A DNA stretch of 64,000 bases from Nitrospinaceae bacterium. Its GTDB lineage: Bacteria; Nitrospinota; Nitrospinia; Nitrospinales; Nitrospinaceae. Both the position numbers and the translations under genes were made by a program. Of the stretch, positions 1 to 64,000 are shown piece after piece. Below the pieces are notes generated by a model. It had not been told where the DNA came from. It was given only the letters and a program-made list of their open reading frames with translations, and ran no database searches. The stretch lies in NCBI GenBank assembly GCA_024644405.1, contig JAHELC010000004.1:62001-126000 (forward strand). Reading direction: 5' to 3'. How positions within the stretch are numbered: the stretch's first letter is position 1; each line of letters opens with the position of its first letter.

Positions 1-716
1 ATACCCTCGACAATTTTCCACAAGTAGTCCTTCTGCAGAGTGAAACCGTGGAAATCGCTCTGTTTCGAGTAGTTGATGAACTCATCGAGAGTCAGTGCGC
101 CGGAGACGCATTCGCCCCACAGTTCACGGTTGTTGCGCATTTCCTGAGGAACCGGTTTGTCCGAAATGATATCGGCGATGACGAATCGGCCGCCGGGTTT
201 AAGGATTCGATGAATTTCGCGGAAGACTTCTTCCTTGTCGGTGGACAGGTTGATGACACAGTTGGAGGTGACCACATCCACGGACTGGTCGTCCATGGGG
301 ATGGCTTCCAGGAACCCGTGCTTGAACTCGATATTGTTGTACCCCAGGTTTTTGGAAACCTGTTCGGAGTTTTTGCGGGCACTGGCGAGCATTTTCTCCG
401 TCATGTCCACGCCAGTGACTTTGCCTTCCGGCCCTACAAATTTTGCGGCGATGAAACAGTCGATGCCGCCGCCGGAACCGAGGTCCACCATGGATTCGCC
501 GGGAGCGATGTTGGCCCGGTTCACGGGACTGCCGCATCCGTAGGAGATATCCATCACCTCGGAAGGAATATGCGAGAGATCTCCGGGATCGTAATTCACC
601 GGGCAACATAAACTTTCCTGGGTAGCGACGGCGGCTTTGGAATAATAGTCGCGGACGTCGTCGCGGGTGACTTCAGAACGCGTTTCGGTTTCTGTGCCGG
701 CTCTCCTGTCATTCAT
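1..716 (-). CDS. arsM: ArsM-like arsenite S-adenosylmethionine methyltransferase, C-terminus outside window
   Basis: A class I SAM-dependent methyltransferase that probably methylates trivalent arsenic in the cytoplasm. The frame opens at the ATG at 716-714 and runs off the left edge, so about 238 codons are visible. The SAM-binding loop VDLGSGGGIDCF is at residues 77-88 and PGGRF at 174-178. Cysteines at 61 (YGCGSP), 153 (SNCVIN) and 203 (WGECV) match the conserved ArsM arsenic-binding cysteines; the last two are 50 residues apart, the spacing I recall for the characterised algal enzyme. An extra Cys pair sits at 37-38. It lies 31 bp behind the anti-sigma gene on the same strand and across from an ArsR-type repressor, which supports an arsenic role. 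Substrate is inferred, not shown. Confidence 0.72.
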   Translation of the reverse strand, partial: MNDRRAGTETETRSEVTRDDVRDYYSKAAVATQESLCCPVNYDPGDLSHIPSEVMDISYGCGSPVNRANIAPGESMVDLGSGGGIDCFIAAKFVGPEGKVTGVDMTEKMLASARKNSEQVSKNLGYNNIEFKHGFLEAIPMDDQSVDVVTSNCVINLSTDKEEVFREIHRILKPGGRFVIADIISDKPVPQEMRNNRELWGECVSGALTLDEFINYSKQSDFHGFTLQKDYLWKIVEG

Positions 717-747
717 CTGAACATTCCTTTCCGATTATATTAATTTG

Positions 748-1053
748 TCAACCTGATTGTTTAAGGGAATTTTTGATTTTGGTTTTAGACTGCTCACTGA
801 GAACCACCTGCTGTTGAGTCGGTGCCTCTTCTCCCGACAGCTTCCGCGCGAGGGCGCGGATCGTTTCCAATTGATTTTTATAAAAGCAGCATACATCGCA
901 AATGGCAATATGAAACTTGAGCCGCAACCGTTTGCCCAAGGGCAGGGAGTGATCCATCATCTCCGAAATAAGGGGTGTGGTGTCCCGGCACGTCATTTGG
1001 AACCATTGGAGCATTTGCCCCATGAATTTTACCATTATTGAGTTTGATTTCAT
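748..1053 (-). CDS. Zinc-binding anti-sigma factor (ZAS / zf-HC2 type)
   Basis: A 101-residue soluble anti-sigma protein expected to hold the upstream-encoded ECF sigma factor inactive. I chose the ATG at 1053 because it overlaps the sigma stop codon (TAATG), giving translational coupling; an upstream in-frame ATG at 1128 would lie deep inside the sigma gene. The zinc motif H-x3-C-x2-C is H48-C52-C55, with a further Cys at 22, as in ZAS-domain proteins. No membrane segment is present, so it would act in the cytoplasm and could sense thiol-reactive agents, including arsenite, through the zinc cysteines. That last point is inference from the neighbouring arsM-like and arsR genes. Confidence 0.75.
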   Translation of the reverse strand: MKSNSIMVKFMGQMLQWFQMTCRDTTPLISEMMDHSLPLGKRLRLKFHIAICDVCCFYKNQLETIRALARKLSGEEAPTQQQVVLSEQSKTKIKNSLKQSG

Positions 1054-1622
1054 TACTGCTTCGTGTCCCAATGACTCGTTTCCAGGCATTTGCGGAGTTG
1101 GTTCCGGGCCCGGTGCAAAATTACCCACAAATTAGTCGGCTTGATACCCATTTCCTTACAAATTTCCTCCGAAGCCAGCCCTTCTATCTCCTTCAAAACA
1201 AATATGTTGCGGAATTTATCTGACAGCCGGTCCATACATTGGGACAAAGCCTCCACGAGCTGGTGGTTTTCGGCGGCTTTGTGAGGGTCGGTATCCCAAT
1301 TTTTTGGAGCGTTCAGCCAATGTCCGTCAGCATGGTAAGCGTTTTCCAAGGGATCAGATCCGTCCTCCGGGGTCAGCTCAAATGTTCTCTGGGTCTTCAA
1401 TTCCCTGAAATGGTCCAGGATTTTATGTTTGAGAATGCCGAACAGCCAGCTTTTTTCGGTGGATCTTCCCTGGAAAGAACTTTTGGCCTGCAGAGCAGCG
1501 AGCAGGGTGACCTGCACGATCTCCTCAGAGGCATCCGGATTTTTCACCCGCACCAGAGTATATCGATACAGCATATCACCGTATCGGTCCACCCACAAAT
1601 CGCTGTTCAGAGTTTCCGGCAT
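1053..1622 (-). CDS. ECF-type RNA polymerase sigma factor
   Basis: A 189-residue sigma-70 family protein of extracytoplasmic-function type. Region 2 is seen around residues 10-75 (DMLYRYTLVRVKNPDASEE and then a W-L-F-G-I-L-K-H-K-I-L-D run), and region 4 around 125-180 (LSDKFRNIFVLKEIEGL, then a helix-turn-helix containing EEICKEMGIKPTNL). It has only regions 2 and 4, the usual ECF layout. The stop overlaps the start of the ZAS anti-sigma gene, so the pair is translationally coupled. The gene is divergent from arsR with 70 bp between the starts. The regulon cannot be read from the sequence. Confidence 0.88.
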   Translation of the reverse strand: MPETLNSDLWVDRYGDMLYRYTLVRVKNPDASEEIVQVTLLAALQAKSSFQGRSTEKSWLFGILKHKILDHFRELKTQRTFELTPEDGSDPLENAYHADGHWLNAPKNWDTDPHKAAENHQLVEALSQCMDRLSDKFRNIFVLKEIEGLASEEICKEMGIKPTNLWVILHRARNQLRKCLETSHWDTKQ

Positions 1623-1655
1623 CTTTACGATAATCCCACACTAAGATTGGAGTTG

Positions 1656-1693
1656 TTGACTTCCGCCTCTCGAAGCTCATATACTGGCTTCCA
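1656..1693 (+). promoter_or_regulatory. Sigma-70-like promoter of arsR, predicted leaderless
   Basis: TTGACT at 1656-1661 and TATACT at 1680-1685 are separated by 18 bp. Only seven bases lie between the -10 element and the arsR ATG at 1693, so the expected transcription start falls at or within about two bases of the ATG. No Shine-Dalgarno sequence is visible, which fits a leaderless message. Confidence 0.6.
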
Positions 1694-2022
1694 TGAACCA
1701 GACACCTGATGCAGGAGAATGCGCGAAAATATTAAAATCACTGGCCGATGAGTCGCGCTTGAAAATCGTCCGTCTTTTGTTGAACGGAGAGCAAAGCGTT
1801 TCCGAAGTGGTCCGCTCCCTGCGCATGGCCCAGCCCCAGGTCTCACATCACCTTTCGATTTTAAGGAGTTCCGGATTGGTGAATACTCGAAGAGAGGGTA
1901 AAAAAATCATCAATTTTATTGATCCGGAAGTCAAATACATCCTGGAAAAGAAAGAAATCGGTTTGGATCTGGGATGTTGTTCCATCCAATTTGACAATAA
2001 TCCGACCCCTCCCACCTCCTGA
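1693..2022 (+). CDS. ArsR/SmtB-family metalloregulator
   Basis: A 109-residue winged-helix repressor of the ArsR family. The helix-turn-helix is at about residues 35-60 (QSVSEVVRSLRMAQPQVSHH), followed by the wing with EGKKIINF. The alpha-3 helix lacks the CxC site of type-1 ArsR. A Cys pair at 95-96 in LDLGCCSIQF matches the C-terminal arsenite site of the AfArsR subtype, which to my memory uses Cys95, Cys96 and Cys102; the third position here is Asn, so C10 or only two thiolates may serve. It is divergent from the ECF sigma / anti-sigma / arsM-like operon and probably controls that intergenic region. No ribosome-binding site precedes the ATG. Confidence 0.85.
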   Translation: MNQTPDAGECAKILKSLADESRLKIVRLLLNGEQSVSEVVRSLRMAQPQVSHHLSILRSSGLVNTRREGKKIINFIDPEVKYILEKKEIGLDLGCCSIQFDNNPTPPTS

Positions 2023-2086
2023 AACTGTCAAATCCCCACCTCTCCCGCAAGCAGGTTCCGGCATTATACCTATTTCAATGATCCAA

Positions 2087-5000
2087 TTAAAAGGACTTAT
2101 TTGAAGGGGTTTGTGTCAGATGTGTGGGATACAGTATTTTATAAATCCCGTGGTTTCGGAATACGTGTTTGACGTAGCCCCGGGTTTCCGGGTAGGGGAT
2201 GGATTCGACAAAAACGTCCTTATCCTTGATGCTGCTGAATCGTTTGAGCCAGGCATTAAGCACTTTCGGTCCGGCGTTGTAGGTGATCAGGATGTAAACG
2301 CCATTGCCTTTGTGTTTGCGGGTGAGATTGTTCAGATACCGGACACCCAGACGGATGTTGATATCCGGTTCGAATAGAAAGTCCCGGTCGAAGGTTTGGT
2401 CCGGATGGATCCGGTCGAACAAACGTTTGCCGGTCTTGGGCATGATCTGCATCAGGCCACGCGCTCCCGCCGGTGACAGGGATCGCGCGTTGTACATACT
2501 TTCCTGTCGAATCAACCCCTTCACCAACCAGGGATCCAGATCGTATTTACCGGCTTCAGTTTTCACATATTCCGAGTAAGCCGAGGGATAAAAGTTAATC
2601 CAAAATTGACGGGGCAGTTCCTTCTCGCCATGTTTGGTTTTGAAATCCTTGAACAGTTGAAGGACTTGCAATGAGTCGGGATATGCCTGGGCGCGATTGT
2701 ACCAATGAGATAACCACATGACACCGGAAAGATTTTTCCGAATGGACCGTCCCAATCTCAACAGTTCGATCCGGGCTTGCGTGAAGTCCCTCAGTTCAAT
2801 CAGTTCGGACGCACGCTTGAAATGAAACTTTTCCCTTGATGACAGGGGACGCCCCGGTTGGGTAAAGGTGCGTTCCTTTTTGTAGGAGGCTTTGCGGAAG
2901 GGTGAGGAGCCCTGCAGAGGTCCGGTAAAGGGTCCGTCCAAATGGTTGACGGCTTCCAAGCCGTAATAGGTGTATGGAAACCGCTGGGCCAAATCCTTGA
3001 ACAGGATCTGAGCTTCTGAGGGTTTGTTCAGTTTTTCGGCAGACTTGGCCATCCAGAACAGATTTTTGTCGCTGAGGTGACCTTTGGGAGACTGATCGAG
3101 ATTCTCCTTGAATTGATTGTAAGCCTCCTGCCATTGTTTGGCTTTATAACGAATCCATCCGCTTCTCCAGGCCGCCATTTCACCCTGCGTTGCGTGACCG
3201 AATTTCCGGGCCAGGGTACGATAGGTCTTGGTGGCCCTGGCCGGCTTTCGTATATCCTCGTAAATACGTCCCTGGTAAAACAAAGCCTGTACCACCCATT
3301 TCGAGTTGGGGGATTTTTTTAACAGGGTTTGGATATGACTCAGGGCTCCAGTGGGGTTGCCCAGGTTCCACAGGTTTCCTGCCATGAGAAAATGGGCTTC
3401 GGCGGTTCGGCGGTGTCGGGGATAGTTGCTTATAAACTGCCGGAGAACCCTGTTGGCGTTGGACCGTTTGCGGAGACCTTTGTAAGCTTCCGCCCAATGA
3501 AAGTATAGGTTGGCGGGGAGAGGTTGGTTCTTCAAACGTTTTTTAATTGCCTTGATTTCCTGGATTACGGTGGCGTACTCGACACTGTTCAACAGCGCCC
3601 GCATGCGTTTTTGGAGTTCTCGGGTGGTCAGGGGCCGGGGAGTCAGCGAAAGCTTCTTGACCATTCGATCCATCTGAACCTTGGCCTGAAATCGCGCCGC
3701 AAACTCAGGGTGATGAATATACAACTTCCGGTACAGTTGGTAGACTTCTTCGTGGTCTCTTAATTGTTTAGCCAGTTTGATCTGGCGGTTGATGATTTCG
3801 GGAACCAAGACTTTCCATTTCCGGGTCGAAAATTTTCGGGCAATCAGTTTTTCCGCCTGCTTCAATTCCTGAAGGGCTTCCTGAAAATTTTCCAGCGCTT
3901 CATACGCATCGGCGCGAAGCAGACGGATTTCAGGGATCAACAGGGTCAACGGAAACTTTTTCAAGAGACGGTCGGATTGCTGCAACACGGCGTGCCATTC
4001 CCCTTCGGCCTGGTGGATACGGGCCAGCTCCAGAAGGATGTAATCCCCCATTTCGGGGTATTCCCTGAGAACATTTTTGAGCTGAGTTTTGGCCTGGTCA
4101 AATTTCCCCTGCTGAGCGTAAATATTTCCGAGTAGAAAGCGCGTTCGCTTTTGTGTTTTCGGGTCCACTCCGGTGAGCAGAAGTTTTTCAAACAGGCCCT
4201 GGGCCTCCTCCCAATGACCGGAGTGATACTCTTGAACTCCGGATTGAAACCATCCTGCGCTGGACGCAGATGCCGGCGCGGGACCCCACAGGGACAGCCA
4301 GGCGCACAACAGAAGTGTTGCGCCGAGCGGCACCCGCGCCAGAACTTTTTCTTTGATCTGTTGCGCTGTTTCGCCGGGATCGAAATGCAGGGTCATCCGG
4401 TCGGCCATTTTCCTGAACCAGGTCAGTTGGCGCTTGGCGAAATGGCGGGTGTCCCGCTTGATCTCATAGACCGCCCGGTCCAGCGGCAGGTCACCTTGCA
4501 GGTGCCGCACCATTTGAGCATAGCCGATGCTTTGAAACGGTTTCAATTGAGAGCTGTAACCCTTGCTCAACAAGGACCCGACTTCCTCTTTCAATCCGGT
4601 GTCCATCATCGTATCCACCCGGCGGTCGATTTGATCGTAGAGATGTTGACGATCGGTTTCCAGTACGAACAGGTAGGTTTCAAATTCGTAATCGGCCGAG
4701 GCATCCTCGACATGAAATTCGGAGAATTTTCGGCCCGTTTCACGGTGGACCGATAACGCGCGTTCGATGCGCAACGGATCGGTGGGCTGGATTTTTCCGG
4801 CATAGACCGGATCGATACCCGTCAACTCGGCGTGCATCTTCCGTGTCCCTTTCTGGCGGATTTCATCCTGGACCTGGCGACGGACTTCCGGAGAAACTGA
4901 AATGGCGCAGTCTCGGTCTTCCAGCAGGGTTTTCAAATAGAGTCCGGTGCCTCCCACCATGACCGGAATCTTGTTTCGGTTTCGGATCTCGCGGATTTGC

Positions 5001-5245
5001 GCCAACGCCCGTTCCTTGAACTCGAACGCCGTGAACTCCTCCTCGGGTTCGAGAATATCAATCAGGTGATGGGTGACACGCTCCCGCTCGGACGGGGAGG
5101 GCTTGGCGGTCCCGACATCAAAATACTTGTAGACCTGCATGGAGTCGGCGCTGACAATTTCAGTGCCGAGATGCTCCGCCAGGGCCAGCGCGGTTTTACT
5201 TTTACCTGAGGCGGTGGGACCGCTCAGGATAACTAAAGGAAGCAT
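2087..5245 (-). CDS. miaA: MiaA tRNA dimethylallyltransferase joined in frame to a Slt-type lytic transglycosylase
   Basis: One uninterrupted 1052-codon frame holds two proteins. Residues 1-304 are MiaA, which prenylates A37 of tRNAs: P-loop GPTASGKS near residue 8, SADSMQVY, and VGGTGLY. From V305 (GTG at 4333-4331) comes a run that looks like a signal peptide (hydrophobic LLLCAWLSLW, then PAPASAS). TPR-like helical repeats follow to about 890, and a transglycosylase SLT domain fills the last 150 residues, with RQESMYN (catalytic Glu), GLMQIMP and TYNAGP. I chose the ATG at 5245 because AGGA lies six bases upstream and MiaA begins there; a weaker ATG is at 5278. MiaA is cytoplasmic and Slt periplasmic, so a real fusion would be topologically odd. 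A lost stop codon, an internal GTG start or an assembly error are alternatives. It overlaps the methyltransferase gene by 44 bp. Confidence 0.8.
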   Translation of the reverse strand: MLPLVILSGPTASGKSKTALALAEHLGTEIVSADSMQVYKYFDVGTAKPSPSERERVTHHLIDILEPEEEFTAFEFKERALAQIREIRNRNKIPVMVGGTGLYLKTLLEDRDCAISVSPEVRRQVQDEIRQKGTRKMHAELTGIDPVYAGKIQPTDPLRIERALSVHRETGRKFSEFHVEDASADYEFETYLFVLETDRQHLYDQIDRRVDTMMDTGLKEEVGSLLSKGYSSQLKPFQSIGYAQMVRHLQGDLPLDRAVYEIKRDTRHFAKRQLTWFRKMADRMTLHFDPGETAQQIKEKVLARVPLGATLLLCAWLSLWGPAPASASSAGWFQSGVQEYHSGHWEEAQGLFEKLLLTGVDPKTQKRTRFLLGNIYAQQGKFDQAKTQLKNVLREYPEMGDYILLELARIHQAEGEWHAVLQQSDRLLKKFPLTLLIPEIRLLRADAYEALENFQEALQELKQAEKLIARKFSTRKWKVLVPEIINRQIKLAKQLRDHEEVYQLYRKLYIHHPEFAARFQAKVQMDRMVKKLSLTPRPLTTRELQKRMRALLNSVEYATVIQEIKAIKKRLKNQPLPANLYFHWAEAYKGLRKRSNANRVLRQFISNYPRHRRTAEAHFLMAGNLWNLGNPTGALSHIQTLLKKSPNSKWVVQALFYQGRIYEDIRKPARATKTYRTLARKFGHATQGEMAAWRSGWIRYKAKQWQEAYNQFKENLDQSPKGHLSDKNLFWMAKSAEKLNKPSEAQILFKDLAQRFPYTYYGLEAVNHLDGPFTGPLQGSSPFRKASYKKERTFTQPGRPLSSREKFHFKRASELIELRDFTQARIELLRLGRSIRKNLSGVMWLSHWYNRAQAYPDSLQVLQLFKDFKTKHGEKELPRQFWINFYPSAYSEYVKTEAGKYDLDPWLVKGLIRQESMYNARSLSPAGARGLMQIMPKTGKRLFDRIHPDQTFDRDFLFEPDINIRLGVRYLNNLTRKHKGNGVYILITYNAGPKVLNAWLKRFSSIKDKDVFVESIPYPETRGYVKHVFRNHGIYKILYPTHLTQTPSNKSF

Positions 5246-5942
5246 AAATTTCCTGCATGGTTTGTGTGTAACTGCCATCGGGATGATAGATGGTCAATGT
5301 TTGCTCCATAGGGTCTTGATGAGATTCCCCCTTGACGGCTTCGACCAGGCAGATTTTTGGAGCGACCTCTTCATGCCCGTATACCCGGACGAATCGAGTC
5401 GGTTGCAACTGAACCTGGAGTAGCTGATGCATCACCTCTTCCAGCCGGTAAAAAGGATAAGCCAGTGCGATTCTGCCTCCCGGTTTTAACAGGGGAGCGC
5501 TCGCCGTGGTCAGAGTCTCCAGGGTCAGGGCCAGCTCGTGACGCGCCAGGGCTTTTCCCTGGCAGGGATTGATCTTGCCGCTGTTCATTTTCCGATAAGG
5601 CGGATTGCTCAGAATCCAGTCGAACGATTCCGGTGCCAAATCGCGGGCGATTGTCTGGAAATCCCCCTCCCTCACCTGGATGTGAGGCGACCACCCGTTG
5701 GCTTCCACGTTATCCAGCGCACTTTGGTATAGGGAATTTTGAATTTCCACCGCCGTGATTTCCAGGTCTGCCTGGCGGCTCATCAAAAGCAAAGGGATGA
5801 CGCCGCACCCGGTTCCGATATCAAGGATTCTGGATCCTCCGGCCGGGCGGACCCAGTGGGCGAGCAGAAACGGTTCCACCGAATACCGGTATCCCTCTGG
5901 ATTTTGATTGATCGTGACTTGCTCGACGGTCTGATTTTCCAT
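5202..5942 (-). CDS. TrmN6/YfiC-like N6-adenine tRNA methyltransferase
   Basis: A 246-residue class I SAM methyltransferase resembling the enzyme that methylates A37 of tRNA1(Val). The SAM-binding motif ILDIGTGCGVIPLLL is at about residues 39-53, and the N6-adenine/glutamine-type catalytic motif NPPY is near 115-118. Length matches the family. It overlaps the start of miaA by 44 bp on the same strand, so two A37-region tRNA modification enzymes appear to be co-expressed. The exact tRNA target is inferred from family resemblance. Confidence 0.78.
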   Translation of the reverse strand: MENQTVEQVTINQNPEGYRYSVEPFLLAHWVRPAGGSRILDIGTGCGVIPLLLMSRQADLEITAVEIQNSLYQSALDNVEANGWSPHIQVREGDFQTIARDLAPESFDWILSNPPYRKMNSGKINPCQGKALARHELALTLETLTTASAPLLKPGGRIALAYPFYRLEEVMHQLLQVQLQPTRFVRVYGHEEVAPKICLVEAVKGESHQDPMEQTLTIYHPDGSYTQTMQEIYASFSYPERSHRLR

Positions 5943-6070
5943 TCAGGTCCCTTGTCAGGGCTCTCCCCATCCTAAGTGGTTAGAAATATTATCTTAAAGT
6001 CTAACGCATTCCCTTGGTCCGGGCAAGCTGCCGAAAACGGCTAAAAATGGGTATGTCTTTGATTTTATTA

Positions 6071-6079
6071 TGCTATAAT
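6071..6079 (+). promoter_or_regulatory. Extended -10 promoter element
   Basis: TGCTATAAT is a perfect extended -10 (TGn plus TATAAT), 56 bp upstream of the GTG start at 6135. No good -35 hexamer is visible 17 bp upstream, which is acceptable for extended -10 promoters. Confidence 0.5.
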
Positions 6080-6134
6080 TTTTCAATAGCAGGGATTTCG
6101 GGTAAGAACCGAAATTACAAGATGAGGTGATCGC

Positions 6135-6398
6135 GTGGGCGATTTTTTCAATCCAGATCAGATTTTTGGGGCCGTCATGTTTATTGCCGGAATCGGCCTG
6201 TTGACTTGGTGTGCCAAGGTGGAACGTGTGGAAAAGGCCAAGATGCGGGATCCCAAGTTGAAATGGGCCTATATCGATGCCGAGGGCAAGAAGCGGGACG
6301 AAGTCAGAAAAATGCATCGGCGCAGTATTATTGTCAACATTGTCGGGGGTGGCATGGCTGTGGTGGGTCTTTTGAGTTTTCTGGCCAACGTCAAATAA
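6135..6398 (+). CDS. Small two-helix membrane protein of unknown function
   Basis: An 87-residue protein that I do not recognise. It starts with GTG at 6135; GAGGTGA upstream (6124-6130) serves as ribosome-binding site. One hydrophobic helix lies at about residues 11-28 (FGAVMFIAGIGLLTW) and a second at about 65-85 (IIVNIVGGGMAVVGLLSF). Between them is a charged stretch rich in Lys, Arg and Glu, so the likely topology is a cytoplasmic loop of some 35 residues between two inner-membrane helices. It stands alone, with an extended -10 promoter in front and a convergent neighbour downstream. Confidence 0.6.
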   Translation: MGDFFNPDQIFGAVMFIAGIGLLTWCAKVERVEKAKMRDPKLKWAYIDAEGKKRDEVRKMHRRSIIVNIVGGGMAVVGLLSFLANVK

Positions 6399-6410
6399 AA
6401 ATTTCCTACC

Positions 6411-7379
6411 TCAACCGAACGGCCAGAACCAACGCTGGTTTTTCTCTCTCAATAAAACGGCCACCAATTCCTTTTCGTGCACCATCGGATGATCCCTTAA
6501 CGTCACCACGTATCCCTCTTCGGGAGCACACACTTCTTCCAATACCCCGCCCTCGTACAGATCCCGGACTTCTCCCAATTTATCTCCTTTTCCAACCGCT
6601 GTCCCGATGACGGACTCGGTATAAAACAACCCGGCTTCCCGGGTCAGCACCGGGCATTCGTTCTGGGCGTCGAAAAACGCCATTTCACGCAGGCTGGCTT
6701 TTTCACGGTTATGGCTCAACAATCCCTCGGTCCTCATGAAGTTGACAATCCCATCCATGAGCAGATCGCAATACCGGGGATGGTAGGTTTGGGTTTTTCC
6801 CGCAGACAGGATAAAGGGATGCAGTCCCATCAGGTCCCACTGCCGGGCCAGGCTCAGAACCAGCGAAGGTGGCTCCTCGACCTCACGGCCGATGTGAAGT
6901 CCCAGGCTGCGCGCCAGATTGCGGCGTTTGCGGTTGGGGTCGATCAGCTTGACGTGCGGCGCATCTTCATAATGTTTTTCTCCGGTTTGCAGGATGAGAC
7001 CGTAGTCGGCCTCGGCTGTATGCCGGATTACGGCATTGCAAACGGTTTCCGTCAACTCACCGACCTCCATTCCGGGGAAGGTCAAATCCACATCCTGACT
7101 GTCGAAATGCCAGACCGGGTTCCCGGTTTCCCAGGCCTTGTAGTTGACGATCGGGAAGATTTGAATAGTCCCGCGAATTTGATACCCGGTTTCTTTTCCG
7201 GCTTCGATATCATTGAGAAACCGGGACAGCCAGGACGCCACCATCAATCCGTTCAGGCGGTCGCCCTGCAGTCCGCTCACGATAGACAGACTGTCTCCGT
7301 TTTCCGGACCCCACCGGTTTTTGTAAAGGATCAGCGGTTCTCCGAAGGGAGTGGGGATATTGAGTATTTCTTCTTTCAC
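6411..7379 (-). CDS. Aspartoacylase/AstE-family protein without catalytic residues (pseudoenzyme)
   Basis: A 322-residue protein of the succinylglutamate desuccinylase/aspartoacylase (M14) fold, second gene of a tandem pair. Aligned by eye to its neighbour, each active-site residue is replaced: the zinc motif GLHGDELEG becomes GLQGDRLNG (Q38, R41), the third zinc ligand His in DIHAS becomes Gln131, and the catalytic Glu in VVETG becomes Ala193. The fold-forming segments and the C-terminal barrel-like domain (EGGVLEEVCAPEEGYVVTLRDHP) are well kept, so this is not a decaying gene. Its start overlaps the end of the intact paralogue by 4 bp (ATGA), suggesting production in equal amounts and possibly a heteromer. 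Function unknown; a regulatory or structural subunit is my inference. Confidence 0.75.
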   Translation of the reverse strand: MKEEILNIPTPFGEPLILYKNRWGPENGDSLSIVSGLQGDRLNGLMVASWLSRFLNDIEAGKETGYQIRGTIQIFPIVNYKAWETGNPVWHFDSQDVDLTFPGMEVGELTETVCNAVIRHTAEADYGLILQTGEKHYEDAPHVKLIDPNRKRRNLARSLGLHIGREVEEPPSLVLSLARQWDLMGLHPFILSAGKTQTYHPRYCDLLMDGIVNFMRTEGLLSHNREKASLREMAFFDAQNECPVLTREAGLFYTESVIGTAVGKGDKLGEVRDLYEGGVLEEVCAPEEGYVVTLRDHPMVHEKELVAVLLREKNQRWFWPFG

Positions 7380-8344
7380 GGTTTGGGTTCCCGGTCCAAT
7401 GCCACCCGGGCCAGCAAAGCCCCCGAATGGACCACGGGTTGTTCGCGCAGGGTAAACAGCAGACCGTTGCCCGGTGCGGTCACTTCTTCCAGAACGACGC
7501 CTTCAACCGGGTCCAGAAGCTGGCCGATGATTTCATCCTCTCCCACCCGTTGTCCCACCGCCACCCGGCTGACAAACAGCCCGGAGTGCTTCGCGCTGGC
7601 CTGCGCCACCCCTCGCGGGTAAACCACCTGCGGGGAAGGAATCGATGGGATGTCTGCAGGTAATGAAGCCAATACTCCCTGGTGATGAAGCAGGTGCATC
7701 ATGCCGTGGAACAAGCGGTTCACAAAATCCGGTTCAATGCGTAGACAAATTCCGGTTTCGACCACCAGAGAGGGAATGTTGGACTTGTTCAGGTTGTAGC
7801 CGAGGGTGGATTCAAACACGCCTGCCATGGGGTGAATCCAGATGATATCGGTGTGGGTCTGCAGGGCCAAAGGCAGCAGTTCTTCAGAAAATTCCTCAAT
7901 GATTCTTATCTGCGGCAATTCCTTCAGGTGAAGGTTGGAAGCATGGATGTCCACCACCAGGTCGGAGCTTTCCTTTATATCCTTAAAAATTTCCTGAGAT
8001 ATTTGAACGGGAAGAGACGCTCCGGGATGCGGACCCATCATCCGGTTCATATCGGACCCATAAAACGGCCACAAGCGGGTACCCTGGTTCAATGCCGGCG
8101 GGTTGGCGGCAGGATAAACATGAACCTCGCCCTGAAAAACTTCCGGTTGTGTTTCCTGGAGCTGGCGCAGAGCCTGAATCAGGCGATGGCACAAGTACAG
8201 GCCTTCCAACTCATCCCCATGCAGACCGGAAACAAACGAAACACGCTGGACGGGTTTTCCCCGATGGGCCGAAAACGTTTGTTTGACGATGTTCAAGGAC
8301 GAACCCAATGGACTGCTGCGGGAGAGAAGGGTCTGGGTTTTCAA
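7376..8344 (-). CDS. Aspartoacylase/AstE-family zinc amidohydrolase
   Basis: A 322-residue member of the succinylglutamate desuccinylase/aspartoacylase family, which cleaves N-acyl groups or amide bonds using one zinc ion. The expected residues are present: H42 and E45 in GLHGDELEG, H134 in DIHAS and the general base E196 in VVETG. A C-terminal beta domain (VEGVVLEEVTAPGNGLLF) follows, as in the family. It forms a coupled pair with the downstream pseudoenzyme and is 30 bp behind the NtrC-type regulator gene, possibly in one transcript with it. The substrate cannot be told; nothing nearby belongs to arginine catabolism, so AstE itself is unlikely. Confidence 0.8.
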   Translation of the reverse strand: MKTQTLLSRSSPLGSSLNIVKQTFSAHRGKPVQRVSFVSGLHGDELEGLYLCHRLIQALRQLQETQPEVFQGEVHVYPAANPPALNQGTRLWPFYGSDMNRMMGPHPGASLPVQISQEIFKDIKESSDLVVDIHASNLHLKELPQIRIIEEFSEELLPLALQTHTDIIWIHPMAGVFESTLGYNLNKSNIPSLVVETGICLRIEPDFVNRLFHGMMHLLHHQGVLASLPADIPSIPSPQVVYPRGVAQASAKHSGLFVSRVAVGQRVGEDEIIGQLLDPVEGVVLEEVTAPGNGLLFTLREQPVVHSGALLARVALDREPKP

Positions 8345-8374
8345 GTTCGGCTCCTGCTGAATCGATTCAGAAAA

Positions 8375-9829
8375 TCAATAAGAAGGTTTTTCTTTCTTTT
8401 TTTTCGGTTCGATGTTCATGGCATCGATTTTTCGCTTGAGGGTGTTTCGGTTAATACCCAGATCCTTGGCGGTGGCGACCTGGTTGCCCCGGTTTTTCTC
8501 AAGTAACTGTTCGAACAAATGCTTTTCCGCCGTTTCGATCAATAGGTCGTGGAGTTGGCCTTTCCCGCTCTCAAAATGGTCCTTCAGGAAATTTTTCACC
8601 AACGGGTTCATTTCCGCGTCCCAGGAGATGTCTGCCGGTTTTATCGCGATCTGGTCGGCCTGCAGGTTGAGCGGCAGGTGCTCCAACAGCAGGGGACCGC
8701 TCGACGCCAGCACCATTCCGCGCTTGATCACGTTTTCCAATTCGCGGATGTTGCCCGGCCACTGATAATTATTGAACACTTGTTCTGCCTGAGGTGACAG
8801 GAATACCTGGCCCCGTGTCAGTTCCCCGAAAAATTTCTGCAGAAAGAAATTTGCCAGCAGGGGAATATCTTCCGAACGCTCCCGAAGCGGAGGCAAATGA
8901 ATATTGATGACATTAAGCCGGTGATATAAATCTTCACGGAATCGTTTCTGATCCATGAGTTCCGGCAGGTCCTGGTTGGTGGCGGCGATCACCCGCACGT
9001 CGACCCGAATCGGTTCCTTGCCCCCCACCCGGTAAAACTCATTGTTCTGCAGCACTCGCAGAATCTTGGCTTGCAGGGCGATTTCCATATCGCCGATTTC
9101 ATCGAGCAGGATGGTTCCGTTGTCCGCCAGTTCGAATTTCCCCTTTTTGGCTTCCACCGCTCCGGTGAAGGCGCCTTTTTCGTGGCCGAACAGTTCGGAC
9201 TCCAACAGTTCGCGGGAAATGGCGGCACAGTTGATGAAAATAAAGGGACGCTTTGTGCGGTCAGAATAATAGTGAAGCGCCCGCGCAACCATTTCCTTGC
9301 CGGTTCCGCTTTCTCCGGTGATCAACACGGGAAGTTGGGTCACGGCAGCCTTGCCGATGGTTTTGAAAATGTCCTGCATGGTCTTGCTTTTGCCGACGAT
9401 GTCATCCATCGAAAAATCGTTGCTGCTGACGGACACCTCCTCCCCGGGGGGCGCTACTTTGGAACTTGCCGTCACCTTGTCGATCAATCCGTAAATTTCA
9501 TTGAAATCGAAAGGTTTGCTGATGTAGTCGAACGCGCCCTTGCGCATGGCCACAATCGTATTATTCATGGTGTCCTGAGCGGTCATGACGACAACATGAG
9601 TTTGCGGTTGCTGGCTTTTGATATGATCCAGCAGGTCCATGCCGTTCATCCCTGGCATGAAAATGTCGGTGAAAACGAGCAGGTATTTGTGGTTCGCCAT
9701 TTTTTCCAGCGCTTCCTCGGCGCTGGCGGCGGTATGGACGGTCAACGGTTTTTCCTCCAGAGCCTGCGCGAAGACCCAGCGGATGTTTTCTTCGTCATCG
9801 ACGATCAAAATTTTATTTTCAGTGGTCAT
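8375..9829 (-). CDS. ntrC: NtrC-family sigma-54-dependent response regulator
   Basis: A 484-residue activator with the full NtrC layout. The receiver domain is at residues 1-120 with phosphoacceptor D55 in TDIFMPG and K105 in SKPF. The AAA+ domain spans about 145-385 with Walker A GESGTGKE, the sigma-54-contacting GAFTGA loop and DEIGDM as Walker B. A Fis-type helix-turn-helix closes the protein (NQVATAKDLGINRNTLKRKI). It should activate sigma-54 promoters after phosphorylation by the kinase encoded two bases upstream. NtrC fits best by domain order and by the PAS-histidine kinase partner, but the pair could control another process. Confidence 0.88.
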   Translation of the reverse strand: MTTENKILIVDDEENIRWVFAQALEEKPLTVHTAASAEEALEKMANHKYLLVFTDIFMPGMNGMDLLDHIKSQQPQTHVVVMTAQDTMNNTIVAMRKGAFDYISKPFDFNEIYGLIDKVTASSKVAPPGEEVSVSSNDFSMDDIVGKSKTMQDIFKTIGKAAVTQLPVLITGESGTGKEMVARALHYYSDRTKRPFIFINCAAISRELLESELFGHEKGAFTGAVEAKKGKFELADNGTILLDEIGDMEIALQAKILRVLQNNEFYRVGGKEPIRVDVRVIAATNQDLPELMDQKRFREDLYHRLNVINIHLPPLRERSEDIPLLANFFLQKFFGELTRGQVFLSPQAEQVFNNYQWPGNIRELENVIKRGMVLASSGPLLLEHLPLNLQADQIAIKPADISWDAEMNPLVKNFLKDHFESGKGQLHDLLIETAEKHLFEQLLEKNRGNQVATAKDLGINRNTLKRKIDAMNIEPKKKKEKPSY

Positions 9830-9831
9830 GA

Positions 9832-10914
9832 TTATCCTTGTTCAACGGGCAGGAACACTTGTACCCGCGTGCCTTTGCCGGTTTCCGATTGTACTTTCAT
9901 CTTGCCCTTATGGTTCTCGACAATTTTCAAGGACAGCGGCAGGCCCAGCCCGCTGCCCTTGCTCTTGGTGGTGTGAAACGGGGTGAACATGTTGTCCAGA
10001 TCCTCGGCCCCGATGCCGGAACCCGAATCCCTGATTTCCACCAGTATGGCCTGACGGGAGTTGGGGTGCTTGTCGGTGATAACCGTATAATTGGAATGAA
10101 TCCGGGTCATCAGTTCCAGTGTTCCGCCTTCGGGCATGGCCTCCAGGGCGTTACGCACCAGATTGAGAAACACCTGTTTCAATTGATCTTCATCCCCCTC
10201 TACCTGCGGCAGGCTGGGGTCGTAGTTCTGCACTAAACGGATGTTTGCATCCGTATCTTTTTTTTCCAACAGCAAAATTTCCTCCAGGATCTGATGGATG
10301 TTAAGCAATTTGAGTTCCAACTGCGTGGGCCGGGCGAAGTCCAGCATGCGCTCCATCATACGGTTGATGCGCTCCGATTCCTTGATCACCACGTCAAGAA
10401 ACTTGTGATGCTGGTCCGGCAAACGCTTGCGTAACAGTTGCGCCGACCCGCTGATCGCCACGAGAGGATTTTTTATTTCGTGCGCCATACCCAGGGACAG
10501 GGCGCCGAGATGAGACAATTCGTCCATCCGCTTTGAACTTTCCTCCAGCTCCTTGAACAGGCTCATGTCGCGCACATGCAACACCGCGCCCTGGGCCGGG
10601 ACTCCGTTGTTCATGTAAGGCGATACCGTAACGCTGACCGGGAAAGACGATTGACTGGTTTTACGGAACCCCTGGCCCCGGATATCGCGAAACGAAATTC
10701 CGCGTTTCAAGGTTTCCCGGACCTTCGCGTTGATTGCCGAGGGTTCGGGAAAGAACTCCGTCAACGGTTTATCCTTTAACGACTCAATGGATGAACGAAA
10801 CATCTCTTCAATGGCCGGATTGGCTTTTCCAATGGCGCCGTTGGGAGACACTAGAACGACTCCGTCCACAAAGGAAGAAAAGATGTGTTCGAAAAAATGA
10901 TTGTCGCCATCCAT
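9832..10914 (-). CDS. ntrB: NtrB-like PAS sensor histidine kinase
   Basis: A 360-residue soluble sensor kinase, partner of the adjacent NtrC-type regulator. An N-terminal PAS domain (residues about 5-115, SFVDGVVLVSPNGAIGKANP) leads to the H-box MAHEIKNPL and a HATPase domain with N-box NLVRNALEAMPEGG, G1 DSGSGIG and G2 GSGLGLPLS. No membrane segment is seen, as in NtrB. The ATG at 10914 is preferred because it falls 20 bp after the upstream gene's stop; a longer frame reaching 11172 would run back through that gene and adds only low-complexity basic sequence. Two bases separate the stop from ntrC. Confidence 0.87.
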   Translation of the reverse strand: MDGDNHFFEHIFSSFVDGVVLVSPNGAIGKANPAIEEMFRSSIESLKDKPLTEFFPEPSAINAKVRETLKRGISFRDIRGQGFRKTSQSSFPVSVTVSPYMNNGVPAQGAVLHVRDMSLFKELEESSKRMDELSHLGALSLGMAHEIKNPLVAISGSAQLLRKRLPDQHHKFLDVVIKESERINRMMERMLDFARPTQLELKLLNIHQILEEILLLEKKDTDANIRLVQNYDPSLPQVEGDEDQLKQVFLNLVRNALEAMPEGGTLELMTRIHSNYTVITDKHPNSRQAILVEIRDSGSGIGAEDLDNMFTPFHTTKSKGSGLGLPLSLKIVENHKGKMKVQSETGKGTRVQVFLPVEQG

Positions 10915-10933
10915 CGCATAACCGGGACGCCGC

Positions 10934-11326
10934 TTACTCGGACGCCTTATTCTTTTTGGTGGTTTTCGATTTGCCGCCGGTGTAAGGATTTTTGCTGCCC
11001 GCCTTGGCCGCAGCCTTGGGTTCCGGTTTGGCGGCGGGAAACGGAGCCTTGTCCGATGCCGGGCTGCCTTCCGATTTCGACTCGGCGGGAGCCGCCGGTT
11101 TGCCCTGCGAGCTTTCAGATTCCCAGCCCTTTTTGCGGGACTCCGAGGGATAATCGTTGGTGTACCAGCCATCGCCCTTCAGGATAAAACCGCCGGCGGA
11201 CACCATCCGTCGCGGTTTGCCCTTGCAACCCCTGGTTTCGCAGTTTTTCGGGGGGCTGGCGCTAACCGCGTGGATCAACTCGAAGACACCCCCGCATTTC
11301 TCACATTCGTATTCATAAATAGGCAT
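10934..11326 (-). CDS. FmdB-family zinc-ribbon protein with low-complexity tail
   Basis: A 130-residue protein. The N-terminus is the FmdB regulatory zinc ribbon: MPIYEYECEKCGGVFE gives the first C-x2-C, and CETRGCKGK gives the second cysteine pair, followed by the usual GGFILKGDGWY. The remaining 65 residues are rich in Ala, Lys, Pro, Ser and Gly and look disordered, ending in a strongly basic tail. Family function is not settled; FmdB was named as a putative regulator of formamidase genes. It is the first gene of the run towards ntrB-ntrC. Confidence 0.8.
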   Translation of the reverse strand: MPIYEYECEKCGGVFELIHAVSASPPKNCETRGCKGKPRRMVSAGGFILKGDGWYTNDYPSESRKKGWESESSQGKPAAPAESKSEGSPASDKAPFPAAKPEPKAAAKAGSKNPYTGGKSKTTKKNKASE

Positions 11327-11523
11327 ACTTCAGAACTCCAGAAAAAAATGAATCACTGTATTAGTGGTGATTCCAGCTTCCTTGAAATCGCTTAATTTTT
11401 TGGCAAATTCAGTTTCCTTTAGAAAAAATACCATTTCGACATCGAAAAGGCAAGTTTTCACCGTCATTTTTGATACATTTTTAGGCAGAAAGGGCGGGCG
11501 ATAGGGATTGTACCAAAGAGTGA

Positions 11524-12441
11524 TTAAACTTCGGTCAGCCAGTGTTTGAACTTGGGGGATTTGCCGGCGACGATGTCGAAGAAGGATTTCTGGATACGGT
11601 CGGTGGTGTCGCCCTTGGACCCGTTGCCGATGCTACGGTTGTCGATCTCGCGGATCGGGGTGATCTCTGCGGCGGTGCCGGTCAGGAAAATTTCATCGGC
11701 CAGGTACAGTTCATCCCGCGTCAGGGTTTCTTCCTTCAAGGGGATGTTCAATTCCTGACAAATGCCGAACACCGCGTCGCGGGTGATGCCGTCCAGGCAA
11801 CTGCTCGACAGCGGCGGGGTGATCAGTGTGTTCTTGTATAAGATGAATATATTCTCACCCGAACCTTCGGAAACGTAGCCGCTGGGATCGAGCAGGATCG
11901 CTTCGTCGTAGCCGTCGCGCACCGCTTCGGCCTTGGCAAAGATGGAGTTGATGTAATAGCCGCAGGCTTTCGCCTTGGTCATGCTGATGTTGACATGGTG
12001 CCGGGTGAACGAGGAGGTGCGGACGCGGATGCCCTTGTTGAGTCCGTCGTCTCCCAGGTACGTGCCCCACGGCCAGGCGGCGATGGCGACACGGACGTTG
12101 ACGCCGTCCGGGTTCAGGCCCATTTTATTGTCGCCCAGGAAAACGATCGGGCGGATGTAGCACTCCTCCAGCTTGTTGACGGAAACGACTTCGAGAATGG
12201 CTTTTGTGATGTCCTCCGGCGAAAAGGGGACCTGGATTCCCAGTATTTTGGCGGAGCTGAACAGGCGCGCGACGTGTTCCGGCAGTCGGAAAATGGCCGA
12301 TTTGCCGTTCTCCGTGCGGTAACAGCGGATGCCCTCGAACACCCCGTAGCCGTAATGCAGGGTATGGGTGAGGACGTGGACATTCGCCTCGTGCCAGGGG
12401 ACCAGTGCCCCGTCCATCCAGATTTGTTCCGATTTTTCCAC
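11524..12441 (-). CDS. ilvE: Branched-chain amino acid aminotransferase
   Basis: A 305-residue PLP enzyme of fold type IV that transaminates branched-chain 2-oxo acids to valine, leucine and isoleucine. Diagnostic segments are HYGYGVFEGIRCY near residue 30, EECYIRPIVFLGD, the PLP-lysine region MTKAKACGYYINS at about 155-167, and the EGSGENIF substrate/PLP loop near 194. Length matches bacterial IlvE exactly. It stands alone between the fmdB-like gene and the tRNA pair. Confidence 0.93.
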   Translation of the reverse strand: MEKSEQIWMDGALVPWHEANVHVLTHTLHYGYGVFEGIRCYRTENGKSAIFRLPEHVARLFSSAKILGIQVPFSPEDITKAILEVVSVNKLEECYIRPIVFLGDNKMGLNPDGVNVRVAIAAWPWGTYLGDDGLNKGIRVRTSSFTRHHVNISMTKAKACGYYINSIFAKAEAVRDGYDEAILLDPSGYVSEGSGENIFILYKNTLITPPLSSSCLDGITRDAVFGICQELNIPLKEETLTRDELYLADEIFLTGTAAEITPIREIDNRSIGNGSKGDTTDRIQKSFFDIVAGKSPKFKHWLTEV

Positions 12442-12533
12442 GTTTGGCCTTGATAGGAGTGAAAATACGCTAATGAGCCATTTTATGAGGGGGTTGGGGC
12501 AAAATCAAGCCAAATAAAACCCATTGACATGAT

Positions 12534-12560
12534 AGGATGGGTCTGATAATTTTTAACGCT
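12534..12560 (+). promoter_or_regulatory. Candidate promoter for the tRNA-Lys/tRNA-Glu unit
   Basis: A perfect TTGACA at 12534-12539 and GATAAT at 12555-12560 lie upstream of the tRNA genes. The spacer is 15 bp, shorter than ideal, so the call is moderate. Confidence 0.4.
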
Positions 12561-12562
12561 TT

Positions 12563-12619
12563 CGTGTTTCACACGAGTGTATGACGGGTTTCACGTGTTC
12601 TACGCAAGTGTATCACGGG
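12563..12619 (+). repeat. Imperfect 31-bp-period tandem duplication in front of tRNA-Lys
   Basis: The 26-base stretch at 12563-12588 recurs at 12594-12619 with 21 of 26 identities. Both copies carry cgtgtt, agtgtat and acggg at the same offsets. The second copy ends inside the first three bases of tRNA-Lys. Confidence 0.6.
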
Positions 12620-12692
12620 CCGCTAGCTCAGTTGGTAGAGCAACGCCCTTTTAAGGCGTGGGTCGAAGGTTCGAGCCCTTCGCGGCTCACCA
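12617..12692 (+). tRNA. tRNA-Lys (anticodon UUU)
   Basis: A complete 76-base cloverleaf with encoded CCA. The 7-bp acceptor stem pairs GGGCCGC with GCGGCTC (one G-U). The D-arm GCTC..GAGC, anticodon stem ACGCC/GGCGT with loop CTTTTAA (anticodon TTT at 12650-12652) and T-arm GAAGG-TTCGAGC-CCTTC are all present. tRNA-Glu follows 29 bp downstream, so the two are likely co-transcribed. Confidence 0.97.
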
Positions 12693-12721
12693 TTTTTTTC
12701 TGCAGTAAGAAACCACACACA

Positions 12722-12799
12722 GTCCCCATCGTCTAGCCCGGTCCAGGACACCGGCCTTTCACGCCGGCGACGCGGGTTCGAATCCCGCTGGGGACGCCA
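12722..12799 (+). tRNA. tRNA-Glu (anticodon UUC)
   Basis: A 78-base cloverleaf with encoded CCA. The acceptor stem pairs GTCCCCA with TGGGGAC, the anticodon stem pairs CCGGC with GCCGG around loop CTTTCAC (anticodon TTC at 12758-12760), and the T-arm is GCGGG-TTCGAAT-CCCGC. Second of two tandem tRNA genes. Confidence 0.97.
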
Positions 12800-12835
12800 G
12801 GTTCCGTTTATCCCTGTTGAATCCTCACGGTTCCT

Positions 12836-14107
12836 TCAGAATGTAACTTCCACCCTCAGGCCGAGGTATAGGGTGTCGTCCACCACCGGGTTCAGGCCCG
12901 GATGGATGAACCACTGGATGTCCGGTTGCAGGACCAGCCAGGGCCGGGGGGCCAGGATATAGGTGAGTTCCAAAACGACTTCCTCTTCTTCGATCGGCGA
13001 TCCGCGTGCGCGGCTGGAATTGCGAAGAGAATCCCCCGCCCAGCCGCTGGACACGGCGAATCCCAATTGATCCTGTTCCCGTCCCGGGAACAGTCCGGTA
13101 TAAGCCACTCCAAAAGCAATATGGCGCTTAAACCATCCCGCTTCCCTATCCGCGACGCCGGCGCGAAAATAGGCATCCAGTCCCTGTGGACTTCCCGGGG
13201 TTTCCGAAAACAACCGCAGGTCGATAAAGCCGTAAATGGTGTGGCGGCCGCGTTGGGTCTGATTGGGAGTTGCAATATCCGGCAGTTCCGTGGTGTAGAC
13301 CCAGGCCCCCACTCCCAGATGGAGACGCGGGTGATCCGGTGAATTAACCTTGTAACCGATTTCGTTGGCGATCAGTAACCCGTCGTTGTCATTTAAAACC
13401 ACCTGGGTGCCGTGGGGATTGTCCGGGTCACCGGGTATGCCGTCCACTACCGCTGTTTGCAGGTAAAAGCCGTTCCACTCCTCCTTCAGGCGAACTCCCA
13501 GGGCACTGAGCGGGTAGATGGCTGGACCCGTGGGCCCCATTTCCGACAGGTCGATACCGGTGCCGAACACGCCGTTGATGAACACGTTGGCGGTGTCCTT
13601 GAAATCAAATTCCGTGTCCAGCGAATACAATCCCGCCTTGATGGAAAAATGATTGTTGAACAGGTGTTGTTCCCACCAGGCTTCAAACAGTTTTACGGTA
13701 TCGGTGGCTTCCAGATTGCTGACCGTCTGACGGGTATTGATCTGAACCGAAGGGTCCGTGCTGGCCAATGCGTAACCGAGGAAAAAGAATCGGGCGCCGG
13801 TCCATCCGACCCAGCGTTCGGCATCGATCAGCAATTCGGCCTCCAGATAATTGGTGGCATGGCCTTTTTTGGTGCCCCCGCCCACCACGTTTCCAGTGAA
13901 ATCTCCGAAAAATTCCAATTCAATGTCGAAACCCCGTTCGTGCATTGAAGATCGCACCCCGTTCCAGTCGCCAAACAGGGTTTGGGTACGGTAATAGTCC
14001 GAGGAGTAGTCCTCCTCCACATCCAGCCGGTGGGCATGCGCAGGAGCAGCTCCTTGCAAACCACAGAGGAGGATGAATTGTATCAGCAGGAAAATTCGTA
14101 GTCTCAT
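12836..14107 (-). CDS. OprB-family carbohydrate-selective porin
   Basis: A 423-residue outer-membrane protein. An N-terminal signal peptide (hydrophobic run FLLIQFILLCGLQGA, cleavage near AHA) precedes the family opening TLFGDWNGVRSSMHERG, typical of OprB porins, then beta-barrel strands of alternating hydrophobic residues. The last strand ends in Phe (LRVEVTF), the usual outer-membrane sorting residue. OprB porins pass sugars or related small solutes. The gene faces the tRNA genes and has no obvious partner, so the solute is unknown. Confidence 0.85.
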   Translation of the reverse strand: MRLRIFLLIQFILLCGLQGAAPAHAHRLDVEEDYSSDYYRTQTLFGDWNGVRSSMHERGFDIELEFFGDFTGNVVGGGTKKGHATNYLEAELLIDAERWVGWTGARFFFLGYALASTDPSVQINTRQTVSNLEATDTVKLFEAWWEQHLFNNHFSIKAGLYSLDTEFDFKDTANVFINGVFGTGIDLSEMGPTGPAIYPLSALGVRLKEEWNGFYLQTAVVDGIPGDPDNPHGTQVVLNDNDGLLIANEIGYKVNSPDHPRLHLGVGAWVYTTELPDIATPNQTQRGRHTIYGFIDLRLFSETPGSPQGLDAYFRAGVADREAGWFKRHIAFGVAYTGLFPGREQDQLGFAVSSGWAGDSLRNSSRARGSPIEEEEVVLELTYILAPRPWLVLQPDIQWFIHPGLNPVVDDTLYLGLRVEVTF

Positions 14108-14174
14108 CGGTTGGGTAGGCTATGCCAAGGCAGGTTGCTAAGAGTCCGGCTGGTTCAGTATCATCAGCACAATT

Positions 14175-15098
14175 TCAATCTTTATTTTGGGACATCCAGT
14201 TCTGGGCCTCGATAAAGACCCGCTTGATCTCCGGAAATTTTTCTTTAATGCCGAGTTCAAGTTTGGAGATAGTTGTTTCCACATTGTTGGATGACAGGTT
14301 ATCTTTAAAATCCAGGCTGAGATTCAGCAGAATATCACGGGGTCCCAGGTGCATCGTTAATATCTCATTGATGTGCAGGACATGGGATTCATCTGCGATT
14401 ATATTTTTTATTCCCGTAAGTACTGTTTCGCTGGCCGATTCCCCCATCAACAGCCCCTTGCATTCAAACGCCAGGCAGGATGCGGTGAAAGCCAGAATCA
14501 GGCCAATGGCTATCGAGGCGATACCATCCAACACAGGCATATGCAGAACATCCCCAAGGTATATTGCGACGCCAGCGACCAGCAATCCGACGAGAGCGGC
14601 AAAATCCTCAAACAGCACTGTGAATATAGCCGGATCCTTGCTTGCCCGGACCGCCTTGATCAGGCTCTGAGCGCCTTTGGTTTTGTAAAACTCTTTGTAG
14701 GCAAAAGCGAATGCCGCCGCTTCAAAAACAATAGAAACACCTATCACAATATAATTTATAAAAGGGTCGTTAACCGGGTGGGGATTTTTAACTTTGGAAA
14801 TTCCCTCGTTGATGGAAATTCCAGCCCCCAAACCAAAAATCAAAATTGCGACCACGAAACTCCAGAAATAAACCTCCATTCCATAGCCAAAGGGGTGGGT
14901 TTTGTCTGCCGGACGTTTGGAGCGTTTCAGGCCATACAACAGCAGCCACTGATTTCCGGTATCCACCACCGAATGGATGGCTTCGCTGAACATGGCTGAA
15001 CTGCCGGTATACGCGGCCGCCCAAAACTTTGAAATGGCGATGAGGCTATTGCCTACAAGGGCCGCGTAGATTGCTTTTTTGGATGAATGCGATGGCAT
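14175..15098 (-). CDS. Cation diffusion facilitator (CDF) family transporter
   Basis: A 307-residue CDF-type inner-membrane antiporter that should export a divalent metal such as zinc, manganese or iron. Five to six transmembrane helices occupy about residues 10-210. The metal-site residues are seen in FSEAIHSVVDTGNQ (helix 2, His-x3-Asp) and FEDFAALVG (helix 5, Glu-Asp), and the C-terminal cytosolic domain (residues 215-307) carries HLGPRDILLNLSLDF. It sits at the end of the minus-strand block that also holds MgtE and two MscS-like channels, 100 bp after the aspartoacylase-family gene, so divalent-cation homeostasis is a shared theme. Confidence 0.87.
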   Translation of the reverse strand: MPSHSSKKAIYAALVGNSLIAISKFWAAAYTGSSAMFSEAIHSVVDTGNQWLLLYGLKRSKRPADKTHPFGYGMEVYFWSFVVAILIFGLGAGISINEGISKVKNPHPVNDPFINYIVIGVSIVFEAAAFAFAYKEFYKTKGAQSLIKAVRASKDPAIFTVLFEDFAALVGLLVAGVAIYLGDVLHMPVLDGIASIAIGLILAFTASCLAFECKGLLMGESASETVLTGIKNIIADESHVLHINEILTMHLGPRDILLNLSLDFKDNLSSNNVETTISKLELGIKEKFPEIKRVFIEAQNWMSQNKD

Positions 15099-15198
15099 GA
15101 AACTTTTTGCTCCTGCGATTAAACTGGGATCGTTTTATTGAGCTCGACGAGGTTTCGTGAAAGAGAGATGCGCTGAATACAATTCTTATGCTTGCCGG

Positions 15199-16218
15199 TC
15201 AATCATAAAATGATTGATAAATGTCTTCTTCTATTTGTTTGATTGATTTCTGAACTTTTCGGGTATTGTGAAAGCTGGCGACGTGATACAGGGCATCTCC
15301 ACCATTGACCAGGGGAAGTTGCAACTGCCCTATGATAATCCCCTCAAAGGGAGCTATGATTTCCCCTCGGGAGGTCCCAAACTGGTCCGTAATTACCCCC
15401 AGTATGTCACCTTCTTTCACATGCGCACCTATTTCTTTTAAGTTATGGATGAGCCCGCTCGTGGGGGACCGCAGCCACTGGGTTCCCCAGGAAATAAATA
15501 TTTCCCGTCGGACATCGTGTTTCTTCTTGGGCAACATTCCAATGGATTGCATGACAGAGAAACAGCCCTGCATTCCAATCTGGATGATTTTTTCGTCAAA
15601 ACGCAGGGCCTCTCCGCCTTCAAACAGGAGCATGGGAATATCCCTTCTTCGGGCCGCCTCCCTTAACGAACCGTCGCGAATGGTGGAATTCAAAATTACG
15701 GGCACTCCAAACTCTATGGCCAGCCGCTTGGCCTCAGCATTGCTCAGGCAGGCACGAATTTGAGGCAGGTTGGTTCTATGGATGGCGCCGGTATGCAGAT
15801 CTATACCGTGAGTGGACTTTTTGACAATTTCCTTCATGAAGATATTCGCCAACCGGGCAGCCAGGGAACCCTTGAGGGATCCGGGAAAGCTTCGATTCAA
15901 ATCCCTGCGATCCGGCAAATACCGGGACAGCATATTGAAGCCAAAGATGTTGACCACAGGAATTGCGATTAAAACCCCTTTCAACTTTTTAAGGGATTTG
16001 TTTTTCAGTATTCGACTGACTATTTCAGTACCATTGATTTCATCGCCATGGATAGCGGCAGAAATAAACAATACCGGCCCGTCTTCCTTGCCGCGGACCA
16101 CTTCCACTGGAATTGAAAGGTCAGTGCCGTCATACAGGCTGGAAACTGCGAGTTCGATTTTACTGCGCTGCCCTTTCTTGATTGAAACGCCACCCATTTT
16201 GAAATCAGAAGTCATCAA
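15199..16218 (-). CDS. Aspartoacylase/AstE-family zinc hydrolase linked to RimK
   Basis: A 339-residue M14-fold enzyme with all expected residues: H57 and E60 in [10 protein letters not shown]142 in GIDLHTG and E200 in [10 protein letters not shown]-terminal beta domain contains [13 protein letters not shown]. The start overlaps the end of the RimK gene by 4 bp. Genes of this family often accompany RimK-type ligases and retropepsin-like RimB proteins; the natural guess is that it removes or trims glutamyl or N-acyl groups added by the ligase. That is inference from context. It is distinct from, and only distantly similar to, the pair at 6.4-8.3 kb. Confidence 0.85.
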
Positions 16219-17120
16219 CCCATCCCGGCCGTTCTGGTATTCCAGGGTTTGGCATCTTTTTCCATAAAGTGAATGATCTTATCGGCAATATCGATTCCAG
16301 TGGCTGTTTCTATGCCCTCAAGGCCGGGAGAGGAGTTGACCTCCATAACCAACGGGCCGTGTGAGGAACGCAAAAGATCGACCCCCGCCAGATTCAGTCC
16401 CATCGTCTTGGCTGAACGAACCGCTGTGCTTCTCTCCTCAGGAGAAATTTTAATGGGTTCAGAGCTCCCTCCCCGATGCAGGTTGGATCGGAATTCACCT
16501 TCCTTACCCTGTCTTTTCATGGAGGCGACGACCTTATCGTTAATGACAAAACACCGGATATCCGCACCTCCCGCTTCCTTAATAAACTCCTGAACCATAA
16601 AATGAGCATCCAGTTCCATAAATGCGCCAATGACGCTTTCCGCCGCCTTATTCGTTTCAGCCAACACAACCCCTTTGCCCTGAGTTCCCTCCAGCAGCTT
16701 GACTACCAGCGGGGCACTTCCGACCAGGTCAATAATATTTTCCGTATGCTTGGTCGAATGAGCAAAACCCGTCACCGGCAAACCGATGCCTTTTTTTGCG
16801 AGAATTTGAAGCGAGCGGAGCTTGTCGCGTGAACGCGAAATGGCCACCGACTCATTCAGGGGATACACTCCCATCATTTCAAATTGACGCAAAATAGCTG
16901 TCCCGTAAAAGGTGTTGGAAGCTCCGATACGCGGAATGACAGCGTCAAATTCATTAAGTATCCGGTCTTTAAAGTGAACCGAGGGTTTGTGTGAAGTGAT
17001 ATTCACATAGCATTTCAAATAGTCGATCACTTCAGCATCGTGCCCTCTTTGCTTCGCCGCCTCCACCAACCTCTTGGTGGAATAAAGTTTTGGTCCTCGT
17101 GATAATATTCCTATATTCAT
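16215..17120 (-). CDS. rimK: RimK-type ATP-grasp alpha-L-glutamate ligase
   Basis: A 301-residue ATP-grasp ligase of the RimK family, which adds glutamates to the C-terminus of ribosomal protein S6 in other bacteria or makes poly-glutamate. The N-terminal domain starts [24 protein letters not shown] follows at about residues 60-68. The ATP-grasp part shows [35 protein letters not shown], the substrate region [11 protein letters not shown] and the metal-binding [14 protein letters not shown]. Length and motifs fit E. coli RimK. It lies 18 bp after the RimB-like protease gene and overlaps the aspartoacylase-family gene. Confidence 0.93.
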
Positions 17121-17138
17121 TTTTGCCTTTCCGGGCCC

Positions 17139-17576
17139 TTATTTCTTCAATAGTAAAAAGGATTTCCCTGAATCCACGATATAGTTGTTCTTTAAAGCAC
17201 TTCTCCCTAAGAGCAATCGAAATCCCATAAGATCCCTGTTCACAAGAGACAATTCTATAGGGAAGACTTTCTCGCCAATTTTTATTTTTGTTTTGATGAC
17301 GGGTCGAACAGATAATTCCCCGTTAGAGCTTTTTATTTCACGCCGGCTGATCATTACAGCCGATGCCTCAATCATGGGGCGCGCTCTTCTTTGTACCGGA
17401 TGGATTTTGAATTTCACAATATTACTCCCTTTGACCACCCTGATATGGGAAACGTGAAGAGCCGAAGTCCTGGCGCCTGTATCCATTTTTGCTTTAATCT
17501 TTTTTATTCCTAATTCAGGAAACGAAACCCACTCTCTCCAGCCAATGATGTCGAGAGTTTTTTCTTTCTTTTTCAT
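17139..17576 (-). CDS. RimB/RloA-like retropepsin-type aspartic protease
   Basis: A 145-residue protein of the family once called ATP-dependent zinc protease (Pfam Zn_protease) and now seen as retropepsin-like. The signature MDTGARTSALH places the aspartate at residue 32. Other family segments are GWREWVSFPELGI and LMGFRLLLGRSAL. In pseudomonads a homologue, RimB, cleaves glutamate tails added by RimK, and the gene here directly precedes rimK (18 bp). A cytoplasmic location is expected as no signal is visible. It is 193 bp downstream of MgtE, the largest gap in the block. Confidence 0.85.
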   Translation of the reverse strand: MKKKEKTLDIIGWREWVSFPELGIKKIKAKMDTGARTSALHVSHIRVVKGSNIVKFKIHPVQRRARPMIEASAVMISRREIKSSNGELSVRPVIKTKIKIGEKVFPIELSLVNRDLMGFRLLLGRSALKNNYIVDSGKSFLLLKK

Positions 17577-17769
17577 AATTGGAGAGAACGTTTGGAATTA
17601 ATAATAAGAAATATGTGATGATTTTTATAACCGCTATCCGATTCCCGTTTGCCCGGTTAAAGAAGAAATTTATCGGACAATTCAACGGAAAACTTTCCCA
17701 CATTATTATAATCAGGATAGTCATTTTTTATACTGTAAAAACCGGTTAATTATAGTATGTATTGAAAAA

Positions 17770-19083
17770 CTATAAAAGGTTGGAAAGTATGGTGGCTATT
17801 CCCAAAAAAGAGAGAAAACCCGCGACATCCGTCACAGTCGTCAGGATAATCGACGAAGCGGTGGCCGGGTCCTGGCCGAGCCGGGTCAGCACGATCGGCA
17901 CGGAAGCCCCGGCGATCCCTGCGGCAACCATGGACAGAACCATGGAAATACCTATAACGAAGGACAAACCCAGGGAGCGACTCCAAAAATAGACGCCTAT
18001 TGAAGTGGTCAAGGCGACAGCGACACCGTTGACAAATCCCACTGAAGCTTCTTTCAGGACAACGGCGGTCCACTGGCGAACGCTGATTTCCTTGAGAGCC
18101 AGACCTCGCATGGTCACTGCCAGGGCCTGGGCGCCTGCGTTTCCGGATTGTCCTGCGACCACCGGCAATAGAATCGCAAGTGCAGTGAACTTGGCAATTA
18201 TACCCTCAAACATACCGACTACTCCGGCAGCCAGAAAAGCTGTCAACAGGTTGATGTGCAGCCAGGGCAAACGTTTTCGGATGGAAAACCCGGGTTTGGA
18301 AAGAGCGCGTTCATCCTTGCTGACACCAAACATGGTTTGAATGTCTACGGTAGCTTCTTCTTCCGCCGCCTTAACGAGGGCGTCATAGCCCACAACGCCA
18401 ATCAGGTGCCCCGAAATATCCACCACGGGTAAATTCGCTAATTTAAATTCTTCCAATTTGGCAACGACTTCCTCCCGAGGATCCGTTGGATTGACCACGG
18501 TTCGTATAGGGAATGAAAGTTCGCTTAAGAGCTGTAACGGCTCAGCCAATGCCAGATCCTGCATATTGACTCGCGAAGTCAGTTGATTCTCTGAATTCAC
18601 CAGGAATATAGTCCGCGTGGATTTATATTTTAAAGTGCGAAGCCTTCTCAGGCATTGCCGGACTTCCATGCTTTCCCGGAAAACATGGAATCGAGTGTCC
18701 ATCAGCCTGCCCGCCGAGTTTTCGGGATAGGTCGCCATGACTTCGAAATCTTTTTTGATGGAGGGGTCCACCAGAGACAGACATCTGTCCCTTTCGTCTT
18801 TATTCATTTGTCCGAGCAAGGTCACCATCTCATTTGGATTCGATTCAATCAGCAAATTTCGAATGACAGGATCAGGAAATTGACTGAAAACAGAAGCAGC
18901 GACATCCGGAGTCAGGCTTTTTAATATGGATACAGCCAAGGGGGTTGATTGGGTAGACAATAACAATCCCGCCTCAGCCGGTTCCAGTTCTTCGATCAGT
19001 TCAATCGCCTCGGAAGGATGATCCAATAGAAACTGACGATTCAAAGCATCAACCGCTGTGTTTGCGTTACCGGTCATCCGCAA
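17770..19083 (-). CDS. mgtE: MgtE-family magnesium transporter/channel
   Basis: A 437-residue Mg2+ channel with the standard order: N-terminal superhelical domain (residues about 15-125), two CBS domains (about 130-250) and a C-terminal five-helix pore domain (about 285-437). Pore-domain signatures are VVAGQSGNAGAQALAVTMRG and GQDPATASSIILTTVTDVAG, the latter carrying the conserved Asp of the central ion site. Magnesium binding between the cytosolic domains closes the channel in known MgtE. The start overlaps the upstream soluble MgtE-like gene by 17 bp, so expression is probably coupled. Confidence 0.93.
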   Translation of the reverse strand: MRMTGNANTAVDALNRQFLLDHPSEAIELIEELEPAEAGLLLSTQSTPLAVSILKSLTPDVAASVFSQFPDPVIRNLLIESNPNEMVTLLGQMNKDERDRCLSLVDPSIKKDFEVMATYPENSAGRLMDTRFHVFRESMEVRQCLRRLRTLKYKSTRTIFLVNSENQLTSRVNMQDLALAEPLQLLSELSFPIRTVVNPTDPREEVVAKLEEFKLANLPVVDISGHLIGVVGYDALVKAAEEEATVDIQTMFGVSKDERALSKPGFSIRKRLPWLHINLLTAFLAAGVVGMFEGIIAKFTALAILLPVVAGQSGNAGAQALAVTMRGLALKEISVRQWTAVVLKEASVGFVNGVAVALTTSIGVYFWSRSLGLSFVIGISMVLSMVAAGIAGASVPIVLTRLGQDPATASSIILTTVTDVAGFLSFLGIATILSNLL

Positions 19084-19921
19084 CTCCCTTGTTTATAATG
19101 GGATTGATATTGGATGATAGGGCCGCCTGAACAAGCCAGGATAACGTTGAGGTGTAAGCGTTCACACAATCTTCCAGTACAGAATCGGCCGGGTTGGATG
19201 AATCGCCGCCGGTGGAGAATGACAACCCATTATGCAGGTTTTTATGAGTTAACATTCCGACATATTTACCTGCACGATTTGTAACAGGCAGAGCATCAAA
19301 ACGATTCCAATCGGTCAAGGAAGCTGCTGATTGAAGAGTGTCGCGGACAAGAATGGATTTGAAATCCGTCACCATAATTTTCGAAACTTTAGTGCCATCT
19401 TTAGCGGTGGCCAAACTCGCCAAACTCAGCAACCCCGCAATGTTTCCATCCGCTTTGATCACACAGGGAGCATACTCGGGAACATCCTTGGAGCTTCGAT
19501 ACGATCTTCGGATATCACCCACCAAGAAAGTCTCAGGGACCGCCGGGTTGTCCGAATCCAACCACGCGCCAACAGTATTGCTTGGGAAAGTCAGTCTTTT
19601 TTTCAACAGGGTCTTCTTGTCATCTGATAAAAGTTTCAGAAACGAATCGAAAGTGGCGCTTGGAATGATTCGAAGCATGGAGAGGGTGGAAGTGGCCTTC
19701 ATACCCTCCATCAGAGTAGCTGACAATTCGGAGTTAAGGATAACAAAACATTGCCCCGTATATTGAGGCGCCATCATATTGAGTAGCCTGGATCCCAATT
19801 CCGGCGGGATTTTTTCGATAAAGGCAACCGAATCCTCCACCGCCAGTTGTTCCAGCATTCGAGCGGCCTCTCGAGGATGCTTTGTTATAAAATTTAAAGT
19901 CACCTGAGGAATTTCATTCAT
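19067..19921 (-). CDS. Stand-alone MgtE-like N-domain plus CBS-domain protein
   Basis: A 284-residue soluble protein that resembles the cytosolic half of MgtE without the pore. Residues about 5-115 form the helical MgtE N-domain pattern (FITKHPREAARMLEQL, then repeated short helices), and 130-235 hold a CBS pair (VGDIRRSYRSS, ALPVTNRAGKYVGMLTHKNL). No transmembrane helix is present. The last 45 residues are not recognised. It overlaps mgtE by 17 bp and the preceding MscS-like gene by 8 bp. A regulator or sensor that binds Mg2+ or nucleotide and acts on the adjacent channels is a reasonable inference. Confidence 0.75.
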   Translation of the reverse strand: MNEIPQVTLNFITKHPREAARMLEQLAVEDSVAFIEKIPPELGSRLLNMMAPQYTGQCFVILNSELSATLMEGMKATSTLSMLRIIPSATFDSFLKLLSDDKKTLLKKRLTFPSNTVGAWLDSDNPAVPETFLVGDIRRSYRSSKDVPEYAPCVIKADGNIAGLLSLASLATAKDGTKVSKIMVTDFKSILVRDTLQSAASLTDWNRFDALPVTNRAGKYVGMLTHKNLHNGLSFSTGGDSSNPADSVLEDCVNAYTSTLSWLVQAALSSNINPIINKGVADDR

Positions 19922-20753
19922 CAGTCATATCCGGAATAATCAATAAAGAAGGCTCCGCATGAAACAATTTTGCGGGAACCGTCATTCTTCCTTCATTTGT
20001 GGACAAAATAATGGAGACCGGGGTCAGCTCGAGAATGACACCCTCTGCGTTGCCAAACCTTACTTTTTGCCCCGGTTTGTAAAACTTTTGAACATGATGG
20101 CCGCTGATCAGATTACTGACCAAATCTTTTGTTCCCAGCCCTAAAGCCAGTGCGAGGCTCCCAAGGATAGCTCCCATCGTAATGGCAAGCAGGGTGATCA
20201 GGAAATTGACTTCAACCCCGATTTGGTCCAGGCCGATAATAATCGCCGTAAAAAGGATGACCCCCTGGACGATGCCTCCCAGAATTTTGCTTTGGGAAAT
20301 ATGGGCAGACGACGTAGCGGATATGGTGAGATCCCTTCCCAGGGAGGCGAACAAAACCCCCGCCAGGATAATCAGGCCCCCCGCCAATAAGCTTGGAAAA
20401 TACGTGACCCATCGGTTGAGCCAAACAGAGAAAGCTGTCAATCCCATGATCTGCGTGGAGATTATGGCAAATACAAGGATGGTGGCCCAAAAAATAATTT
20501 TACTGAAAAGACCGATGAAAGGATTGGATAATCTGAATTTGGCCAGACTGCCTTTTGAAAATAAGCGGGATAATATGCGGTTGAGGATCCGGGTCAGCCG
20601 AATACTCAAAGACTTGAGAATACTGGCAACGACCCAGCCGATCAGCATCAATAATACTGCGCCCAAAAGATTGGGCAAATAGGCGGTCAACTGTTCCAGC
20701 CATTGCCCAATGATTTTTGGAATTTCTTTTAAGAATTCTGATAATTTATCCAT
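19914..20753 (-). CDS. MscS-family small-conductance channel (second of two)
   Basis: A 279-residue membrane protein with about four to five helices (YLPNLLGAVLLMLIGWVVAS, then IIFWATILVFAIIS, LAGGLIILAGVLFA and GVILFTAIIIGL). The MscS pore/beta region begins at LGSLALALGLGTKDLVSNLISG and continues into a beta domain (FYKPGQKVRFGNAEGVILEL). It belongs to the short 'conserved TM helix' MscS group. Such channels release solutes or ions on membrane tension. The stop overlaps the soluble MgtE-like gene by 8 bp and the start is 9 bp after the first MscS-like gene. Confidence 0.82.
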   Translation of the reverse strand: MDKLSEFLKEIPKIIGQWLEQLTAYLPNLLGAVLLMLIGWVVASILKSLSIRLTRILNRILSRLFSKGSLAKFRLSNPFIGLFSKIIFWATILVFAIISTQIMGLTAFSVWLNRWVTYFPSLLAGGLIILAGVLFASLGRDLTISATSSAHISQSKILGGIVQGVILFTAIIIGLDQIGVEVNFLITLLAITMGAILGSLALALGLGTKDLVSNLISGHHVQKFYKPGQKVRFGNAEGVILELTPVSIILSTNEGRMTVPAKLFHAEPSLLIIPDMTDE

Positions 20754-20762
20754 TCCTGCCTT

Positions 20763-21626
20763 CTATAAACTGAAAAACCCTGTTCCCTCTTTTTTCCCCT
20801 GCACTTTAGATTCAATGAGAACAGAATTGGGGATAAATACAAGCTCTCCGTTTTTGTGGCGAACCTGGGATGTGACCGTACCGATTTGCTCTATGACCCC
20901 AGAGTCATCACCAATTTTAACTGAGATCCCATACTTGAAAGTGTCCCGTGCATAGACGCCGGAAATAATATTTTTTGAGACCTCCTTGGTGCCCAGTCCC
21001 AGTGAAAGCGCCAAAGCAACACCAGCAGCAATTAATGTTATTTCCAACAGGCTGTTCAAAAGTGATGTCTCAATTTCCAATTGCTCAAGTACAATCACGC
21101 CGATCACTATAACGAGCACACCATAAGCAAAATTGGATAATGGTTTGCCGTATTCAATTCCAAACCCTTGGACTCCACTGCGAATCAGATTTCTAACAAA
21201 ATGAGCTAAAAGAAGTCCTATCACCGCTATCAGGCTGGCGCCAATCACTTTAGGCAGGTAGAGGACCAGGGATTCGATGGTTCGTGAAACCTTCTCCAAT
21301 CCTAGGGTTTCTGCAGCTGAAATAATAAACGTCAGCATGATGATCCAAAAAGCAATTTTGCCGACTATTTCAGAGGGCTCCATTGTAATACCGGTTTTAT
21401 TTAAAGTGTCCTTGATTCCAACTTTTTCGCTGGCACTATCAACTTTAATCTTTTTCAAGAAAGCCGAAACAATGAACTTGATAAATTTTGAGATAAGATA
21501 GCCAACCAACACAATGATTATGGCGCCAATCAAATTGGGAGTGAACAGGGCTATCTCGGTCCATAAATCTTTCATCACGGCGATAATGGTGTCTTTCCAC
21601 ATCTCAGCTTCTATCTTAAAATCCAT
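20763..21626 (-). CDS. MscS-family small-conductance channel (first of two)
   Basis: A 287-residue paralogue of the next gene, with helices at about residues 25-55 (FTPNLIGAIIIVLVGYLIS), 90-105, 125-150 and 165-185. The MscS segment is ALALSLGLGTKEVSKNIISG, followed by the beta domain (FKYGISVKIGDDSGVIEQIG, then GELVFIPNSVLIES). A good ribosome-binding site (AGGAG) precedes the ATG, and a 13-bp hairpin directly abuts it. Two different MscS-like subunits in tandem could form separate or mixed channels. Position behind an ECF sigma gene suggests stress-controlled expression. Confidence 0.83.
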   Translation of the reverse strand: MDFKIEAEMWKDTIIAVMKDLWTEIALFTPNLIGAIIIVLVGYLISKFIKFIVSAFLKKIKVDSASEKVGIKDTLNKTGITMEPSEIVGKIAFWIIMLTFIISAAETLGLEKVSRTIESLVLYLPKVIGASLIAVIGLLLAHFVRNLIRSGVQGFGIEYGKPLSNFAYGVLVIVIGVIVLEQLEIETSLLNSLLEITLIAAGVALALSLGLGTKEVSKNIISGVYARDTFKYGISVKIGDDSGVIEQIGTVTSQVRHKNGELVFIPNSVLIESKVQGKKEGTGFFSL

Positions 21627-21640
21627 AAAGCAGCTCCTAA

Positions 21641-21669
21641 ATGATTCAAATCCCGTGGATTTGAATCAT
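21641..21669 (-). promoter_or_regulatory. Perfect 13-bp stem-loop next to the mscS ribosome-binding site
   Basis: ATGATTCAAATCC at 21641-21653 pairs perfectly with 21657-21669 around a 3-base loop. On the minus strand the stem ends a few bases before the AGGAG that serves the MscS-like gene starting at 21626. No U-run follows, so it is not a classical terminator; an RNA control hairpin or a dyad operator are the options. Confidence 0.7.
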
Positions 21670-21718
21670 AATCAATAGATTTGACCTTTAGATTTCACTC
21701 TAAGGGTTATTTCAAGGA

Positions 21719-21940
21719 TTAATGTTTTGAAGACTTGGCGATAAATTTGCAGGTGATCTCAGTGAACACCATCCAGAAACGAACAAAAACTAAAAGTATG
21801 ACATCCCTAGTATTGGTCGACTGTTGCGCCTTAGCCATGGTTCGAGCGATTCGGCCCTCATTATCGGTCGCAGCAGTCGGTTGAGATTTCTTAAGTGCTT
21901 TTTCAAAAAACTCTTCAAGATTTTTTTCAGGTTTTTGCAT
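21719..21940 (-). CDS. Small membrane-anchored protein next to the ECF sigma gene
   Basis: A 73-residue protein that I do not recognise. The first 45 residues are charged and hydrophilic (EEFFEKALKKSQPTAATDNE, then RIARTMAKAQQSTNTR); a hydrophobic segment DVILLVFVRFWMVFTEITC at about 46-65 could be a single membrane helix, and the tail is basic. GAGGTAA precedes the ATG. It lies 53 bp after the ECF sigma gene and before the two channel genes. By position and topology it might be an anti-sigma or a channel accessory, but no known anti-sigma motif is seen. Confidence 0.55.
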   Translation of the reverse strand: MQKPEKNLEEFFEKALKKSQPTAATDNEGRIARTMAKAQQSTNTRDVILLVFVRFWMVFTEITCKFIAKSSKH

Positions 21941-21993
21941 CTGATTACCTCATTTATTAGACTTCTCCAGGAGTCGAAAAAGTCACACTTGTT

Positions 21994-22566
21994 TTAATTT
22001 TTTTTCATTTTTTTTTCGTATTGTGTCTTAAACTTCTCCAAAGCCCTGTAAAGCCTCATTTTTGCCGTACTCAGTTTTATTTTATTTGATTCGGCAATCT
22101 CGTTGATCGTTAACCCGGAAATAAATTTGAGAGTGATTATTTTTCTATCCCGACTTGATAATTCATGTAAAATCTCATGGACTAAAGACGCAGAGGAATT
22201 CGACGAATTAAATGTTTCGTCCATGGAGAACTCTCTTTTGATGTTTGCAGTTAATTTTTGACGGGCAATCGAACGATCGATGATTTGTTTTCTTTTGGTA
22301 AAGCAATAATTATATGCGATTCGAAAGAGCCAGGTTCGAAATGATGATTTGTGCTGGAAGGTTTTTAGCTTGTGGAACACTCTTAGGAATATATCCTGGC
22401 AGGCTTCTTCGGCTTCATAAAGGTCGCCCAGCAAATATTGGCAGGTCTTAAATACTGAGGGCTCGTACTTTCTCAGGATCTGCTCAAAGGTTTGCGTTAT
22501 ATAAGGGAGCTCCTCCTTACATTTTTGAATTAATAACTCGTCGCCATCGTTTGAAGGACGGTCCAT
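21994..22566 (-). CDS. ECF-type RNA polymerase sigma factor (head of the channel/RimK block)
   Basis: A 190-residue sigma factor with region 2 at about residues 25-95 (LGDLYEAEEACQDIFLRVF, then SSFRTWLFRIAYNYCFTK) and region 4 at about 130-180 (LSSRDRKIITLKFISGLTIN, then LSTAKMRLYRALEKF). It differs clearly from the sigma factor at 1.0-1.6 kb. It is the first gene of the minus-strand block that runs to 14.2 kb; no zinc anti-sigma follows, only the small single-helix protein. The gene has more A+T than its left-hand neighbours. Confidence 0.85.
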   Translation of the reverse strand: MDRPSNDGDELLIQKCKEELPYITQTFEQILRKYEPSVFKTCQYLLGDLYEAEEACQDIFLRVFHKLKTFQHKSSFRTWLFRIAYNYCFTKRKQIIDRSIARQKLTANIKREFSMDETFNSSNSSASLVHEILHELSSRDRKIITLKFISGLTINEIAESNKIKLSTAKMRLYRALEKFKTQYEKKMKKN

Positions 22567-22808
22567 AAAAACTCATCATATTTTATAAGTTTTTAGATTT
22601 AAAAAAATTAGTTTGGTTTGATTTTGAAATTCTGCTTGGATGATTAATCCTTTTTGGGTCATGTCAGGCTTCGTGGGCCAGTTCAATGAAAATTGTTTTT
22701 AAAGAGGCATAGCTGGGACATAATGACATCTGAAAATTTCTTTTTACAATACTATTATTCAAAGAAATTCCCAATATAAATATAAAACTCACCGGAGGGA
22801 TCCGTGCC

Positions 22809-25022
22809 ATGAAGGTTGCCGTTATATACAACAAACAACAGGATGTGGAAGGCGTGATCAACGTCTTCGGGATGCAGAATCAAGAGACTTATAATCCCCA
22901 CACAGTTGAGAGGGTCGCTTCCTCTTTGGAAAAGGGCGGGCACAATGTCCGCATTGTCGATGGCAATATCAACGTCATCGAGCAGTTGGAATCCTTCATG
23001 CCACGCGTGGTCCAGGGCGAACAGCCGGGAATGGTGTTCAACATGGCCTATGGCATCCAGGGGGTCAGCCGGTACACGCATATCCCTTCACTTTTGGAAA
23101 TGGTGGGGATTCCCTACGTTGGATCCAGTCCCGCCGGGCACGGCATCGCCCTCGATAAAGTGACCACCAAGGTGATGGTCCATGCCTCCGGTTTGCCCAC
23201 CGCTCCCTATTGGGTATTTTTCTCTCCGGATCAGATTCCGGACGACCTGCCTTACCCTGTGATTACCAAACCCAAAATGGAGGCGGTGTCTCTTGGGATT
23301 GAAGTGGTACACAACAAAGCCGATCTGCAGGAAACCATCAGCCGGTTGGTGGAAGAATTCCGCCAGCCGGTTCTGGTCGAAAAATTCATTCCGGGCCGGG
23401 AATTTGCCGTGGGACTGCTCGGCAATCAGGATCCTGAAATTTTACCCGTAGTGGAGATAGACTTGGCAGGAGATCCCAACGCGATACAAACACTGGGTGA
23501 CAAACTCAAGACACCCCGCGAAAAAGTATGTCCGGCCAAGATCGACGACAAGCTTAAGGCTGAACTGGCGCGCCTGACCCGCGAAACGTTTCGCACTTTG
23601 GGGATTTACGATTTCTGCCGGGTTGATTTTCGAATGGATGACCTGGGAAATTTGTATATCCTGGAACTCAACTCCATGGCCAGCCTGGGCACGACCGGTT
23701 CTTATGTGACTTCCGCGAAGGCTGCCGGGTATACGTTCGAGAGTTTGATCAATCGCATGCTGGACGTGGCGGTGGAGCGCTATTTCGGCAAGCAACAGCT
23801 GGAAGCCCTCGGCGAACAGGAACCGCTGGTCTCCGGGTTGATTAAAGGGTTGATTAAAAAATCCTCCACCCCGCTCCATACCCGGCTGCGCAGTTATCTC
23901 CGGGGCAATTTGCCAACTATGGAAACCAGCCTGCAAAAGATGGTCGAGATCAATTCTTATGTCCGTAATATCGACGGGATCAATGCGCTGGGGCAGTGGG
24001 TCGGGAATGCGTTGAGTCGTCTGGGTTTCCAGCGTGAAGTTATCACCCGCGCGGAATTCGGAAACATGCTTTATTTCACAAACCACTCCAGCGACACCAA
24101 CGATATTCTTGTGATCGGGCAATTGGATAACCCTTCCCATTTTCAGGATTTCGTTCCCTTTGCGGAGGACCGCGGAAAAATATACGGCACCGGGGTTTCC
24201 TGCGGGAAAGGCGGGCTGGCCATTCTCCTGACTGCTCTGCAGGCGTTGCGTTATACCCGGTCGCTGAAAAAAGTTAAATGCGGCATTCTGCTTGTGTCGG
24301 ACGAATCCGCCGGCGGACGTTCCTCCAAACCCCTGGTGGTGGACTATGCGTCCAAATCACGCGCGGTTGTGGGCCTTCAAGGAGCCGGCCTTGCGGGAGA
24401 ATTGATAGTGTCCACTTCAGGGCAGATCAAGTTCAATATAGAAATCAACCGGGTGGCCCGCAAAGGGAAGGCGGACTTCAAGGATAAATATGACCTGGTG
24501 AGTTTTATTTCCCAGAAAATTACCAATTTGCGAAAGCTGAACGACGAGGTGGAAAACCAAAGTGTGACCATCACCAGTATCGACACACATGGAGTCGGCG
24601 ATCAGCCGCCGGATCATGCGTCGCTGGTGCTCCATATCCGTTACCGTAAACCGGAACAGAAAGAGGCGTTGGAAGCCCAGGTATTCAAGTTGTTTGAAGT
24701 GCCGGCCACCAGCCCCCTGAAAGTCCACATCAGCCGTGGATCGTCCCGTAAGCCTCTGCTTGAAACTCCCGCCAATACCCGGTTCTTTGAAAAAATCGGT
24801 CAATTGGCTAAGGTTCTTGAAGTGCGGGTCCAGAAAATTCACACCGATGTGCCCTCAATCCTGTCCCCCATTTCTCCGGAGATTCCCCACATTGAAGGAC
24901 TGGGACCGGTGACCGGCGGCTTAGGAACCAAGAACGAGTATGTGGTACGCGACAGCCTGATCGATCGGTCTGTTTTATTGGCTTACACGATCGTTCAGTC
25001 CACGAAAGATTTTTCAGTATGA
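22809..25022 (+). CDS. ATP-grasp (D-Ala-D-Ala ligase-like) enzyme fused to an inactive M20 peptidase domain
   Basis: A 737-residue two-domain protein. Residues 1-330 form an ATP-grasp ligase like D-alanine:D-alanine ligase: YGIQGVSRYTHIPSLLEM, PVITKPKMEAVSLGI, VEKFIPGREFAVGLL and a metal-binding FRMDDLGNLYILELNSMASLG. Residues about 375-737 have the M20/carboxypeptidase G2 fold, but the zinc ligands are gone: the usual His is Q438 (GQLDN), the bridging Asp is C465 (GVSCGKGG), the second Glu of the DEE motif is S500, and the C-terminal His is absent. The first Glu (E499) remains. CCGGAGGG precedes the ATG. The stop overlaps the next gene (ATGA). A peptide-like ligase with a non-catalytic binding domain is my inference. 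Confidence 0.8.
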   Translation: MKVAVIYNKQQDVEGVINVFGMQNQETYNPHTVERVASSLEKGGHNVRIVDGNINVIEQLESFMPRVVQGEQPGMVFNMAYGIQGVSRYTHIPSLLEMVGIPYVGSSPAGHGIALDKVTTKVMVHASGLPTAPYWVFFSPDQIPDDLPYPVITKPKMEAVSLGIEVVHNKADLQETISRLVEEFRQPVLVEKFIPGREFAVGLLGNQDPEILPVVEIDLAGDPNAIQTLGDKLKTPREKVCPAKIDDKLKAELARLTRETFRTLGIYDFCRVDFRMDDLGNLYILELNSMASLGTTGSYVTSAKAAGYTFESLINRMLDVAVERYFGKQQLEALGEQEPLVSGLIKGLIKKSSTPLHTRLRSYLRGNLPTMETSLQKMVEINSYVRNIDGINALGQWVGNALSRLGFQREVITRAEFGNMLYFTNHSSDTNDILVIGQLDNPSHFQDFVPFAEDRGKIYGTGVSCGKGGLAILLTALQALRYTRSLKKVKCGILLVSDESAGGRSSKPLVVDYASKSRAVVGLQGAGLAGELIVSTSGQIKFNIEINRVARKGKADFKDKYDLVSFISQKITNLRKLNDEVENQSVTITSIDTHGVGDQPPDHASLVLHIRYRKPEQKEALEAQVFKLFEVPATSPLKVHISRGSSRKPLLETPANTRFFEKIGQLAKVLEVRVQKIHTDVPSILSPISPEIPHIEGLGPVTGGLGTKNEYVVRDSLIDRSVLLAYTIVQSTKDFSV

Positions 25023-26647
25023 ACCCGAAAATCATAGAAGGCTGTTTTGAACCCACTGAGGACGGCAAATGCGCGTGGTCCCCGAACGGCATGGTAACCA
25101 CCGCTTTTCCGGAGGCAACGCGCGCCGGGGTTGAGGTATTGGAGGCGGGCGGGAACGCCATCGATGCCGCCTGCGCGGCGGCGTTCGCGCTTTGCGTTTG
25201 CGAACCTCAAGCCAGCGGTATCGGTGGACAAAGCATGGTCCTGCTTCATACTCAGGATAAGAATCTGGCGCTCGACGGATCCAGCCGCGTTCCCTCGCTG
25301 GCACATCTCAGCCGGATGGAGTCTGCGCAAATGTTGACAGGTTACCGTGCGGCCACGGTTCCCAGCACGCCGGCGCTTCTCGGATACATGCATTTTACCT
25401 ATGGCCGCGCCAGTTGGCGGACGGTTCTGGAACCCGCCATTCGCATTGCCAAAGAGGGTTACCGCATCACTGAATTGCAACACCGTTTGCAAAAACGGGA
25501 GCAGGAGGCGCTTCTCAAAATTCCCTCTCAATCGGGCGCCCGGTATTTCCTGAAGGAGGGAAAAGAGCCCTATGCCGTGGGCGATCAGTTTGTGCAACAC
25601 GACCTGGCCCAATTGCTGGAATTTATGTCGGAGGAGGGAGTTCAAGGATTTTATATGGGTGAGCCGGCCCGGCAGATCGATAAAGACATGGAGGAGAACG
25701 AAGGGTTTCTGCGCTACGAAGACATGGCGCTGATCCCCTGGCCGGTTTTACGGAACCCCGTTCACCGCAGATACCGGGGGCTTTCCGTGTACACCCTGCC
25801 CCCGCCCGCCGCGGGCCGCACGCTTCTGTTGATTCTGCTCATGTTGGGAAATCTCCCGTCCAAATTTTTGAAGGAGCGTTCTCCGGAGTCCTACCACTTT
25901 GTGGCCGAAACCTTTCGCAAGGCGCTGTTAAACCGGAAAGAACGGCCGTACGATCCCAATATTTATCCGCAATTGCCGCAGGACAAACGCATCCTCAGTC
26001 TCGACTTCGCAAAAATGCTGGCGCGGTCCATTCACGATGAAATGGACCCGACCCTGCCCATGGTGGATTTGTTTCCCGCCGTCAACGATACCACCCACTT
26101 GTCCGTGATGGACAAGCAGAACAATACGGTGGGAATCACGCAATCGATTGAACGGGTCTATGGCTCGCACTCCGCCGCGAGGGGTTTGGGTTTCCTGTAT
26201 AACAACTACATGAGTTCGTTGGAAACGAAGGATCCTTCCCATCCGTATTACCTGCGACCCAACGCGATTCCCTGGAGCATGTCGGCGCCCATCATCATAT
26301 TTCGCAGGAAGCAACCCTGGCTGGTGGCAGGCAGTCCCGGCAGCGAACGTATTTTCTCCGCCGTGGCTCAGTTTCTTTCCCATATTCTAGACGGCAACCT
26401 CCCGATGTCGGAAGCCATGACCGCCCCGCGCATTCATTGCTCGATTGGCGGCAAACTGAGTTATGAAGAGGGGCGTTTGGATGACAAAGTCGTTCAGTAC
26501 CTTAAGGATGTGGGTTATAAAATGGATGCTCGGGAACCCTACGCCTTTTATATGGGAGCCATCCACGCCATCATGAAAACGCAAACCGTCGAGGGATTTC
26601 AGGGTGTCGCCGAAATCCGGCGCGACGGCACCGCGGCGGGTGTGTAA
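25019..26647 (+). CDS. Gamma-glutamyltransferase (GGT) family protein, no signal peptide
   Basis: A 542-residue Ntn-hydrolase of the gamma-glutamyltranspeptidase family. The N-terminal region has GGNAIDAACAAAFALCVCEP and SGIGGQSMVLL. The autoprocessing and catalytic threonine is T358 in DTTHLSVMD, dividing the protein into chains of about 357 and 185 residues, as in the family. GSPGSERI matches the oxyanion-loop region. Unlike classical GGT it has no export signal, so it would act in the cytoplasm. It overlaps the ATP-grasp fusion gene by 4 bp and is followed after 3 bp by the N-formylglutamate amidohydrolase-like gene. The three are surely one transcript. Confidence 0.85.
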   Translation: MNPKIIEGCFEPTEDGKCAWSPNGMVTTAFPEATRAGVEVLEAGGNAIDAACAAAFALCVCEPQASGIGGQSMVLLHTQDKNLALDGSSRVPSLAHLSRMESAQMLTGYRAATVPSTPALLGYMHFTYGRASWRTVLEPAIRIAKEGYRITELQHRLQKREQEALLKIPSQSGARYFLKEGKEPYAVGDQFVQHDLAQLLEFMSEEGVQGFYMGEPARQIDKDMEENEGFLRYEDMALIPWPVLRNPVHRRYRGLSVYTLPPPAAGRTLLLILLMLGNLPSKFLKERSPESYHFVAETFRKALLNRKERPYDPNIYPQLPQDKRILSLDFAKMLARSIHDEMDPTLPMVDLFPAVNDTTHLSVMDKQNNTVGITQSIERVYGSHSAARGLGFLYNNYMSSLETKDPSHPYYLRPNAIPWSMSAPIIIFRRKQPWLVAGSPGSERIFSAVAQFLSHILDGNLPMSEAMTAPRIHCSIGGKLSYEEGRLDDKVVQYLKDVGYKMDAREPYAFYMGAIHAIMKTQTVEGFQGVAEIRRDGTAAGV

Positions 26648-26650
26648 TCC

Positions 26651-27421
26651 ATGTCCCGCTTCCCCGTTCTATTATCCATCCCCCACGGCGGCACCGAAGT
26701 GCCTTCGGAAATCAGCGACCGGGTGACGATATCCGCCAAAGATCAGTTCGAAGACAGCGACGCCTGTACCCGGGAAATTTACGGCCTCGAAAACGAAGTG
26801 CTGGCACAGGTGCAGTCGCCGATGGCGCGGGTGTATGTCGATATGAACCGGTCGGCAGAAGACCGGCCTCCGCGGAATCCCGACGGCGTTGTTAAAACCC
26901 AGACCTGCCACGGTAAAATCATTTACCGGTCTGGCCGAGAACTGGACGACGCCTGGACCCGGCGAATTCTCGATACTTATTATTTTCCGTACCATCAATC
27001 CATCACCACCGCGTTGAGCGAACACGCCGGGCTTGAGCTGGCCCTGGACTGCCATTCCATGGAGAAGGTGGCGCCGGTCATTTCCCCTGATCCCGGTCAG
27101 CCGCGCCCGCTCATTTGCCTGGGCACCAATCACGGTAAAAGTTGTCCGCCGGAATTGGCGGATCGATTGGCAGAATGTTTTCGTGAAGGATTTGGCCTGG
27201 AGGACAAAGATGTCGTGATGAACAAACCCTTCGCCGGCGGTTACATCACCCGGACTTACGGCGAGGGGCCCTTGCCCTGGATGCAGGTGGAAATGAACCG
27301 CAGCCTCTACCTGTCTGAACCCTGGTTCGATGCTGAAACCCTCACCGTCCAGCCTGAGCGCCTCAAACAACTCAACCAGAACTTCCGCAAAACCCTTTCC
27401 CTGTTTTTTGGATCATCATGA
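26651..27421 (+). CDS. N-formylglutamate amidohydrolase family protein
   Basis: A 256-residue zinc hydrolase of the HutG-type N-formylglutamate amidohydrolase family. Signature pieces are LLSIPHGGTEVP at the N-terminus, VYVDMNRSAEDRP, LDCHSM and VEMNRSLYL near the C-terminus; His and Glu residues in these provide the likely zinc site. No other histidine-degradation gene is nearby, so the natural substrate is probably another N-acyl or amide form of glutamate. It is third in the coupled ATP-grasp / GGT-like / FGase-like operon. Confidence 0.83.
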   Translation: MSRFPVLLSIPHGGTEVPSEISDRVTISAKDQFEDSDACTREIYGLENEVLAQVQSPMARVYVDMNRSAEDRPPRNPDGVVKTQTCHGKIIYRSGRELDDAWTRRILDTYYFPYHQSITTALSEHAGLELALDCHSMEKVAPVISPDPGQPRPLICLGTNHGKSCPPELADRLAECFREGFGLEDKDVVMNKPFAGGYITRTYGEGPLPWMQVEMNRSLYLSEPWFDAETLTVQPERLKQLNQNFRKTLSLFFGSS

Positions 27422-27513
27422 AGTTGCAATATTTAATTCAACCCGCATTGATCCGGGCGGGGAAATGGGGTATTTTTGATGAAACAAATCTTTCCACATC
27501 CAGGAGCTTCGTC

Positions 27514-28305
27514 ATGAGAACCCTTCTTTCCTTTATTCTTTTTTTCAGTATGGCCGCCACGGCGCAGGCGGGCATTCAAACCCAGGAGGTCCAGTATTCC
27601 TCCGGCGGTGCAAAACTCAACGGTTATCTGGCCTGGGACGATGCCGTGCAAGGCAAACGCCCCGGGGTGCTGGTGGTCCACGAGTGGTGGGGCCATAACG
27701 AGCACGCCCGTGAACGCGCGCGCATGCTGGCGGAACTGGGTTACACGGCGCTGGCGGTGGATATGTACGGCGACGGCAAATTTGCCGACCATCCGGAGAA
27801 AGCCGGCGAGTTCATGAACGCGGCGTTCAAGGACTGGAAGGGCAGCCAGGCGAAATTCAATGCGGCGAAAAAATTATTACAGAAACACCCTACGGTTGAC
27901 CGGAAGCACATTGCGTCGATCGGGTTTTGTTTCGGCGGTGCCGTTTCGTTGCGCATGGCGCGCGAAGGGGCGGACCTGGATGCCGTGGTGGCCTTTCACA
28001 GCGCATTGCCGACCGAGCCGCCCGTCAGCAAGGGAAAGGTGAAGGCGGCGGTGCTGGTTCTCAACGGCTCGGAGGACGCCTGGCTGGATCCCAAAGCCGT
28101 GGCTGCCTTCAAGCAGGAGATGTCAACCGCGACACAGGATTTCAAGTATCTCACCCTGGCAGGGGCCAGGCACAGTTACACCAACAAGCGGGCCGACGAT
28201 TTCAGCAAGAAGTTCAAGATGGACAACCTGAAATACAACAAACAGGCGGACAAGCGCGCCTGGTCGGCCATGCAGACTCTCTTCAAGCGGGTCTTCGCAA
28301 AATGA
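27514..28305 (+). CDS. Exported dienelactone hydrolase family protein
   Basis: A 263-residue alpha/beta hydrolase. I chose the ATG at 27514, preceded by CAGGAG, because it begins a clear signal peptide (RTLLSFILFFSMAATAQA); a longer frame from 27418 adds an unlikely leader. The DLH triad is visible: Cys in IGFCFGGA, Asp in GSEDAW and His in ARHSYTN, with VHEWWG as the oxyanion strand. The Cys nucleophile is the mark of this family. Export to the periplasm is predicted. Substrate unknown. It lies 92 bp beyond the FGase-like gene and may be transcribed separately. Confidence 0.85.
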   Translation: MRTLLSFILFFSMAATAQAGIQTQEVQYSSGGAKLNGYLAWDDAVQGKRPGVLVVHEWWGHNEHARERARMLAELGYTALAVDMYGDGKFADHPEKAGEFMNAAFKDWKGSQAKFNAAKKLLQKHPTVDRKHIASIGFCFGGAVSLRMAREGADLDAVVAFHSALPTEPPVSKGKVKAAVLVLNGSEDAWLDPKAVAAFKQEMSTATQDFKYLTLAGARHSYTNKRADDFSKKFKMDNLKYNKQADKRAWSAMQTLFKRVFAK

Positions 28306-28449
28306 AAAGCTGATACAGTCGAGCGTGCCCCCGGAGTGACAAGCGCCGCTGTTAACTTTAATCTTCCTGATGCATAAACCGGTCCCGGGTTTTCCTGTCT
28401 TTTTACACGGGTGGAATCCTGCCCGTTACCTTCTCCCTGAAAAAATGGT

Positions 28450-28476
28450 ACAACAGGTCCGGGCAGGACCTGTTGT
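28450..28476. repeat. Perfect 11-bp inverted repeat in front of prsW-like gene
   Basis: ACAACAGGTCC at 28450-28460 pairs with 28466-28476 around the loop GGGCA. On the plus strand only a short TTGATTG follows, while on the minus strand an ACCATTTTTTC run follows, so it is shaped best as a minus-strand terminator or as a hairpin in the leader of the gene at 28510. Confidence 0.6.
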
Positions 28477-28509
28477 TTGATTGAGTTCCCTTGAAAATGA
28501 GGAGTCCCA

Positions 28510-29937
28510 GTGAGTGGAGGATTTGAAACTCTCAGTCTGTTGTACCTGGCTCTGGCGCCGGGTATCGCGCTGGCAGTTTATATCTATTATTCCGACAAGT
28601 GGGAACCGGAACCGAAGGCGCTGGTGATCCAAAGTTTTCTGCTCGGCGGACTGGCCTGTTTTCCCAGTTATTTTTATGAAGACGCTTTTTTAAAGTTTCT
28701 GGATTGGGAAGGAGTTGTGGTTTCCAGAGACTATTCTCCCTGGTGGCATAAAGCGGTTTATGCTTTTTTCGGCGTGGCGTTGGCGGAGGAGTTCTGTAAA
28801 TTTTTATTTCTGAAAGCCTTTATCTACGACAAACGGGATTTCAGCGAGCCCTTTGACGGGATCGTTTACGGAGGCATCGTGGGATGCGGTTTTGCCACCG
28901 TGGAGAACCTGTTTTATGTTCTTCCCCTGGGACAGGAAACCGGAATCATCCGGATACTCACGGCGTTACCCGGTCATGCTTTTGAAGGGATGATCCTGGG
29001 TTACTTCATGGGCCGGGCCAAGTTCAGTCCGGCGCCCGAAAAGGAATTGGTGAAGGGACTGGCGGTCGTCGTGACCCTTCACGGAATTTATGATACGGCC
29101 GTGTTATCTGCTGGCGAGTGGTCTTTTGCAATCATCTTTGCAATGGTTTTTCTGGGTTTGTATCTGGGTCTGAAAGCCAAACAGGAATTGGAGAAGCATT
29201 CGGAGGTCATCGAATATTCAACAGAGGAATATATTTTTATAAAAAAGGGCCGCAAAATGCGAACGCTTGTATTAAGGAATATCCGCAATTTGCTGTCGAA
29301 TGGCAAATTGAACCTGAATGACGCTCTAATAGTCAAAAAAACCGGCAAAACCAAAACGGTTAAGGAAATTTTTTCATCCGGAGTTGTCTCCCAATATGCC
29401 GGCATGGTCAAGTGCCCAACCCGGGGCCTGCTGGTCAGGGATTTTTTGATTTTGTATGGGCTGACGTTTGGTTTTTATTTTTATTTCTGGTTTCTCAGCA
29501 ATTACCGGAACTTCAGGAATTACAAGCGCATCAAGATCAATCCCGAATGGATCACCCTGGGACTGTTTATCGCCGCGGTCATCCCGTATTTTGTTTATGG
29601 GGTGTTTCTTGGAAATTTCGGAAAAACGGCATTCGATCCCTGGGTGAAAACTTGTTTGGACCTGACCATGGCGGCCATTCCCTCCTCTTTTTTGTTTTTT
29701 CAGCTTCGCATTATCAAACGCTTTTTAAAAAGAAAGTTGAAAGGAACATTCAACGTCTCTTTGGTGGTCGCCGGTTTTTTCCTTTTCAATGCGATAGCCA
29801 AATTACTGCCACCGGGTATTTCTCATTATTTGATTTTTGTAATGGTCCTGGTTGTGTATGAGGGAATAGTGCTGGCTCTTGTCCAGAGAGATCTCAACCG
29901 GTACTGGCTTCAGGAGAGGGGAGATACGTGTTCCTGA
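28510..29937 (+). CDS. PrsW-family intramembrane metalloprotease with C-terminal membrane extension
   Basis: A 475-residue polytopic membrane protein starting at GTG with GAGGAG just upstream. Residues 1-230 match PrsW/CAAX-type glutamic metalloproteases: AEEFCK (catalytic Glu pair), GFATVENLFY, LPGHAFEGMILGYF and LHGIYDTAVL supply the Glu, Asn and His residues of the active site. The middle (about 240-300) is a soluble stretch with EYSTEEYIFIKKGRKMRT and SNGKLNLNDAL, similar to GYF-2-like modules. The last 160 residues contain four more helices (FGFYFYFWFLSNYRNFRNY resembles DUF4234). PrsW homologues cut anti-sigma factors within the membrane; no partner is adjacent. Confidence 0.8.
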   Translation: MSGGFETLSLLYLALAPGIALAVYIYYSDKWEPEPKALVIQSFLLGGLACFPSYFYEDAFLKFLDWEGVVVSRDYSPWWHKAVYAFFGVALAEEFCKFLFLKAFIYDKRDFSEPFDGIVYGGIVGCGFATVENLFYVLPLGQETGIIRILTALPGHAFEGMILGYFMGRAKFSPAPEKELVKGLAVVVTLHGIYDTAVLSAGEWSFAIIFAMVFLGLYLGLKAKQELEKHSEVIEYSTEEYIFIKKGRKMRTLVLRNIRNLLSNGKLNLNDALIVKKTGKTKTVKEIFSSGVVSQYAGMVKCPTRGLLVRDFLILYGLTFGFYFYFWFLSNYRNFRNYKRIKINPEWITLGLFIAAVIPYFVYGVFLGNFGKTAFDPWVKTCLDLTMAAIPSSFLFFQLRIIKRFLKRKLKGTFNVSLVVAGFFLFNAIAKLLPPGISHYLIFVMVLVVYEGIVLALVQRDLNRYWLQERGDTCS

Positions 29938-29944
29938 GATTGGG

Positions 29945-30511
29945 TCAGGGTTCAGGGATTGACTGGAGCCGCGCGGTATAGGATTTGGCCTCATCGTGGC
30001 GTCCCATTTCGTTCAGGAGGTCCACATAATTTTTCAAGGCGAAGAGCGTCAACTGATTGTCAGGCCCCAAACTTTTTTCCCAAATTTCCTGTGACCGCTT
30101 GTAAAGCGGTTCGGCCTCGGCCAGTTTGCCTTGAGCCCGGTAATTCCCCGCCAGATTATTGAGGTGAGCCGCCACGTTCGAGTGGTCCGGTCCAAAAGTT
30201 TTTTCGCTGTTCTCCAACAACCGCCGGAAGTAAGGTGTGGCCTGGGAGTGCTTGGCCTGAAATCGATAAACTTCGGCGAGATTGCTGAGGGTCTGGGTCA
30301 AACGCCAATCGTCGATTGAAAATTGTTCCGCTTCCGTCAAAGCGGCTTTGAGTTGCTTCTCCGCTTCTGAATAATTTTTGTCCCGGTAGGCGGTCACGCC
30401 CGCCTGGTGGTACTTTTCCCAGGGCGGGACAGGTGGATACAATACGCTCTTGAGGTATAGCAAAGAACCCACCACCAGCACAAGAATGGCCAATGCCTTG
30501 GTCTTGGTCAT
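29945..30511 (-). CDS. Membrane-anchored TPR protein
   Basis: A 188-residue protein with an uncleaved N-terminal helix (ALAILVLVVGSLLYLKSVLY, residues 6-25) and three to four tetratricopeptide repeats of the 42-residue kinesin-light-chain type (for example LNNLAGNYRAQGKLAEAEPL). The repeats probably face the periplasm. TPR proteins scaffold protein complexes; no specific partner is evident. The gene is convergent with the PrsW-like gene, 7 bp apart. Confidence 0.75.
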   Translation of the reverse strand: MTKTKALAILVLVVGSLLYLKSVLYPPVPPWEKYHQAGVTAYRDKNYSEAEKQLKAALTEAEQFSIDDWRLTQTLSNLAEVYRFQAKHSQATPYFRRLLENSEKTFGPDHSNVAAHLNNLAGNYRAQGKLAEAEPLYKRSQEIWEKSLGPDNQLTLFALKNYVDLLNEMGRHDEAKSYTARLQSIPEP

Positions 30512-30596
30512 GGGGGAACGCCTCCAGTTGGACAGATAGGGTGATCAGATTAAATTCTCCGGCTATTTGCCGTCAAGCACTGTGTCTCTGAAAAAA

Positions 30597-31211
30597 TTAT
30601 GGCTTTGAAATACTCCTTATCGCACGGACGCCGCCGTTGTTGCACAGTTCAAATCTTCTATATTTGATCAATCCATTTACAAAATACAGGGTCTTGGAGC
30701 AACATTCAGTCAACGGGGAGGTTCCCGTGTCGCTTGACCAGTACCAATAGGCGGCGCCGTCGGTAAATTTTGGATCGAGGGCCAGAGGATATTCCGGATC
30801 TTGGTCCCAGGCCTTCATGTTTTCCTGGGTTTCATCGTATATGGAAGCCAATTCGCTTATCGTCGGGATTCTCCAATCGGTATGTCCGCCCGTATTCAGG
30901 TTTTCCACATACTTCCGGGAATCGGTGTAATTCAAACATTCATTCAGGTCGGCATAGCTGTCCTTCTGAGTCCACATCCGTCCCGAATCCAGATCGGTGA
31001 GGGTTCCATCCCCGTTATCTTGAAGGCGCAATTTCGATTCCCGGATTTCCGGTGGAGGGGTAACGTGCTCAGGAGCTTCGTAAATGGGTTGGGGACAACA
31101 GGGAATTTCATCCGCCGAGGTGGAATTGGGGAAAACCACCATTAAAGCCAGTCCCAGGGCTAATAACCATTTCTGTTCAAAGATTCTCAGGGAGAAGATA
31201 AAATCGGGCAT
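30597..31211 (-). CDS. Exported DUF1566 (Lcl-like) protein
   Basis: A 204-residue secreted protein. A signal peptide with core LLALGLALMVVF ends near SADEI. The mature part holds one DUF1566 domain: DNGDGTLTDLDSGRMWTQ, then GGHTDWRIPTISEL and WSSDTG, ending in GGVRAIRS. This C-type-lectin-like fold is common in surface proteins. Cysteine pairs at PCCPQP and ECCSK suggest disulfides, in line with the thiol-redox genes directly upstream on the same strand. Confidence 0.8.
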   Translation of the reverse strand: MPDFIFSLRIFEQKWLLALGLALMVVFPNSTSADEIPCCPQPIYEAPEHVTPPPEIRESKLRLQDNGDGTLTDLDSGRMWTQKDSYADLNECLNYTDSRKYVENLNTGGHTDWRIPTISELASIYDETQENMKAWDQDPEYPLALDPKFTDGAAYWYWSSDTGTSPLTECCSKTLYFVNGLIKYRRFELCNNGGVRAIRSISKP

Positions 31212-31256
31212 GGATGGATTGCCTTTTCTAAATAAACTAATTTTTAAAGCGCCAAT

Positions 31257-31655
31257 TTACAGAGAGCATCCCGTCAAGTGAGCCAGAGCTTCCAATTCCT
31301 TGTAACCCTTGAAGCGTTCGACTTCTAAACCGTTTTTTTCCAACAACCAGGTCGGGGTGAATCGAATTTTCTTTTTCAGACAAATGTCGACCTGTGTATC
31401 AGGGGCGTGGGGATTGCATTCGATAATTTTCAAATGGTCGGTTGCCTGGCCAAACAACTTTTGTTGGGCACGACAGGCCGAACAGGTAAAGGACGAATAC
31501 ATGGCCCAACCCTTTTCCGTTATGCACTTGGCGAATTCTGCCAACCGCTCCTGGGAAACCTTGGAGTTCCGGGAGGTGTTGCCGGAAACCTGGCTGCATA
31601 TAAAAAGAAAAGCCAAATATATTATCCAAGGGGCAATTATGATTTTATGATTCAT
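31257..31655 (-). CDS. Periplasmic thioredoxin-like protein (VKOR-associated type)
   Basis: A 132-residue exported thioredoxin-fold protein. I chose the ATG at 31655, which overlaps the stop of the DsbD-like gene (ATGA) and begins a hydrophobic signal/anchor (IIIAPWIIYLAFLFICS). The active site is TCSACRAQ, and cis-Pro is in RFTPTWLL; further Cys residues are in IECNPH, DICLKK and the C-terminal GCSL. The sequence resembles the thioredoxin domain linked to vitamin K epoxide reductase. With the upstream transporter it forms a reductant-relay or oxidase pair for periplasmic thiols. Confidence 0.8.
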   Translation of the reverse strand: MNHKIIIAPWIIYLAFLFICSQVSGNTSRNSKVSQERLAEFAKCITEKGWAMYSSFTCSACRAQQKLFGQATDHLKIIECNPHAPDTQVDICLKKKIRFTPTWLLEKNGLEVERFKGYKELEALAHLTGCSL

Positions 31656-32350
31656 AGATACCAGCCCAATCGATAATAGGCAATCAATAGAGATCCTAAC
31701 GCAATCATGAGAAGGCCGCTGGCCAGATTCATCCATTTTCGTTTTTCAATTCGCCATTCCTTCATTTTTAATGTTGAGGCTCCGAAATAAATAAGCAGTA
31801 AAATTCCAAGCAAAGGCAGAATGAAAATAAAATTATAAACGCAAAGGTAAATAAAAGCCTGCGCATCAAATGATTTTGCAAGAATCGCCGTAATCGCCAG
31901 ATACGGTCCCCCCGTGCAGGGCAACTCCACGATCGCGACAAACCCGCCGATCACGATGATCCCGAAAAAGGAAAACCGTTGCGCCATTTGGGTGAGTTGT
32001 TCCTTGTACCGCGGCGCTATTTCCAGCGAAATGCCTTTCCCATACCAGAAGAAATCCTTGATTTCGATGAGTCCGAGGATGATGACAAAGGCACCCACAA
32101 GGACTCCCGTTATTTCAGCAAATCCCTTGCTGATCAAAACGTGCTGGAACCAGATCAACCCCAGCCCGGAGAGCATGTAGACAATATAGACGGTGATAAT
32201 ATAAGTGACGCCCAGACGTAAAAGCGCTTTTCTTGAAGAAACTCTGAGCAAGGCGCTGGATAGAAAAAGGATGACACCTATGGCGCAGGGATTAATGGAA
32301 TCAATTAAAGCTGCCCCCAGCACAAGAGCCCAGGTAAGATCATCGGACAC
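31652..32350 (-). CDS. CcdA/DsbD-like transmembrane thiol-redox transporter
   Basis: A 232-residue membrane protein with six predicted helices, matching CcdA/DsbD central domains. The two redox cysteines are in SINPCAIGVILF (helix 1) and VELPCTGGPYL (helix 4), each in the family context of Cys with nearby Pro. It should carry electrons from cytoplasmic thioredoxin across the inner membrane to the coupled periplasmic thioredoxin-like protein encoded next (4-bp overlap). Confidence 0.88.
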   Translation of the reverse strand: MSDDLTWALVLGAALIDSINPCAIGVILFLSSALLRVSSRKALLRLGVTYIITVYIVYMLSGLGLIWFQHVLISKGFAEITGVLVGAFVIILGLIEIKDFFWYGKGISLEIAPRYKEQLTQMAQRFSFFGIIVIGGFVAIVELPCTGGPYLAITAILAKSFDAQAFIYLCVYNFIFILPLLGILLLIYFGASTLKMKEWRIEKRKWMNLASGLLMIALGSLLIAYYRLGWYL

Positions 32351-32819
32351 GAAATTCTCTCTATTTGTATCAGGTCATTAAGAAAATATTTTTTACTTCA
32401 AAAAGTACCTCAATGGAGTGTCCTTGAGGGTATTATTTAAACCTTGATATGTATAAAGATGGATTTTGCAACGATTTATTCCTTTGATCGCCAAGTGGCG
32501 CATTGCCGACTCTCATTTATATATTTTAAATTGATACCCTTTAAAACCTTAAACTTGGGGACTTTATTTGAATTTTTTTCGGGATGGTCGCTGGTCAATG
32601 GGCGAGCCTGCCTTATAACCCCAATGGGTCTATGACTGAAATGAGAAAAGCTGGCGGTATTTCCTTGCAGGGCTGATATTAAAATAAAGGAAAGTTTAAA
32701 TGGAATTTTAAGGAAAATGAATTTTCAAACATTTACCCGATCTATTTAAACAAACCTCTGAATAAAGCGTTGAAGCGTGAAGGATTGCTGGCATTGAAAT
32801 AGAGAAGGGGGAGGTAACC
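32351..32819. other. AT-rich intergenic region without a supported gene
   Basis: A 469-bp gap between the divergent DsbD-like and CheY-like genes. I find no coding sequence I can support. It holds an imperfect inverted repeat, TACCTCAA at 32406-32413 against TTGAGGGTA at 32424-32432, which could be an operator for the DsbD-like gene, and a strong ribosome-binding site (GGGGGAGG) just before 32820. Confidence 0.5.
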
Positions 32820-33197
32820 ATGACCACATTGCTCGTTGTCGATGAACAGGTCAATTCCCGTCTGTTATACCAGGCGGAGTTTCAGGAAGAGGGCTATGAG
32901 GTCACTGTAGCGGAAACGACCGAGGAAGCCATGGAGAAAATCCACCAAAGCAAACCGGACATCATCACATTGGACCTTAAAATGCCGGGAGTGGAGGGCA
33001 TTGAGTTTTTAAGAAAGATTAAAGAGGAAGAGAGCGATATCCCCGTCGTTCTTTGTTCCGCCTACGCCGGGTATAAAAAAGATTTCCGCGTGGGTGTGTG
33101 TGACGCTTTTGTGGTTCAATCCGCCGACTTTACTGAGCTGAAAATGATCATCAAGCTGATCCTGAACCACAAAAAATCGGATTTGACCCTTCATTAA
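32820..33197 (+). CDS. Single-domain CheY-like response regulator with altered switch residues
   Basis: A 125-residue receiver domain with no output domain. The phosphoacceptor Asp is in TLDLKMPG (about residue 52), and acidic residues are in LVVDEQ. The conserved beta5 Lys-Pro is replaced: the usual KPF position reads VVQSADF, so the Lys that contacts phosphate is Gln. Such receivers may work in a phosphorylation-independent way. Translation signals are strong (GGGGGAGGTAACC before ATG). No kinase gene is adjacent. Confidence 0.85.
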   Translation: MTTLLVVDEQVNSRLLYQAEFQEEGYEVTVAETTEEAMEKIHQSKPDIITLDLKMPGVEGIEFLRKIKEEESDIPVVLCSAYAGYKKDFRVGVCDAFVVQSADFTELKMIIKLILNHKKSDLTLH

Positions 33198-33404
33198 TTA
33201 AATAAAAGACATCTACCCACCAAACAATCAGGATATAGGCTTGTATAAGGTTCCCAAGGTTTATATGGGTTGACCTGTTAAGGTCCACTGCCACAAGAAA
33301 CCAGTCCGCCAGCCGATTTGGAGCAGTTCCATCCAAGACCCGCAAAGAGTTTAAAAAATCTCAGATTAAAATTCACGCGCGCATTAATTTGTTGAAAATT
33401 TTAA

Positions 33405-33444
33405 GAGAAGTTACTAATCTGCCTTGATTTGTCAGTAACTTCTC
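33405..33444. repeat. Perfect 11-bp inverted repeat upstream of the serine hydrolase gene
   Basis: GAGAAGTTACT at 33405-33415 is repeated in reverse complement at 33434-33444 with an 18-bp spacer, ending 38 bp before the ATG at 33483. The arm spacing (29 bp centre to centre) suits a regulator contacting the same face of DNA about three turns apart, or a leader RNA hairpin. Confidence 0.65.
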
Positions 33445-33482
33445 AGGCCGTTGAAATGCAGACTGTAGACTTAGGAGGCATC

Positions 33483-35297
33483 ATGAAAAACGCTGTTATT
33501 TTTTTCATTTCTATTTTTACACTCCATACATCTATTTTCACGCCCCACACCTGGGCCCAGGAACCTGAGTCGATGGGATTCTTTCTGGGAGAGAGCAATG
33601 CTTTTGACCTGCTTCTTGAAAACAGCCAGAACAGTGAAAGGCTTCGATTTCAAATCTTAAGCAGCAACAGTGGCTTTTTGGATTTGGTTCCGGGTATCCA
33701 CTCAATGAAGCCGGTAGTGGGGGATTTCGATGGCGACGGATACGATTCTGTCGGAATTTATGACAAAGAAAGAAATGTCTTTTTATTGAAAAACACAAAT
33801 AGCGAGGGGCTTCCAGACTTTCAAATATTCTTCGGGCAGGGTGCAGACATACCGATTGTGGGAGATTTTAACGGCGATGGTAAGGACACGGTCGGAGTCT
33901 ACAACTCGGCAAGAGCTGAATTCAGGATAAAAGACGGCCCTACGTTTGAATTCGGGCCTCCAGGGTCGACCCCTGTTGTGGGTGATTTCGACGGAGACGG
34001 TCTCGACACAGTCGGTGTTCTTGGCGTTCTCCGCACCACTTTCTACCTGAAAAACTCACTGTCGGGTGGGCCAGCGGACATCACTTTTAATATGGGATAT
34101 ATCGGTTGGAGACCTGTCGTGGGCGACTTCAGTGGGGATGGCATTGATACCATCGGACGGTTCAATTCGACGACGGGCATGCTTCAATATAAGACCCAAA
34201 ACCTGCAAGAGGCGCCCGTGCTCGAACTCGATTTTGGGTCTGATGTGAACTATACCCGGTATCCCCTGATCGGACGTTGGGAAAATGAAAGCTATGAAGA
34301 AGAAACAGGATATCCCTGGCCGGTTTCAAGCCCTGAAGAAGAGGGTTTTGACCCGGATTTTCTCGAAGTTGTATATGACTTTGCGGAAAATGAGCCTACG
34401 CTCGAACATTTGCGGAGTTTACTCGTCATTAAAAACGGCAAACTGGTCAAGGAACGATACTTTCATGGGAATAGCGCCCATTTTTCTCACAATCTTCGGT
34501 CTGTTACAAAATCGGTCTCTTCGATTCTGGTGGGTATCGCCATGTCAGAAAATAAAATTGGCGACACCGGCGACTTGATTTCCGAATATTACCCCGAGTA
34601 CTTTTTGGATCAAGAGGATCCGCGACACCAAAATATTACCCTGGATCATCTTCTCACCATGAGCGCCGGTTTTGGGGGTGACTACCAGATTAATTATTTT
34701 CCATGGTGGTTGAGCGGCGATCTCATAAAATTTACCTTAACCCAGCCTCTTGAGTTTGATCCTAGATCCCAATTCAAATATACCGACGGTATCTCTCACG
34801 TTTTGGGAAATCTGGTAGCACGGACCAGTGAACAGCTGTTGCCTGTTTACGCGCAGGACCGTCTCTTTGTTCCATTGGGTATCAAGCCCACTCGCTGGGA
34901 CCAATACAACGGTCAATTTTTGGGTTTTACTAGCATTAACATGCGACCTCGCGATATGGCCCGCCTGGGTTATCTGTATCTCCGAAAAGGGAATATCGAT
35001 GGTCATCAAATTGTGCCGGAGAGTTGGGTTGAAGAAAGTATAAAGCCCAGGATCTTTGCGTTTCCTGCTGCTGGAGGAGACCAGTTTTACGGTTATCAAT
35101 GGTGGGTGAAACAGTTTGGCGGCTATGATTGTTTTTATGCCTGGGGCTACGGGGGGCAGATGATTTTTAATTTTCCCGAACTCGACCTCATTGTCGTGGC
35201 TACGTCAAAGTCGGATAAAATAATACTCACAGTTGATGAAGTTTCGGCAAGAATCAAATTTATCCTGGAAGAAGGGATTTTGCAGTCGCTTTTATGA
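33483..35297 (+). CDS. Exported beta-lactamase-family serine hydrolase with N-terminal FG-GAP-like repeats
   Basis: A 604-residue secreted protein. The ATG at 33483 follows TTAGGAGGC and begins a signal peptide (AVIFFISIFTLHT). Residues about 75-260 contain four repeats with the calcium-loop pattern VGDFDGDGxDxVG, like FG-GAP/integrin-type propeller blades. Residues about 285-600 form a class C beta-lactamase/esterase (PF00144) domain with catalytic SVTK (Ser-x-x-Lys), YTDG in place of Tyr-x-Asn, and WGYGGQMIF near the end where a His/Lys-x-Gly motif is usual. The hydrolase may act on cell-wall peptides, esters or amides; the repeats may bind surface glycans or Ca2+. Substrate unknown. Confidence 0.82.
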   Translation: MKNAVIFFISIFTLHTSIFTPHTWAQEPESMGFFLGESNAFDLLLENSQNSERLRFQILSSNSGFLDLVPGIHSMKPVVGDFDGDGYDSVGIYDKERNVFLLKNTNSEGLPDFQIFFGQGADIPIVGDFNGDGKDTVGVYNSARAEFRIKDGPTFEFGPPGSTPVVGDFDGDGLDTVGVLGVLRTTFYLKNSLSGGPADITFNMGYIGWRPVVGDFSGDGIDTIGRFNSTTGMLQYKTQNLQEAPVLELDFGSDVNYTRYPLIGRWENESYEEETGYPWPVSSPEEEGFDPDFLEVVYDFAENEPTLEHLRSLLVIKNGKLVKERYFHGNSAHFSHNLRSVTKSVSSILVGIAMSENKIGDTGDLISEYYPEYFLDQEDPRHQNITLDHLLTMSAGFGGDYQINYFPWWLSGDLIKFTLTQPLEFDPRSQFKYTDGISHVLGNLVARTSEQLLPVYAQDRLFVPLGIKPTRWDQYNGQFLGFTSINMRPRDMARLGYLYLRKGNIDGHQIVPESWVEESIKPRIFAFPAAGGDQFYGYQWWVKQFGGYDCFYAWGYGGQMIFNFPELDLIVVATSKSDKIILTVDEVSARIKFILEEGILQSLL

Positions 35298-35444
35298 ACC
35301 GGTAAAGGGCGAACAAAGTACCTTGGAACGCGAGATCGGATGTTGTTCTAATCTGTTGATAAATTCATGGAAAGTGATTAACCTGAATGAGATAGCATGC
35401 TATCGAGGGGGCAATTTTATAATCCGAAACGTTTCATTGCCGAT

Positions 35445-36188
35445 ATGTCTGATAGCAAAATCCGCATTGTTTTTCCCTTCCTTTTCATCTTCTGGGTATT
35501 TTCTTCAGTTGCCATTGCGAGTGAAGCGCCAGGAGGTTTGAACACAAAGGCCCCCCTGGTTGTGCCTGAGGCAACTCAACCACTGCTGATGGCCCAGGAT
35601 ACGGCTTCGCAGGAATTGCCGGAAGAGTCTCCATCCCAAATCACGATGGACTTCGAAAGCGCCTTCCGGGAATATCTGAAAATACCCTGGTCTCTTATGA
35701 TTTATCAGGGTTTTGCGACCTCGACCGATCTCGGCCAGACGCTGGTGTTTGACATCAAATCGGAGGATTCGCAATTCACGGGCCTGGTGGTCAACCGAAA
35801 AATGTTTCCTTTCTGGCGGTATTTCACGTTTGAGCTGGAAGGGCAGGTGCTGAGGCATTACGGGAAACAGGAACTTTGGGAATACAACGGGCTGTTCATG
35901 ATCCGGTTTCATCCTTTCCTGCTGGACTCCACGGTCAATATCGAATTCGCCGCAGGAGAGGGGCTGTCCTATGCCTCAGAACTTCCAGTGATCGAACAGG
36001 ATCAGCACCCGGACGCCGCCTCCCGGTTTCTGAACTACCTCGTTTTTGAAATCGCGGTCACGCTCCCTCAATACCGGGAGTGGACCCTGGCCACCCGCAT
36101 TCATCACCGTTCCGGCGTTTTCGGGCTGTTCAACGGAACCCGGGGCGGTTCCAATTTTCTCGCCCTCGGGTTGCGGTACCATTTTTAA
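35445..36188 (+). CDS. Outer-membrane barrel protein resembling PagL lipid A deacylase
   Basis: A 247-residue exported protein. I place the start at the ATG at 35445, giving a signal peptide with core IVFPFLFIFWVFSSVAIAS. The C-terminal 140 residues show alternating beta strands and end in ALGLRYHF with terminal Phe. The run IHHRSGVFGLFNGTRGGSN close to the C-terminus resembles the PagL lipid A 3-O-deacylase region with its His-x-Ser pair (HRS); the catalytic Glu of PagL is not obvious, so activity is uncertain. A proline-rich linker (residues 30-65) is not typical of PagL. It follows the serine hydrolase gene by 147 bp. Confidence 0.6.
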   Translation: MSDSKIRIVFPFLFIFWVFSSVAIASEAPGGLNTKAPLVVPEATQPLLMAQDTASQELPEESPSQITMDFESAFREYLKIPWSLMIYQGFATSTDLGQTLVFDIKSEDSQFTGLVVNRKMFPFWRYFTFELEGQVLRHYGKQELWEYNGLFMIRFHPFLLDSTVNIEFAAGEGLSYASELPVIEQDQHPDAASRFLNYLVFEIAVTLPQYREWTLATRIHHRSGVFGLFNGTRGGSNFLALGLRYHF

Positions 36189-36367
36189 AACCCGTTGACC
36201 CTGGGCAGGGGTGAGTTTCTTCCAACATTCCAATCCAGTTGATTTTACCGATATATCTTCCAGAGGGTTTTTATTGTTGAGCGTCTCTTCTTTTCTGAAT
36301 TGACGGGTCCCGGGTCCCCCTTTACCATTAAAGGAAAAGCTGTGAATCCAATTATCAAGGAGGGATT

Positions 36368-36691
36368 ATGAAACGCTGGGTATTAATGATGGTTGCGGGA
36401 GCACTGATGGTGACCGGGTGCGGTTCGACTCCGGAAAAAAAGATCAACGTCCAGTTGATGAAAAGCGATCCGCCGATGGGCTGCCAGATGGTCGGCGATG
36501 TGCAGGCCGAAGGCGATGACATGAACGAGGCCAAGCAGAACCTGCGTCTCAAGGCCGACGAACGGGGAGGCAACTATGTGCGGCTGGATGCCCTCGATAT
36601 TTCCGGGGGAGATGCCATTGCCGCCGGCGCCGCCTTCCGCTGTTTGCAACCCGGAACCATGATGCCATCAACAAGCGGTTCCGAGAAATAG
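36368..36691 (+). CDS. Small lipoprotein (DUF4156-like)
   Basis: A 107-residue lipoprotein. The signal sequence ends in a lipobox VTGC with the acylated Cys at residue 18; Gly and Ser follow, which favours outer-membrane sorting. The mature part has DPPMGCQMVGDVQAEG and AKQNLRLKADERGGNYVRLD, the pattern of the DUF4156/RcsF-like group, with a second and third Cys that may form a disulfide. AAGGAGGG precedes the ATG. Function not known. Confidence 0.75.
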   Translation: MKRWVLMMVAGALMVTGCGSTPEKKINVQLMKSDPPMGCQMVGDVQAEGDDMNEAKQNLRLKADERGGNYVRLDALDISGGDAIAAGAAFRCLQPGTMMPSTSGSEK

Positions 36692-36779
36692 CTTTAATAA
36701 ACTTTGAGTTCTTCATTTTTGGAGTTTGTGAAACGCCGCTGGCCCGAACAAAGGCCCGGCTGGTGTAGGAGTGTTTCTT

Positions 36780-37331
36780 ATGGGTAATGCGGTAGCCTTA
36801 CGGTATGAAGTGAAAATTGAGGATTTAATTGCGTTCAACCTGTTTAATATGCGACATTCCGGCATCGGTCGTGATGCGACAAAAATTACAGCTATAATAC
36901 TCAGTTCTGTGGTAATCCTTTCGTTGGTTTCCAAAGTCGGGAACCCGGATTTTTTGAGTTTTTCTCTTCCATTTGGGATTTTTTTCATTTTACTTGTTGT
37001 TTGGCTCGATCGTTGCTTTCGCAATTGGTTTATTAAGAGAACCGTAAATCGTCTTTACGGTAAGAAAGCCTTCAGGGGATTTATAGGCCCACACAAACTC
37101 ACTTTGAGTCAAGACGGAGTTTTGGAGGAAACGGAAATAGGGGAACACCGTGTGAATTGGGAAGGTGTTGAAAAGATTTTGACTTCTGATACCCATGCAT
37201 TTATTTATATTGGGCCTTCAATGGCTCATGTAATTCCAAAATCCGCTATACAGGAAGGCGATTATGGTGCCTTCGTCGAGCAAGCCAGAGAATGGTTCGA
37301 GCAGAAACGTCCCGCGCTCCAGGAGGCTTAG
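36780..37331 (+). CDS. YcxB-like two-helix membrane protein
   Basis: A 183-residue inner-membrane protein. I chose the ATG at 36780, seven bases after AGGAG; a GTG at 36771 lies inside that site. Two adjacent helices are at about residues 35-75 (KITAIILSSVVILSLVS and LPFGIFFILLVVWL). The C-terminal cytosolic part (GPHKLTLSQDGVLEETEIGE, VNWEGVEKILTSDTHAFIYI) matches the YcxB-like/PH-like fold. Function of the family is unknown. Confidence 0.7.
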   Translation: MGNAVALRYEVKIEDLIAFNLFNMRHSGIGRDATKITAIILSSVVILSLVSKVGNPDFLSFSLPFGIFFILLVVWLDRCFRNWFIKRTVNRLYGKKAFRGFIGPHKLTLSQDGVLEETEIGEHRVNWEGVEKILTSDTHAFIYIGPSMAHVIPKSAIQEGDYGAFVEQAREWFEQKRPALQEA

Positions 37332-37406
37332 AGCGTCTTGCATTTAAGTTTTCCGTTTCTCCAGGTTTTTTCTGTTATTGAAAACCAAATCCCTTAGAAT
37401 CACCCT

Positions 37407-40247
37407 ATGAGCGATCCCGCCCTCAAAAGCACAACCGGAATCATGCAGATCCTCAGATCTCCGGTTGGGTTGAAGGCCGGGCCTCTGCTTTTCTTCACGG
37501 TTTTATTCGTTCTTTTTTTCTCTCCCATTATTTTTACCGGCTTCCTGCTCGCTCCCAACGATGGGTTGAATTACAGCCTGCCCAATTTTTATTCTCCGAA
37601 CACATTATGGACGAATCTGCTGTTTTCCGGTTATCCGGCGGCAGCGGACCCGCAGGCGCAAACCTGGTATCCCCTGGCCTTTCTGTTTTCATTGTTTCCC
37701 AACAGTTGGAACGCTTACATGATCTCGGCGTATGTGTTGTCCGCCTGTTTCATGTTCGGCTATGTCTGGACGGTGACCCAATCCCGAATGGCCGGGTTGG
37801 TCGCCGGCATTGTCTACAGCATGAGCGGGTTCATGATCGGTCGACTGGGGCAGGTGCCCCTGGTCCATGCCTCCGTCTGGCTGCCTCTGATTTTCTGGGT
37901 CATTGAAAAAAACCGGCAGAGACTGTCGGCGGGTTGGACGGCTATTGGAAGTCTCGCCATCGCCTGCAGTTTTCTCGGAGGGCACACGCAGATCATTTTT
38001 TTTGGACTGGTCGTGGCTGGCGTTTACGTCGTTTACCGGGGTTGGATTCCGGCACCCGAGCGTTGGGCTTTTGTCCGGCGGTTCGCCCTGATGGTTATAA
38101 TGGGGATGGGTTTGATAGCGATTCAACTGCTGCCCGCGATGGAACTGGCGGTGTGGAGCGCCCGCGCCGAGCTTACTTATTCTGAATTTGTCCGTTTTTC
38201 TCTGGCTCCCGCTGAAGTGTTGACCCTGTTGTTTCCCTACCTGTTTGGTGGCGGCGGCACCCTGTATGACGTCCAGTATTTTGGCAGTGGCAATGGTATG
38301 GAGTTGCCGGGGTATCTGGGGCTTTCAACCTTGTTGCTGGCCTGTCTGGCGGTTGTGGGTTCCCGGTCGAGCCGCGTCGTCCGGTTCTGGGCGGCCGTTT
38401 TTCTGGTCGCGTTTGTCTTGGCGCTGGGGGAGCACACTCCCTTGAGCCAATTGATGTTTTATCTGCCGGGTTTCAACAAGTTTCGAGCCCCGTTGCGCCA
38501 CTTTCTGGAGATAACCCTGGCGGTAAGTGTTCTGGCGGGACTGGGGGCAGACTGCATACAACGGAATAAAATCAGTTCCAACCAGATTAAAGGTGTGATC
38601 CTGGGAGCCGCGGGACTATTCGGGCTGGGCCTGGCCATGGTTTGGATTTTCTCCGATACACTGGAACAAGCGGCGATCAGCAAAAACGTGGAGTCTCTTC
38701 ACATAGTTTCCTGGCAGAACGCGGCGTTGTGGGTGCCGGTCGGGGTGTTGACACTAACGGCTGGCGCACTGGCTTTCTGGTGGAACCGTCCCGGGAGCCC
38801 GATGCGTCGATTACTGATTTTGACGGTTTTGGTGGTGGATCTGGGCAGTTTCGGCTGGTTTCATAACTGGCGCTTTTTCGTTCCGCCGGAACAATGGATT
38901 CAACCTCCCGAGGTGGCCAACCGTTACCGGACAATTCTCAATGAAACGCATCAACGTCTGGTTCCGGTGCAGGGTCTCCATAGCGATCGCAACCAGTTTC
39001 CCGTGAATGTCTCGCGGATATGGGGTATTCCCAATGCGACGGGATACAACCCTTTGGTCCTGGCCCGGGTGAATGAAATGTTAGCCCGATATGAAACGGG
39101 GGCCTTGTTGGATACTTGGTCCTCGGTCAAGCACAGAGCGCTGGATATTCTGGGAGTGCGGTACCTGTTTCTTCCCAGCGCCTATGTGGGGACACTCAAC
39201 ACTCAGGAAAACCTGCCTTGGACTCGGGAAAATCTGGGAGTTCGTCTGGGAACCGGATGCGGTCAGTCGTATCCTTCCGCCATCGAGTTTTCTTTTCCCT
39301 CGGGTATTTCCGCCAGCCGCATCGGAATCGTCAGCAAATCGTTTTGTGTCAGTGATGTTCCAGACGGCGAGGCCGTTTTGAGCCTCCGGTTTTCGGGTGA
39401 TAAGGCTTTGAAACATCAGACGAATTTTGTCATGGGACGGGACACCGCGGAATGGGGTTATGATTGCAATGGCGGCAGGAAGCGAATCCGTCACAAACAG
39501 GCTCAGGTATTTCAGACTTTTTCGATCAGCGGCCAGTCGGGCGCTCCCTGCCACGGCTATCAATATGTGGCGAATCTGGCGGTTGGTCCGGAGGGCCCCA
39601 TCAAGCAACTTCGATTGGAATGGTTGGGCAAGCCGGGCGTCGTCCAGTTGGATAAAATAACCCTGAACGACGAAAAGTCCGGTGCGGTCATTCCCGTCCG
39701 TGAGGTGACTGCCTCCGACCACTGGCGATTCAAGGAACGCATCGGGGAAACAGTGGTGTACGAGAATCTCGATGCGATGCCCCGCGCCTGGCTGGTTCCG
39801 GAAGCCGTACCGGCCCGGCCCCAGGAGATACTTCACGCAATATATTATTCGCAATTGCCCGATGGCCGTCCGTTCGATCCGGCAAGAACTGCAATGATCG
39901 AAGACTCGGAGGTTTTTCAGGCCACCGCCTTTGATCCATCCGGGAAGGTGGAAATCGTTCATTTGGAAGATACTGAAATTGTTCTACAAACCCAATCCCT
40001 TTCGGATTCATTTCTGGTCACCAGCGATATTTATTATCCCGGCTGGGAAGCCACCCTGGATGGCGAGCCAGTCCCACTGGTTCGAACCGATTATGTGTTG
40101 CGCGGTGTTGCTTTGCCGGCCGGTTCCCATGAGGTGCGGTTTGAGTACCATCCGAAATCCTTCTATACCGGTATGACAGTGACGGTTCTTTCCCTCCTGA
40201 TTCTGATCCTTTGGACTTTTCGTCCTTTTCCCAAATTTAATGACTGA
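37407..40247 (+). CDS. YfhO-family polytopic membrane protein
   Basis: A 946-residue inner-membrane protein with 12 or more helices in the first 480 residues and a large periplasmic domain after about 500, ending in one last helix (GMTVTVLSLLILILWTF). N-terminal SPIIFTGFLLAPNDGLNY followed by DPQAQTWYPLAFLFSLFP and the C-terminal YYPGWEATLDGEPVPLVRTD are typical of YfhO, a GT-C-like fold thought to glycosylate lipids or wall polymers such as teichoic acids in Firmicutes. Here it stands apart from the polysaccharide cluster; its acceptor is unknown. Confidence 0.85.
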   Translation: MSDPALKSTTGIMQILRSPVGLKAGPLLFFTVLFVLFFSPIIFTGFLLAPNDGLNYSLPNFYSPNTLWTNLLFSGYPAAADPQAQTWYPLAFLFSLFPNSWNAYMISAYVLSACFMFGYVWTVTQSRMAGLVAGIVYSMSGFMIGRLGQVPLVHASVWLPLIFWVIEKNRQRLSAGWTAIGSLAIACSFLGGHTQIIFFGLVVAGVYVVYRGWIPAPERWAFVRRFALMVIMGMGLIAIQLLPAMELAVWSARAELTYSEFVRFSLAPAEVLTLLFPYLFGGGGTLYDVQYFGSGNGMELPGYLGLSTLLLACLAVVGSRSSRVVRFWAAVFLVAFVLALGEHTPLSQLMFYLPGFNKFRAPLRHFLEITLAVSVLAGLGADCIQRNKISSNQIKGVILGAAGLFGLGLAMVWIFSDTLEQAAISKNVESLHIVSWQNAALWVPVGVLTLTAGALAFWWNRPGSPMRRLLILTVLVVDLGSFGWFHNWRFFVPPEQWIQPPEVANRYRTILNETHQRLVPVQGLHSDRNQFPVNVSRIWGIPNATGYNPLVLARVNEMLARYETGALLDTWSSVKHRALDILGVRYLFLPSAYVGTLNTQENLPWTRENLGVRLGTGCGQSYPSAIEFSFPSGISASRIGIVSKSFCVSDVPDGEAVLSLRFSGDKALKHQTNFVMGRDTAEWGYDCNGGRKRIRHKQAQVFQTFSISGQSGAPCHGYQYVANLAVGPEGPIKQLRLEWLGKPGVVQLDKITLNDEKSGAVIPVREVTASDHWRFKERIGETVVYENLDAMPRAWLVPEAVPARPQEILHAIYYSQLPDGRPFDPARTAMIEDSEVFQATAFDPSGKVEIVHLEDTEIVLQTQSLSDSFLVTSDIYYPGWEATLDGEPVPLVRTDYVLRGVALPAGSHEVRFEYHPKSFYTGMTVTVLSLLILILWTFRPFPKFND

Positions 40248-40314
40248 ATATTAAGGTTCAAGCCATTTCTTATATTCTCCCGGCAAGGGGTTGCGGACGA
40301 ATGGATATTAAGAT

Positions 40315-40344
40315 TTGACGGAGAGGGCGGACTTTGGTTAGAAT
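40315..40344 (+). promoter_or_regulatory. Sigma-70-like promoter
   Basis: TTGACG at 40315-40320 and TAGAAT at 40339-40344 with an 18-bp spacer lie about 80 bp upstream of the TPR-like gene starting at 40426. Confidence 0.45.
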
Positions 40345-40425
40345 GTGCCCAATCCATTTTGATCCAGAGACCCGGGTGCGTCCGGAAACCTTGTGCCACC
40401 GGTTGCCCAGGCCGTTAGAGAGACC

Positions 40426-41067
40426 ATGACCAAACTCAAGCGGTTTATTCATTTTTTGCGGTATAGTGTGGGGAAATTGTTTTTTCCTGCTCTCGAGCCG
40501 CTGTTTATTTTGCGGGAAAACCTGAGCACGGCCGTCCGCCGGCATTTCGATCAGGCTATCAAACATATTGAAAATAAAAACTTTGTGGTGGCCCAGCTGA
40601 ACTTGAATATGGTGCTGAGCCTGTACCCCAGTCACTTCTTGGCGCGGGTGTACCGCGGCCGGATTTACCTTCGGCAAAAGCAGTACCGTCTGGCTTCTGA
40701 AGATTTGTTGCAGGCCAACCGGATCAGTCCGTTCCGGTTTACGCATTACCGGTTGTATCGCGAATATCTGGAATCGATCGGCGAAGGTCCCCAGTTTGGG
40801 GAAGGACGGCCTCCCGCCCATTGGATGGGTCGGCTTAAAGGATTGCGTCAGTCCCCTGATAGCATGGATCGCGAGGGTGTGGAAGCATCGGAACCCCAAT
40901 CGGCGCTTGAGGATTCCACGGATTTGGATGAAGAACCGTTGATGGTTATACAGGATCCGGATTTGACCGAGAGTGATCGTGATAAATTCGGAGATATGGG
41001 TCCGATCACCACGGGTGAAGCGGAGAACGCCGACTGGGACCACGTCCTTAAAAAGCTTACCTCTTGA
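40426..41067 (+). CDS. TPR-like protein of unknown function
   Basis: A 213-residue protein. The ATG at 40426 is preferred over an upstream GTG at 40393. After a basic N-terminus with a short hydrophobic run (SVGKLFFPALEPLFIL) come two to three TPR-like helical pairs (AIKHIENKNFVVAQLNLNMV, then ARVYRGRIYLRQKQYRLASE). The last 80 residues are acidic and probably disordered. It could bind a partner protein through the TPRs; none is suggested by the context. The gene is convergent with the GGDEF-EAL gene, six bases apart. Confidence 0.65.
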   Translation: MTKLKRFIHFLRYSVGKLFFPALEPLFILRENLSTAVRRHFDQAIKHIENKNFVVAQLNLNMVLSLYPSHFLARVYRGRIYLRQKQYRLASEDLLQANRISPFRFTHYRLYREYLESIGEGPQFGEGRPPAHWMGRLKGLRQSPDSMDREGVEASEPQSALEDSTDLDEEPLMVIQDPDLTESDRDKFGDMGPITTGEAENADWDHVLKKLTS

Positions 41068-41073
41068 ACTTTC

Positions 41074-43206
41074 CTAGAATTTTTTTCCGGTTTTCAACAA
41101 CTCACCCATCTCATCCTTTGGGATGGGCTTGCTGAACAGATAGCCTTGCGCCTCATCGCAATTCAATTCATTTAAAAATTTTCTTTGTTCTTCGGTTTCC
41201 ACGCCTTCGGCGATGGTTTTCATATCCATGCTTTGCGCGAGAGTGACGATGGCCTTGGTGATGGCGGAATTGGTCCGCAGGTTGAAATCCTTTATAAAGG
41301 TTTGGTCGATCTTCAGGTAATCCATCGGAAGATTTTTAAGGTAATTGAGCGAAGAGAAACCGGTTCCGAAGTCGTCGATTGAAATCTTGATTCCCAGAGC
41401 ACTGAGTTTTTTCAAAATGGAGACCGCCAGGGTGGTGTCCTGCATCAAAACGCTTTCGGTAATTTCCAGCTCCAGTTGGTACGGCGGAATTTTTGTTTGT
41501 TTAAGAACTTGTCCGATTTCGGACACCAGGTTGGGGTGGGTGAACTGAACCACGGACAGGTTGACGGATACGGGAGTCGGGGGCAATCCAGCGTCCTGCC
41601 ATTGAATGGTCTGTCGACAGGCGGTGAGTAAAACCCAATGCCCCAATTGGATAATGAGCCGGGTTTCTTCGGCAATGGGGATGAACTGGTTGGGCATGAC
41701 CAGTCCCAACTCCGGGCTGTCCCAGCGTATGAGGGCTTCCATGCCCGCAATTTGTCCTGATTTTAAGTTAATCTTGGGCTGGTAATACAATTCAAATTCG
41801 TTTCGATCCAGCGCCTTTCTCAGGTTTTTTTCCACCGCCAGCCTTTCCATCGCTTTGAAGTTCATCGCCGGGGTATACAACTGAAATGTGTTCCTTCCTT
41901 TTTCCTTGGCCCGGTACATGGCCAGATCAGAATTTTTAAGCAGTGTTTTGATTTCCATTCCGTCATCGGGAAAGATGGAGATACCGATGCTGCAACCGAC
42001 GTACAGTTCGTTGTCTCCAATTTTGAACACGGGTGTTACGGCGTCGAGAATTTTTTCGGCCAGCTTGGCAGTGTGATCTGTATCCGTCAAACCCGGGATG
42101 AGGATAATGAACTCGTCCCCTCCCATTCGCGCGATGGTGTCCTGTTTGCGCAGGATTTCCTTGATTCTCAGCGAAACCTGTTGAAGCAACTGGTCGCCGG
42201 CCTCATGTCCTAAAGAATCATTGATGGTTTTGAAATGGTCCAGGTCCAGGAAGAGAATGGCCACTTTCTCGTTGTTGCGGGTAGCGTTGGCCAGGGCGAC
42301 GGCTAAACGGTCGTTGAGCAGGTTCCGGTTGGGCAGGCCCGTCAGGGAATCGTAATAGGCCATTTGCCGGATGGTATTTTCCATCTGCTTGCGTTCGGTA
42401 ATATCCTGAACCCACACCAGGATTTCCGAAAGGGAATCTTTGGGTTCCACCAGTTGGAGTTTGCATTCTGCCGGATAAGTCGACTCGTCCTTCCTTTGAA
42501 AAGTGGTTTCAAATGAAACCATAGGTCGGATTTTGTTGATAAGGGAGTCGCAGATGCGGCTCAATTTTTGCGGGTCCAGGGTTGGCGCCAGCTCAATAAA
42601 TGTTTTTTGCATTATTTCATCAGGTGTGAATCCCGTATCGACGCATGCCAGGGAGTTGGCTTTGATAAACTGAAACGTCTTCGGTTGGAAGACCAGAACC
42701 TCCCGGTAATGTTCGTCCAGAGAAGGAATGACATTTTGCGCAGGGTCGTTTTTTGAAGCGGTGGAGGATGCCAGCCCGGTTGAAATTTTTCGGGAACGTG
42801 CTGACAGAGTTTTCATGATGGCCATGAGGGCCTTGGGCTGCGTGGCAAAATATTCCTGAAACTGGGTTTCACTGATTTCCAGCAGCACCGATGGGACGAG
42901 AGCCCGTGCTCCGGCCGTTCTCGGCCGGGACTCAATCAGAGACATCTCGCCAAAGAACGTTCCCGGCAACATATTGGTTAACAGCTTGTCGCCTTGATAG
43001 ATCAATATTTCCCCGTCGAGCACGATATACATCGCGCTGCCCTCGTCTCCTTCATTGAAAATCACCGTTTCAGGTTTGAGAGAGATCTCCTTACTTTCCT
43101 GAGCTAACCTTTCCAGGGTGGATTCGTGGAAAAAACTAAGGATATCAATGGTCTTCAGAATTTCCTTTTTTTTGTCGGATGAAATAAATGACGTGGAATT
43201 TGACAT
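41074..43206 (-). CDS. Cyclic-nucleotide-binding / PAS / GGDEF / EAL bifunctional c-di-GMP protein
   Basis: A 710-residue cytoplasmic signalling protein. A cNMP-binding (CRP-like) domain spans about residues 18-140 (NEGDEGSAMYIVLDGEILIY, GTFFGEMSLIESRPRTAGAR). A PAS domain is at about 160-275, ending in WVQDITERKQME. The GGDEF domain (about 285-445) has an intact RMGGDEF with the inhibitory I-site RKQD five residues before it. The EAL domain (about 460-705) keeps EALIRW, NLS, ELEITES, DDFGTGFSSL and KIDQTF. Both synthesis and breakdown of c-di-GMP look possible, with cNMP and a PAS ligand as inputs. Confidence 0.92.
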   Translation of the reverse strand: MSNSTSFISSDKKKEILKTIDILSFFHESTLERLAQESKEISLKPETVIFNEGDEGSAMYIVLDGEILIYQGDKLLTNMLPGTFFGEMSLIESRPRTAGARALVPSVLLEISETQFQEYFATQPKALMAIMKTLSARSRKISTGLASSTASKNDPAQNVIPSLDEHYREVLVFQPKTFQFIKANSLACVDTGFTPDEIMQKTFIELAPTLDPQKLSRICDSLINKIRPMVSFETTFQRKDESTYPAECKLQLVEPKDSLSEILVWVQDITERKQMENTIRQMAYYDSLTGLPNRNLLNDRLAVALANATRNNEKVAILFLDLDHFKTINDSLGHEAGDQLLQQVSLRIKEILRKQDTIARMGGDEFIILIPGLTDTDHTAKLAEKILDAVTPVFKIGDNELYVGCSIGISIFPDDGMEIKTLLKNSDLAMYRAKEKGRNTFQLYTPAMNFKAMERLAVEKNLRKALDRNEFELYYQPKINLKSGQIAGMEALIRWDSPELGLVMPNQFIPIAEETRLIIQLGHWVLLTACRQTIQWQDAGLPPTPVSVNLSVVQFTHPNLVSEIGQVLKQTKIPPYQLELEITESVLMQDTTLAVSILKKLSALGIKISIDDFGTGFSSLNYLKNLPMDYLKIDQTFIKDFNLRTNSAITKAIVTLAQSMDMKTIAEGVETEEQRKFLNELNCDEAQGYLFSKPIPKDEMGELLKTGKKF

Positions 43207-43768
43207 TTTGATTTGAGGACTGATGGCGGCTGAAATAGAAATAAACCACTGATTCTTTTAGTTTAGCAGATAAAATCCGATGTGCCAGTCGTTATGCCTC
43301 TGGAGCGGCAGGTACGGCAAATATCCTTATGTCAAAACTAATCCATTTGGCGGGTCTAGACATCAATTAACAGGATTTTGTCCGATATGTCTCCTCCAGC
43401 CGGGATATCGAGGAGATTGTTTGAATGCGGCAGTTTGGGGAGGTGTGAGCGGGGGGTCCACCGGATCCGGCAATACCCTGGAATATATAAATAAAACAAA
43501 GGGTACCCGCCAGGGTCAGTGGAAGCAACATTGGCAATGGCTTCTCTAGGGAGGTTCAACCCTGACGGGCCCCATCTTTAAATGACCCTGAAATAGAAAA
43601 GTTCACCCTATGTATGGACCCTTAAAATCGGAAAATATTCCCGGAATTTTATTTTATGGATAATTTTGAAAATCTGTTTGGAGGAAAAATCCAATTGAGG
43701 GGCGAAATCCCTGAAAAGTAATCTGTGGATTGTGCGCAATAGGTGTGATGAGGAGTGAGTGGGTGTTG
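43207..43768. other. Intergenic region without a supported gene
   Basis: A 562-bp gap between the c-di-GMP gene and the outer-membrane protein gene. An 89-codon plus-strand frame at 43280-43549 has no recognisable protein features or ribosome-binding site and I do not call it. A 7-bp inverted repeat, TCTCCTC at 43390-43396 against 43410-43416, is the only structure I note. Confidence 0.5.
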
Positions 43769-44437
43769 TTACCAGCCCTCGGGATAAAATCTGATACCCA
43801 GCTCAAAGTTGTGAAAATCGACGAAATCGTAAGAAAATTCCGAGTAATCCGGAGCGTAATAATTGACGTAGCGGTAACCGATTACGATATCTGTATCTTC
43901 TCCCGCTTCCACCAGAATTCCAAACATGCCTTGAAATGCGGGTGTCACCGGGTTTCTACCGGGAAGACCGGCGCCTCCATTGACAGTTTTAATATCCAAC
44001 GCATGCAGGGCCACACCGATCCCCGCTCCCACATAAGGGGTGACGAAAGATTTTCCGCGAAAATCTCTGGCAACATTGATAAAGGCGGTATGGATGTTTA
44101 ACTCTCCATCGAGAGAGGCGGTACCGGAAGGGCCGGTAATATTATCCAGCGCAACGCTTCTGCGTGAGAATTCCAATTCAGTTCGCCAATTGGCATCGAA
44201 CAGCCAGCCTCCTGTAATGGATATTCCATACCCGACATTGGTGATGACTTCCGCGCCGGGGGTGAAGGTGGGATCAGGAGAACCCGTTGCATCATCCAAT
44301 TCGGAATTTCTGGCAGCGGCCAGCATCGCGCTCAAGCCGAAATAGGGTTGGCCTTCGAAAAAGTTTTCAGACAAAGCCGGTGTGGGCAGGGCCAACAGTA
44401 GAGCAATACTGATGATCGTTCGCAACGATTTTTTCAA
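43769..44437 (-). CDS. Small outer-membrane beta-barrel protein
   Basis: A 222-residue exported protein with signal peptide (core TIISIALLLALPTPA, cleavage near LSE). The mature part is a run of amphipathic beta strands in the style of eight-stranded OmpA/OmpW-like barrels (GYGISITGGWLFDANWRTEL, then FVTPYVGAGIGVALHALD and IVIGYRYVNYYA). The final strand FELGIRFYPEGW ends in an aromatic residue. It is the sole gene between two regulatory genes; function unknown. Confidence 0.75.
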   Translation of the reverse strand: MKKSLRTIISIALLLALPTPALSENFFEGQPYFGLSAMLAAARNSELDDATGSPDPTFTPGAEVITNVGYGISITGGWLFDANWRTELEFSRRSVALDNITGPSGTASLDGELNIHTAFINVARDFRGKSFVTPYVGAGIGVALHALDIKTVNGGAGLPGRNPVTPAFQGMFGILVEAGEDTDIVIGYRYVNYYAPDYSEFSYDFVDFHNFELGIRFYPEGW

Positions 44438-44503
44438 GAGAGAGGGCTTCCTTTTAAGAGGAACACCGGATGATACGAAGAGATTGAGCCAGCCCTGAAT
44501 ACT

Positions 44504-45496
44504 TCAGGAAAAACTGCCATCATGGGTTTCATCGGCGTGCTGGTTGAGATACGCCACCAATTGCGTGCGTGAATTGACCTGCAGTTTTTTGTGGATTTTT
44601 TTCAGGTGGGTTTTAACCGTATGCGCACTGATAAAAAGCCGTTCGGCAATTTCATTGCGTCCCAAACCATCGTGGATCAAGCAGCAGATTTCCATTTCGC
44701 GCCAGGTGAGGCCTGCCTTTTCAATTAACCGGTTGGACTTGGTGAACGGATCAGCAGCAGGATGGATGCGTAGCAGCCATAGGGCAGTGTCGTGCAAGCC
44801 CTGAACCTCCAGAGGAATCAGATACAATTTGTAGGTCCCTTTGGGAAGGGTGAAAAAGGAAACTTCCCGGCCCCACTTTCCTGTTTCTTGCTCCGGATCA
44901 GAAGTATCCAGGTTGGCCTGCTCCCTCTCAAGCACCTTGATCAGGTTCTGGGGAAGCTCGGCTCCGGAAGTCATATCAAAGATGTCTCGAAAAGCCGGAT
45001 TGGAAGCAACCACATTTTTAGCATCATTCACTACGGCAATTCCTGAAGGCGATTTTAACAGGCCCTGGACCATGGCCTGCGATTTAACCAGCTCCTCTTC
45101 CAATACCAGTGATTTGATTTTGTGGGCGAGAAACGAAAAGAGGGTTTGAGCTTTATTTTCGTCTCTTAAATAAATTTGCTCGCTGACCTCGTTTTGGAGC
45201 AATAAGAGTTTGGCCAGGGGGTCTTTTTCAAGATAGGATCGAATGGCCTCCTGGTCCTGAAGGTTTAATGAAGTGCACCCTATTAGGGGCGGAGGTTCGG
45301 TTTCGGACACCTGAATAACGAAATGGCGAAAATCGTCTTCAAAAGCGGGGTAGATATGGTCTTTGATTGCTTTGCTGAGTTCCTTCTGGTTTTTACACTC
45401 CAATAGAATTTTAAAGGCTTCCTGAAGGATAATATTTCCGGGTTGTGCCATAGGTGGGGGATCGACTTTTGTATTCATAATCGGATTCGGAAACAC
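44504..45496 (-). CDS. LuxR/NarL-type transcriptional regulator with PAS-like sensor region
   Basis: A 330-residue regulator. The C-terminal LuxR-type helix-turn-helix (residues about 262-320) reads LTWREMEICCLIHDGLGRNE, then ISAHTVKTHLKKIHKKLQV, which is canonical. Residues about 130-240 look like a PAS fold (SPSGIAVVNDAKNVVASNP). The N-terminal 120 residues are not recognised. No receiver domain is present, so it probably binds a ligand directly. ATGs at 45496 and 45478 are both possible starts. The divergent upstream region carries heptamers of the NarL type, so it may control itself and the small secreted protein gene at 45881. Confidence 0.82.
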   Translation of the reverse strand: MFPNPIMNTKVDPPPMAQPGNIILQEAFKILLECKNQKELSKAIKDHIYPAFEDDFRHFVIQVSETEPPPLIGCTSLNLQDQEAIRSYLEKDPLAKLLLLQNEVSEQIYLRDENKAQTLFSFLAHKIKSLVLEEELVKSQAMVQGLLKSPSGIAVVNDAKNVVASNPAFRDIFDMTSGAELPQNLIKVLEREQANLDTSDPEQETGKWGREVSFFTLPKGTYKLYLIPLEVQGLHDTALWLLRIHPAADPFTKSNRLIEKAGLTWREMEICCLIHDGLGRNEIAERLFISAHTVKTHLKKIHKKLQVNSRTQLVAYLNQHADETHDGSFS

Positions 45497-45607
45497 AGGA
45501 AATATTTAATTAAGCCATTGGTTTGCATGATCATAATTTAATTTTGGGAAGATGTCAAAGCAAACCCCCTCCCCGTCTGGTTGAGCTTGCCTGGACAGAG
45601 GCAGGGA

Positions 45608-45633
45608 TACCCCTGAGTGATCCCTTTACTCCT
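45608..45633 (+). promoter_or_regulatory. Two NarL-type heptamers
   Basis: TACCCCT at 45608-45614 and TACTCCT at 45627-45633 both match the NarL/NarP consensus TACYYMT exactly, 19 bp apart in the same orientation (nearly two helical turns). Confidence 0.45.
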
Positions 45634-45688
45634 CAGACCCTCCAATGGAATGGGGGGCATCGGGGATAAGTCAAGTGAGGCATAAAAA

Positions 45689-45704
45689 TACCTCTAATGG
45701 GGTA
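45689..45704 (+). promoter_or_regulatory. NarL-type 7-2-7 inverted site
   Basis: TACCTCT-AA-TGGGGTA is a 7-2-7 inverted repeat of TACYYMT heptamers; the left arm is exact and the right arm has one mismatch. It is embedded in the perfect AATACC/GGTATT dyad at 45687-45706. Confidence 0.55.
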
Positions 45705-45759
45705 TTGTAAGGGCTTGAATTGATGGATAATCTTACAACTACATTTGAACTAAAACAGA

Positions 45760-45799
45760 TTAATGTAAATCAAACCTTCCCTTTAGAAGTCATTTAAAT
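45760..45799 (+). promoter_or_regulatory. FNR/CRP-type box and class II promoter
   Basis: TTAATGTAAATCAA at 45760-45773 matches the FNR consensus TTGAT-N4-ATCAA at nine of ten fixed bases. A -10-like TTAAAT lies at 45794-45799, so the box would be centred near -40 from a start at about 45806, the class II activator position. Confidence 0.5.
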
Positions 45800-45880
45800 C
45801 GGAAGTTTAGCATCAATCACTGGAGAGGGCCTGTACGGGAGGTGGCAGCAGATGCCATTATTCAGAAGGTTTTACGGTTC

Positions 45881-46252
45881 ATGAAGAAAAAACTCGATTT
45901 CTGGAGCATTAACTTTTTCCTGACGTTGGTGACTTCATTCCTGTTGAACGGCGGCGTATTCGCCGGGAGTACGGAAGTTCTCTCCCAGAGTCAAGGGAGA
46001 CTGGGTACCATCAAACTTTCGAGTAAAATCCCCGCAACCCATGTAAAGGATAAGAGTTCGATGGTCCCTCATCAGTACCGCAAACATCTGGGCAGGGCAA
46101 TCGAACCCGAGCCCAGCAGAAAGGGAAAAGATGATCAAGCAGTTAAGAAAAAAGATTACCCGTCCGGGTCTATTGTTCCTGATTCTCTTGTGGGTTCTTT
46201 TACCATAAAGTCAGAGTGTTGCGGAAGCCCTCGAATTCCATTGGGTGGATGA
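45881..46252 (+). CDS. Small secreted protein of unknown function
   Basis: A 123-residue protein I do not recognise. The ATG at 45881 is preceded by GAAGG ten bases upstream; a GTG at 45842 would extend it by 13 residues. The N-terminus is a signal peptide (NFFLTLVTSFLLNGGVFA). The mature part, about 97 residues, is hydrophilic and rich in Ser, Lys and Pro (EPSRKGKDDQAVKKKDYPSG), with a single Cys pair near the C-terminus (SECCGS). Its upstream region carries NarL-type and FNR-type sites, so expression under low oxygen or nitrate/nitrite control is likely if those sites are real. Confidence 0.6.
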   Translation: MKKKLDFWSINFFLTLVTSFLLNGGVFAGSTEVLSQSQGRLGTIKLSSKIPATHVKDKSSMVPHQYRKHLGRAIEPEPSRKGKDDQAVKKKDYPSGSIVPDSLVGSFTIKSECCGSPRIPLGG

Positions 46253-46283
46253 ATTATCCTGTCAGAGAATATCTATAAAAATT

Positions 46284-46359
46284 CACGCCGCCGGAAACTT
46301 TCTTTTACCTTGCTCCCCTAAGGACTCCTCGGAAGAAAGTTTACGAGCCCGGCGGCGTG
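46284..46359. repeat. Large two-part hairpin between the secreted protein gene and vanZ-like gene
   Basis: The outer stem pairs CACGCCGCCGG (46284-46294) perfectly with 46349-46359, and the inner stem pairs AAACTTTCTT (46295-46304) with 46333-46342. A 6-base bulge lies on the right side and the loop is 28 bases. On the minus strand an AATTTTTAT run follows, so it could end transcription coming from the polysaccharide operon; on the plus strand no U-run follows. Confidence 0.7.
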
Positions 46360-46372
46360 TTACAATCCTGTT

Positions 46373-46768
46373 ATGAACCCCTTAAAATTTCTACGCCTTT
46401 GGACCCTCATCGGATGCGGCCTGGTTATTCTGGTGGTGGTTCTATCACTTTCCCCTTCCTTACCTCCACCGGTAGACTTTCCCTGGGCGGACAAGTTTTA
46501 TCACCTGTTGGCCTATGCGGTATTGATGCTCTGGTTTGCCCAGCTTCATCCCAGATCCCGCTATGGCTGGCTGGTGTGCGGCTTTATCGCGTTGGGAATT
46601 CTATTAGAGATCTTGCAGTCGCAGTCCGGCATCCGGACCGGGGAGGTTTGGGATGCCGCGGCCAACAGTCTCGGAGTGCTCCTGAGTTGGGGTTTGGCGG
46701 TCAAGGGGATGAATACCCTGCTTTATCAATTTGAGGAGAAGTGCCTGACGCGTAGTGAAGAAGATTGA
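46373..46768 (+). CDS. VanZ-like membrane protein
   Basis: A 131-residue inner-membrane protein with four helices, of the VanZ-like family. Family marks are DFPWADKFYHLLAYAVLMLW, GILLEILQSQSGIRTGEVWD and AANSLGVLLSW. VanZ lowers teicoplanin binding by an unknown mechanism; most homologues have no known role. It is immediately downstream of a large hairpin, and convergent with gmd, 11 bases away. Confidence 0.82.
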   Translation: MNPLKFLRLWTLIGCGLVILVVVLSLSPSLPPPVDFPWADKFYHLLAYAVLMLWFAQLHPRSRYGWLVCGFIALGILLEILQSQSGIRTGEVWDAAANSLGVLLSWGLAVKGMNTLLYQFEEKCLTRSEED

Positions 46769-46779
46769 TGCCTGATGGG

Positions 46780-47853
46780 CTAACGCGCCGGGGTTGACCG
46801 TTTCAATATATCCTTACGGTTCAGTCCCGCCAGGTTCAGGTCGTTTTCGACCATCATTTCCACCAGTGCCTTGAAGGGTGTTTTGGGAGCCCATCCCAGC
46901 CGGGTCTTAGCCTTGGTGCAGTCTCCCAGCAAGGTTTCCACCTCCGCCGGCCGGAAATATTTGGGATTCACTTCCACCAAAACCTTACCGGAGGCTTTGT
47001 CGATCCCTTTTTCATTCACGCCCGAACCCTGCCAGTCCAACTCAATTCCGCAAAAACCGAAAGCCAGGTTGACGAATTCGCGGACGGTTTGTTGTTCTCC
47101 GGTAGCCAGCACGTAATCTTCAGGTTTGTCCTGTTGCAGCATCATCCACATGCCTTCAACGTAATCCTTGGCATAGCCCCAGTCGCGTTTGGCATCCATA
47201 TTGCCCAAAGACAGGCTTTCCGTTTTTCCCTGGAGGATTTGCGCCAGGGTCATGGTGATCTTGCGGGTTACGAAATTTTCTCCGCGGCGTGGGGATTCGT
47301 GGTTGAACAGGATGCCGCTGCAGGCGAACAGGTCATACGCCTCCCGGTAATTGATGGTAATCCAGTGGGCGTACAGTTTGGCAACACCATAGGGACTGCG
47401 CGGATGAAACGGAGTTGTTTCCTTCTGCGGGGTTTCCGCCACCTGGCCGTACAATTCGCTGGTGGAGGCCTGGTAAAAACGCGTTTTATTTTTCAGGCCC
47501 ATGCTGTTGATCGCATCCAAAATGCGCAGGGTCCCCATGGCATCCACCTGAGCCGTGTAATCGGGTGTGGCGAAACTGACCGCGACATGACTTTGGGCGG
47601 CCAGGTTATACACCTCGTCGGGTTGAATCGTGGCGATCAATTTGTTGAGACTGGAAGAATCGGTCATGTCTCCGTAGTGCAATTGAAACTGGCCGGATGT
47701 TCGGGTTTTCTGACGAATATCTTCGATCCGACCCCGATTGAAAAAAGACGAGCGGCGTACCAGTCCATGCACCTCGTAACCCTTCTCAAGCAACAGCTCC
47801 GAAAGGTAGGAACCGTCTTGCCCCGTAACTCCTGTAATAAAAGCTTTCTTCAT
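46780..47853 (-). CDS. gmd: GDP-mannose 4,6-dehydratase
   Basis: A 357-residue extended short-chain dehydrogenase that converts GDP-D-mannose to GDP-4-keto-6-deoxy-D-mannose. NADP-binding [10 protein letters not shown] is at residues 8-17 with the family motif HGLVRRSS; the active site is STSELYG plus YGVAKLYAH (Tyr-x3-Lys), and [15 protein letters not shown] is diagnostic. Length is normal. It is last in the minus-strand polysaccharide run. No GDP-fucose synthase or RMD reductase gene lies in the window to use the product. Confidence 0.93.
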
Positions 47854-47919
47854 AAACGCATTTCCCTATAGGATTCTTAAGAGTTTGCCCACAAACAGCG
47901 AAACCAATGTGTTTACTTA

Positions 47920-48900
47920 TTATTGCAACAACGATTGAAAATATTCAAGGTCCGATTGAACCATTTCCCGCACCATGTCCTCGAATGAAACTTTTGGTTC
48001 CCATTGCAATTCGGAGCGGATCTTGCCCGCATCGCCGACCAGCGGGACTTCCTCTTTCGGGCGGTAAAATTCCGGATCGATCACCAGATATTTTTCGTAC
48101 TCCAGATCCAGCTCTCCGAAAGCCTTTTCCAGAAAATCCTGGATGGTGTGCGTCGTCCCGGTAGCGATGACATAGTGATCCGGTTGGCCGGCGTTCAACA
48201 TGGCATGCATGGCGGTCACCGTGTCTCCGGCATAGCCCCAGTCCCGTTCGGCTTCGAGGTTGCCCAGACGCAGTTCGGTTGCCATGCCCAGTTTGATCTT
48301 TACGGCAGTCGAAGTGATTTTACGGGTGACAAACCGGGTGCTCCGGCGAGGCGACTCGTGGTTGTATAAAACCCCGGTGCAGGCGAACAGGCCCAGGTGA
48401 TCCCGGTAATAACGGACCAGGTCGTGCCCGATCACCTTGGAGACTCCATAAATCGACCGGGGGTTGAACGGAGTGCTCTCATTTTGGGGCGCCTCCGATA
48501 CCTGCCCGAACATCTCGGATGATCCGGCAAAAAATAAGCGGCAATCCGGCGCATGGTTTTTCAATCCCAGCAACAGGTGATGCGTGCTTTGAGTGTTGGT
48601 TTTCAAAATAGCCGATTCGTCTTCCAGGGTATTGAACACGAAAGTCTCGGCGGCGAGGTGGTAGCATTCATCGGGTTCAACCGTTTGGAGGGTGGCTTCC
48701 AGGTTGCTGTAATCTTCCAGATCACCCGCATGCAGGAACAACTTATCCCGAATCGAGTGGATCCGCCAATGGGAACGATCCTCTTCAGGACCGTCATTCG
48801 AGCGTACCAGACCGTGAACTTCATATCCCTGGGCGAGAAGATATTCGGCAAGATAACTTCCATCTTGTCCTGTGATTCCTGTGATCAACGCTTTTTTCAT
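47920..48900 (-). CDS. Second GDP-mannose 4,6-dehydratase-like enzyme
   Basis: A 326-residue paralogue of gmd. The ATG at 48900 begins the Rossmann motif [10 protein letters not shown]; a longer frame from 49221 would run through the neighbouring gene. Catalytic SSEMFG and YGVSKVIGH and the ESPRRSTRFVTRKIT loop are kept, but the RRSS motif is RSND, and TTHTIQDFLEKAF replaces the Gmd pattern. The altered cofactor/oligomer motif suggests a related but different reaction, for example a 4-reductase or a dehydratase on another GDP-sugar. It lies 66 bp upstream of gmd. Confidence 0.82.
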   Translation of the reverse strand: MKKALITGITGQDGSYLAEYLLAQGYEVHGLVRSNDGPEEDRSHWRIHSIRDKLFLHAGDLEDYSNLEATLQTVEPDECYHLAAETFVFNTLEDESAILKTNTQSTHHLLLGLKNHAPDCRLFFAGSSEMFGQVSEAPQNESTPFNPRSIYGVSKVIGHDLVRYYRDHLGLFACTGVLYNHESPRRSTRFVTRKITSTAVKIKLGMATELRLGNLEAERDWGYAGDTVTAMHAMLNAGQPDHYVIATGTTHTIQDFLEKAFGELDLEYEKYLVIDPEFYRPKEEVPLVGDAGKIRSELQWEPKVSFEDMVREMVQSDLEYFQSLLQ

Positions 48901-48935
48901 AGAAGTCGAATGAGGAGAGGCGGTTTTTCCGCGGA

Positions 48936-50594
48936 TCAGGCCTCCGGGTGTGGATTCTCGATCGGCTTGCAGATGAACAGTTGAATATCTCCAAAGCTGA
49001 ACGGAATCATCATATTTTTGAATCGGGTATTGCTTATCTTTTCTCCCAGATACCTGGCTCCGAAAACGCCCAGCGCATCCAGTTTGACGAAGAGGTATTC
49101 CAGGGTAATGATATGAGTGTATTTTTGATGATGCACGAGTTCCAGACCAGCCTTGTTCAGCAATTGTTTCATGGCATTCAGCGTAAAATAGAACAGGTGC
49201 ATGTCCATATACCAGGGCCATCTTTCTTTCAGGATTTTCGGATACCAGTTGTCGATGAACAGGGTGGAAAATGCGAACACCCCGCCCGGTTTCAATCGGG
49301 AATGAATCAGCTTCATCTCTTCAATCGGATGCGGCAGGTGTTCCATGACGTCCCACATGGTAACGACGTCGAAGGGTCCCTCCGTTTTCGGCAGGTCTTT
49401 GAGGGTGCCCTGAAATACGCGCTCCTTCATCACCTCTTCTGTATAGTGCGCCGCCCATTTGGAAGGCTCGACCCCGAGGGTTTCGAATCCGTTTTCATGT
49501 GCGACTTTAAGGGAGACGCCGCAATAGGATCCGATATCGAGCAACTTTCCGGAAGCGGGAATATAAGGTTTGATTTTTTCAAAATTATATCGAAATGTTT
49601 TAAAGCGCGACTCGATATTTTTTAAATAAGTCTGGTCTTCCACATCCGAATAAAAACTGAGAAGTTTTTCCGCATCATGCCGGGTTTCGTTGAACACCAG
49701 GCCGCAATGCAGGCATTTCAGAATTCTCCCATGGGTGCGATGCCCCGTGCTGGTGCATTGGTAAATGGAGGCATTTTCATTTTCCGCATACTTTGCCGGA
49801 AACATCTCCATATGAAAAATCGATCCGCAATTTTCGCAGGGTTGAGCCTTTTTGTTTTCTTTTGCCGGGTGATAAACGGCAAACGGGATGACAAACAATC
49901 TCCGATAAAACAGGCGGCCGATATTGTAAATCGCCTTATAAATTTCACGCTTGGAGATCTTAGACGCTCCGGCACGGCGATCCTCAAAATAGATGGGGAA
50001 TTCAGCCAGTTTGCGTGTGGCCAGCCGGACCACGAATATGGATTCCATGAAGAATGAATAGCCATCCGACCAAATAGAGTCCAGATCCATCTGCTGGAGC
50101 AGGGACAGCGTGAAGCCGCGGTAGGATGTGGTGGCTTCATGAGTCGGGATGCCGAGCAGGTAGCGCGCCAGGGTATTCGCGGTTTTGCTGATCAGGGTGC
50201 GGGTGAATCCATAGTCGCACCGGCCGCCCTTGGTGTATCGCGACCCGATGACAAAGTCGTTGTCCTCCAGAAGCTGCTTGATGACGGGGAGGTATTTCGG
50301 GTTATGGGAAAAGTCGGCGTCCATGGTGATGAGGTGCTCGTACTCATGGTGGATGGCATATTTCATCGCCATCAAATGCGCCGTCCCCAGTCCCAACTTC
50401 GAAGGCCGGTGGATCACGTGGATCGCCGGGTTGGCGGCCGACAGCCGGTCCAAAAGAGCGCCTGTTCCGTCCGGAGAGTTGTCGTCAACGATCAGGATTT
50501 CCGCATCCGGCAGATGCTGGAAAATTTCTTTGATAATACTCTCGGCGTTGTCCGATTCGTTATAGGTCGCAGTAAAAACCAGGGTTTTTGACAT
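48936..50594 (-). CDS. Glycosyltransferase family 2 fused to a zinc-ribbon SAM methyltransferase
   Basis: A 552-residue bifunctional protein. Residues 1-235 are a GT2 domain like polyprenyl-phosphate mannose synthase (DPM1): VFTATYNESDNAESII, VDDNSPDGTG, DADFSHNP and RRAGASKIS. Residues about 255-335 contain CENCGSIF and CLHCGLVF, two Cys pairs of a zinc ribbon. Residues 345-540 are a class I methyltransferase (LLDIGSYCGVSLKVAHENGF, VTMWDVMEHLPHP). Each half is close to full length. The joint suggests a sugar is transferred to a lipid carrier and methylated, or that a sugar precursor is methylated in the same complex. It precedes the dehydratase genes in the polysaccharide run. Confidence 0.87.
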   Translation of the reverse strand: MSKTLVFTATYNESDNAESIIKEIFQHLPDAEILIVDDNSPDGTGALLDRLSAANPAIHVIHRPSKLGLGTAHLMAMKYAIHHEYEHLITMDADFSHNPKYLPVIKQLLEDNDFVIGSRYTKGGRCDYGFTRTLISKTANTLARYLLGIPTHEATTSYRGFTLSLLQQMDLDSIWSDGYSFFMESIFVVRLATRKLAEFPIYFEDRRAGASKISKREIYKAIYNIGRLFYRRLFVIPFAVYHPAKENKKAQPCENCGSIFHMEMFPAKYAENENASIYQCTSTGHRTHGRILKCLHCGLVFNETRHDAEKLLSFYSDVEDQTYLKNIESRFKTFRYNFEKIKPYIPASGKLLDIGSYCGVSLKVAHENGFETLGVEPSKWAAHYTEEVMKERVFQGTLKDLPKTEGPFDVVTMWDVMEHLPHPIEEMKLIHSRLKPGGVFAFSTLFIDNWYPKILKERWPWYMDMHLFYFTLNAMKQLLNKAGLELVHHQKYTHIITLEYLFVKLDALGVFGARYLGEKISNTRFKNMMIPFSFGDIQLFICKPIENPHPEA

Positions 50595-50768
50595 GAATTC
50601 AAGACTGTCTGGAGACAGGAAAAAGTTTAAATGGAAGACTGGGAGCAGGCCGATCTTTAATCTACCTTGGGTGCCTATCTATTTATTATAGGGGCAACTT
50701 TTAAGGAAAACAGTTTTAATTTTCAGCTTGTTAGGGCGTATTTCCAATATTCAGCGGAAGACCGGGAG

Positions 50769-51674
50769 TTAACGGCTCAGACAATATTTTAGGGTCACAT
50801 CCCATGCGGGAGGGGCGATGCCGAACGCCGACTTCAATTTTTTTGTGGAGAGGACAGAGTTTTTAGGACGTTTTGCAGGGGTGGGGTATTCGGACGTGGG
50901 GATTGGGATCAGTTTCGTATCTTGTGAGGATGAAGACGCCTCCAGAATCGCTCCGGCGAAACCGAACCAGCTGGTTTGTCCGCCACACACCAGGTTGTAC
51001 AAACCGGAGGCCTGTTCAAAACCGGATAGATCCCCCGGCGAACCCTTCGGCAAGACTTGCGTCAGGACGTTAGCGGTCGTTTGGGCGATGGTCCGGCACC
51101 AGGTGGGAGATCCAACCTGGTCATCGACAATTTTCAGTTCATCCCGCTCTTTCGCCAATCGTTGTATGGTGAGAAGAAAATTTTTTCCTTTCAGTCCGTA
51201 CACCCAGGCCGTCCGGAAAATGAGGTGCGGCAATCCCGCAGATTGTATGGCCTCGTCGCCCGCCAGCTTGGTGCGACCGTATACGCCCAACGGGTTCGGT
51301 GCATCCTCTTCGGTGTAGGGCCCTTGCTTTTCTCCATCGAATACATAATCGGTGGAATAATGAACCAGCGCTGCGCCCAGTTTTCGGGCTTCTTCCGCCA
51401 GGATGGCCGGAGCGGTTGCATTGACGGCCAGTGCGAGATCCGGTTCCTCTTCGGCTTTGTCCACCGCCGTATAAGCGGCGGCATTGACAATGACGTGCGG
51501 CTGAACCTCGTTCAGCTTTTCGCGGATGCGGTCCGCCTGGGTCAAATCCAAATCCTTTTCACCAAAGACGATCAGTTCTCCAAGAGGTTGCAGGAGGGAT
51601 GTCAGCTCGCCACCGACCTGACCCTCTTTGCCGATCAAAAGAATTTTCCAGGCGTTTGCGGAAGATGGAGTCAT
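50769..51674 (-). CDS. rmlD: dTDP-4-dehydrorhamnose reductase
   Basis: A 301-residue NAD(P)-dependent short-chain reductase, last step of dTDP-L-rhamnose synthesis. Motifs are LLIGKEGQVGGELTSLL (Rossmann), VNAAAYTAVDKAEEEPDLA, STDYVFDGEKQGPYTEED and YGRTKLAGDEA (Tyr-x3-Lys), all typical of RmlD. It lies 24 bp behind rmlA. No rmlC (3,5-epimerase) gene is found in the cluster, so either it is encoded elsewhere or the product differs. Confidence 0.92.
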   Translation of the reverse strand: MTPSSANAWKILLIGKEGQVGGELTSLLQPLGELIVFGEKDLDLTQADRIREKLNEVQPHVIVNAAAYTAVDKAEEEPDLALAVNATAPAILAEEARKLGAALVHYSTDYVFDGEKQGPYTEEDAPNPLGVYGRTKLAGDEAIQSAGLPHLIFRTAWVYGLKGKNFLLTIQRLAKERDELKIVDDQVGSPTWCRTIAQTTANVLTQVLPKGSPGDLSGFEQASGLYNLVCGGQTSWFGFAGAILEASSSSQDTKLIPIPTSEYPTPAKRPKNSVLSTKKLKSAFGIAPPAWDVTLKYCLSR

Positions 51675-51698
51675 GATTGTCCAGGAGAACCGGTGGGG

Positions 51699-52586
51699 TT
51701 AATGAAAAGGGCGGTCCTGTTTGAGCAGGTCCAGCAGGTATTGGCCGTATCCGTTTTTTTTGAGAGGCGCGGCCAGCTTCTCCAGCTGGGCGGCATCGAT
51801 GAGCCCGCGGTTGAATGCGATTTCCTCCGGGCAGGAAATCTTGAGGCCCTGCCGTCTCTCAATGGTCTCGATAAAATTAGTCGCCTCCGTTAAAGCATAA
51901 TGGGAACCGGTATCAAGCCACGCGAAACCGCGGCCCAGGATCTCAACCGTGAGGTTTCCCTGTTTCAGGTATTTTTTATTGACGTCGGTGATTTCCAATT
52001 CGCCCCGTGCCGAAGGTTTGAGATTGCGGGCGATGTCCACCACCTGATTGTCGTAAAAATAGAGACCAGTCACCGCATAATGGGATTTGGGATGTTTCGG
52101 TTTTTCTTCGAGGCTGATGGCTTTTCCCTGGGCGTCGAATTCCGCCACGCCGTAATCTTCCGGATTTTTGACCCAATACCCGAATACCGTGGCACCGTTG
52201 TTCCGTTCGCGGGCGTTTTTGACGAGATCGACCAGCCCGTGCCCGTAAAAAACATTGTCGCCCAGGATGAGGCAACATCCATCGTCACCGATAAAATCTT
52301 TTCCGATAATGAAGGCCTGGGCCAGTCCTTCCGGTTTCGGTTGCGGCGCGTAACGGATGTTGATTCCCCACTGGCTTCCGTCCTGGAGCAGTTCCTGGAA
52401 CATGGGTTGATCGTGTGGAGTGGTGATGATGAGAATATCGGTGATGCCCGACAGCATCAGGGTCGACAGGGGGTAGTAGATCATCGGCTTGTCGTACAGC
52501 GGGAGCAATTGCTTGCTGACCACCGTCGTCAACGGGTACAGCCGGGTGCCCGATCCGCCCGCCAGAATGATGCCTTTATTGATCAT
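51699..52586 (-). CDS. rmlA: Glucose-1-phosphate thymidylyltransferase
   Basis: A 295-residue nucleotidyltransferase that makes dTDP-glucose. The signature [16 protein letters not shown] is at residues 5-20, with [22 protein letters not shown] and [20 protein letters not shown]. Length and order are those of RmlA/RfbA. It is 12 bp after rmlB. Confidence 0.95.
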
Positions 52587-52598
52587 GGTCGATTTACC

Positions 52599-53663
52599 TC
52601 ACTCGTTGCCCAATCCCAGACGTTCGCCCCGGTATTCCCCGGAGCTGACGCGTTGCACCCATTCCCGGTGCTCGAGATACCATTGGATGGTTTTACGAAT
52701 TCCTGTTTCAAAGGTTTCCTCCGGGCGCCATCCCAATTCGCGTTGCAGTTTGCCCGCGTCGATGGCGTAGCGGCGGTCGTGCCCCGGCCGGTCCTTCACG
52801 AAACTGATCAGCCCGGCATGCGGTTTGTGCGGAGAATCCGGAACCATGGTGTCGAGCAGCCCGCAAATGGTTTTGACCACATCCAGATTGGCCATTTCGT
52901 TGTGCCCGCCGATATTGTAGACCTCGCCCAGTTGACCGGCTTCCAGAACCTTGAGGATGGCCCGGCAATGATCTTCCACATACAACCAGTCGCGCACCTG
53001 CATGCCATCTCCGTAAACCGGGAGCTTTTCGCCGGCCAGTGCCTTTTGAATGATCAGGGGTATCAACTTTTCCGGAAATTGAAAGGGGCCGTAGTTGTTG
53101 GAACAGTTGGTCGTTAACGTCGGCAATCCATAAGTATGATGATACGCCCGTACCAGATGATCCGCTCCCGCCTTGGATGCTGAATAAGGGGAGTTGGGGG
53201 CGTAGGAGGTCTCTTCTGTAAAGAATCCCTCCGCGCCCAGGCTGCCGTATACTTCATCGGTCGAAACGTGAAGGAAACGAAGCGAGTTGCGTTTTTTTTC
53301 CGGGGTCGCCGCATGGTAACTGCGAAACGCTTCCAGCAGCTCAAAGGTGCCGACCACGTTGGTCTGGATGAATTCACCGGGGGAATCGATGGAGCGATCG
53401 ACATGCGACTCCGCCGCGAAATTGATAATGGCCGAGGGCTGGTGCTTTTCGAGCAGACTGTTCACCAATGCCCGGTCCAGAATGCTCCCATGCACGAAAA
53501 TATGATTGGGGTTGTCCATCACCGGTGCCAGGGTGTCCATGTTCCCGGCATAGGTCAACGCGTCCAGATTGATGACCTTGACGTTACCCCGATCTATCAG
53601 GCCCAGAACGAAGTTGCCTCCGATGAAACCAGCGCCACCGGTCACTAAATAAACTTGGGTCAT
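52599..53663 (-). CDS. rmlB: dTDP-glucose 4,6-dehydratase
   Basis: A 354-residue extended SDR enzyme producing dTDP-4-keto-6-deoxyglucose. It begins [27 protein letters not shown], the catalytic [19 protein letters not shown] (Tyr-x3-Lys) and [14 protein letters not shown] are all canonical. It is the first gene of the minus-strand run rmlB-rmlA-rmlD-GT2/MT-gmd2-gmd. About 130-160 bp of AT-rich sequence separates it from the divergent nadE and probably holds both promoters. Confidence 0.95.
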
Positions 53664-53821
53664 TACGGGTCCGTTATGAGGATGGGTTGGTCTTTTAAGA
53701 GTTTGATTATGCTGTCAAAAAGTTGCGTAAACTCCATTAAAGTATTCTAAACTAATTTACCGGCACTGTAAAAACATTACTAAATAGTCTAAAATTGAGA
53801 GGTTCATCCTCCTCAACCTTT

Positions 53822-55477
53822 ATGGAGCGCACCGGATTGAAAGTAGCCTTGGCCCAGTTGAATCCCACCATCGGAGATTTTGAGGGGAACTCCCGCAAAA
53901 TAGAAGACGCATGCCTGCAGGCCGGAAAAGCCGGAGCTGAGTTGGTGGTTTTTTCCGAACTGGTTCTCACCGGCTACCCGCCCCGGGATCTTCTCTACAA
54001 GCCGGATTTGATTTGCGAAGGTCAAAAATCGCTGGAGGCGCTGGTGGCCCGTATTCAGGGTCCTGCCGTTCTCATGGGTCATGTCGGAAAACGCAAAACC
54101 GGCACAGGCAAAGGTTTGACCAATTCCGCCGTTCTTTTTCATAACGGTCAGATATTGATTCAGGCTGACAAGATTCTCCTGCCTTCCTATGACGTTTTTG
54201 ATGAAACCCGTTATTTCCAGGCGGCGGATCACCCGGTCCTTTACGAATTGTCCGGAACCAAGCTGGGCATCACCATTTGTGAAGATATCTGGAACTTTAC
54301 TGATTTTTACGACCAGGACATCTATCGTTCCAACCCGGTGGAGGAATTGGTGCAGGCCGGAGCGGAGATCATCCTGAATGTTTCCTCTTCCCCATACCGC
54401 GTGGGCCGCTGGCAAACCCGGTTGGAACTGGGACAGCATATTGTTGGGCAATACAAAAAACCCTTCGTGCTGGTCAACCAGGTTGGCGGTAATGACGATC
54501 TGCTGTTCGACGGTCACAGTTTCGCCCTGTCCGCAGCGGGCAAGGTCATCGCGCAAGCCAGGGGATTCGAGGAGGATTTGGTGGTGGTGGACCTCGACAA
54601 GGCCAAGGGTGATGTTCGTCCCACTCCGGTATGCGACGAAGAGGAAATATTTCGCGCTTTGGTAATGGGCGTCCGTGATTATCTCAACAAATGCGGTTAC
54701 CACAAAGCGGTGGTGGGGCTTTCCGGGGGCATCGATTCCGCCGTGGTCGCGGCGATCGCCGTGGAAGCGCTGGGGGCGGAGCAGGTGATGGGCATCAGCA
54801 TGCCCTCCCCGTACACGGCTTCTCAGAGCATTTCCGACGCGGAACGTCTGGCCGCAAATCTGGGAATTTCATTTTCCGGTGTGCCCATCAACGAATTGTT
54901 TGAACAATACAAGAAATCGCTGAGCCCGCTGTTTCCGGGAAAAGCGGAAGACGTGACCGAGGAAAACATCCAGGCGCGCATTCGCGGCAATATTTTGATG
55001 GCGGTGTCGAACAAATTGGGAAGCATGGTGCTTTCCACCGGCAACAAAAGTGAAATGTCGGTGGGATACTGCACGCTCTATGGCGACATGGCCGGGGGTT
55101 TGTCGGTGATTTCGGATGTGCCGAAGATGAAGGTGTACGCGCTGGCCCACTGGATCAACCGCGACAAGGAAATCATTCCGCAGGCCATCATCGAACGGCC
55201 GCCGACGGCGGAGCTGCGTCCCGATCAAACCGATCAGGACAGCCTGCCGCCTTACGAAGTACTCGATCCCATTTTGGAAGGTTATGTGGAGAAGCACTGG
55301 TCCGTCGAACGGTTGATCGAGGAGGGTTTTGACGCCGAGGTGGTGCGGCAGGTGGCGGTCAAGGTAGACCGAAACGAATACAAGCGCAAGCAGGCCGCAC
55401 CCGGCCTTAAGGTAACCGCTAAAGCCTTCGGCTCCGGCCGGCGCAATCCTATTGCGCAAAAATTCCGGCTGCATTGA
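53822..55477 (+). CDS. nadE: Glutamine-dependent NAD+ synthetase
   Basis: A 551-residue two-domain enzyme that amidates nicotinic acid adenine dinucleotide. The N-terminal nitrilase-type glutaminase domain (residues 1-250) shows ELVVFSELVLTGYPPRDLL, ADKILLPSYDVFDETRYF and GITICEDIW with the catalytic Cys. The synthetase domain (about 285-551) has the P-loop GLSGGIDSAVV and TGNKSEMSVGYCTLYGD. I start at the ATG at 53822; a TTG at 53795 is possible, and neither has a strong ribosome-binding site. It interrupts the polysaccharide region on the opposite strand. Confidence 0.94.
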   Translation: MERTGLKVALAQLNPTIGDFEGNSRKIEDACLQAGKAGAELVVFSELVLTGYPPRDLLYKPDLICEGQKSLEALVARIQGPAVLMGHVGKRKTGTGKGLTNSAVLFHNGQILIQADKILLPSYDVFDETRYFQAADHPVLYELSGTKLGITICEDIWNFTDFYDQDIYRSNPVEELVQAGAEIILNVSSSPYRVGRWQTRLELGQHIVGQYKKPFVLVNQVGGNDDLLFDGHSFALSAAGKVIAQARGFEEDLVVVDLDKAKGDVRPTPVCDEEEIFRALVMGVRDYLNKCGYHKAVVGLSGGIDSAVVAAIAVEALGAEQVMGISMPSPYTASQSISDAERLAANLGISFSGVPINELFEQYKKSLSPLFPGKAEDVTEENIQARIRGNILMAVSNKLGSMVLSTGNKSEMSVGYCTLYGDMAGGLSVISDVPKMKVYALAHWINRDKEIIPQAIIERPPTAELRPDQTDQDSLPPYEVLDPILEGYVEKHWSVERLIEEGFDAEVVRQVAVKVDRNEYKRKQAAPGLKVTAKAFGSGRRNPIAQKFRLH

Positions 55478-55532
55478 GCCGCCTGGGAAGCTTTGGAATA
55501 ATTATTAGAAGTTTGTCCGTGGGAACAGGGCG

Positions 55533-57056
55533 TCAGGCAAAAAATGTTTTGATTTTCTCTACGGCGTATTCCTGTTGTTCGGCGGTCACCTCGTTGGCGA
55601 CCGGCAGGGCCAGGGATTCCGCCGCCGCTTTTTCAGCCTCCGGAAAGTCTCCCTTTTTGTGATCAAGCTCCTTGAAACATTCCTGCAGGTGCAGGGGCAC
55701 CGGGTAGTAAATCTCGCAGGCCACGTTTTGACCGTTTAAATATTCCCGCAACGCATCCCGTTTACCGTCGGCAACGCGAACGATATATTGGTTGTACACA
55801 TGCCGCGGGAAAACTTCCTTTGGCAGCGACAGCCGCTCGGTGAGTGAAAACTTCTTGAAGAGTTTGTCATAGTTTTGAGCATTGGTGCGGCGATCGTTGA
55901 CCCATCCTTCCAGGTGCGGCAGCTTGGCGAGGATGACGGCGGACTGCAGGGCATCGATGCGGAAATTGCCGCCGACCATTTTGTGATAATACTTCGGCTC
56001 CATACCGTGTACCCGCAACACTTTCATTTTTTCGTAAAGTTCTTTGGAGCGGGTGGTCACCATCCCGGCATCCCCGAAACCTCCCAGGTTCTTGGTCGGG
56101 AAAAAAGAGAAACAACCGAAGTCTCCCAGACTGCCGGCGCGTTGTTTCTTGAATTCCGAACCGATCGCCTGGCAGGCATCTTCAATCACCCACAATTTGT
56201 TTTTTTTCGCCAGATCGTTGAGGGGCGCCATGTCGACACATTGCCCGTACAGGTGGACCGGCATGATGGCTTTGGTTTGGGGCGTGATGGCCGCCTTCGT
56301 TTGTTCCAGATCCATGTTGAAGGTGACCGGATCGATATCCACAAACACCGGTTTGGCGCCCGTGCGCACGATCGAACCCGCCGTCGCGAAAAAAGTATAC
56401 GTTGAAGTGATCACCTCGTCGCCGGGTCCGATGTCCGCCGCCATCAACGCCAACAGCAGGGCATCGGTACCGGAGGACACGCCGACCGCATAGGGCACTT
56501 GGCAATAGGCCGCGACCTGCTTTTCCAGTTCGGCCACCTTGGGGCCCAGGATGAAATAGCCCGACCGCACCACCTCGGACATTTCCTGCTCCACTTCGTT
56601 CCATATCTGCGGATAAGTCGCTGGGATATTCAATAAAGGAACTTTTTCCACTGTGGCGAGACCCTCTTTAAGAACCTGGGATAATGCATCCGGTTGAATG
56701 GCGCGAATTTTCGATTGGGCAAAGACTTCCGGTTTCAGCGTGATGATCCCGTCCAGTTGGAATACTTCCACCGTGCGCACGGCCAGGGCATCCAGAAAAT
56801 CCATTTTTGGAGAAGGTGGCGTTGCCAGCATTTCGGGCCCGGTGAGTGAAGCTACTGCAATTCCCTTGAGAGCTTTCTTGACAGCGGAATGGGCCGCGTC
56901 TGTTTTCATAGTCTGGCTCAAATCGGAATGAATGGCGGCCAGAGAGTTGGACAGCACCCAGCCTGCGGAATTCTTGTCCCGGAATTGTTTTAATGTTTTA
57001 TGATCGTTATTGGCAATCGCTTGGGTGATAACAGTATGGTGTAGTAAAAATTGCAT
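55533..57056 (-). CDS. DegT/DnrJ/EryC1/StrS sugar aminotransferase with an N-terminal PIN-like domain
   Basis: A 507-residue protein. Residues about 140-507 are a complete PLP-dependent sugar aminotransferase: SGYFILGPKVAELEKQVAAY, GVSSGTDALLLAL, EDACQAIGS and the PLP lysine in SFFPTKNLGG. Residues 1-135 are extra. Their end, MDFLDALAVRTVEVFQLDGI then ITLKPEVFAQSKIRAIQPDA, follows the C-terminal half of VapC-like PIN domains, and MQFLLHHTVITQAI resembles the opening FLLDTNVL with Asp and Asn replaced. The PIN part thus looks catalytically dead. No internal start exists just before the aminotransferase. It is 58 bp after the nucleotide-sugar dehydrogenase gene, so it may act on a UDP-3-keto-sugar (WbpE-like). 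Confidence 0.82.
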   Translation of the reverse strand: MQFLLHHTVITQAIANNDHKTLKQFRDKNSAGWVLSNSLAAIHSDLSQTMKTDAAHSAVKKALKGIAVASLTGPEMLATPPSPKMDFLDALAVRTVEVFQLDGIITLKPEVFAQSKIRAIQPDALSQVLKEGLATVEKVPLLNIPATYPQIWNEVEQEMSEVVRSGYFILGPKVAELEKQVAAYCQVPYAVGVSSGTDALLLALMAADIGPGDEVITSTYTFFATAGSIVRTGAKPVFVDIDPVTFNMDLEQTKAAITPQTKAIMPVHLYGQCVDMAPLNDLAKKNKLWVIEDACQAIGSEFKKQRAGSLGDFGCFSFFPTKNLGGFGDAGMVTTRSKELYEKMKVLRVHGMEPKYYHKMVGGNFRIDALQSAVILAKLPHLEGWVNDRRTNAQNYDKLFKKFSLTERLSLPKEVFPRHVYNQYIVRVADGKRDALREYLNGQNVACEIYYPVPLHLQECFKELDHKKGDFPEAEKAAAESLALPVANEVTAEQQEYAVEKIKTFFA

Positions 57057-57114
57057 AGAGTCCTTAATGGGAATACCCGGTCAAAGGCTTTGCCGGGGGT
57101 TTGTTTGTCAATGC

Positions 57115-58419
57115 TCAGGCTTTGATGATTTTATCCGACTTGATTTTAGCGCAGGCGTTCCGGGTATCTACGACAAGACGCGATTGTTGGACGATGGCTT
57201 CGTAATCGTAGTCCGAATGATCGGTCAGAATAATTGTGATGTCAAACTGGCCGATGCTGTCCAGGGATACCCGTTTCTTGCCGGTGAATTGCGGGTACTC
57301 CCGTTTGGTGCCGATCGATTCAATATAAGGATCGTGAAATTCCACTTCGGCCCCGTATTGTAGCAAGAGCTCCATGATTTTGTAACTGGGAGATTCGCGG
57401 TCGTCATCAATATTTTTTTTGTAGGCAAATCCGAGAATCAGCACGCGGCTGCCTTTCACGCTGACTCCTTTTTCATTCAATGCCAGCAATATTTTGTTGA
57501 CCACGTATTCCGGCATGCCCACGTTGATTTCACCCGCCAGCTCGATAAACCGGGTGGTGATGCCGAATTCCCGCGCCTTCCAGGTCAGGTAGAAGGGATC
57601 AATGGGAATGCAGTGCCCGCCCAGGCCGGGACCGGGATAAAAAGGCATGTAGCCGAAGGGTTTCGTGCTGGCCGCCTGGATCACTTCCCAGATATCAATT
57701 CCCATCTTGTCGAAAATGACTTTCAATTCGTTGACCAGCGCGATATTGACGGAACGGAAGATGTTTTCCATCAATTTGGTGGCTTCCGCCGCCTGCGTGC
57801 TGGAAACGGGCACCGTCTTGTTGATGAACGAAAGGTAAAGTGTGTTGGCGCATTCCATGGCATATTCGGAATCGGCGCCGATGACCTTGGGAATGGTACC
57901 GGTGGAGAAATCCTTATTGTTGGGGTCTTCCCGTTCCGGAGAATACGCCACGTAAAAATCCTGGTTGGCTTTCAGTCCGGAACCCGATTCCAGTGCCGGA
58001 ATCAGCACGTCACGGGTGGTGCCGGGATAGGTGGTGGACTCCAGAATCACCATCTGTTCTTTTTTAAGGTGAGGGGCGATGGTCCGGGCCGTTGCCACAA
58101 TGAAACTCATGTCCGGTTCCCGGTTGGAATTCAAAGGCGTCGGCACACAGATCAGAATGCATTCCAGGTTGGAGACGGAGGAAAAGTCTGTGGTGGATTC
58201 GAATTTCTTTTGCTCCACCAGCTCCCGGAGGGTCTTCGAGGGGATATGTTTGATATAACTTTCCCCCCGGTTCAATTGCTCCACCTTGGCCCGATCGATA
58301 TCCAGCCCCATCACCTGGAATCCGGCCCGGCCGAATTCGATGACCAGCGGCAGTCCCACATAGCCCAATCCGATAATTCCGATACGCGCCTGTTTTTGTT
58401 TGATTTGTTCCAGAAGCAT
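57115..58419 (-). CDS. wbpA: UDP-N-acetylglucosamine 6-dehydrogenase (WbpA-like nucleotide-sugar dehydrogenase)
   Basis: A 434-residue NAD-dependent enzyme that oxidises the C6 hydroxyl of a UDP-HexNAc to a carboxylate. GIIGLGYVGLPLVIEFGRAG binds NAD; VPTPLNSNREPDM, EATKLMENIFRSVNIALVNE and the catalytic cysteine in GPGLGGHCIPIDPFYL follow. GFAYKKNIDDDRESPS is in the C-terminal UDP-binding part. I use the ATG at 58419, which gives normal family length; the longer frame from 58641 adds unrelated sequence. With the downstream aminotransferase it forms part of a UDP-diacetamido-uronate type route, the remaining enzymes not being in the window. Confidence 0.9.
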   Translation of the reverse strand: MLLEQIKQKQARIGIIGLGYVGLPLVIEFGRAGFQVMGLDIDRAKVEQLNRGESYIKHIPSKTLRELVEQKKFESTTDFSSVSNLECILICVPTPLNSNREPDMSFIVATARTIAPHLKKEQMVILESTTYPGTTRDVLIPALESGSGLKANQDFYVAYSPEREDPNNKDFSTGTIPKVIGADSEYAMECANTLYLSFINKTVPVSSTQAAEATKLMENIFRSVNIALVNELKVIFDKMGIDIWEVIQAASTKPFGYMPFYPGPGLGGHCIPIDPFYLTWKAREFGITTRFIELAGEINVGMPEYVVNKILLALNEKGVSVKGSRVLILGFAYKKNIDDDRESPSYKIMELLLQYGAEVEFHDPYIESIGTKREYPQFTGKKRVSLDSIGQFDITIILTDHSDYDYEAIVQQSRLVVDTRNACAKIKSDKIIKA

Positions 58420-58697
58420 TTGATACACCGTCCGGATAATGGGCCGGGCCTGGGTTGAAGTGAAAATTCGAAAATGGAGACGGAGCCGGTACACCCGTTG
58501 AGCTGCTGGGAACCGATGATGCATTTGTTCCTTTATTAGTATAAAAGCAATTTCCATGAATCCGGGCAGGGAAAAAGCCGTCTGGACGGTATTTTTTACA
58601 CTTTCTGTAATTTCCACCCACAAACCGGGAAAATCTGGCAAAATGGCCTTGGAGGACAGCCGTTCCTGAAATCAGACAACAAGCCGAGGTGGGTTTG

Positions 58698-58865
58698 ATG
58701 ATCGACGAAATCAATTATTTCCCCAAACGGGATAATTACCAGAAAAAGAAAAAAGCCGATGAAGACTGGAAGGAATTGAAAAAACAGAAGGTTATTCTGG
58801 ATTCCAAAAAAAAGACCAAGTCCGACGCTGCCCGCAAACCCAAACCGCCCCAGAAGGAAAAGTAA
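58698..58865 (+). CDS. Lysine-rich small protein (55 residues)
   Basis: A short frame with a GAGGTGG ribosome-binding site about six bases before the ATG. It encodes a very basic 55-residue peptide, about one-third Lys, with MIDEINYFPKRDNY at the start, a central DEDWKELKKQK and a Lys/Pro tail ending PPQKEK. No hydrophobic segment. It could bind nucleic acid, but this is only from composition. An AT-rich palindrome follows 35 bp after the stop. Confidence 0.5.
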   Translation: MIDEINYFPKRDNYQKKKKADEDWKELKKQKVILDSKKKTKSDAARKPKPPQKEK

Positions 58866-58899
58866 TTCATTCCAAATTTTGTCCTCTCTTTCAAGTCAC

Positions 58900-58920
58900 C
58901 CTAAAAAACTAGTTTTTAGG
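58900..58920. terminator. AT-rich near-perfect palindrome
   Basis: CCTAAAAAACTAGTTTTTAGG is a 21-base palindrome apart from one extra A. It lies between the small lysine-rich gene and the TPR/FGE gene. With little GC and a weak T-run after it, it would be a poor terminator; an operator is equally possible. Confidence 0.35.
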
Positions 58921-58997
58921 TTTGGTTAATCTCCCCTCCTATTATATAATTTCCCGAAATTCCTACTATTTAATTCATTCACTTAATCCTTGGAGCC

Positions 58998-60290
58998 GTG
59001 TCAAACGGTCGATTTATAATGAGAAGATATATGCTACCTCTATATAAAGTTTCCTTTTATTTGATGATGGTCTGTTTGTTTTTGCCTCAGTCCCTTGAGG
59101 CCGAGGAGAATCCGTGGCTGGCCAAAGGCGATCAGGCGGTTATGGACCAGAAGTATGGCCAGGCGGAGAGCCATTACTCTAAGGCTTTGGAAGCCGATCC
59201 CGAAAGCCCCAGAGTTTTGCGCGCCCTGGCGGATGTGAAATTTGCCTTGAAAAAATACAAAGAAGCGAAAGTTGTGATCGACAAGATTCTGGCCATGCCG
59301 GTGGCCAATGGGCGCGATGTTTTGGTGTTTTTCAAGGGAGATTCTCAGGGGCAGGATGCTGAGCTGGTGGATGAACTGGTCATCTCGCCTCAGCGCACCA
59401 ATAACAATATGAGGAACTATCTCGATACCAAAAGTGACAAGCCTATTCCTCACTACCGGTTGTTTTTCAAAAAGACGGGCAAGATGGAGTTGGTGCCGCA
59501 AAGTGTCGTGACTCTCAAATACAAAGGAGTTCTTCGCCTAGAGTACGAACATGTCACAGAATTAAATCGGGAGGTCAACCGGCACCTCATCGCGGCCAAG
59601 GGAAGTCAGGGCACCGCTGAGATGGTGGCACTCAAGGGCGGCTGTTTCAAGATGGGAAATGACAATGGGCTGCCCGACGAGCAGCCGGCGCATGAAGTCT
59701 GCCTGTCTCCATTCAAGATGGACAAATACGAAGTGACGCAGGCTGAATTTCAATCCGTGATGGGGCTGGACAATCCCTCACATTTTTCCGGAGCGGATCT
59801 CCCGGTTGACAGCGCCACCTGGTTTGAAGCGGATCGGTATTGCAAAAAACTCGGCAAGCGCCTGCCCACGGAAGCCGAATGGGAATATGCCGCCCGCGGT
59901 GGGACCGCCACCCATTTCTATTGGGGGGATACCGTAAAAGGGGATGAGGCCAATTTCTGCGACAAGAACTGCGCGTTGAACACGCGGGTGGTCTCCATCA
60001 ACGACGGTTATTCGGGACCTGCACCACCCGGAAAATTTCCTCCCAATCCCTATGGCCTGTATGACATGGCCGGTAACCTGGCGGAGTGGACCAACGATTG
60101 GATGAATGAAAACTATTACCGGAACAGCCCTAAAGACAATCCGCCGGGATCGCACCCCACGACCGCCAAAGTCGTGAGGGGCGGCGGTTGGGAAAGCACC
60201 GCCGGTTTTTTGAGAAGCTCCAACCGGGCCGCTTACTGGGTGAAAATGCGTAACTACGCCATCGGCTTCCGCTGCGTTTCCAATTTGTAA
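58998..60290 (+). CDS. Exported TPR plus formylglycine-generating-enzyme/sulfatase-modifying domain protein
   Basis: A 430-residue protein. The GTG at 58998 follows TTGGAG; ATGs at 59019 or 59031 are alternatives, and all give a signal peptide (VSFYLMMVCLFLPQSLEA). Residues about 35-100 carry two TPRs (GQAESHYSKALEADPESPRV). Residues about 205-430 form an FGE-sulfatase domain (PF03781): GCFKMGNDNGLPDEQPAHEV, RLPTEAEWEYAARGG, GLYDMAGNLAEWTNDW, VRGGGWES and GFRCV. The copper-binding cysteine pair of true formylglycine-generating enzyme is not evident, so it is more likely a binding or EgtB-like C-type-lectin-fold protein than an active sulfatase modifier. Confidence 0.82.
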   Translation: MSNGRFIMRRYMLPLYKVSFYLMMVCLFLPQSLEAEENPWLAKGDQAVMDQKYGQAESHYSKALEADPESPRVLRALADVKFALKKYKEAKVVIDKILAMPVANGRDVLVFFKGDSQGQDAELVDELVISPQRTNNNMRNYLDTKSDKPIPHYRLFFKKTGKMELVPQSVVTLKYKGVLRLEYEHVTELNREVNRHLIAAKGSQGTAEMVALKGGCFKMGNDNGLPDEQPAHEVCLSPFKMDKYEVTQAEFQSVMGLDNPSHFSGADLPVDSATWFEADRYCKKLGKRLPTEAEWEYAARGGTATHFYWGDTVKGDEANFCDKNCALNTRVVSINDGYSGPAPPGKFPPNPYGLYDMAGNLAEWTNDWMNENYYRNSPKDNPPGSHPTTAKVVRGGGWESTAGFLRSSNRAAYWVKMRNYAIGFRCVSNL

Positions 60291-60325
60291 TGATTAGGGG
60301 CAGGTTGTAAGTTTGCGGTGTCCGG

Positions 60326-61879
60326 TTATGCCGGGTTCAGTGCTGACCGGACTTCTTCCCGCAGTTGCGTCTTCAGGATTTTGCCGACCGGGTTTTTGGG
60401 CAGGCTTTCATAAAATTTGAAATGGTCGGGAACGCTGAAGGGCGGCAGTTTATCGCGGCAGTATTGTTTCAATTCCGACTCCGTTGTCTGTTGGTCCTCT
60501 CTCAGAACGACACAGGCCACGACCTGTTCTCCCAGTCGTGGATGGGGGATTCCCACCGCAGCGGCTTCCATGAGGGCAGGGTGATTGATCAGCACATTTT
60601 CAATAGCCAAAGGCGCCACGTTTTCCCCGGCGCGAATGATCAAATCCTTTTTTCTGCCGGCGGAGATATAAAGACGGCCCTGTGCATCGAGATGTCCCAG
60701 ATCCCCGGTTTTGAACCAGCCGTCCGCTGTTAATGCTCCACGGCTCTCCTCCGGAAGTTTCCAGTAACCCGGCATCACCGTTGCCCCCTTGACGAATATT
60801 TCTCCCACGTCGCCTGGCGGGACGGCTTGTCCCAGTTCGTCAACGATTTTAACCTGTACGTTGGGCAGCACCGGACCGACTGAGCCCACCACGCTTCCTT
60901 CCTTTATCGTGTTGACGGAAATCACGGGTGAAGTTTCTGTCAGGCCGTAACCCTCGAGGACGGTGACCTTCATGACATCTTCAACCTTGTGGAGCAGAGC
61001 GTGGGGAAGTGCCGCGCCTCCTGAAATACAATAACGCAAAGTTGAAAGTTTGTAATCCCCGCGCGCCATCAGTTGCACCAGGAACGAGTAGATCGTCGGA
61101 ACCAGTGGAAGTACCGTGGCCTGATACCGGTCGATGGCGGACAATATGGATTTGGGCTGAAACTGAGGCAACAGGATCAATGTGCCCCCGACCCGGAGCA
61201 GCAACAGTGCGATCATGTTGCCGAACGAATGGAACAGGGGAAGCGCCATAATCGCCCGATCTTCCGGTTGAAGCGGCAAATGCGCCTCAACCCCTTTCGA
61301 GTTGACGTCAAACATGGTTTCGTTCAACATCACGCCCTTGGGTTTTGCTGTGGTGCCGGATGTGTACATGATGACGTCCGGAATTCCTTCGGCGCGCGAG
61401 TGGCGCGGCTGGGCTTTATCCGGTCGGGCGGACTGGAGAAAATCATCGAACAGGATCGTACCCTCAACAGGCAACCCCAAATCCGGTGCCGGAGAAGTGG
61501 TGATACGCACTTTGAATTTCGCAAAAAACGGTGCCGTCTCCGGTTTGATGAAAGCCGGATTGACCACCAGTTGATCCACCCCCGCATCCTGAGTGATATA
61601 GATCAGATCCTCGGGCGTCAGCATAAAATTGTAGGGAACCACCGGCAGGCCCTTGAGCAGAGCGCCGAGAAAAGCGATCAGGTATTCTTTTTGATTGAGA
61701 CACAGCAGGCCCAGTTTGCTGTCAGGTTCAAGCGAAAGAGTATCCAGCCCGCCGGCAAAACGCGCCACCTGGTCCAACAATTGGGCATAGGTCACTGTGG
61801 CTTCGCCATCGATAATAGCGGGATGGTCCGGTTGTTCTTGGGCGTGGGTTTTGATGAATCGGTAAAATTCGAGAGCCAT
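60326..61879 (-). CDS. Acyl-CoA synthetase / AMP-dependent ligase
   Basis: A 517-residue ANL-superfamily enzyme that activates a carboxylic acid with ATP and joins it to CoA. The P-loop-like MYTSGTTAKPKGVML is at about residues 170-184, YGLTETSPVIS at about 310, and the adenylate/hinge region GWFKTGDLGHLDAQGRLYIS near 395, with PKNPVGKILKTQLRE supplying the C-terminal catalytic Lys. The fatty acyl-CoA ligase subgroup fits best. It is divergent from the RND efflux operon. Confidence 0.88.
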   Translation of the reverse strand: MALEFYRFIKTHAQEQPDHPAIIDGEATVTYAQLLDQVARFAGGLDTLSLEPDSKLGLLCLNQKEYLIAFLGALLKGLPVVPYNFMLTPEDLIYITQDAGVDQLVVNPAFIKPETAPFFAKFKVRITTSPAPDLGLPVEGTILFDDFLQSARPDKAQPRHSRAEGIPDVIMYTSGTTAKPKGVMLNETMFDVNSKGVEAHLPLQPEDRAIMALPLFHSFGNMIALLLLRVGGTLILLPQFQPKSILSAIDRYQATVLPLVPTIYSFLVQLMARGDYKLSTLRYCISGGAALPHALLHKVEDVMKVTVLEGYGLTETSPVISVNTIKEGSVVGSVGPVLPNVQVKIVDELGQAVPPGDVGEIFVKGATVMPGYWKLPEESRGALTADGWFKTGDLGHLDAQGRLYISAGRKKDLIIRAGENVAPLAIENVLINHPALMEAAAVGIPHPRLGEQVVACVVLREDQQTTESELKQYCRDKLPPFSVPDHFKFYESLPKNPVGKILKTQLREEVRSALNPA

Positions 61880-62090
61880 TTTGATTGCTGGAGAAAGGGT
61901 TTTAAAGGCCGATCGTGCAGGCGGTTTACTATTAACACGGATTTACCGATAAGGCCAACAGGCAAAAACCTTGCGTTTGATATTTTATCCAACCTCAAGG
62001 CTGAAACTACCATCCAATAAGGTGAGACATTGCATGGATCAAAAATACCCAAAAAAGGGGTTTTGAGGGTATCTATATTTTTAGTGTCAT

Positions 62091-62113
62091 TTTTGTTTGT
62101 ACTTTTGTTTGTA
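62091..62113 (+). repeat. Tandem 12-bp direct repeat in the RND operon upstream region
   Basis: TTTTGTTTGTA occurs at 62091-62101 and again at 62103-62113, 12 bp apart, about 50-70 bp before the adaptor gene. A dyad ATACCC/GGGTAT lies at 62045-62050 and 62067-62072. Either may be a regulator site. Confidence 0.4.
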
Positions 62114-62163
62114 ATCGTATTGCCGATATAAGATAATGAATTACAACCACTTCTAGGAAGATA

Positions 62164-63543
62164 ATGACTCATCGATCACGACATACAGGATTCTTGGAAA
62201 TCCTTGCAGGCAAAGGACTTGCTCTCGGCTTCATCGCGGGGCTGCTGGTGTTTGTTATGGCTTGCAGCCAGACGGACACGGAGGATTCCACAAAAAAGCG
62301 AAATCGGGAACTTATCCTTCCGGTCCAGATCGGCAAAGTGATTTTCAAAGATATCGTCGATGAAATCAATTCGGTGGGTAATGTGGTGGCGGAGCAACGG
62401 GTGGTCATCACTTCTGAAGTGGAAGGGCGCCTGAAGTCGATACCGGTTGAAGAGGGATCGAGAGTCAAAGAGGGGCAGGTGCTGGCACTTATCGACCTCC
62501 GGGATTTCCGCCTTCAGGTGGAGCAATTACAGGCCGAACGGATCAGCGTCCGAAAGGAATACGAAAAAACTTTAAGCGGTCTCCGTCCTGAGGAACAGGA
62601 AAAACTGCAGGCGCAGGTCCAGGCGGATCAGAGTTCTTACGATCTCGCGGTGAAAGAACACCGGAGAATGGAACAACTGGTTCTGGATGGTGTGGTGTCT
62701 CAATCGCTGTTGGATGAAGCCAACGACAAAGTGGCCCGCGCCCAGGAAACACTGCGTTCCAGCAAGGCGGCGTTGTCGGCAGGGGCCAAGTCCCGGGAAG
62801 AAGATATTCTGCAAAGTAAATCCAACCTGGATTCGATCACTAAAAAACTGGAAATGGCACAATTGAACCTGTCCAAGGCGATCATTAAAGCGCCTTTTGA
62901 AGGTGTGATCATTTCCAAAAGAATCGAAGTGGGTGCCTATGCCGGGGCCGGCACGCCCATTCTGGAGATGATCGGATCTTCCAAGCTGAAAGCAGTGTTG
63001 GAAATCCCCCAGAGTTATCGCGGCAAGCTGGAGAAAACCAGCCGCATCGATTTCAAGGTGGATGAATTGGGCCTTGGTTTTGTTATGGATGAAAATTTGA
63101 AGCAACGGATGCGCGTGATTCCCGATGCCAGTATTTTTTCGGGAAATATCAAGGTGCAGGTGGAATTACCCGGCCACCTCAACAACTTGTTTCCAGGATT
63201 GACGCTTGAAGCTCGCCTGCAGTTTGAAACCCGCCGCCAGGTCAAGCATGTACCGTCCATTTCACTGGTGATTGGTGAAAATGGAACGGTGGTTTATGTC
63301 GTGGATAAAGGGCATGCCAAGCTGGTGCCGGTGCGGGCGTTCAAGGAGCGGGACGGTCTGGTGGAGATTGATGATTTCACCCATCAGTTGACCCGGGACA
63401 CCCAATTGATCCAGCGTGGGTCCGGCGCGGTTTTCCCCGGGGTCAAGGTGTTGCTCACCAATCCTGAACCCCAGGCAGAGCCACCCTTCAACGCCGCCGA
63501 AAAAGGGAAAAGCCGTTCCGAGGGCGGCCCGCGAGGCACCTGA
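62164..63543 (+). CDS. RND efflux periplasmic adaptor lipoprotein
   Basis: A 459-residue membrane fusion protein. A lipobox VMACS (Cys at about 34) shows lipid anchoring. Barrel-sandwich half-motifs are GNVVAEQRVVITSEVEGRLK with VEEGSRVKEGQVLALID, and the second half is IIKAPFEGVIISKRIEVGAY. A long coiled coil spans about residues 115-245 (QLQAERISVRKEYEKTL and on). The C-terminal 40 residues are charged and disordered. It bridges the inner-membrane pump, whose gene overlaps by one base, to an outer-membrane channel. Confidence 0.9.
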   Translation: MTHRSRHTGFLEILAGKGLALGFIAGLLVFVMACSQTDTEDSTKKRNRELILPVQIGKVIFKDIVDEINSVGNVVAEQRVVITSEVEGRLKSIPVEEGSRVKEGQVLALIDLRDFRLQVEQLQAERISVRKEYEKTLSGLRPEEQEKLQAQVQADQSSYDLAVKEHRRMEQLVLDGVVSQSLLDEANDKVARAQETLRSSKAALSAGAKSREEDILQSKSNLDSITKKLEMAQLNLSKAIIKAPFEGVIISKRIEVGAYAGAGTPILEMIGSSKLKAVLEIPQSYRGKLEKTSRIDFKVDELGLGFVMDENLKQRMRVIPDASIFSGNIKVQVELPGHLNNLFPGLTLEARLQFETRRQVKHVPSISLVIGENGTVVYVVDKGHAKLVPVRAFKERDGLVEIDDFTHQLTRDTQLIQRGSGAVFPGVKVLLTNPEPQAEPPFNAAEKGKSRSEGGPRGT

Positions 63544-64000
63544 TGAAACTCGTCGACGGTTCCATCCGCAACTACCACACGGTTCTGGTGGCCATCGTGA
63601 TGACGGCTGTCATCGGAATCATCTGTTACAACACACTGCCGCGACAACTCACCCCTACCGTAGACAAACCGCTGATCGAAGTGCGGACCGAATACCGTGG
63701 ACTTTCGCCCAACGAGGTGGAGCGGAATATTACTCGCCGCCTGGAGGAGCAATTGGAGACGGTGGAAGGTCTCAAAAAAATGACCTCGCGGAGCCAGCAT
63801 GGAGAAAGCTCCATTACCCTGGAGTTTGAATGGGGCACCGACAAGAAAATCGCCACCATCGACGTCAACAACAAACTCCAGCAGGTGAAGGATCTTCCGG
63901 TTCTAGCCGACAAGCCGGTACTGAAATCCATCTCCACCGACAACTCGAATCCCATCATGTGGGTGATCGTGGAGAAGCCCAATCCGAAGATGCCGGATAT
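63543..64000 (+). CDS. RND-family efflux permease, N-terminus only
   Basis: The first 152 codons of an inner-membrane proton antiporter; the gene runs off the right edge. The start overlaps the adaptor stop (TGATG). The first helix is VLVAIVMTAVIGIICYNTLP, and the periplasmic porter domain starts PLIEVRTEYRGLSPNEVERN, as in AcrB-type and related RND pumps. Substrate class cannot be told from this part. Confidence 0.9.
   Translation, partial: MKLVDGSIRNYHTVLVAIVMTAVIGIICYNTLPRQLTPTVDKPLIEVRTEYRGLSPNEVERNITRRLEEQLETVEGLKKMTSRSQHGESSITLEFEWGTDKKIATIDVNNKLQQVKDLPVLADKPVLKSISTDNSNPIMWVIVEKPNPKMPD

What the first reader, a model, noticed from the sequence alone, without database searches (positions are those of the whole stretch)
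22809..27421. Coupled operon: ATP-grasp ligase fused to a dead M20 domain, cytoplasmic GGT-like enzyme, and an N-formylglutamate amidohydrolase-like enzyme
Seen: 4-bp and 3-bp junctions bind the three genes into one unit. The first protein joins an intact D-Ala-D-Ala-ligase-like ATP-grasp domain to an M20 domain whose metal ligands are Q438, C465 and S500 with the last His gone. The GGT-like enzyme keeps its catalytic Thr (T358) but has no export signal. Together this is one ligase, one peptide-binding pseudo-domain and two glutamyl-directed hydrolases: the outline of an undescribed cytoplasmic pathway for a small glutamate-containing peptide or amide.
Basis: partly seen in the sequence, partly recalled or inferred. 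Interest (0 to 1): 0.72.

Follow-up and report, generated by a model that had tools for sequence, protein, structure and literature searches.

The report
Conserved ligase–pseudopeptidase operon with two amidohydrolases
Three tightly packed genes encode an ATP-driven amide-bond-forming enzyme fused to a long-dead peptidase domain, plus two amide-cutting enzymes; the same set recurs in marine nitrifying bacteria and in planctomycetes, so it is very probably a real but uncharacterised small-molecule pathway.

Summary
Genes at 22809-25022, 25019-26647 and 26651-27421 encode a Ddl-like ATP-grasp/M20 fusion, a signal-less GGT-fold protein and an FGase-family protein, with a 4-bp overlap and a 3-bp gap. 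The M20 metal ligands are lost in both groups (the deep group keeps only one), yet the domain folds like carboxypeptidase G2 and is under purifying selection: an old pseudoenzyme, not a decaying one. A gammaproteobacterium has ligase, GGT and FGase without M20, so the trio is the core. The interpretation needs correction: the ligase lacks D-Ala-site residues, and GGT residues that hold glutamate are replaced (Arg114 and Asp433 to Ser), so 'glutamyl-directed' is unproven. Best reading: a cytoplasmic make-and-recycle pathway for an unknown amide conjugate. Neighbours (MgtE, RimK/AstE, cation efflux, MscS) hint weakly at ion or osmotic physiology.

The parts
22809..25022 (+). Fusion protein, 737 aa: Ddl-like ATP-grasp amide ligase plus C-terminal M20 pseudopeptidase domain
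   Evidence: full-length orthologues; deep sister group
22809..23798 (+). ATP-grasp ligase domain (residues 1-330). Keeps the equivalents of Ddl K144, K215, R255, D257, E270, N272 (K154, K232, R271, D273, E286, N288, invariant); Ddl S150 and Y216 are V160 and L233
23874..25019 (+). M20 pseudopeptidase domain (residues 356-737): carboxypeptidase G2 fold with metal ligands lost, under purifying selection
25019..26647 (+). GGT-fold Ntn hydrolase, 542 aa, no signal peptide; processing site D357/T358; Arg114 -> S88, Asn411 -> E378, Gln430 -> Y397, Asp433 -> S400
26651..27421 (+). FGase (PF05013) metal-dependent amidohydrolase-like protein, 256 aa; H12, D35, D37, H135, E214, R217 invariant in 19 relatives
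22723..22750 (+). Promoter-like sequence (ATGACA-16-TACAAT, 10 of 12) upstream of the operon; consensus match only
   Evidence: 8 found in the region against 4.0 expected; weak

Best explanation
The operon makes and takes apart a small cytoplasmic amide conjugate. The ATP-grasp domain activates a carboxylate as an acyl phosphate and couples it to an amine. The fused M20 domain no longer hydrolyses anything and serves as a binding or dimerisation module that presents a substrate to the ligase. The GGT-fold protein self-cleaves before Thr358 and hydrolyses (or transfers) an acyl group from the conjugate or a precursor. The FGase protein removes a second N-acyl or terminal group. Shown: gene identity, order, overlaps, conservation across phyla, loss of M20 metal ligands with purifying selection, retention of ligase ATP/Mg residues and loss of D-Ala-site residues, altered GGT glutamate site. 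Inferred: that all three act on one compound, the direction of each reaction, and the role of the pseudo-domain. Unknown: the compound. A role in ion or osmotic physiology is a weak inference from neighbours.
For: Order ligM20-GGT-FGase is kept in Nitrospinota and Nitrosomonadaceae wherever the contig reaches that far, except one contig (L047) without a detectable FGase, and in Planctomycetota at 34-35% identity. ATGA overlap between ligase and GGT in nearly all examined relatives, 3-bp or overlapping GGT/FGase junction in most. Core trio without M20 in a gammaproteobacterium (L086). A related ligase sits two genes downstream of a related GGT on Bradyrhizobium plasmids. Ligase catalytic residues invariant. 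M20 dN/dS 0.03-0.15 in close pairs. M20 model pLDDT 83, best PDB match carboxypeptidase G2. The genome has its own separate Ddl-like gene and no other GGT, so this is not misread housekeeping. GGT homologues with non-glutamyl substrates exist (LmbA/Ant6, PMC5519988), and GGT Asp433 mutants become hydrolases or acylases (PMC8062742).
Against: No substrate, metabolite or activity data. The full-length structure model was poor (pLDDT 58), so domain contacts are unknown. Co-location does not prove a shared substrate. Three Nitrospinota loci (L031, L032, L039) have about 1 kb between GGT and FGase.
Confidence: 0.45

Rival explanations
1. Glutamate-specific version: the ligase joins glutamate to an amine, and the GGT and FGase are true gamma-glutamyl and N-acyl-glutamate hydrolases that recycle it.
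For: M20 domain closest to glutamate carboxypeptidases. FGase fold. Glutamate-ligase RimK and AstE genes next to the operon in the window, L031, L044 and L089. Some working GGTs carry Ser at the Arg114 position and Glu at the Asn411 position (PMC8062742).
Against: Asp433, which binds the alpha-amino group, is Ser/Ala/Thr in all 22 aligned members. FGase is far below the HutG cut-off. The ligase substrate site is unlike any of known specificity.
Confidence: 0.2
2. Protecting-group or tailoring pathway for a natural product: the ligase attaches a group that the GGT-fold enzyme later removes, as GGT homologues act in lincomycin and anthramycin pathways.
For: Precedent of GGT homologues with unusual chemistry (PMC5519988). 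Rhizobial plasmid relatives lie with lysine 2,3-aminomutase; planctomycete relatives are tandem ligases next to a KamA-like gene.
Against: No other biosynthetic genes (NRPS, PKS, oxygenases, exporters) recur beside the operon in 31 loci.
Confidence: 0.15
3. Tagging of a macromolecule (protein, peptidoglycan peptide or poly-amino-acid), like RimK/RimB or the proposed role of the Anbu operon.
For: Next to the Anbu set in L031, L032 and L048 and to part of it in L047; RimK/AstE next to it in four loci. Alpha-E co-occurs with the fusion in Nitrospinota (17 both, 6 fusion only, 8 alpha-E only, 46 neither).
Against: Co-occurrence weakens when only genomes of 2.8 Mb or more are used (p = 0.02). Linkage is in a minority of genomes; in the window's own genome alpha-E is on another contig.
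Confidence: 0.12
4. Catabolic operon: GGT and FGase break down an imported amide and the ligase is a side activity.
For: Two of three enzymes are hydrolases. Cytoplasmic location.
Against: No solute importer is constant beside it. The ligase is always first and is the most conserved part (182 of 330 columns invariant against 84 of 382 in M20).
Confidence: 0.08

Closest known systems
D-alanine-D-alanine ligase (Ddl)
   Same: ATP-grasp fold, ATP/Mg and acyl-phosphate residues
   Different: Ddl S150 and Y216, which shape the D-Ala site, are V160 and L233 in the family; about 30% identity; the genome has a separate Ddl-like gene
Carboxypeptidase G2 / glutamate carboxypeptidase, family M20
   Same: Whole-domain fold (Foldseek E 6e-27, TM 0.75) and sequence (NCBIfam PRK07338 and PRK06133)
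   Different: Metal ligands His112, Asp141, Glu176, Glu200, His385 lost or unconserved; fused to a ligase
Gamma-glutamyltransferase (EC 2.3.2.2)
   Same: Ntn-hydrolase fold, Asp/Thr processing site, catalytic Thr
   Different: No export signal; Arg114, Gln430, Asp433 and Gly484 replaced
LmbA/Ant6 GGT homologues (PMC5519988)
   Same: GGT fold used for a non-glutathione, non-glutamyl reaction; Asp-Thr autoproteolysis
   Different: Those cleave a C-C bond in alkylproline biosynthesis; no ATP-grasp/FGase partners of this kind known to me
N-formylglutamate amidohydrolase HutG (PF05013)
   Same: Family fold and putative metal-site residues
   Different: 109 bits against the equivalog cut-off of 279; no hut genes in the operon
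RimK-RimB and Rlo operons (PMC12239564), Anbu operon (PMC6376114)
   Same: ATP-grasp amide ligase co-encoded with hydrolases; RimK and Anbu sets are sometimes neighbours
   Different: Different ATP-grasp families; no retropepsin or proteasome-like subunit in this operon

Membership tests
D-alanine-D-alanine ligase | ATP-grasp catalytic residues (Lys144, Lys215, Arg255, Asp257, Glu270, Asn272) | tested here: met
   invariant in 25 sequences
D-alanine-D-alanine ligase | D-Ala-site Ser150 and Tyr216 | tested here: not met
   V160 in 25 of 25, L233 in 23 of 25; below all Ddl NCBIfam cut-offs shown
M20 metallopeptidase | M20 fold | tested here: met
   Pfam 2e-9, Foldseek to carboxypeptidase G2
M20 metallopeptidase | two-metal site ligands | tested here: not met
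   for the near group; for the deep group, which keeps only His112 of the ligands plus the base Glu175
Gamma-glutamyltransferase | Thr nucleophile with Asp/Glu-Thr processing site | tested here: met
   D357/T358, invariant Thr
Gamma-glutamyltransferase | donor-site Arg114 and Asp433 | tested here: not met
   S88 and S400; Arg114 -> Ser alone occurs in working GGTs (PMC8062742)
Gamma-glutamyltransferase | gamma-glutamyl hydrolysis or transfer | not testable with these tools
   needs an assay
HutG N-formylglutamate amidohydrolase | curated equivalog score | tested here: not met
   109 bits, cut-off 278.75
HutG N-formylglutamate amidohydrolase | FGase family domain with conserved putative metal site | tested here: met
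   PF05013 6e-52; H12, D35, D37, H135, E214 invariant
ATP-grasp amidoligase operons (Iyer et al. 2009) | ATP-grasp ligase co-encoded with hydrolases | tested here: met
   the paper itself was not held, so whether it lists this operon is unknown
N-acetylglutaminylglutamine amide synthesis (ngg/asnO) | acetyltransferase domain fused to ATP-grasp (from memory) | tested here: not met
   no acetyltransferase domain in protein 1

The most novel reading that the evidence does not exclude
An undescribed biochemical pathway: an ATP-grasp ligase that depends on a pseudopeptidase domain, working with a re-specified GGT-fold hydrolase and an FGase on an unknown conjugate that matters to marine nitrifiers and planctomycetes.
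Probability: 0.4. Interest if true: 0.7.

Novelty: new variant of a known kind. Interest (0 to 1): 0.52.

Why it matters
A peptidase fold that lost its metals yet has stayed attached to a ligase across phyla suggests a reused substrate-binding module; I found no description of such an M20 pseudoenzyme in the papers held. The operon would point to an unknown metabolite in Nitrospinota, which include the main marine nitrite oxidisers (general knowledge), and it shows that database names such as gamma-glutamyltransferase and N-formylglutamate amidohydrolase should not be taken as functions for these genes.

Tried and rejected
Full-length structure of the fusion: low confidence, not used. Reading the fusion as the cell's Ddl: rejected, a separate Ddl-like gene is present. 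Canonical GGT for glutathione: not supported (no signal peptide, donor-site residues changed). The idea that the M20 domain is decaying in one lineage: rejected by dN/dS and by loss in both deep groups. A tight link to the Anbu operon: real in three or four loci, but weaker after allowing for genome size. The 27418 start of the next ORF as a fourth operon gene: rejected as likely spurious, because a signal-peptide start lies at 27514. Woeseiaceae, Phycisphaerales and Planctomycetota contigs of the OFTM set (L035-L037) as evidence of spread: set aside, since they nest with OFTM Nitrospinaceae L048 and may be misbinned; the Planctomycetota claim rests on the deep group instead. Ddl outgroups in the tree were too long-branched to root it. 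Literature searches for the combination found nothing on point. Comparison of the M20 model with viral proteins gave nothing useful.

Full report
Observation. Pfam names them Dala_Dala_lig_C plus Peptidase_M20, G_glu_transpept and FGase. The first two overlap by 4 bp and the last two are 3 bp apart. The following DLH-family ORF probably starts at 27514 with a signal peptide and is not part of the unit. The window lies in a Nitrospinota genome, judged from its closest named relatives.

Distribution. Neither is met. With a family profile the fusion is in 23 of 77 Nitrospinota and 13 of 125 genomes of the family of Nitrosomonas marina. Even samples of 369 genomes of that class and 399 of that phylum gave, outside this family, one divergent fusion (L084) and four stand-alone ligases. 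In a sample of 294 Planctomycetota (the phylum of the genome behind L037), five genomes have a full-length sister fusion at 34-35% identity, each followed by GGT (43-46%) and FGase (38-42%) in the same order, and one more is cut by a contig end. In the ligase tree the marine Nitrosomonas proteins fall inside the Nitrospinota group with moderate support (93/93 and 94/89), which suggests transfer. OFTM contigs labelled Woeseiaceae, Phycisphaerales or Planctomycetota (L035-L037) nest with an OFTM Nitrospinaceae contig and may be misbinned.

Linkage. Where a contig reaches far enough, ligM20, GGT and FGase lie in that order, except in L047, where no FGase was found. The ligase-GGT junction is a 4-bp ATGA overlap in 16 of 20 loci examined and a 1-bp overlap in the other four; GGT-FGase is 3 bp apart in most. 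L086, a gammaproteobacterial genome, has the ligase, GGT and FGase without any M20 domain, again with a 4-bp ligase/GGT overlap. So the trio is the core and the pseudo-domain an accessory.

The M20 domain. Against carboxypeptidase G2 the metal ligands His112, Asp141, Glu176 and Glu200 correspond to positions 438, 465, 500 and 524. Across 25 proteins these hold N/Q/H/S, R/C/H/T/Y, S only, and S/R/Q/N/G; no His lies at the His385 position. In the deep group His112 and the general base Glu175 are kept, but Asp141 is Ser, Glu176 is Gly, Glu200 is Arg, and His385 is variable. The two-metal site is therefore absent in both groups. Yet the domain evolves slowly (dN/dS 0.03-0.15 in close pairs, against 0.03-0.07 for the ligase half), is modelled well on its own (pLDDT 83, pTM 0.83), and matches carboxypeptidase G2 over its whole length. 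It is a maintained pseudoenzyme.

The ligase. The equivalents of Ddl K144, K215, R255, D257, E270 and N272 are invariant, while S150 and Y216 are V160 and L233 (roles of the Ddl residues from general knowledge). It should activate a carboxylate with ATP, but not make D-Ala-D-Ala; the genome has a separate Ddl-like gene.

The GGT. The processing site D357/T358 and the nucleophile are kept. The donor-site residues are not: Arg114 -> Ser88 (His in one), Gln430 -> Tyr397, Asp433 -> Ser400 (Ala or Thr in four), Asn411 -> Glu378; the same pattern holds in the planctomycete set. Published mutants show that Asp433 changes abolish transfer and leave hydrolysis, and Asp433Asn creates glutaryl-cephalosporin acylase activity; Ser at the Arg114 position and Glu at the Asn411 position occur in other GGTs (PMC8062742). 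So a hydrolytic acylase is more likely than a classical transferase, and glutamyl specificity is open. It is the only PF01019 gene found in this genome.

The FGase. It is far from the HutG equivalog (109 bits against 279) but keeps its putative metal-site residues in all 19 sequences.

Surroundings. In 31 loci, MgtE-type transporters occur near the operon in 11, in several different arrangements and in both Nitrospinota and Nitrosomonadaceae; RimK with AstE in 4; cation efflux in 4; a protein-kinase-like gene in 4; the Anbu set or part of it in 4. In the window the order is cation efflux, AstE, RimK, MgtE pair, MscS pair, ECF sigma, then the operon. No importer or natural-product gene is constant. 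This is a hint towards ion or osmotic physiology, no more.

Conclusion. The most likely working is a make-and-recycle cycle for an amide conjugate in which the M20 pseudo-domain helps the ligase handle a substrate. Membership in Ddl, M20 peptidase, GGT and HutG each fails at least one tested feature, so these names should not be used as functional assignments.

Noticed in passing
L031:13795-17912, L032:11219-14268, L048:3663-7720, L047:117-2488: The Anbu operon (CP_ATPgrasp_2, Alpha-E, proteasome-like Anbu, transglutaminase), or part of it in L047, lies beside the ligM20 operon.
   Followed up: partly
window 14175-22566: Cation efflux, AstE/AspA, RimK, MgtE pair, MscS pair and an ECF sigma factor lie directly upstream on the minus strand; MgtE recurs near the operon in 11 of 31 loci.
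   Followed up: partly
L060:4282-9044 (Bradyrhizobium plasmid): Lysine 2,3-aminomutase, GGT, 7TM_transglut membrane protein and a related stand-alone ligase in a row on a rhizobial plasmid.
   Followed up: partly
L112, L113, L114, L115: Two tandem Ddl-like ligases beside a lysine 2,3-aminomutase-like gene in Planctomycetota.
   Followed up: no
L110:5521-7968: 7TM_transglut fused to the same kind of ligase in one ORF.
   Followed up: no
L031:11830-12891, L032:7899-8954, L039:11827-12778: About 1 kb inserted between GGT and FGase; in L032 and L039 it holds an antisense ORF of about 105 codons with a signal-like start.
   Followed up: partly
L039:6049-7800: A second GGT gene with a signal-like N-terminus directly upstream of the operon.
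   Followed up: no
L038:7115-7879: A DDAH/arginine-deiminase-like gene about 120 bp upstream of the operon on the same strand.
   Followed up: no
L035, L036, L037: OFTM contigs assigned to Woeseiaceae and Planctomycetota whose ligM20 nests with an OFTM Nitrospinaceae contig; possible misbinning.
   Followed up: partly
window 28510-29937: PrsW-family intramembrane protease gene downstream of the operon.
   Followed up: no
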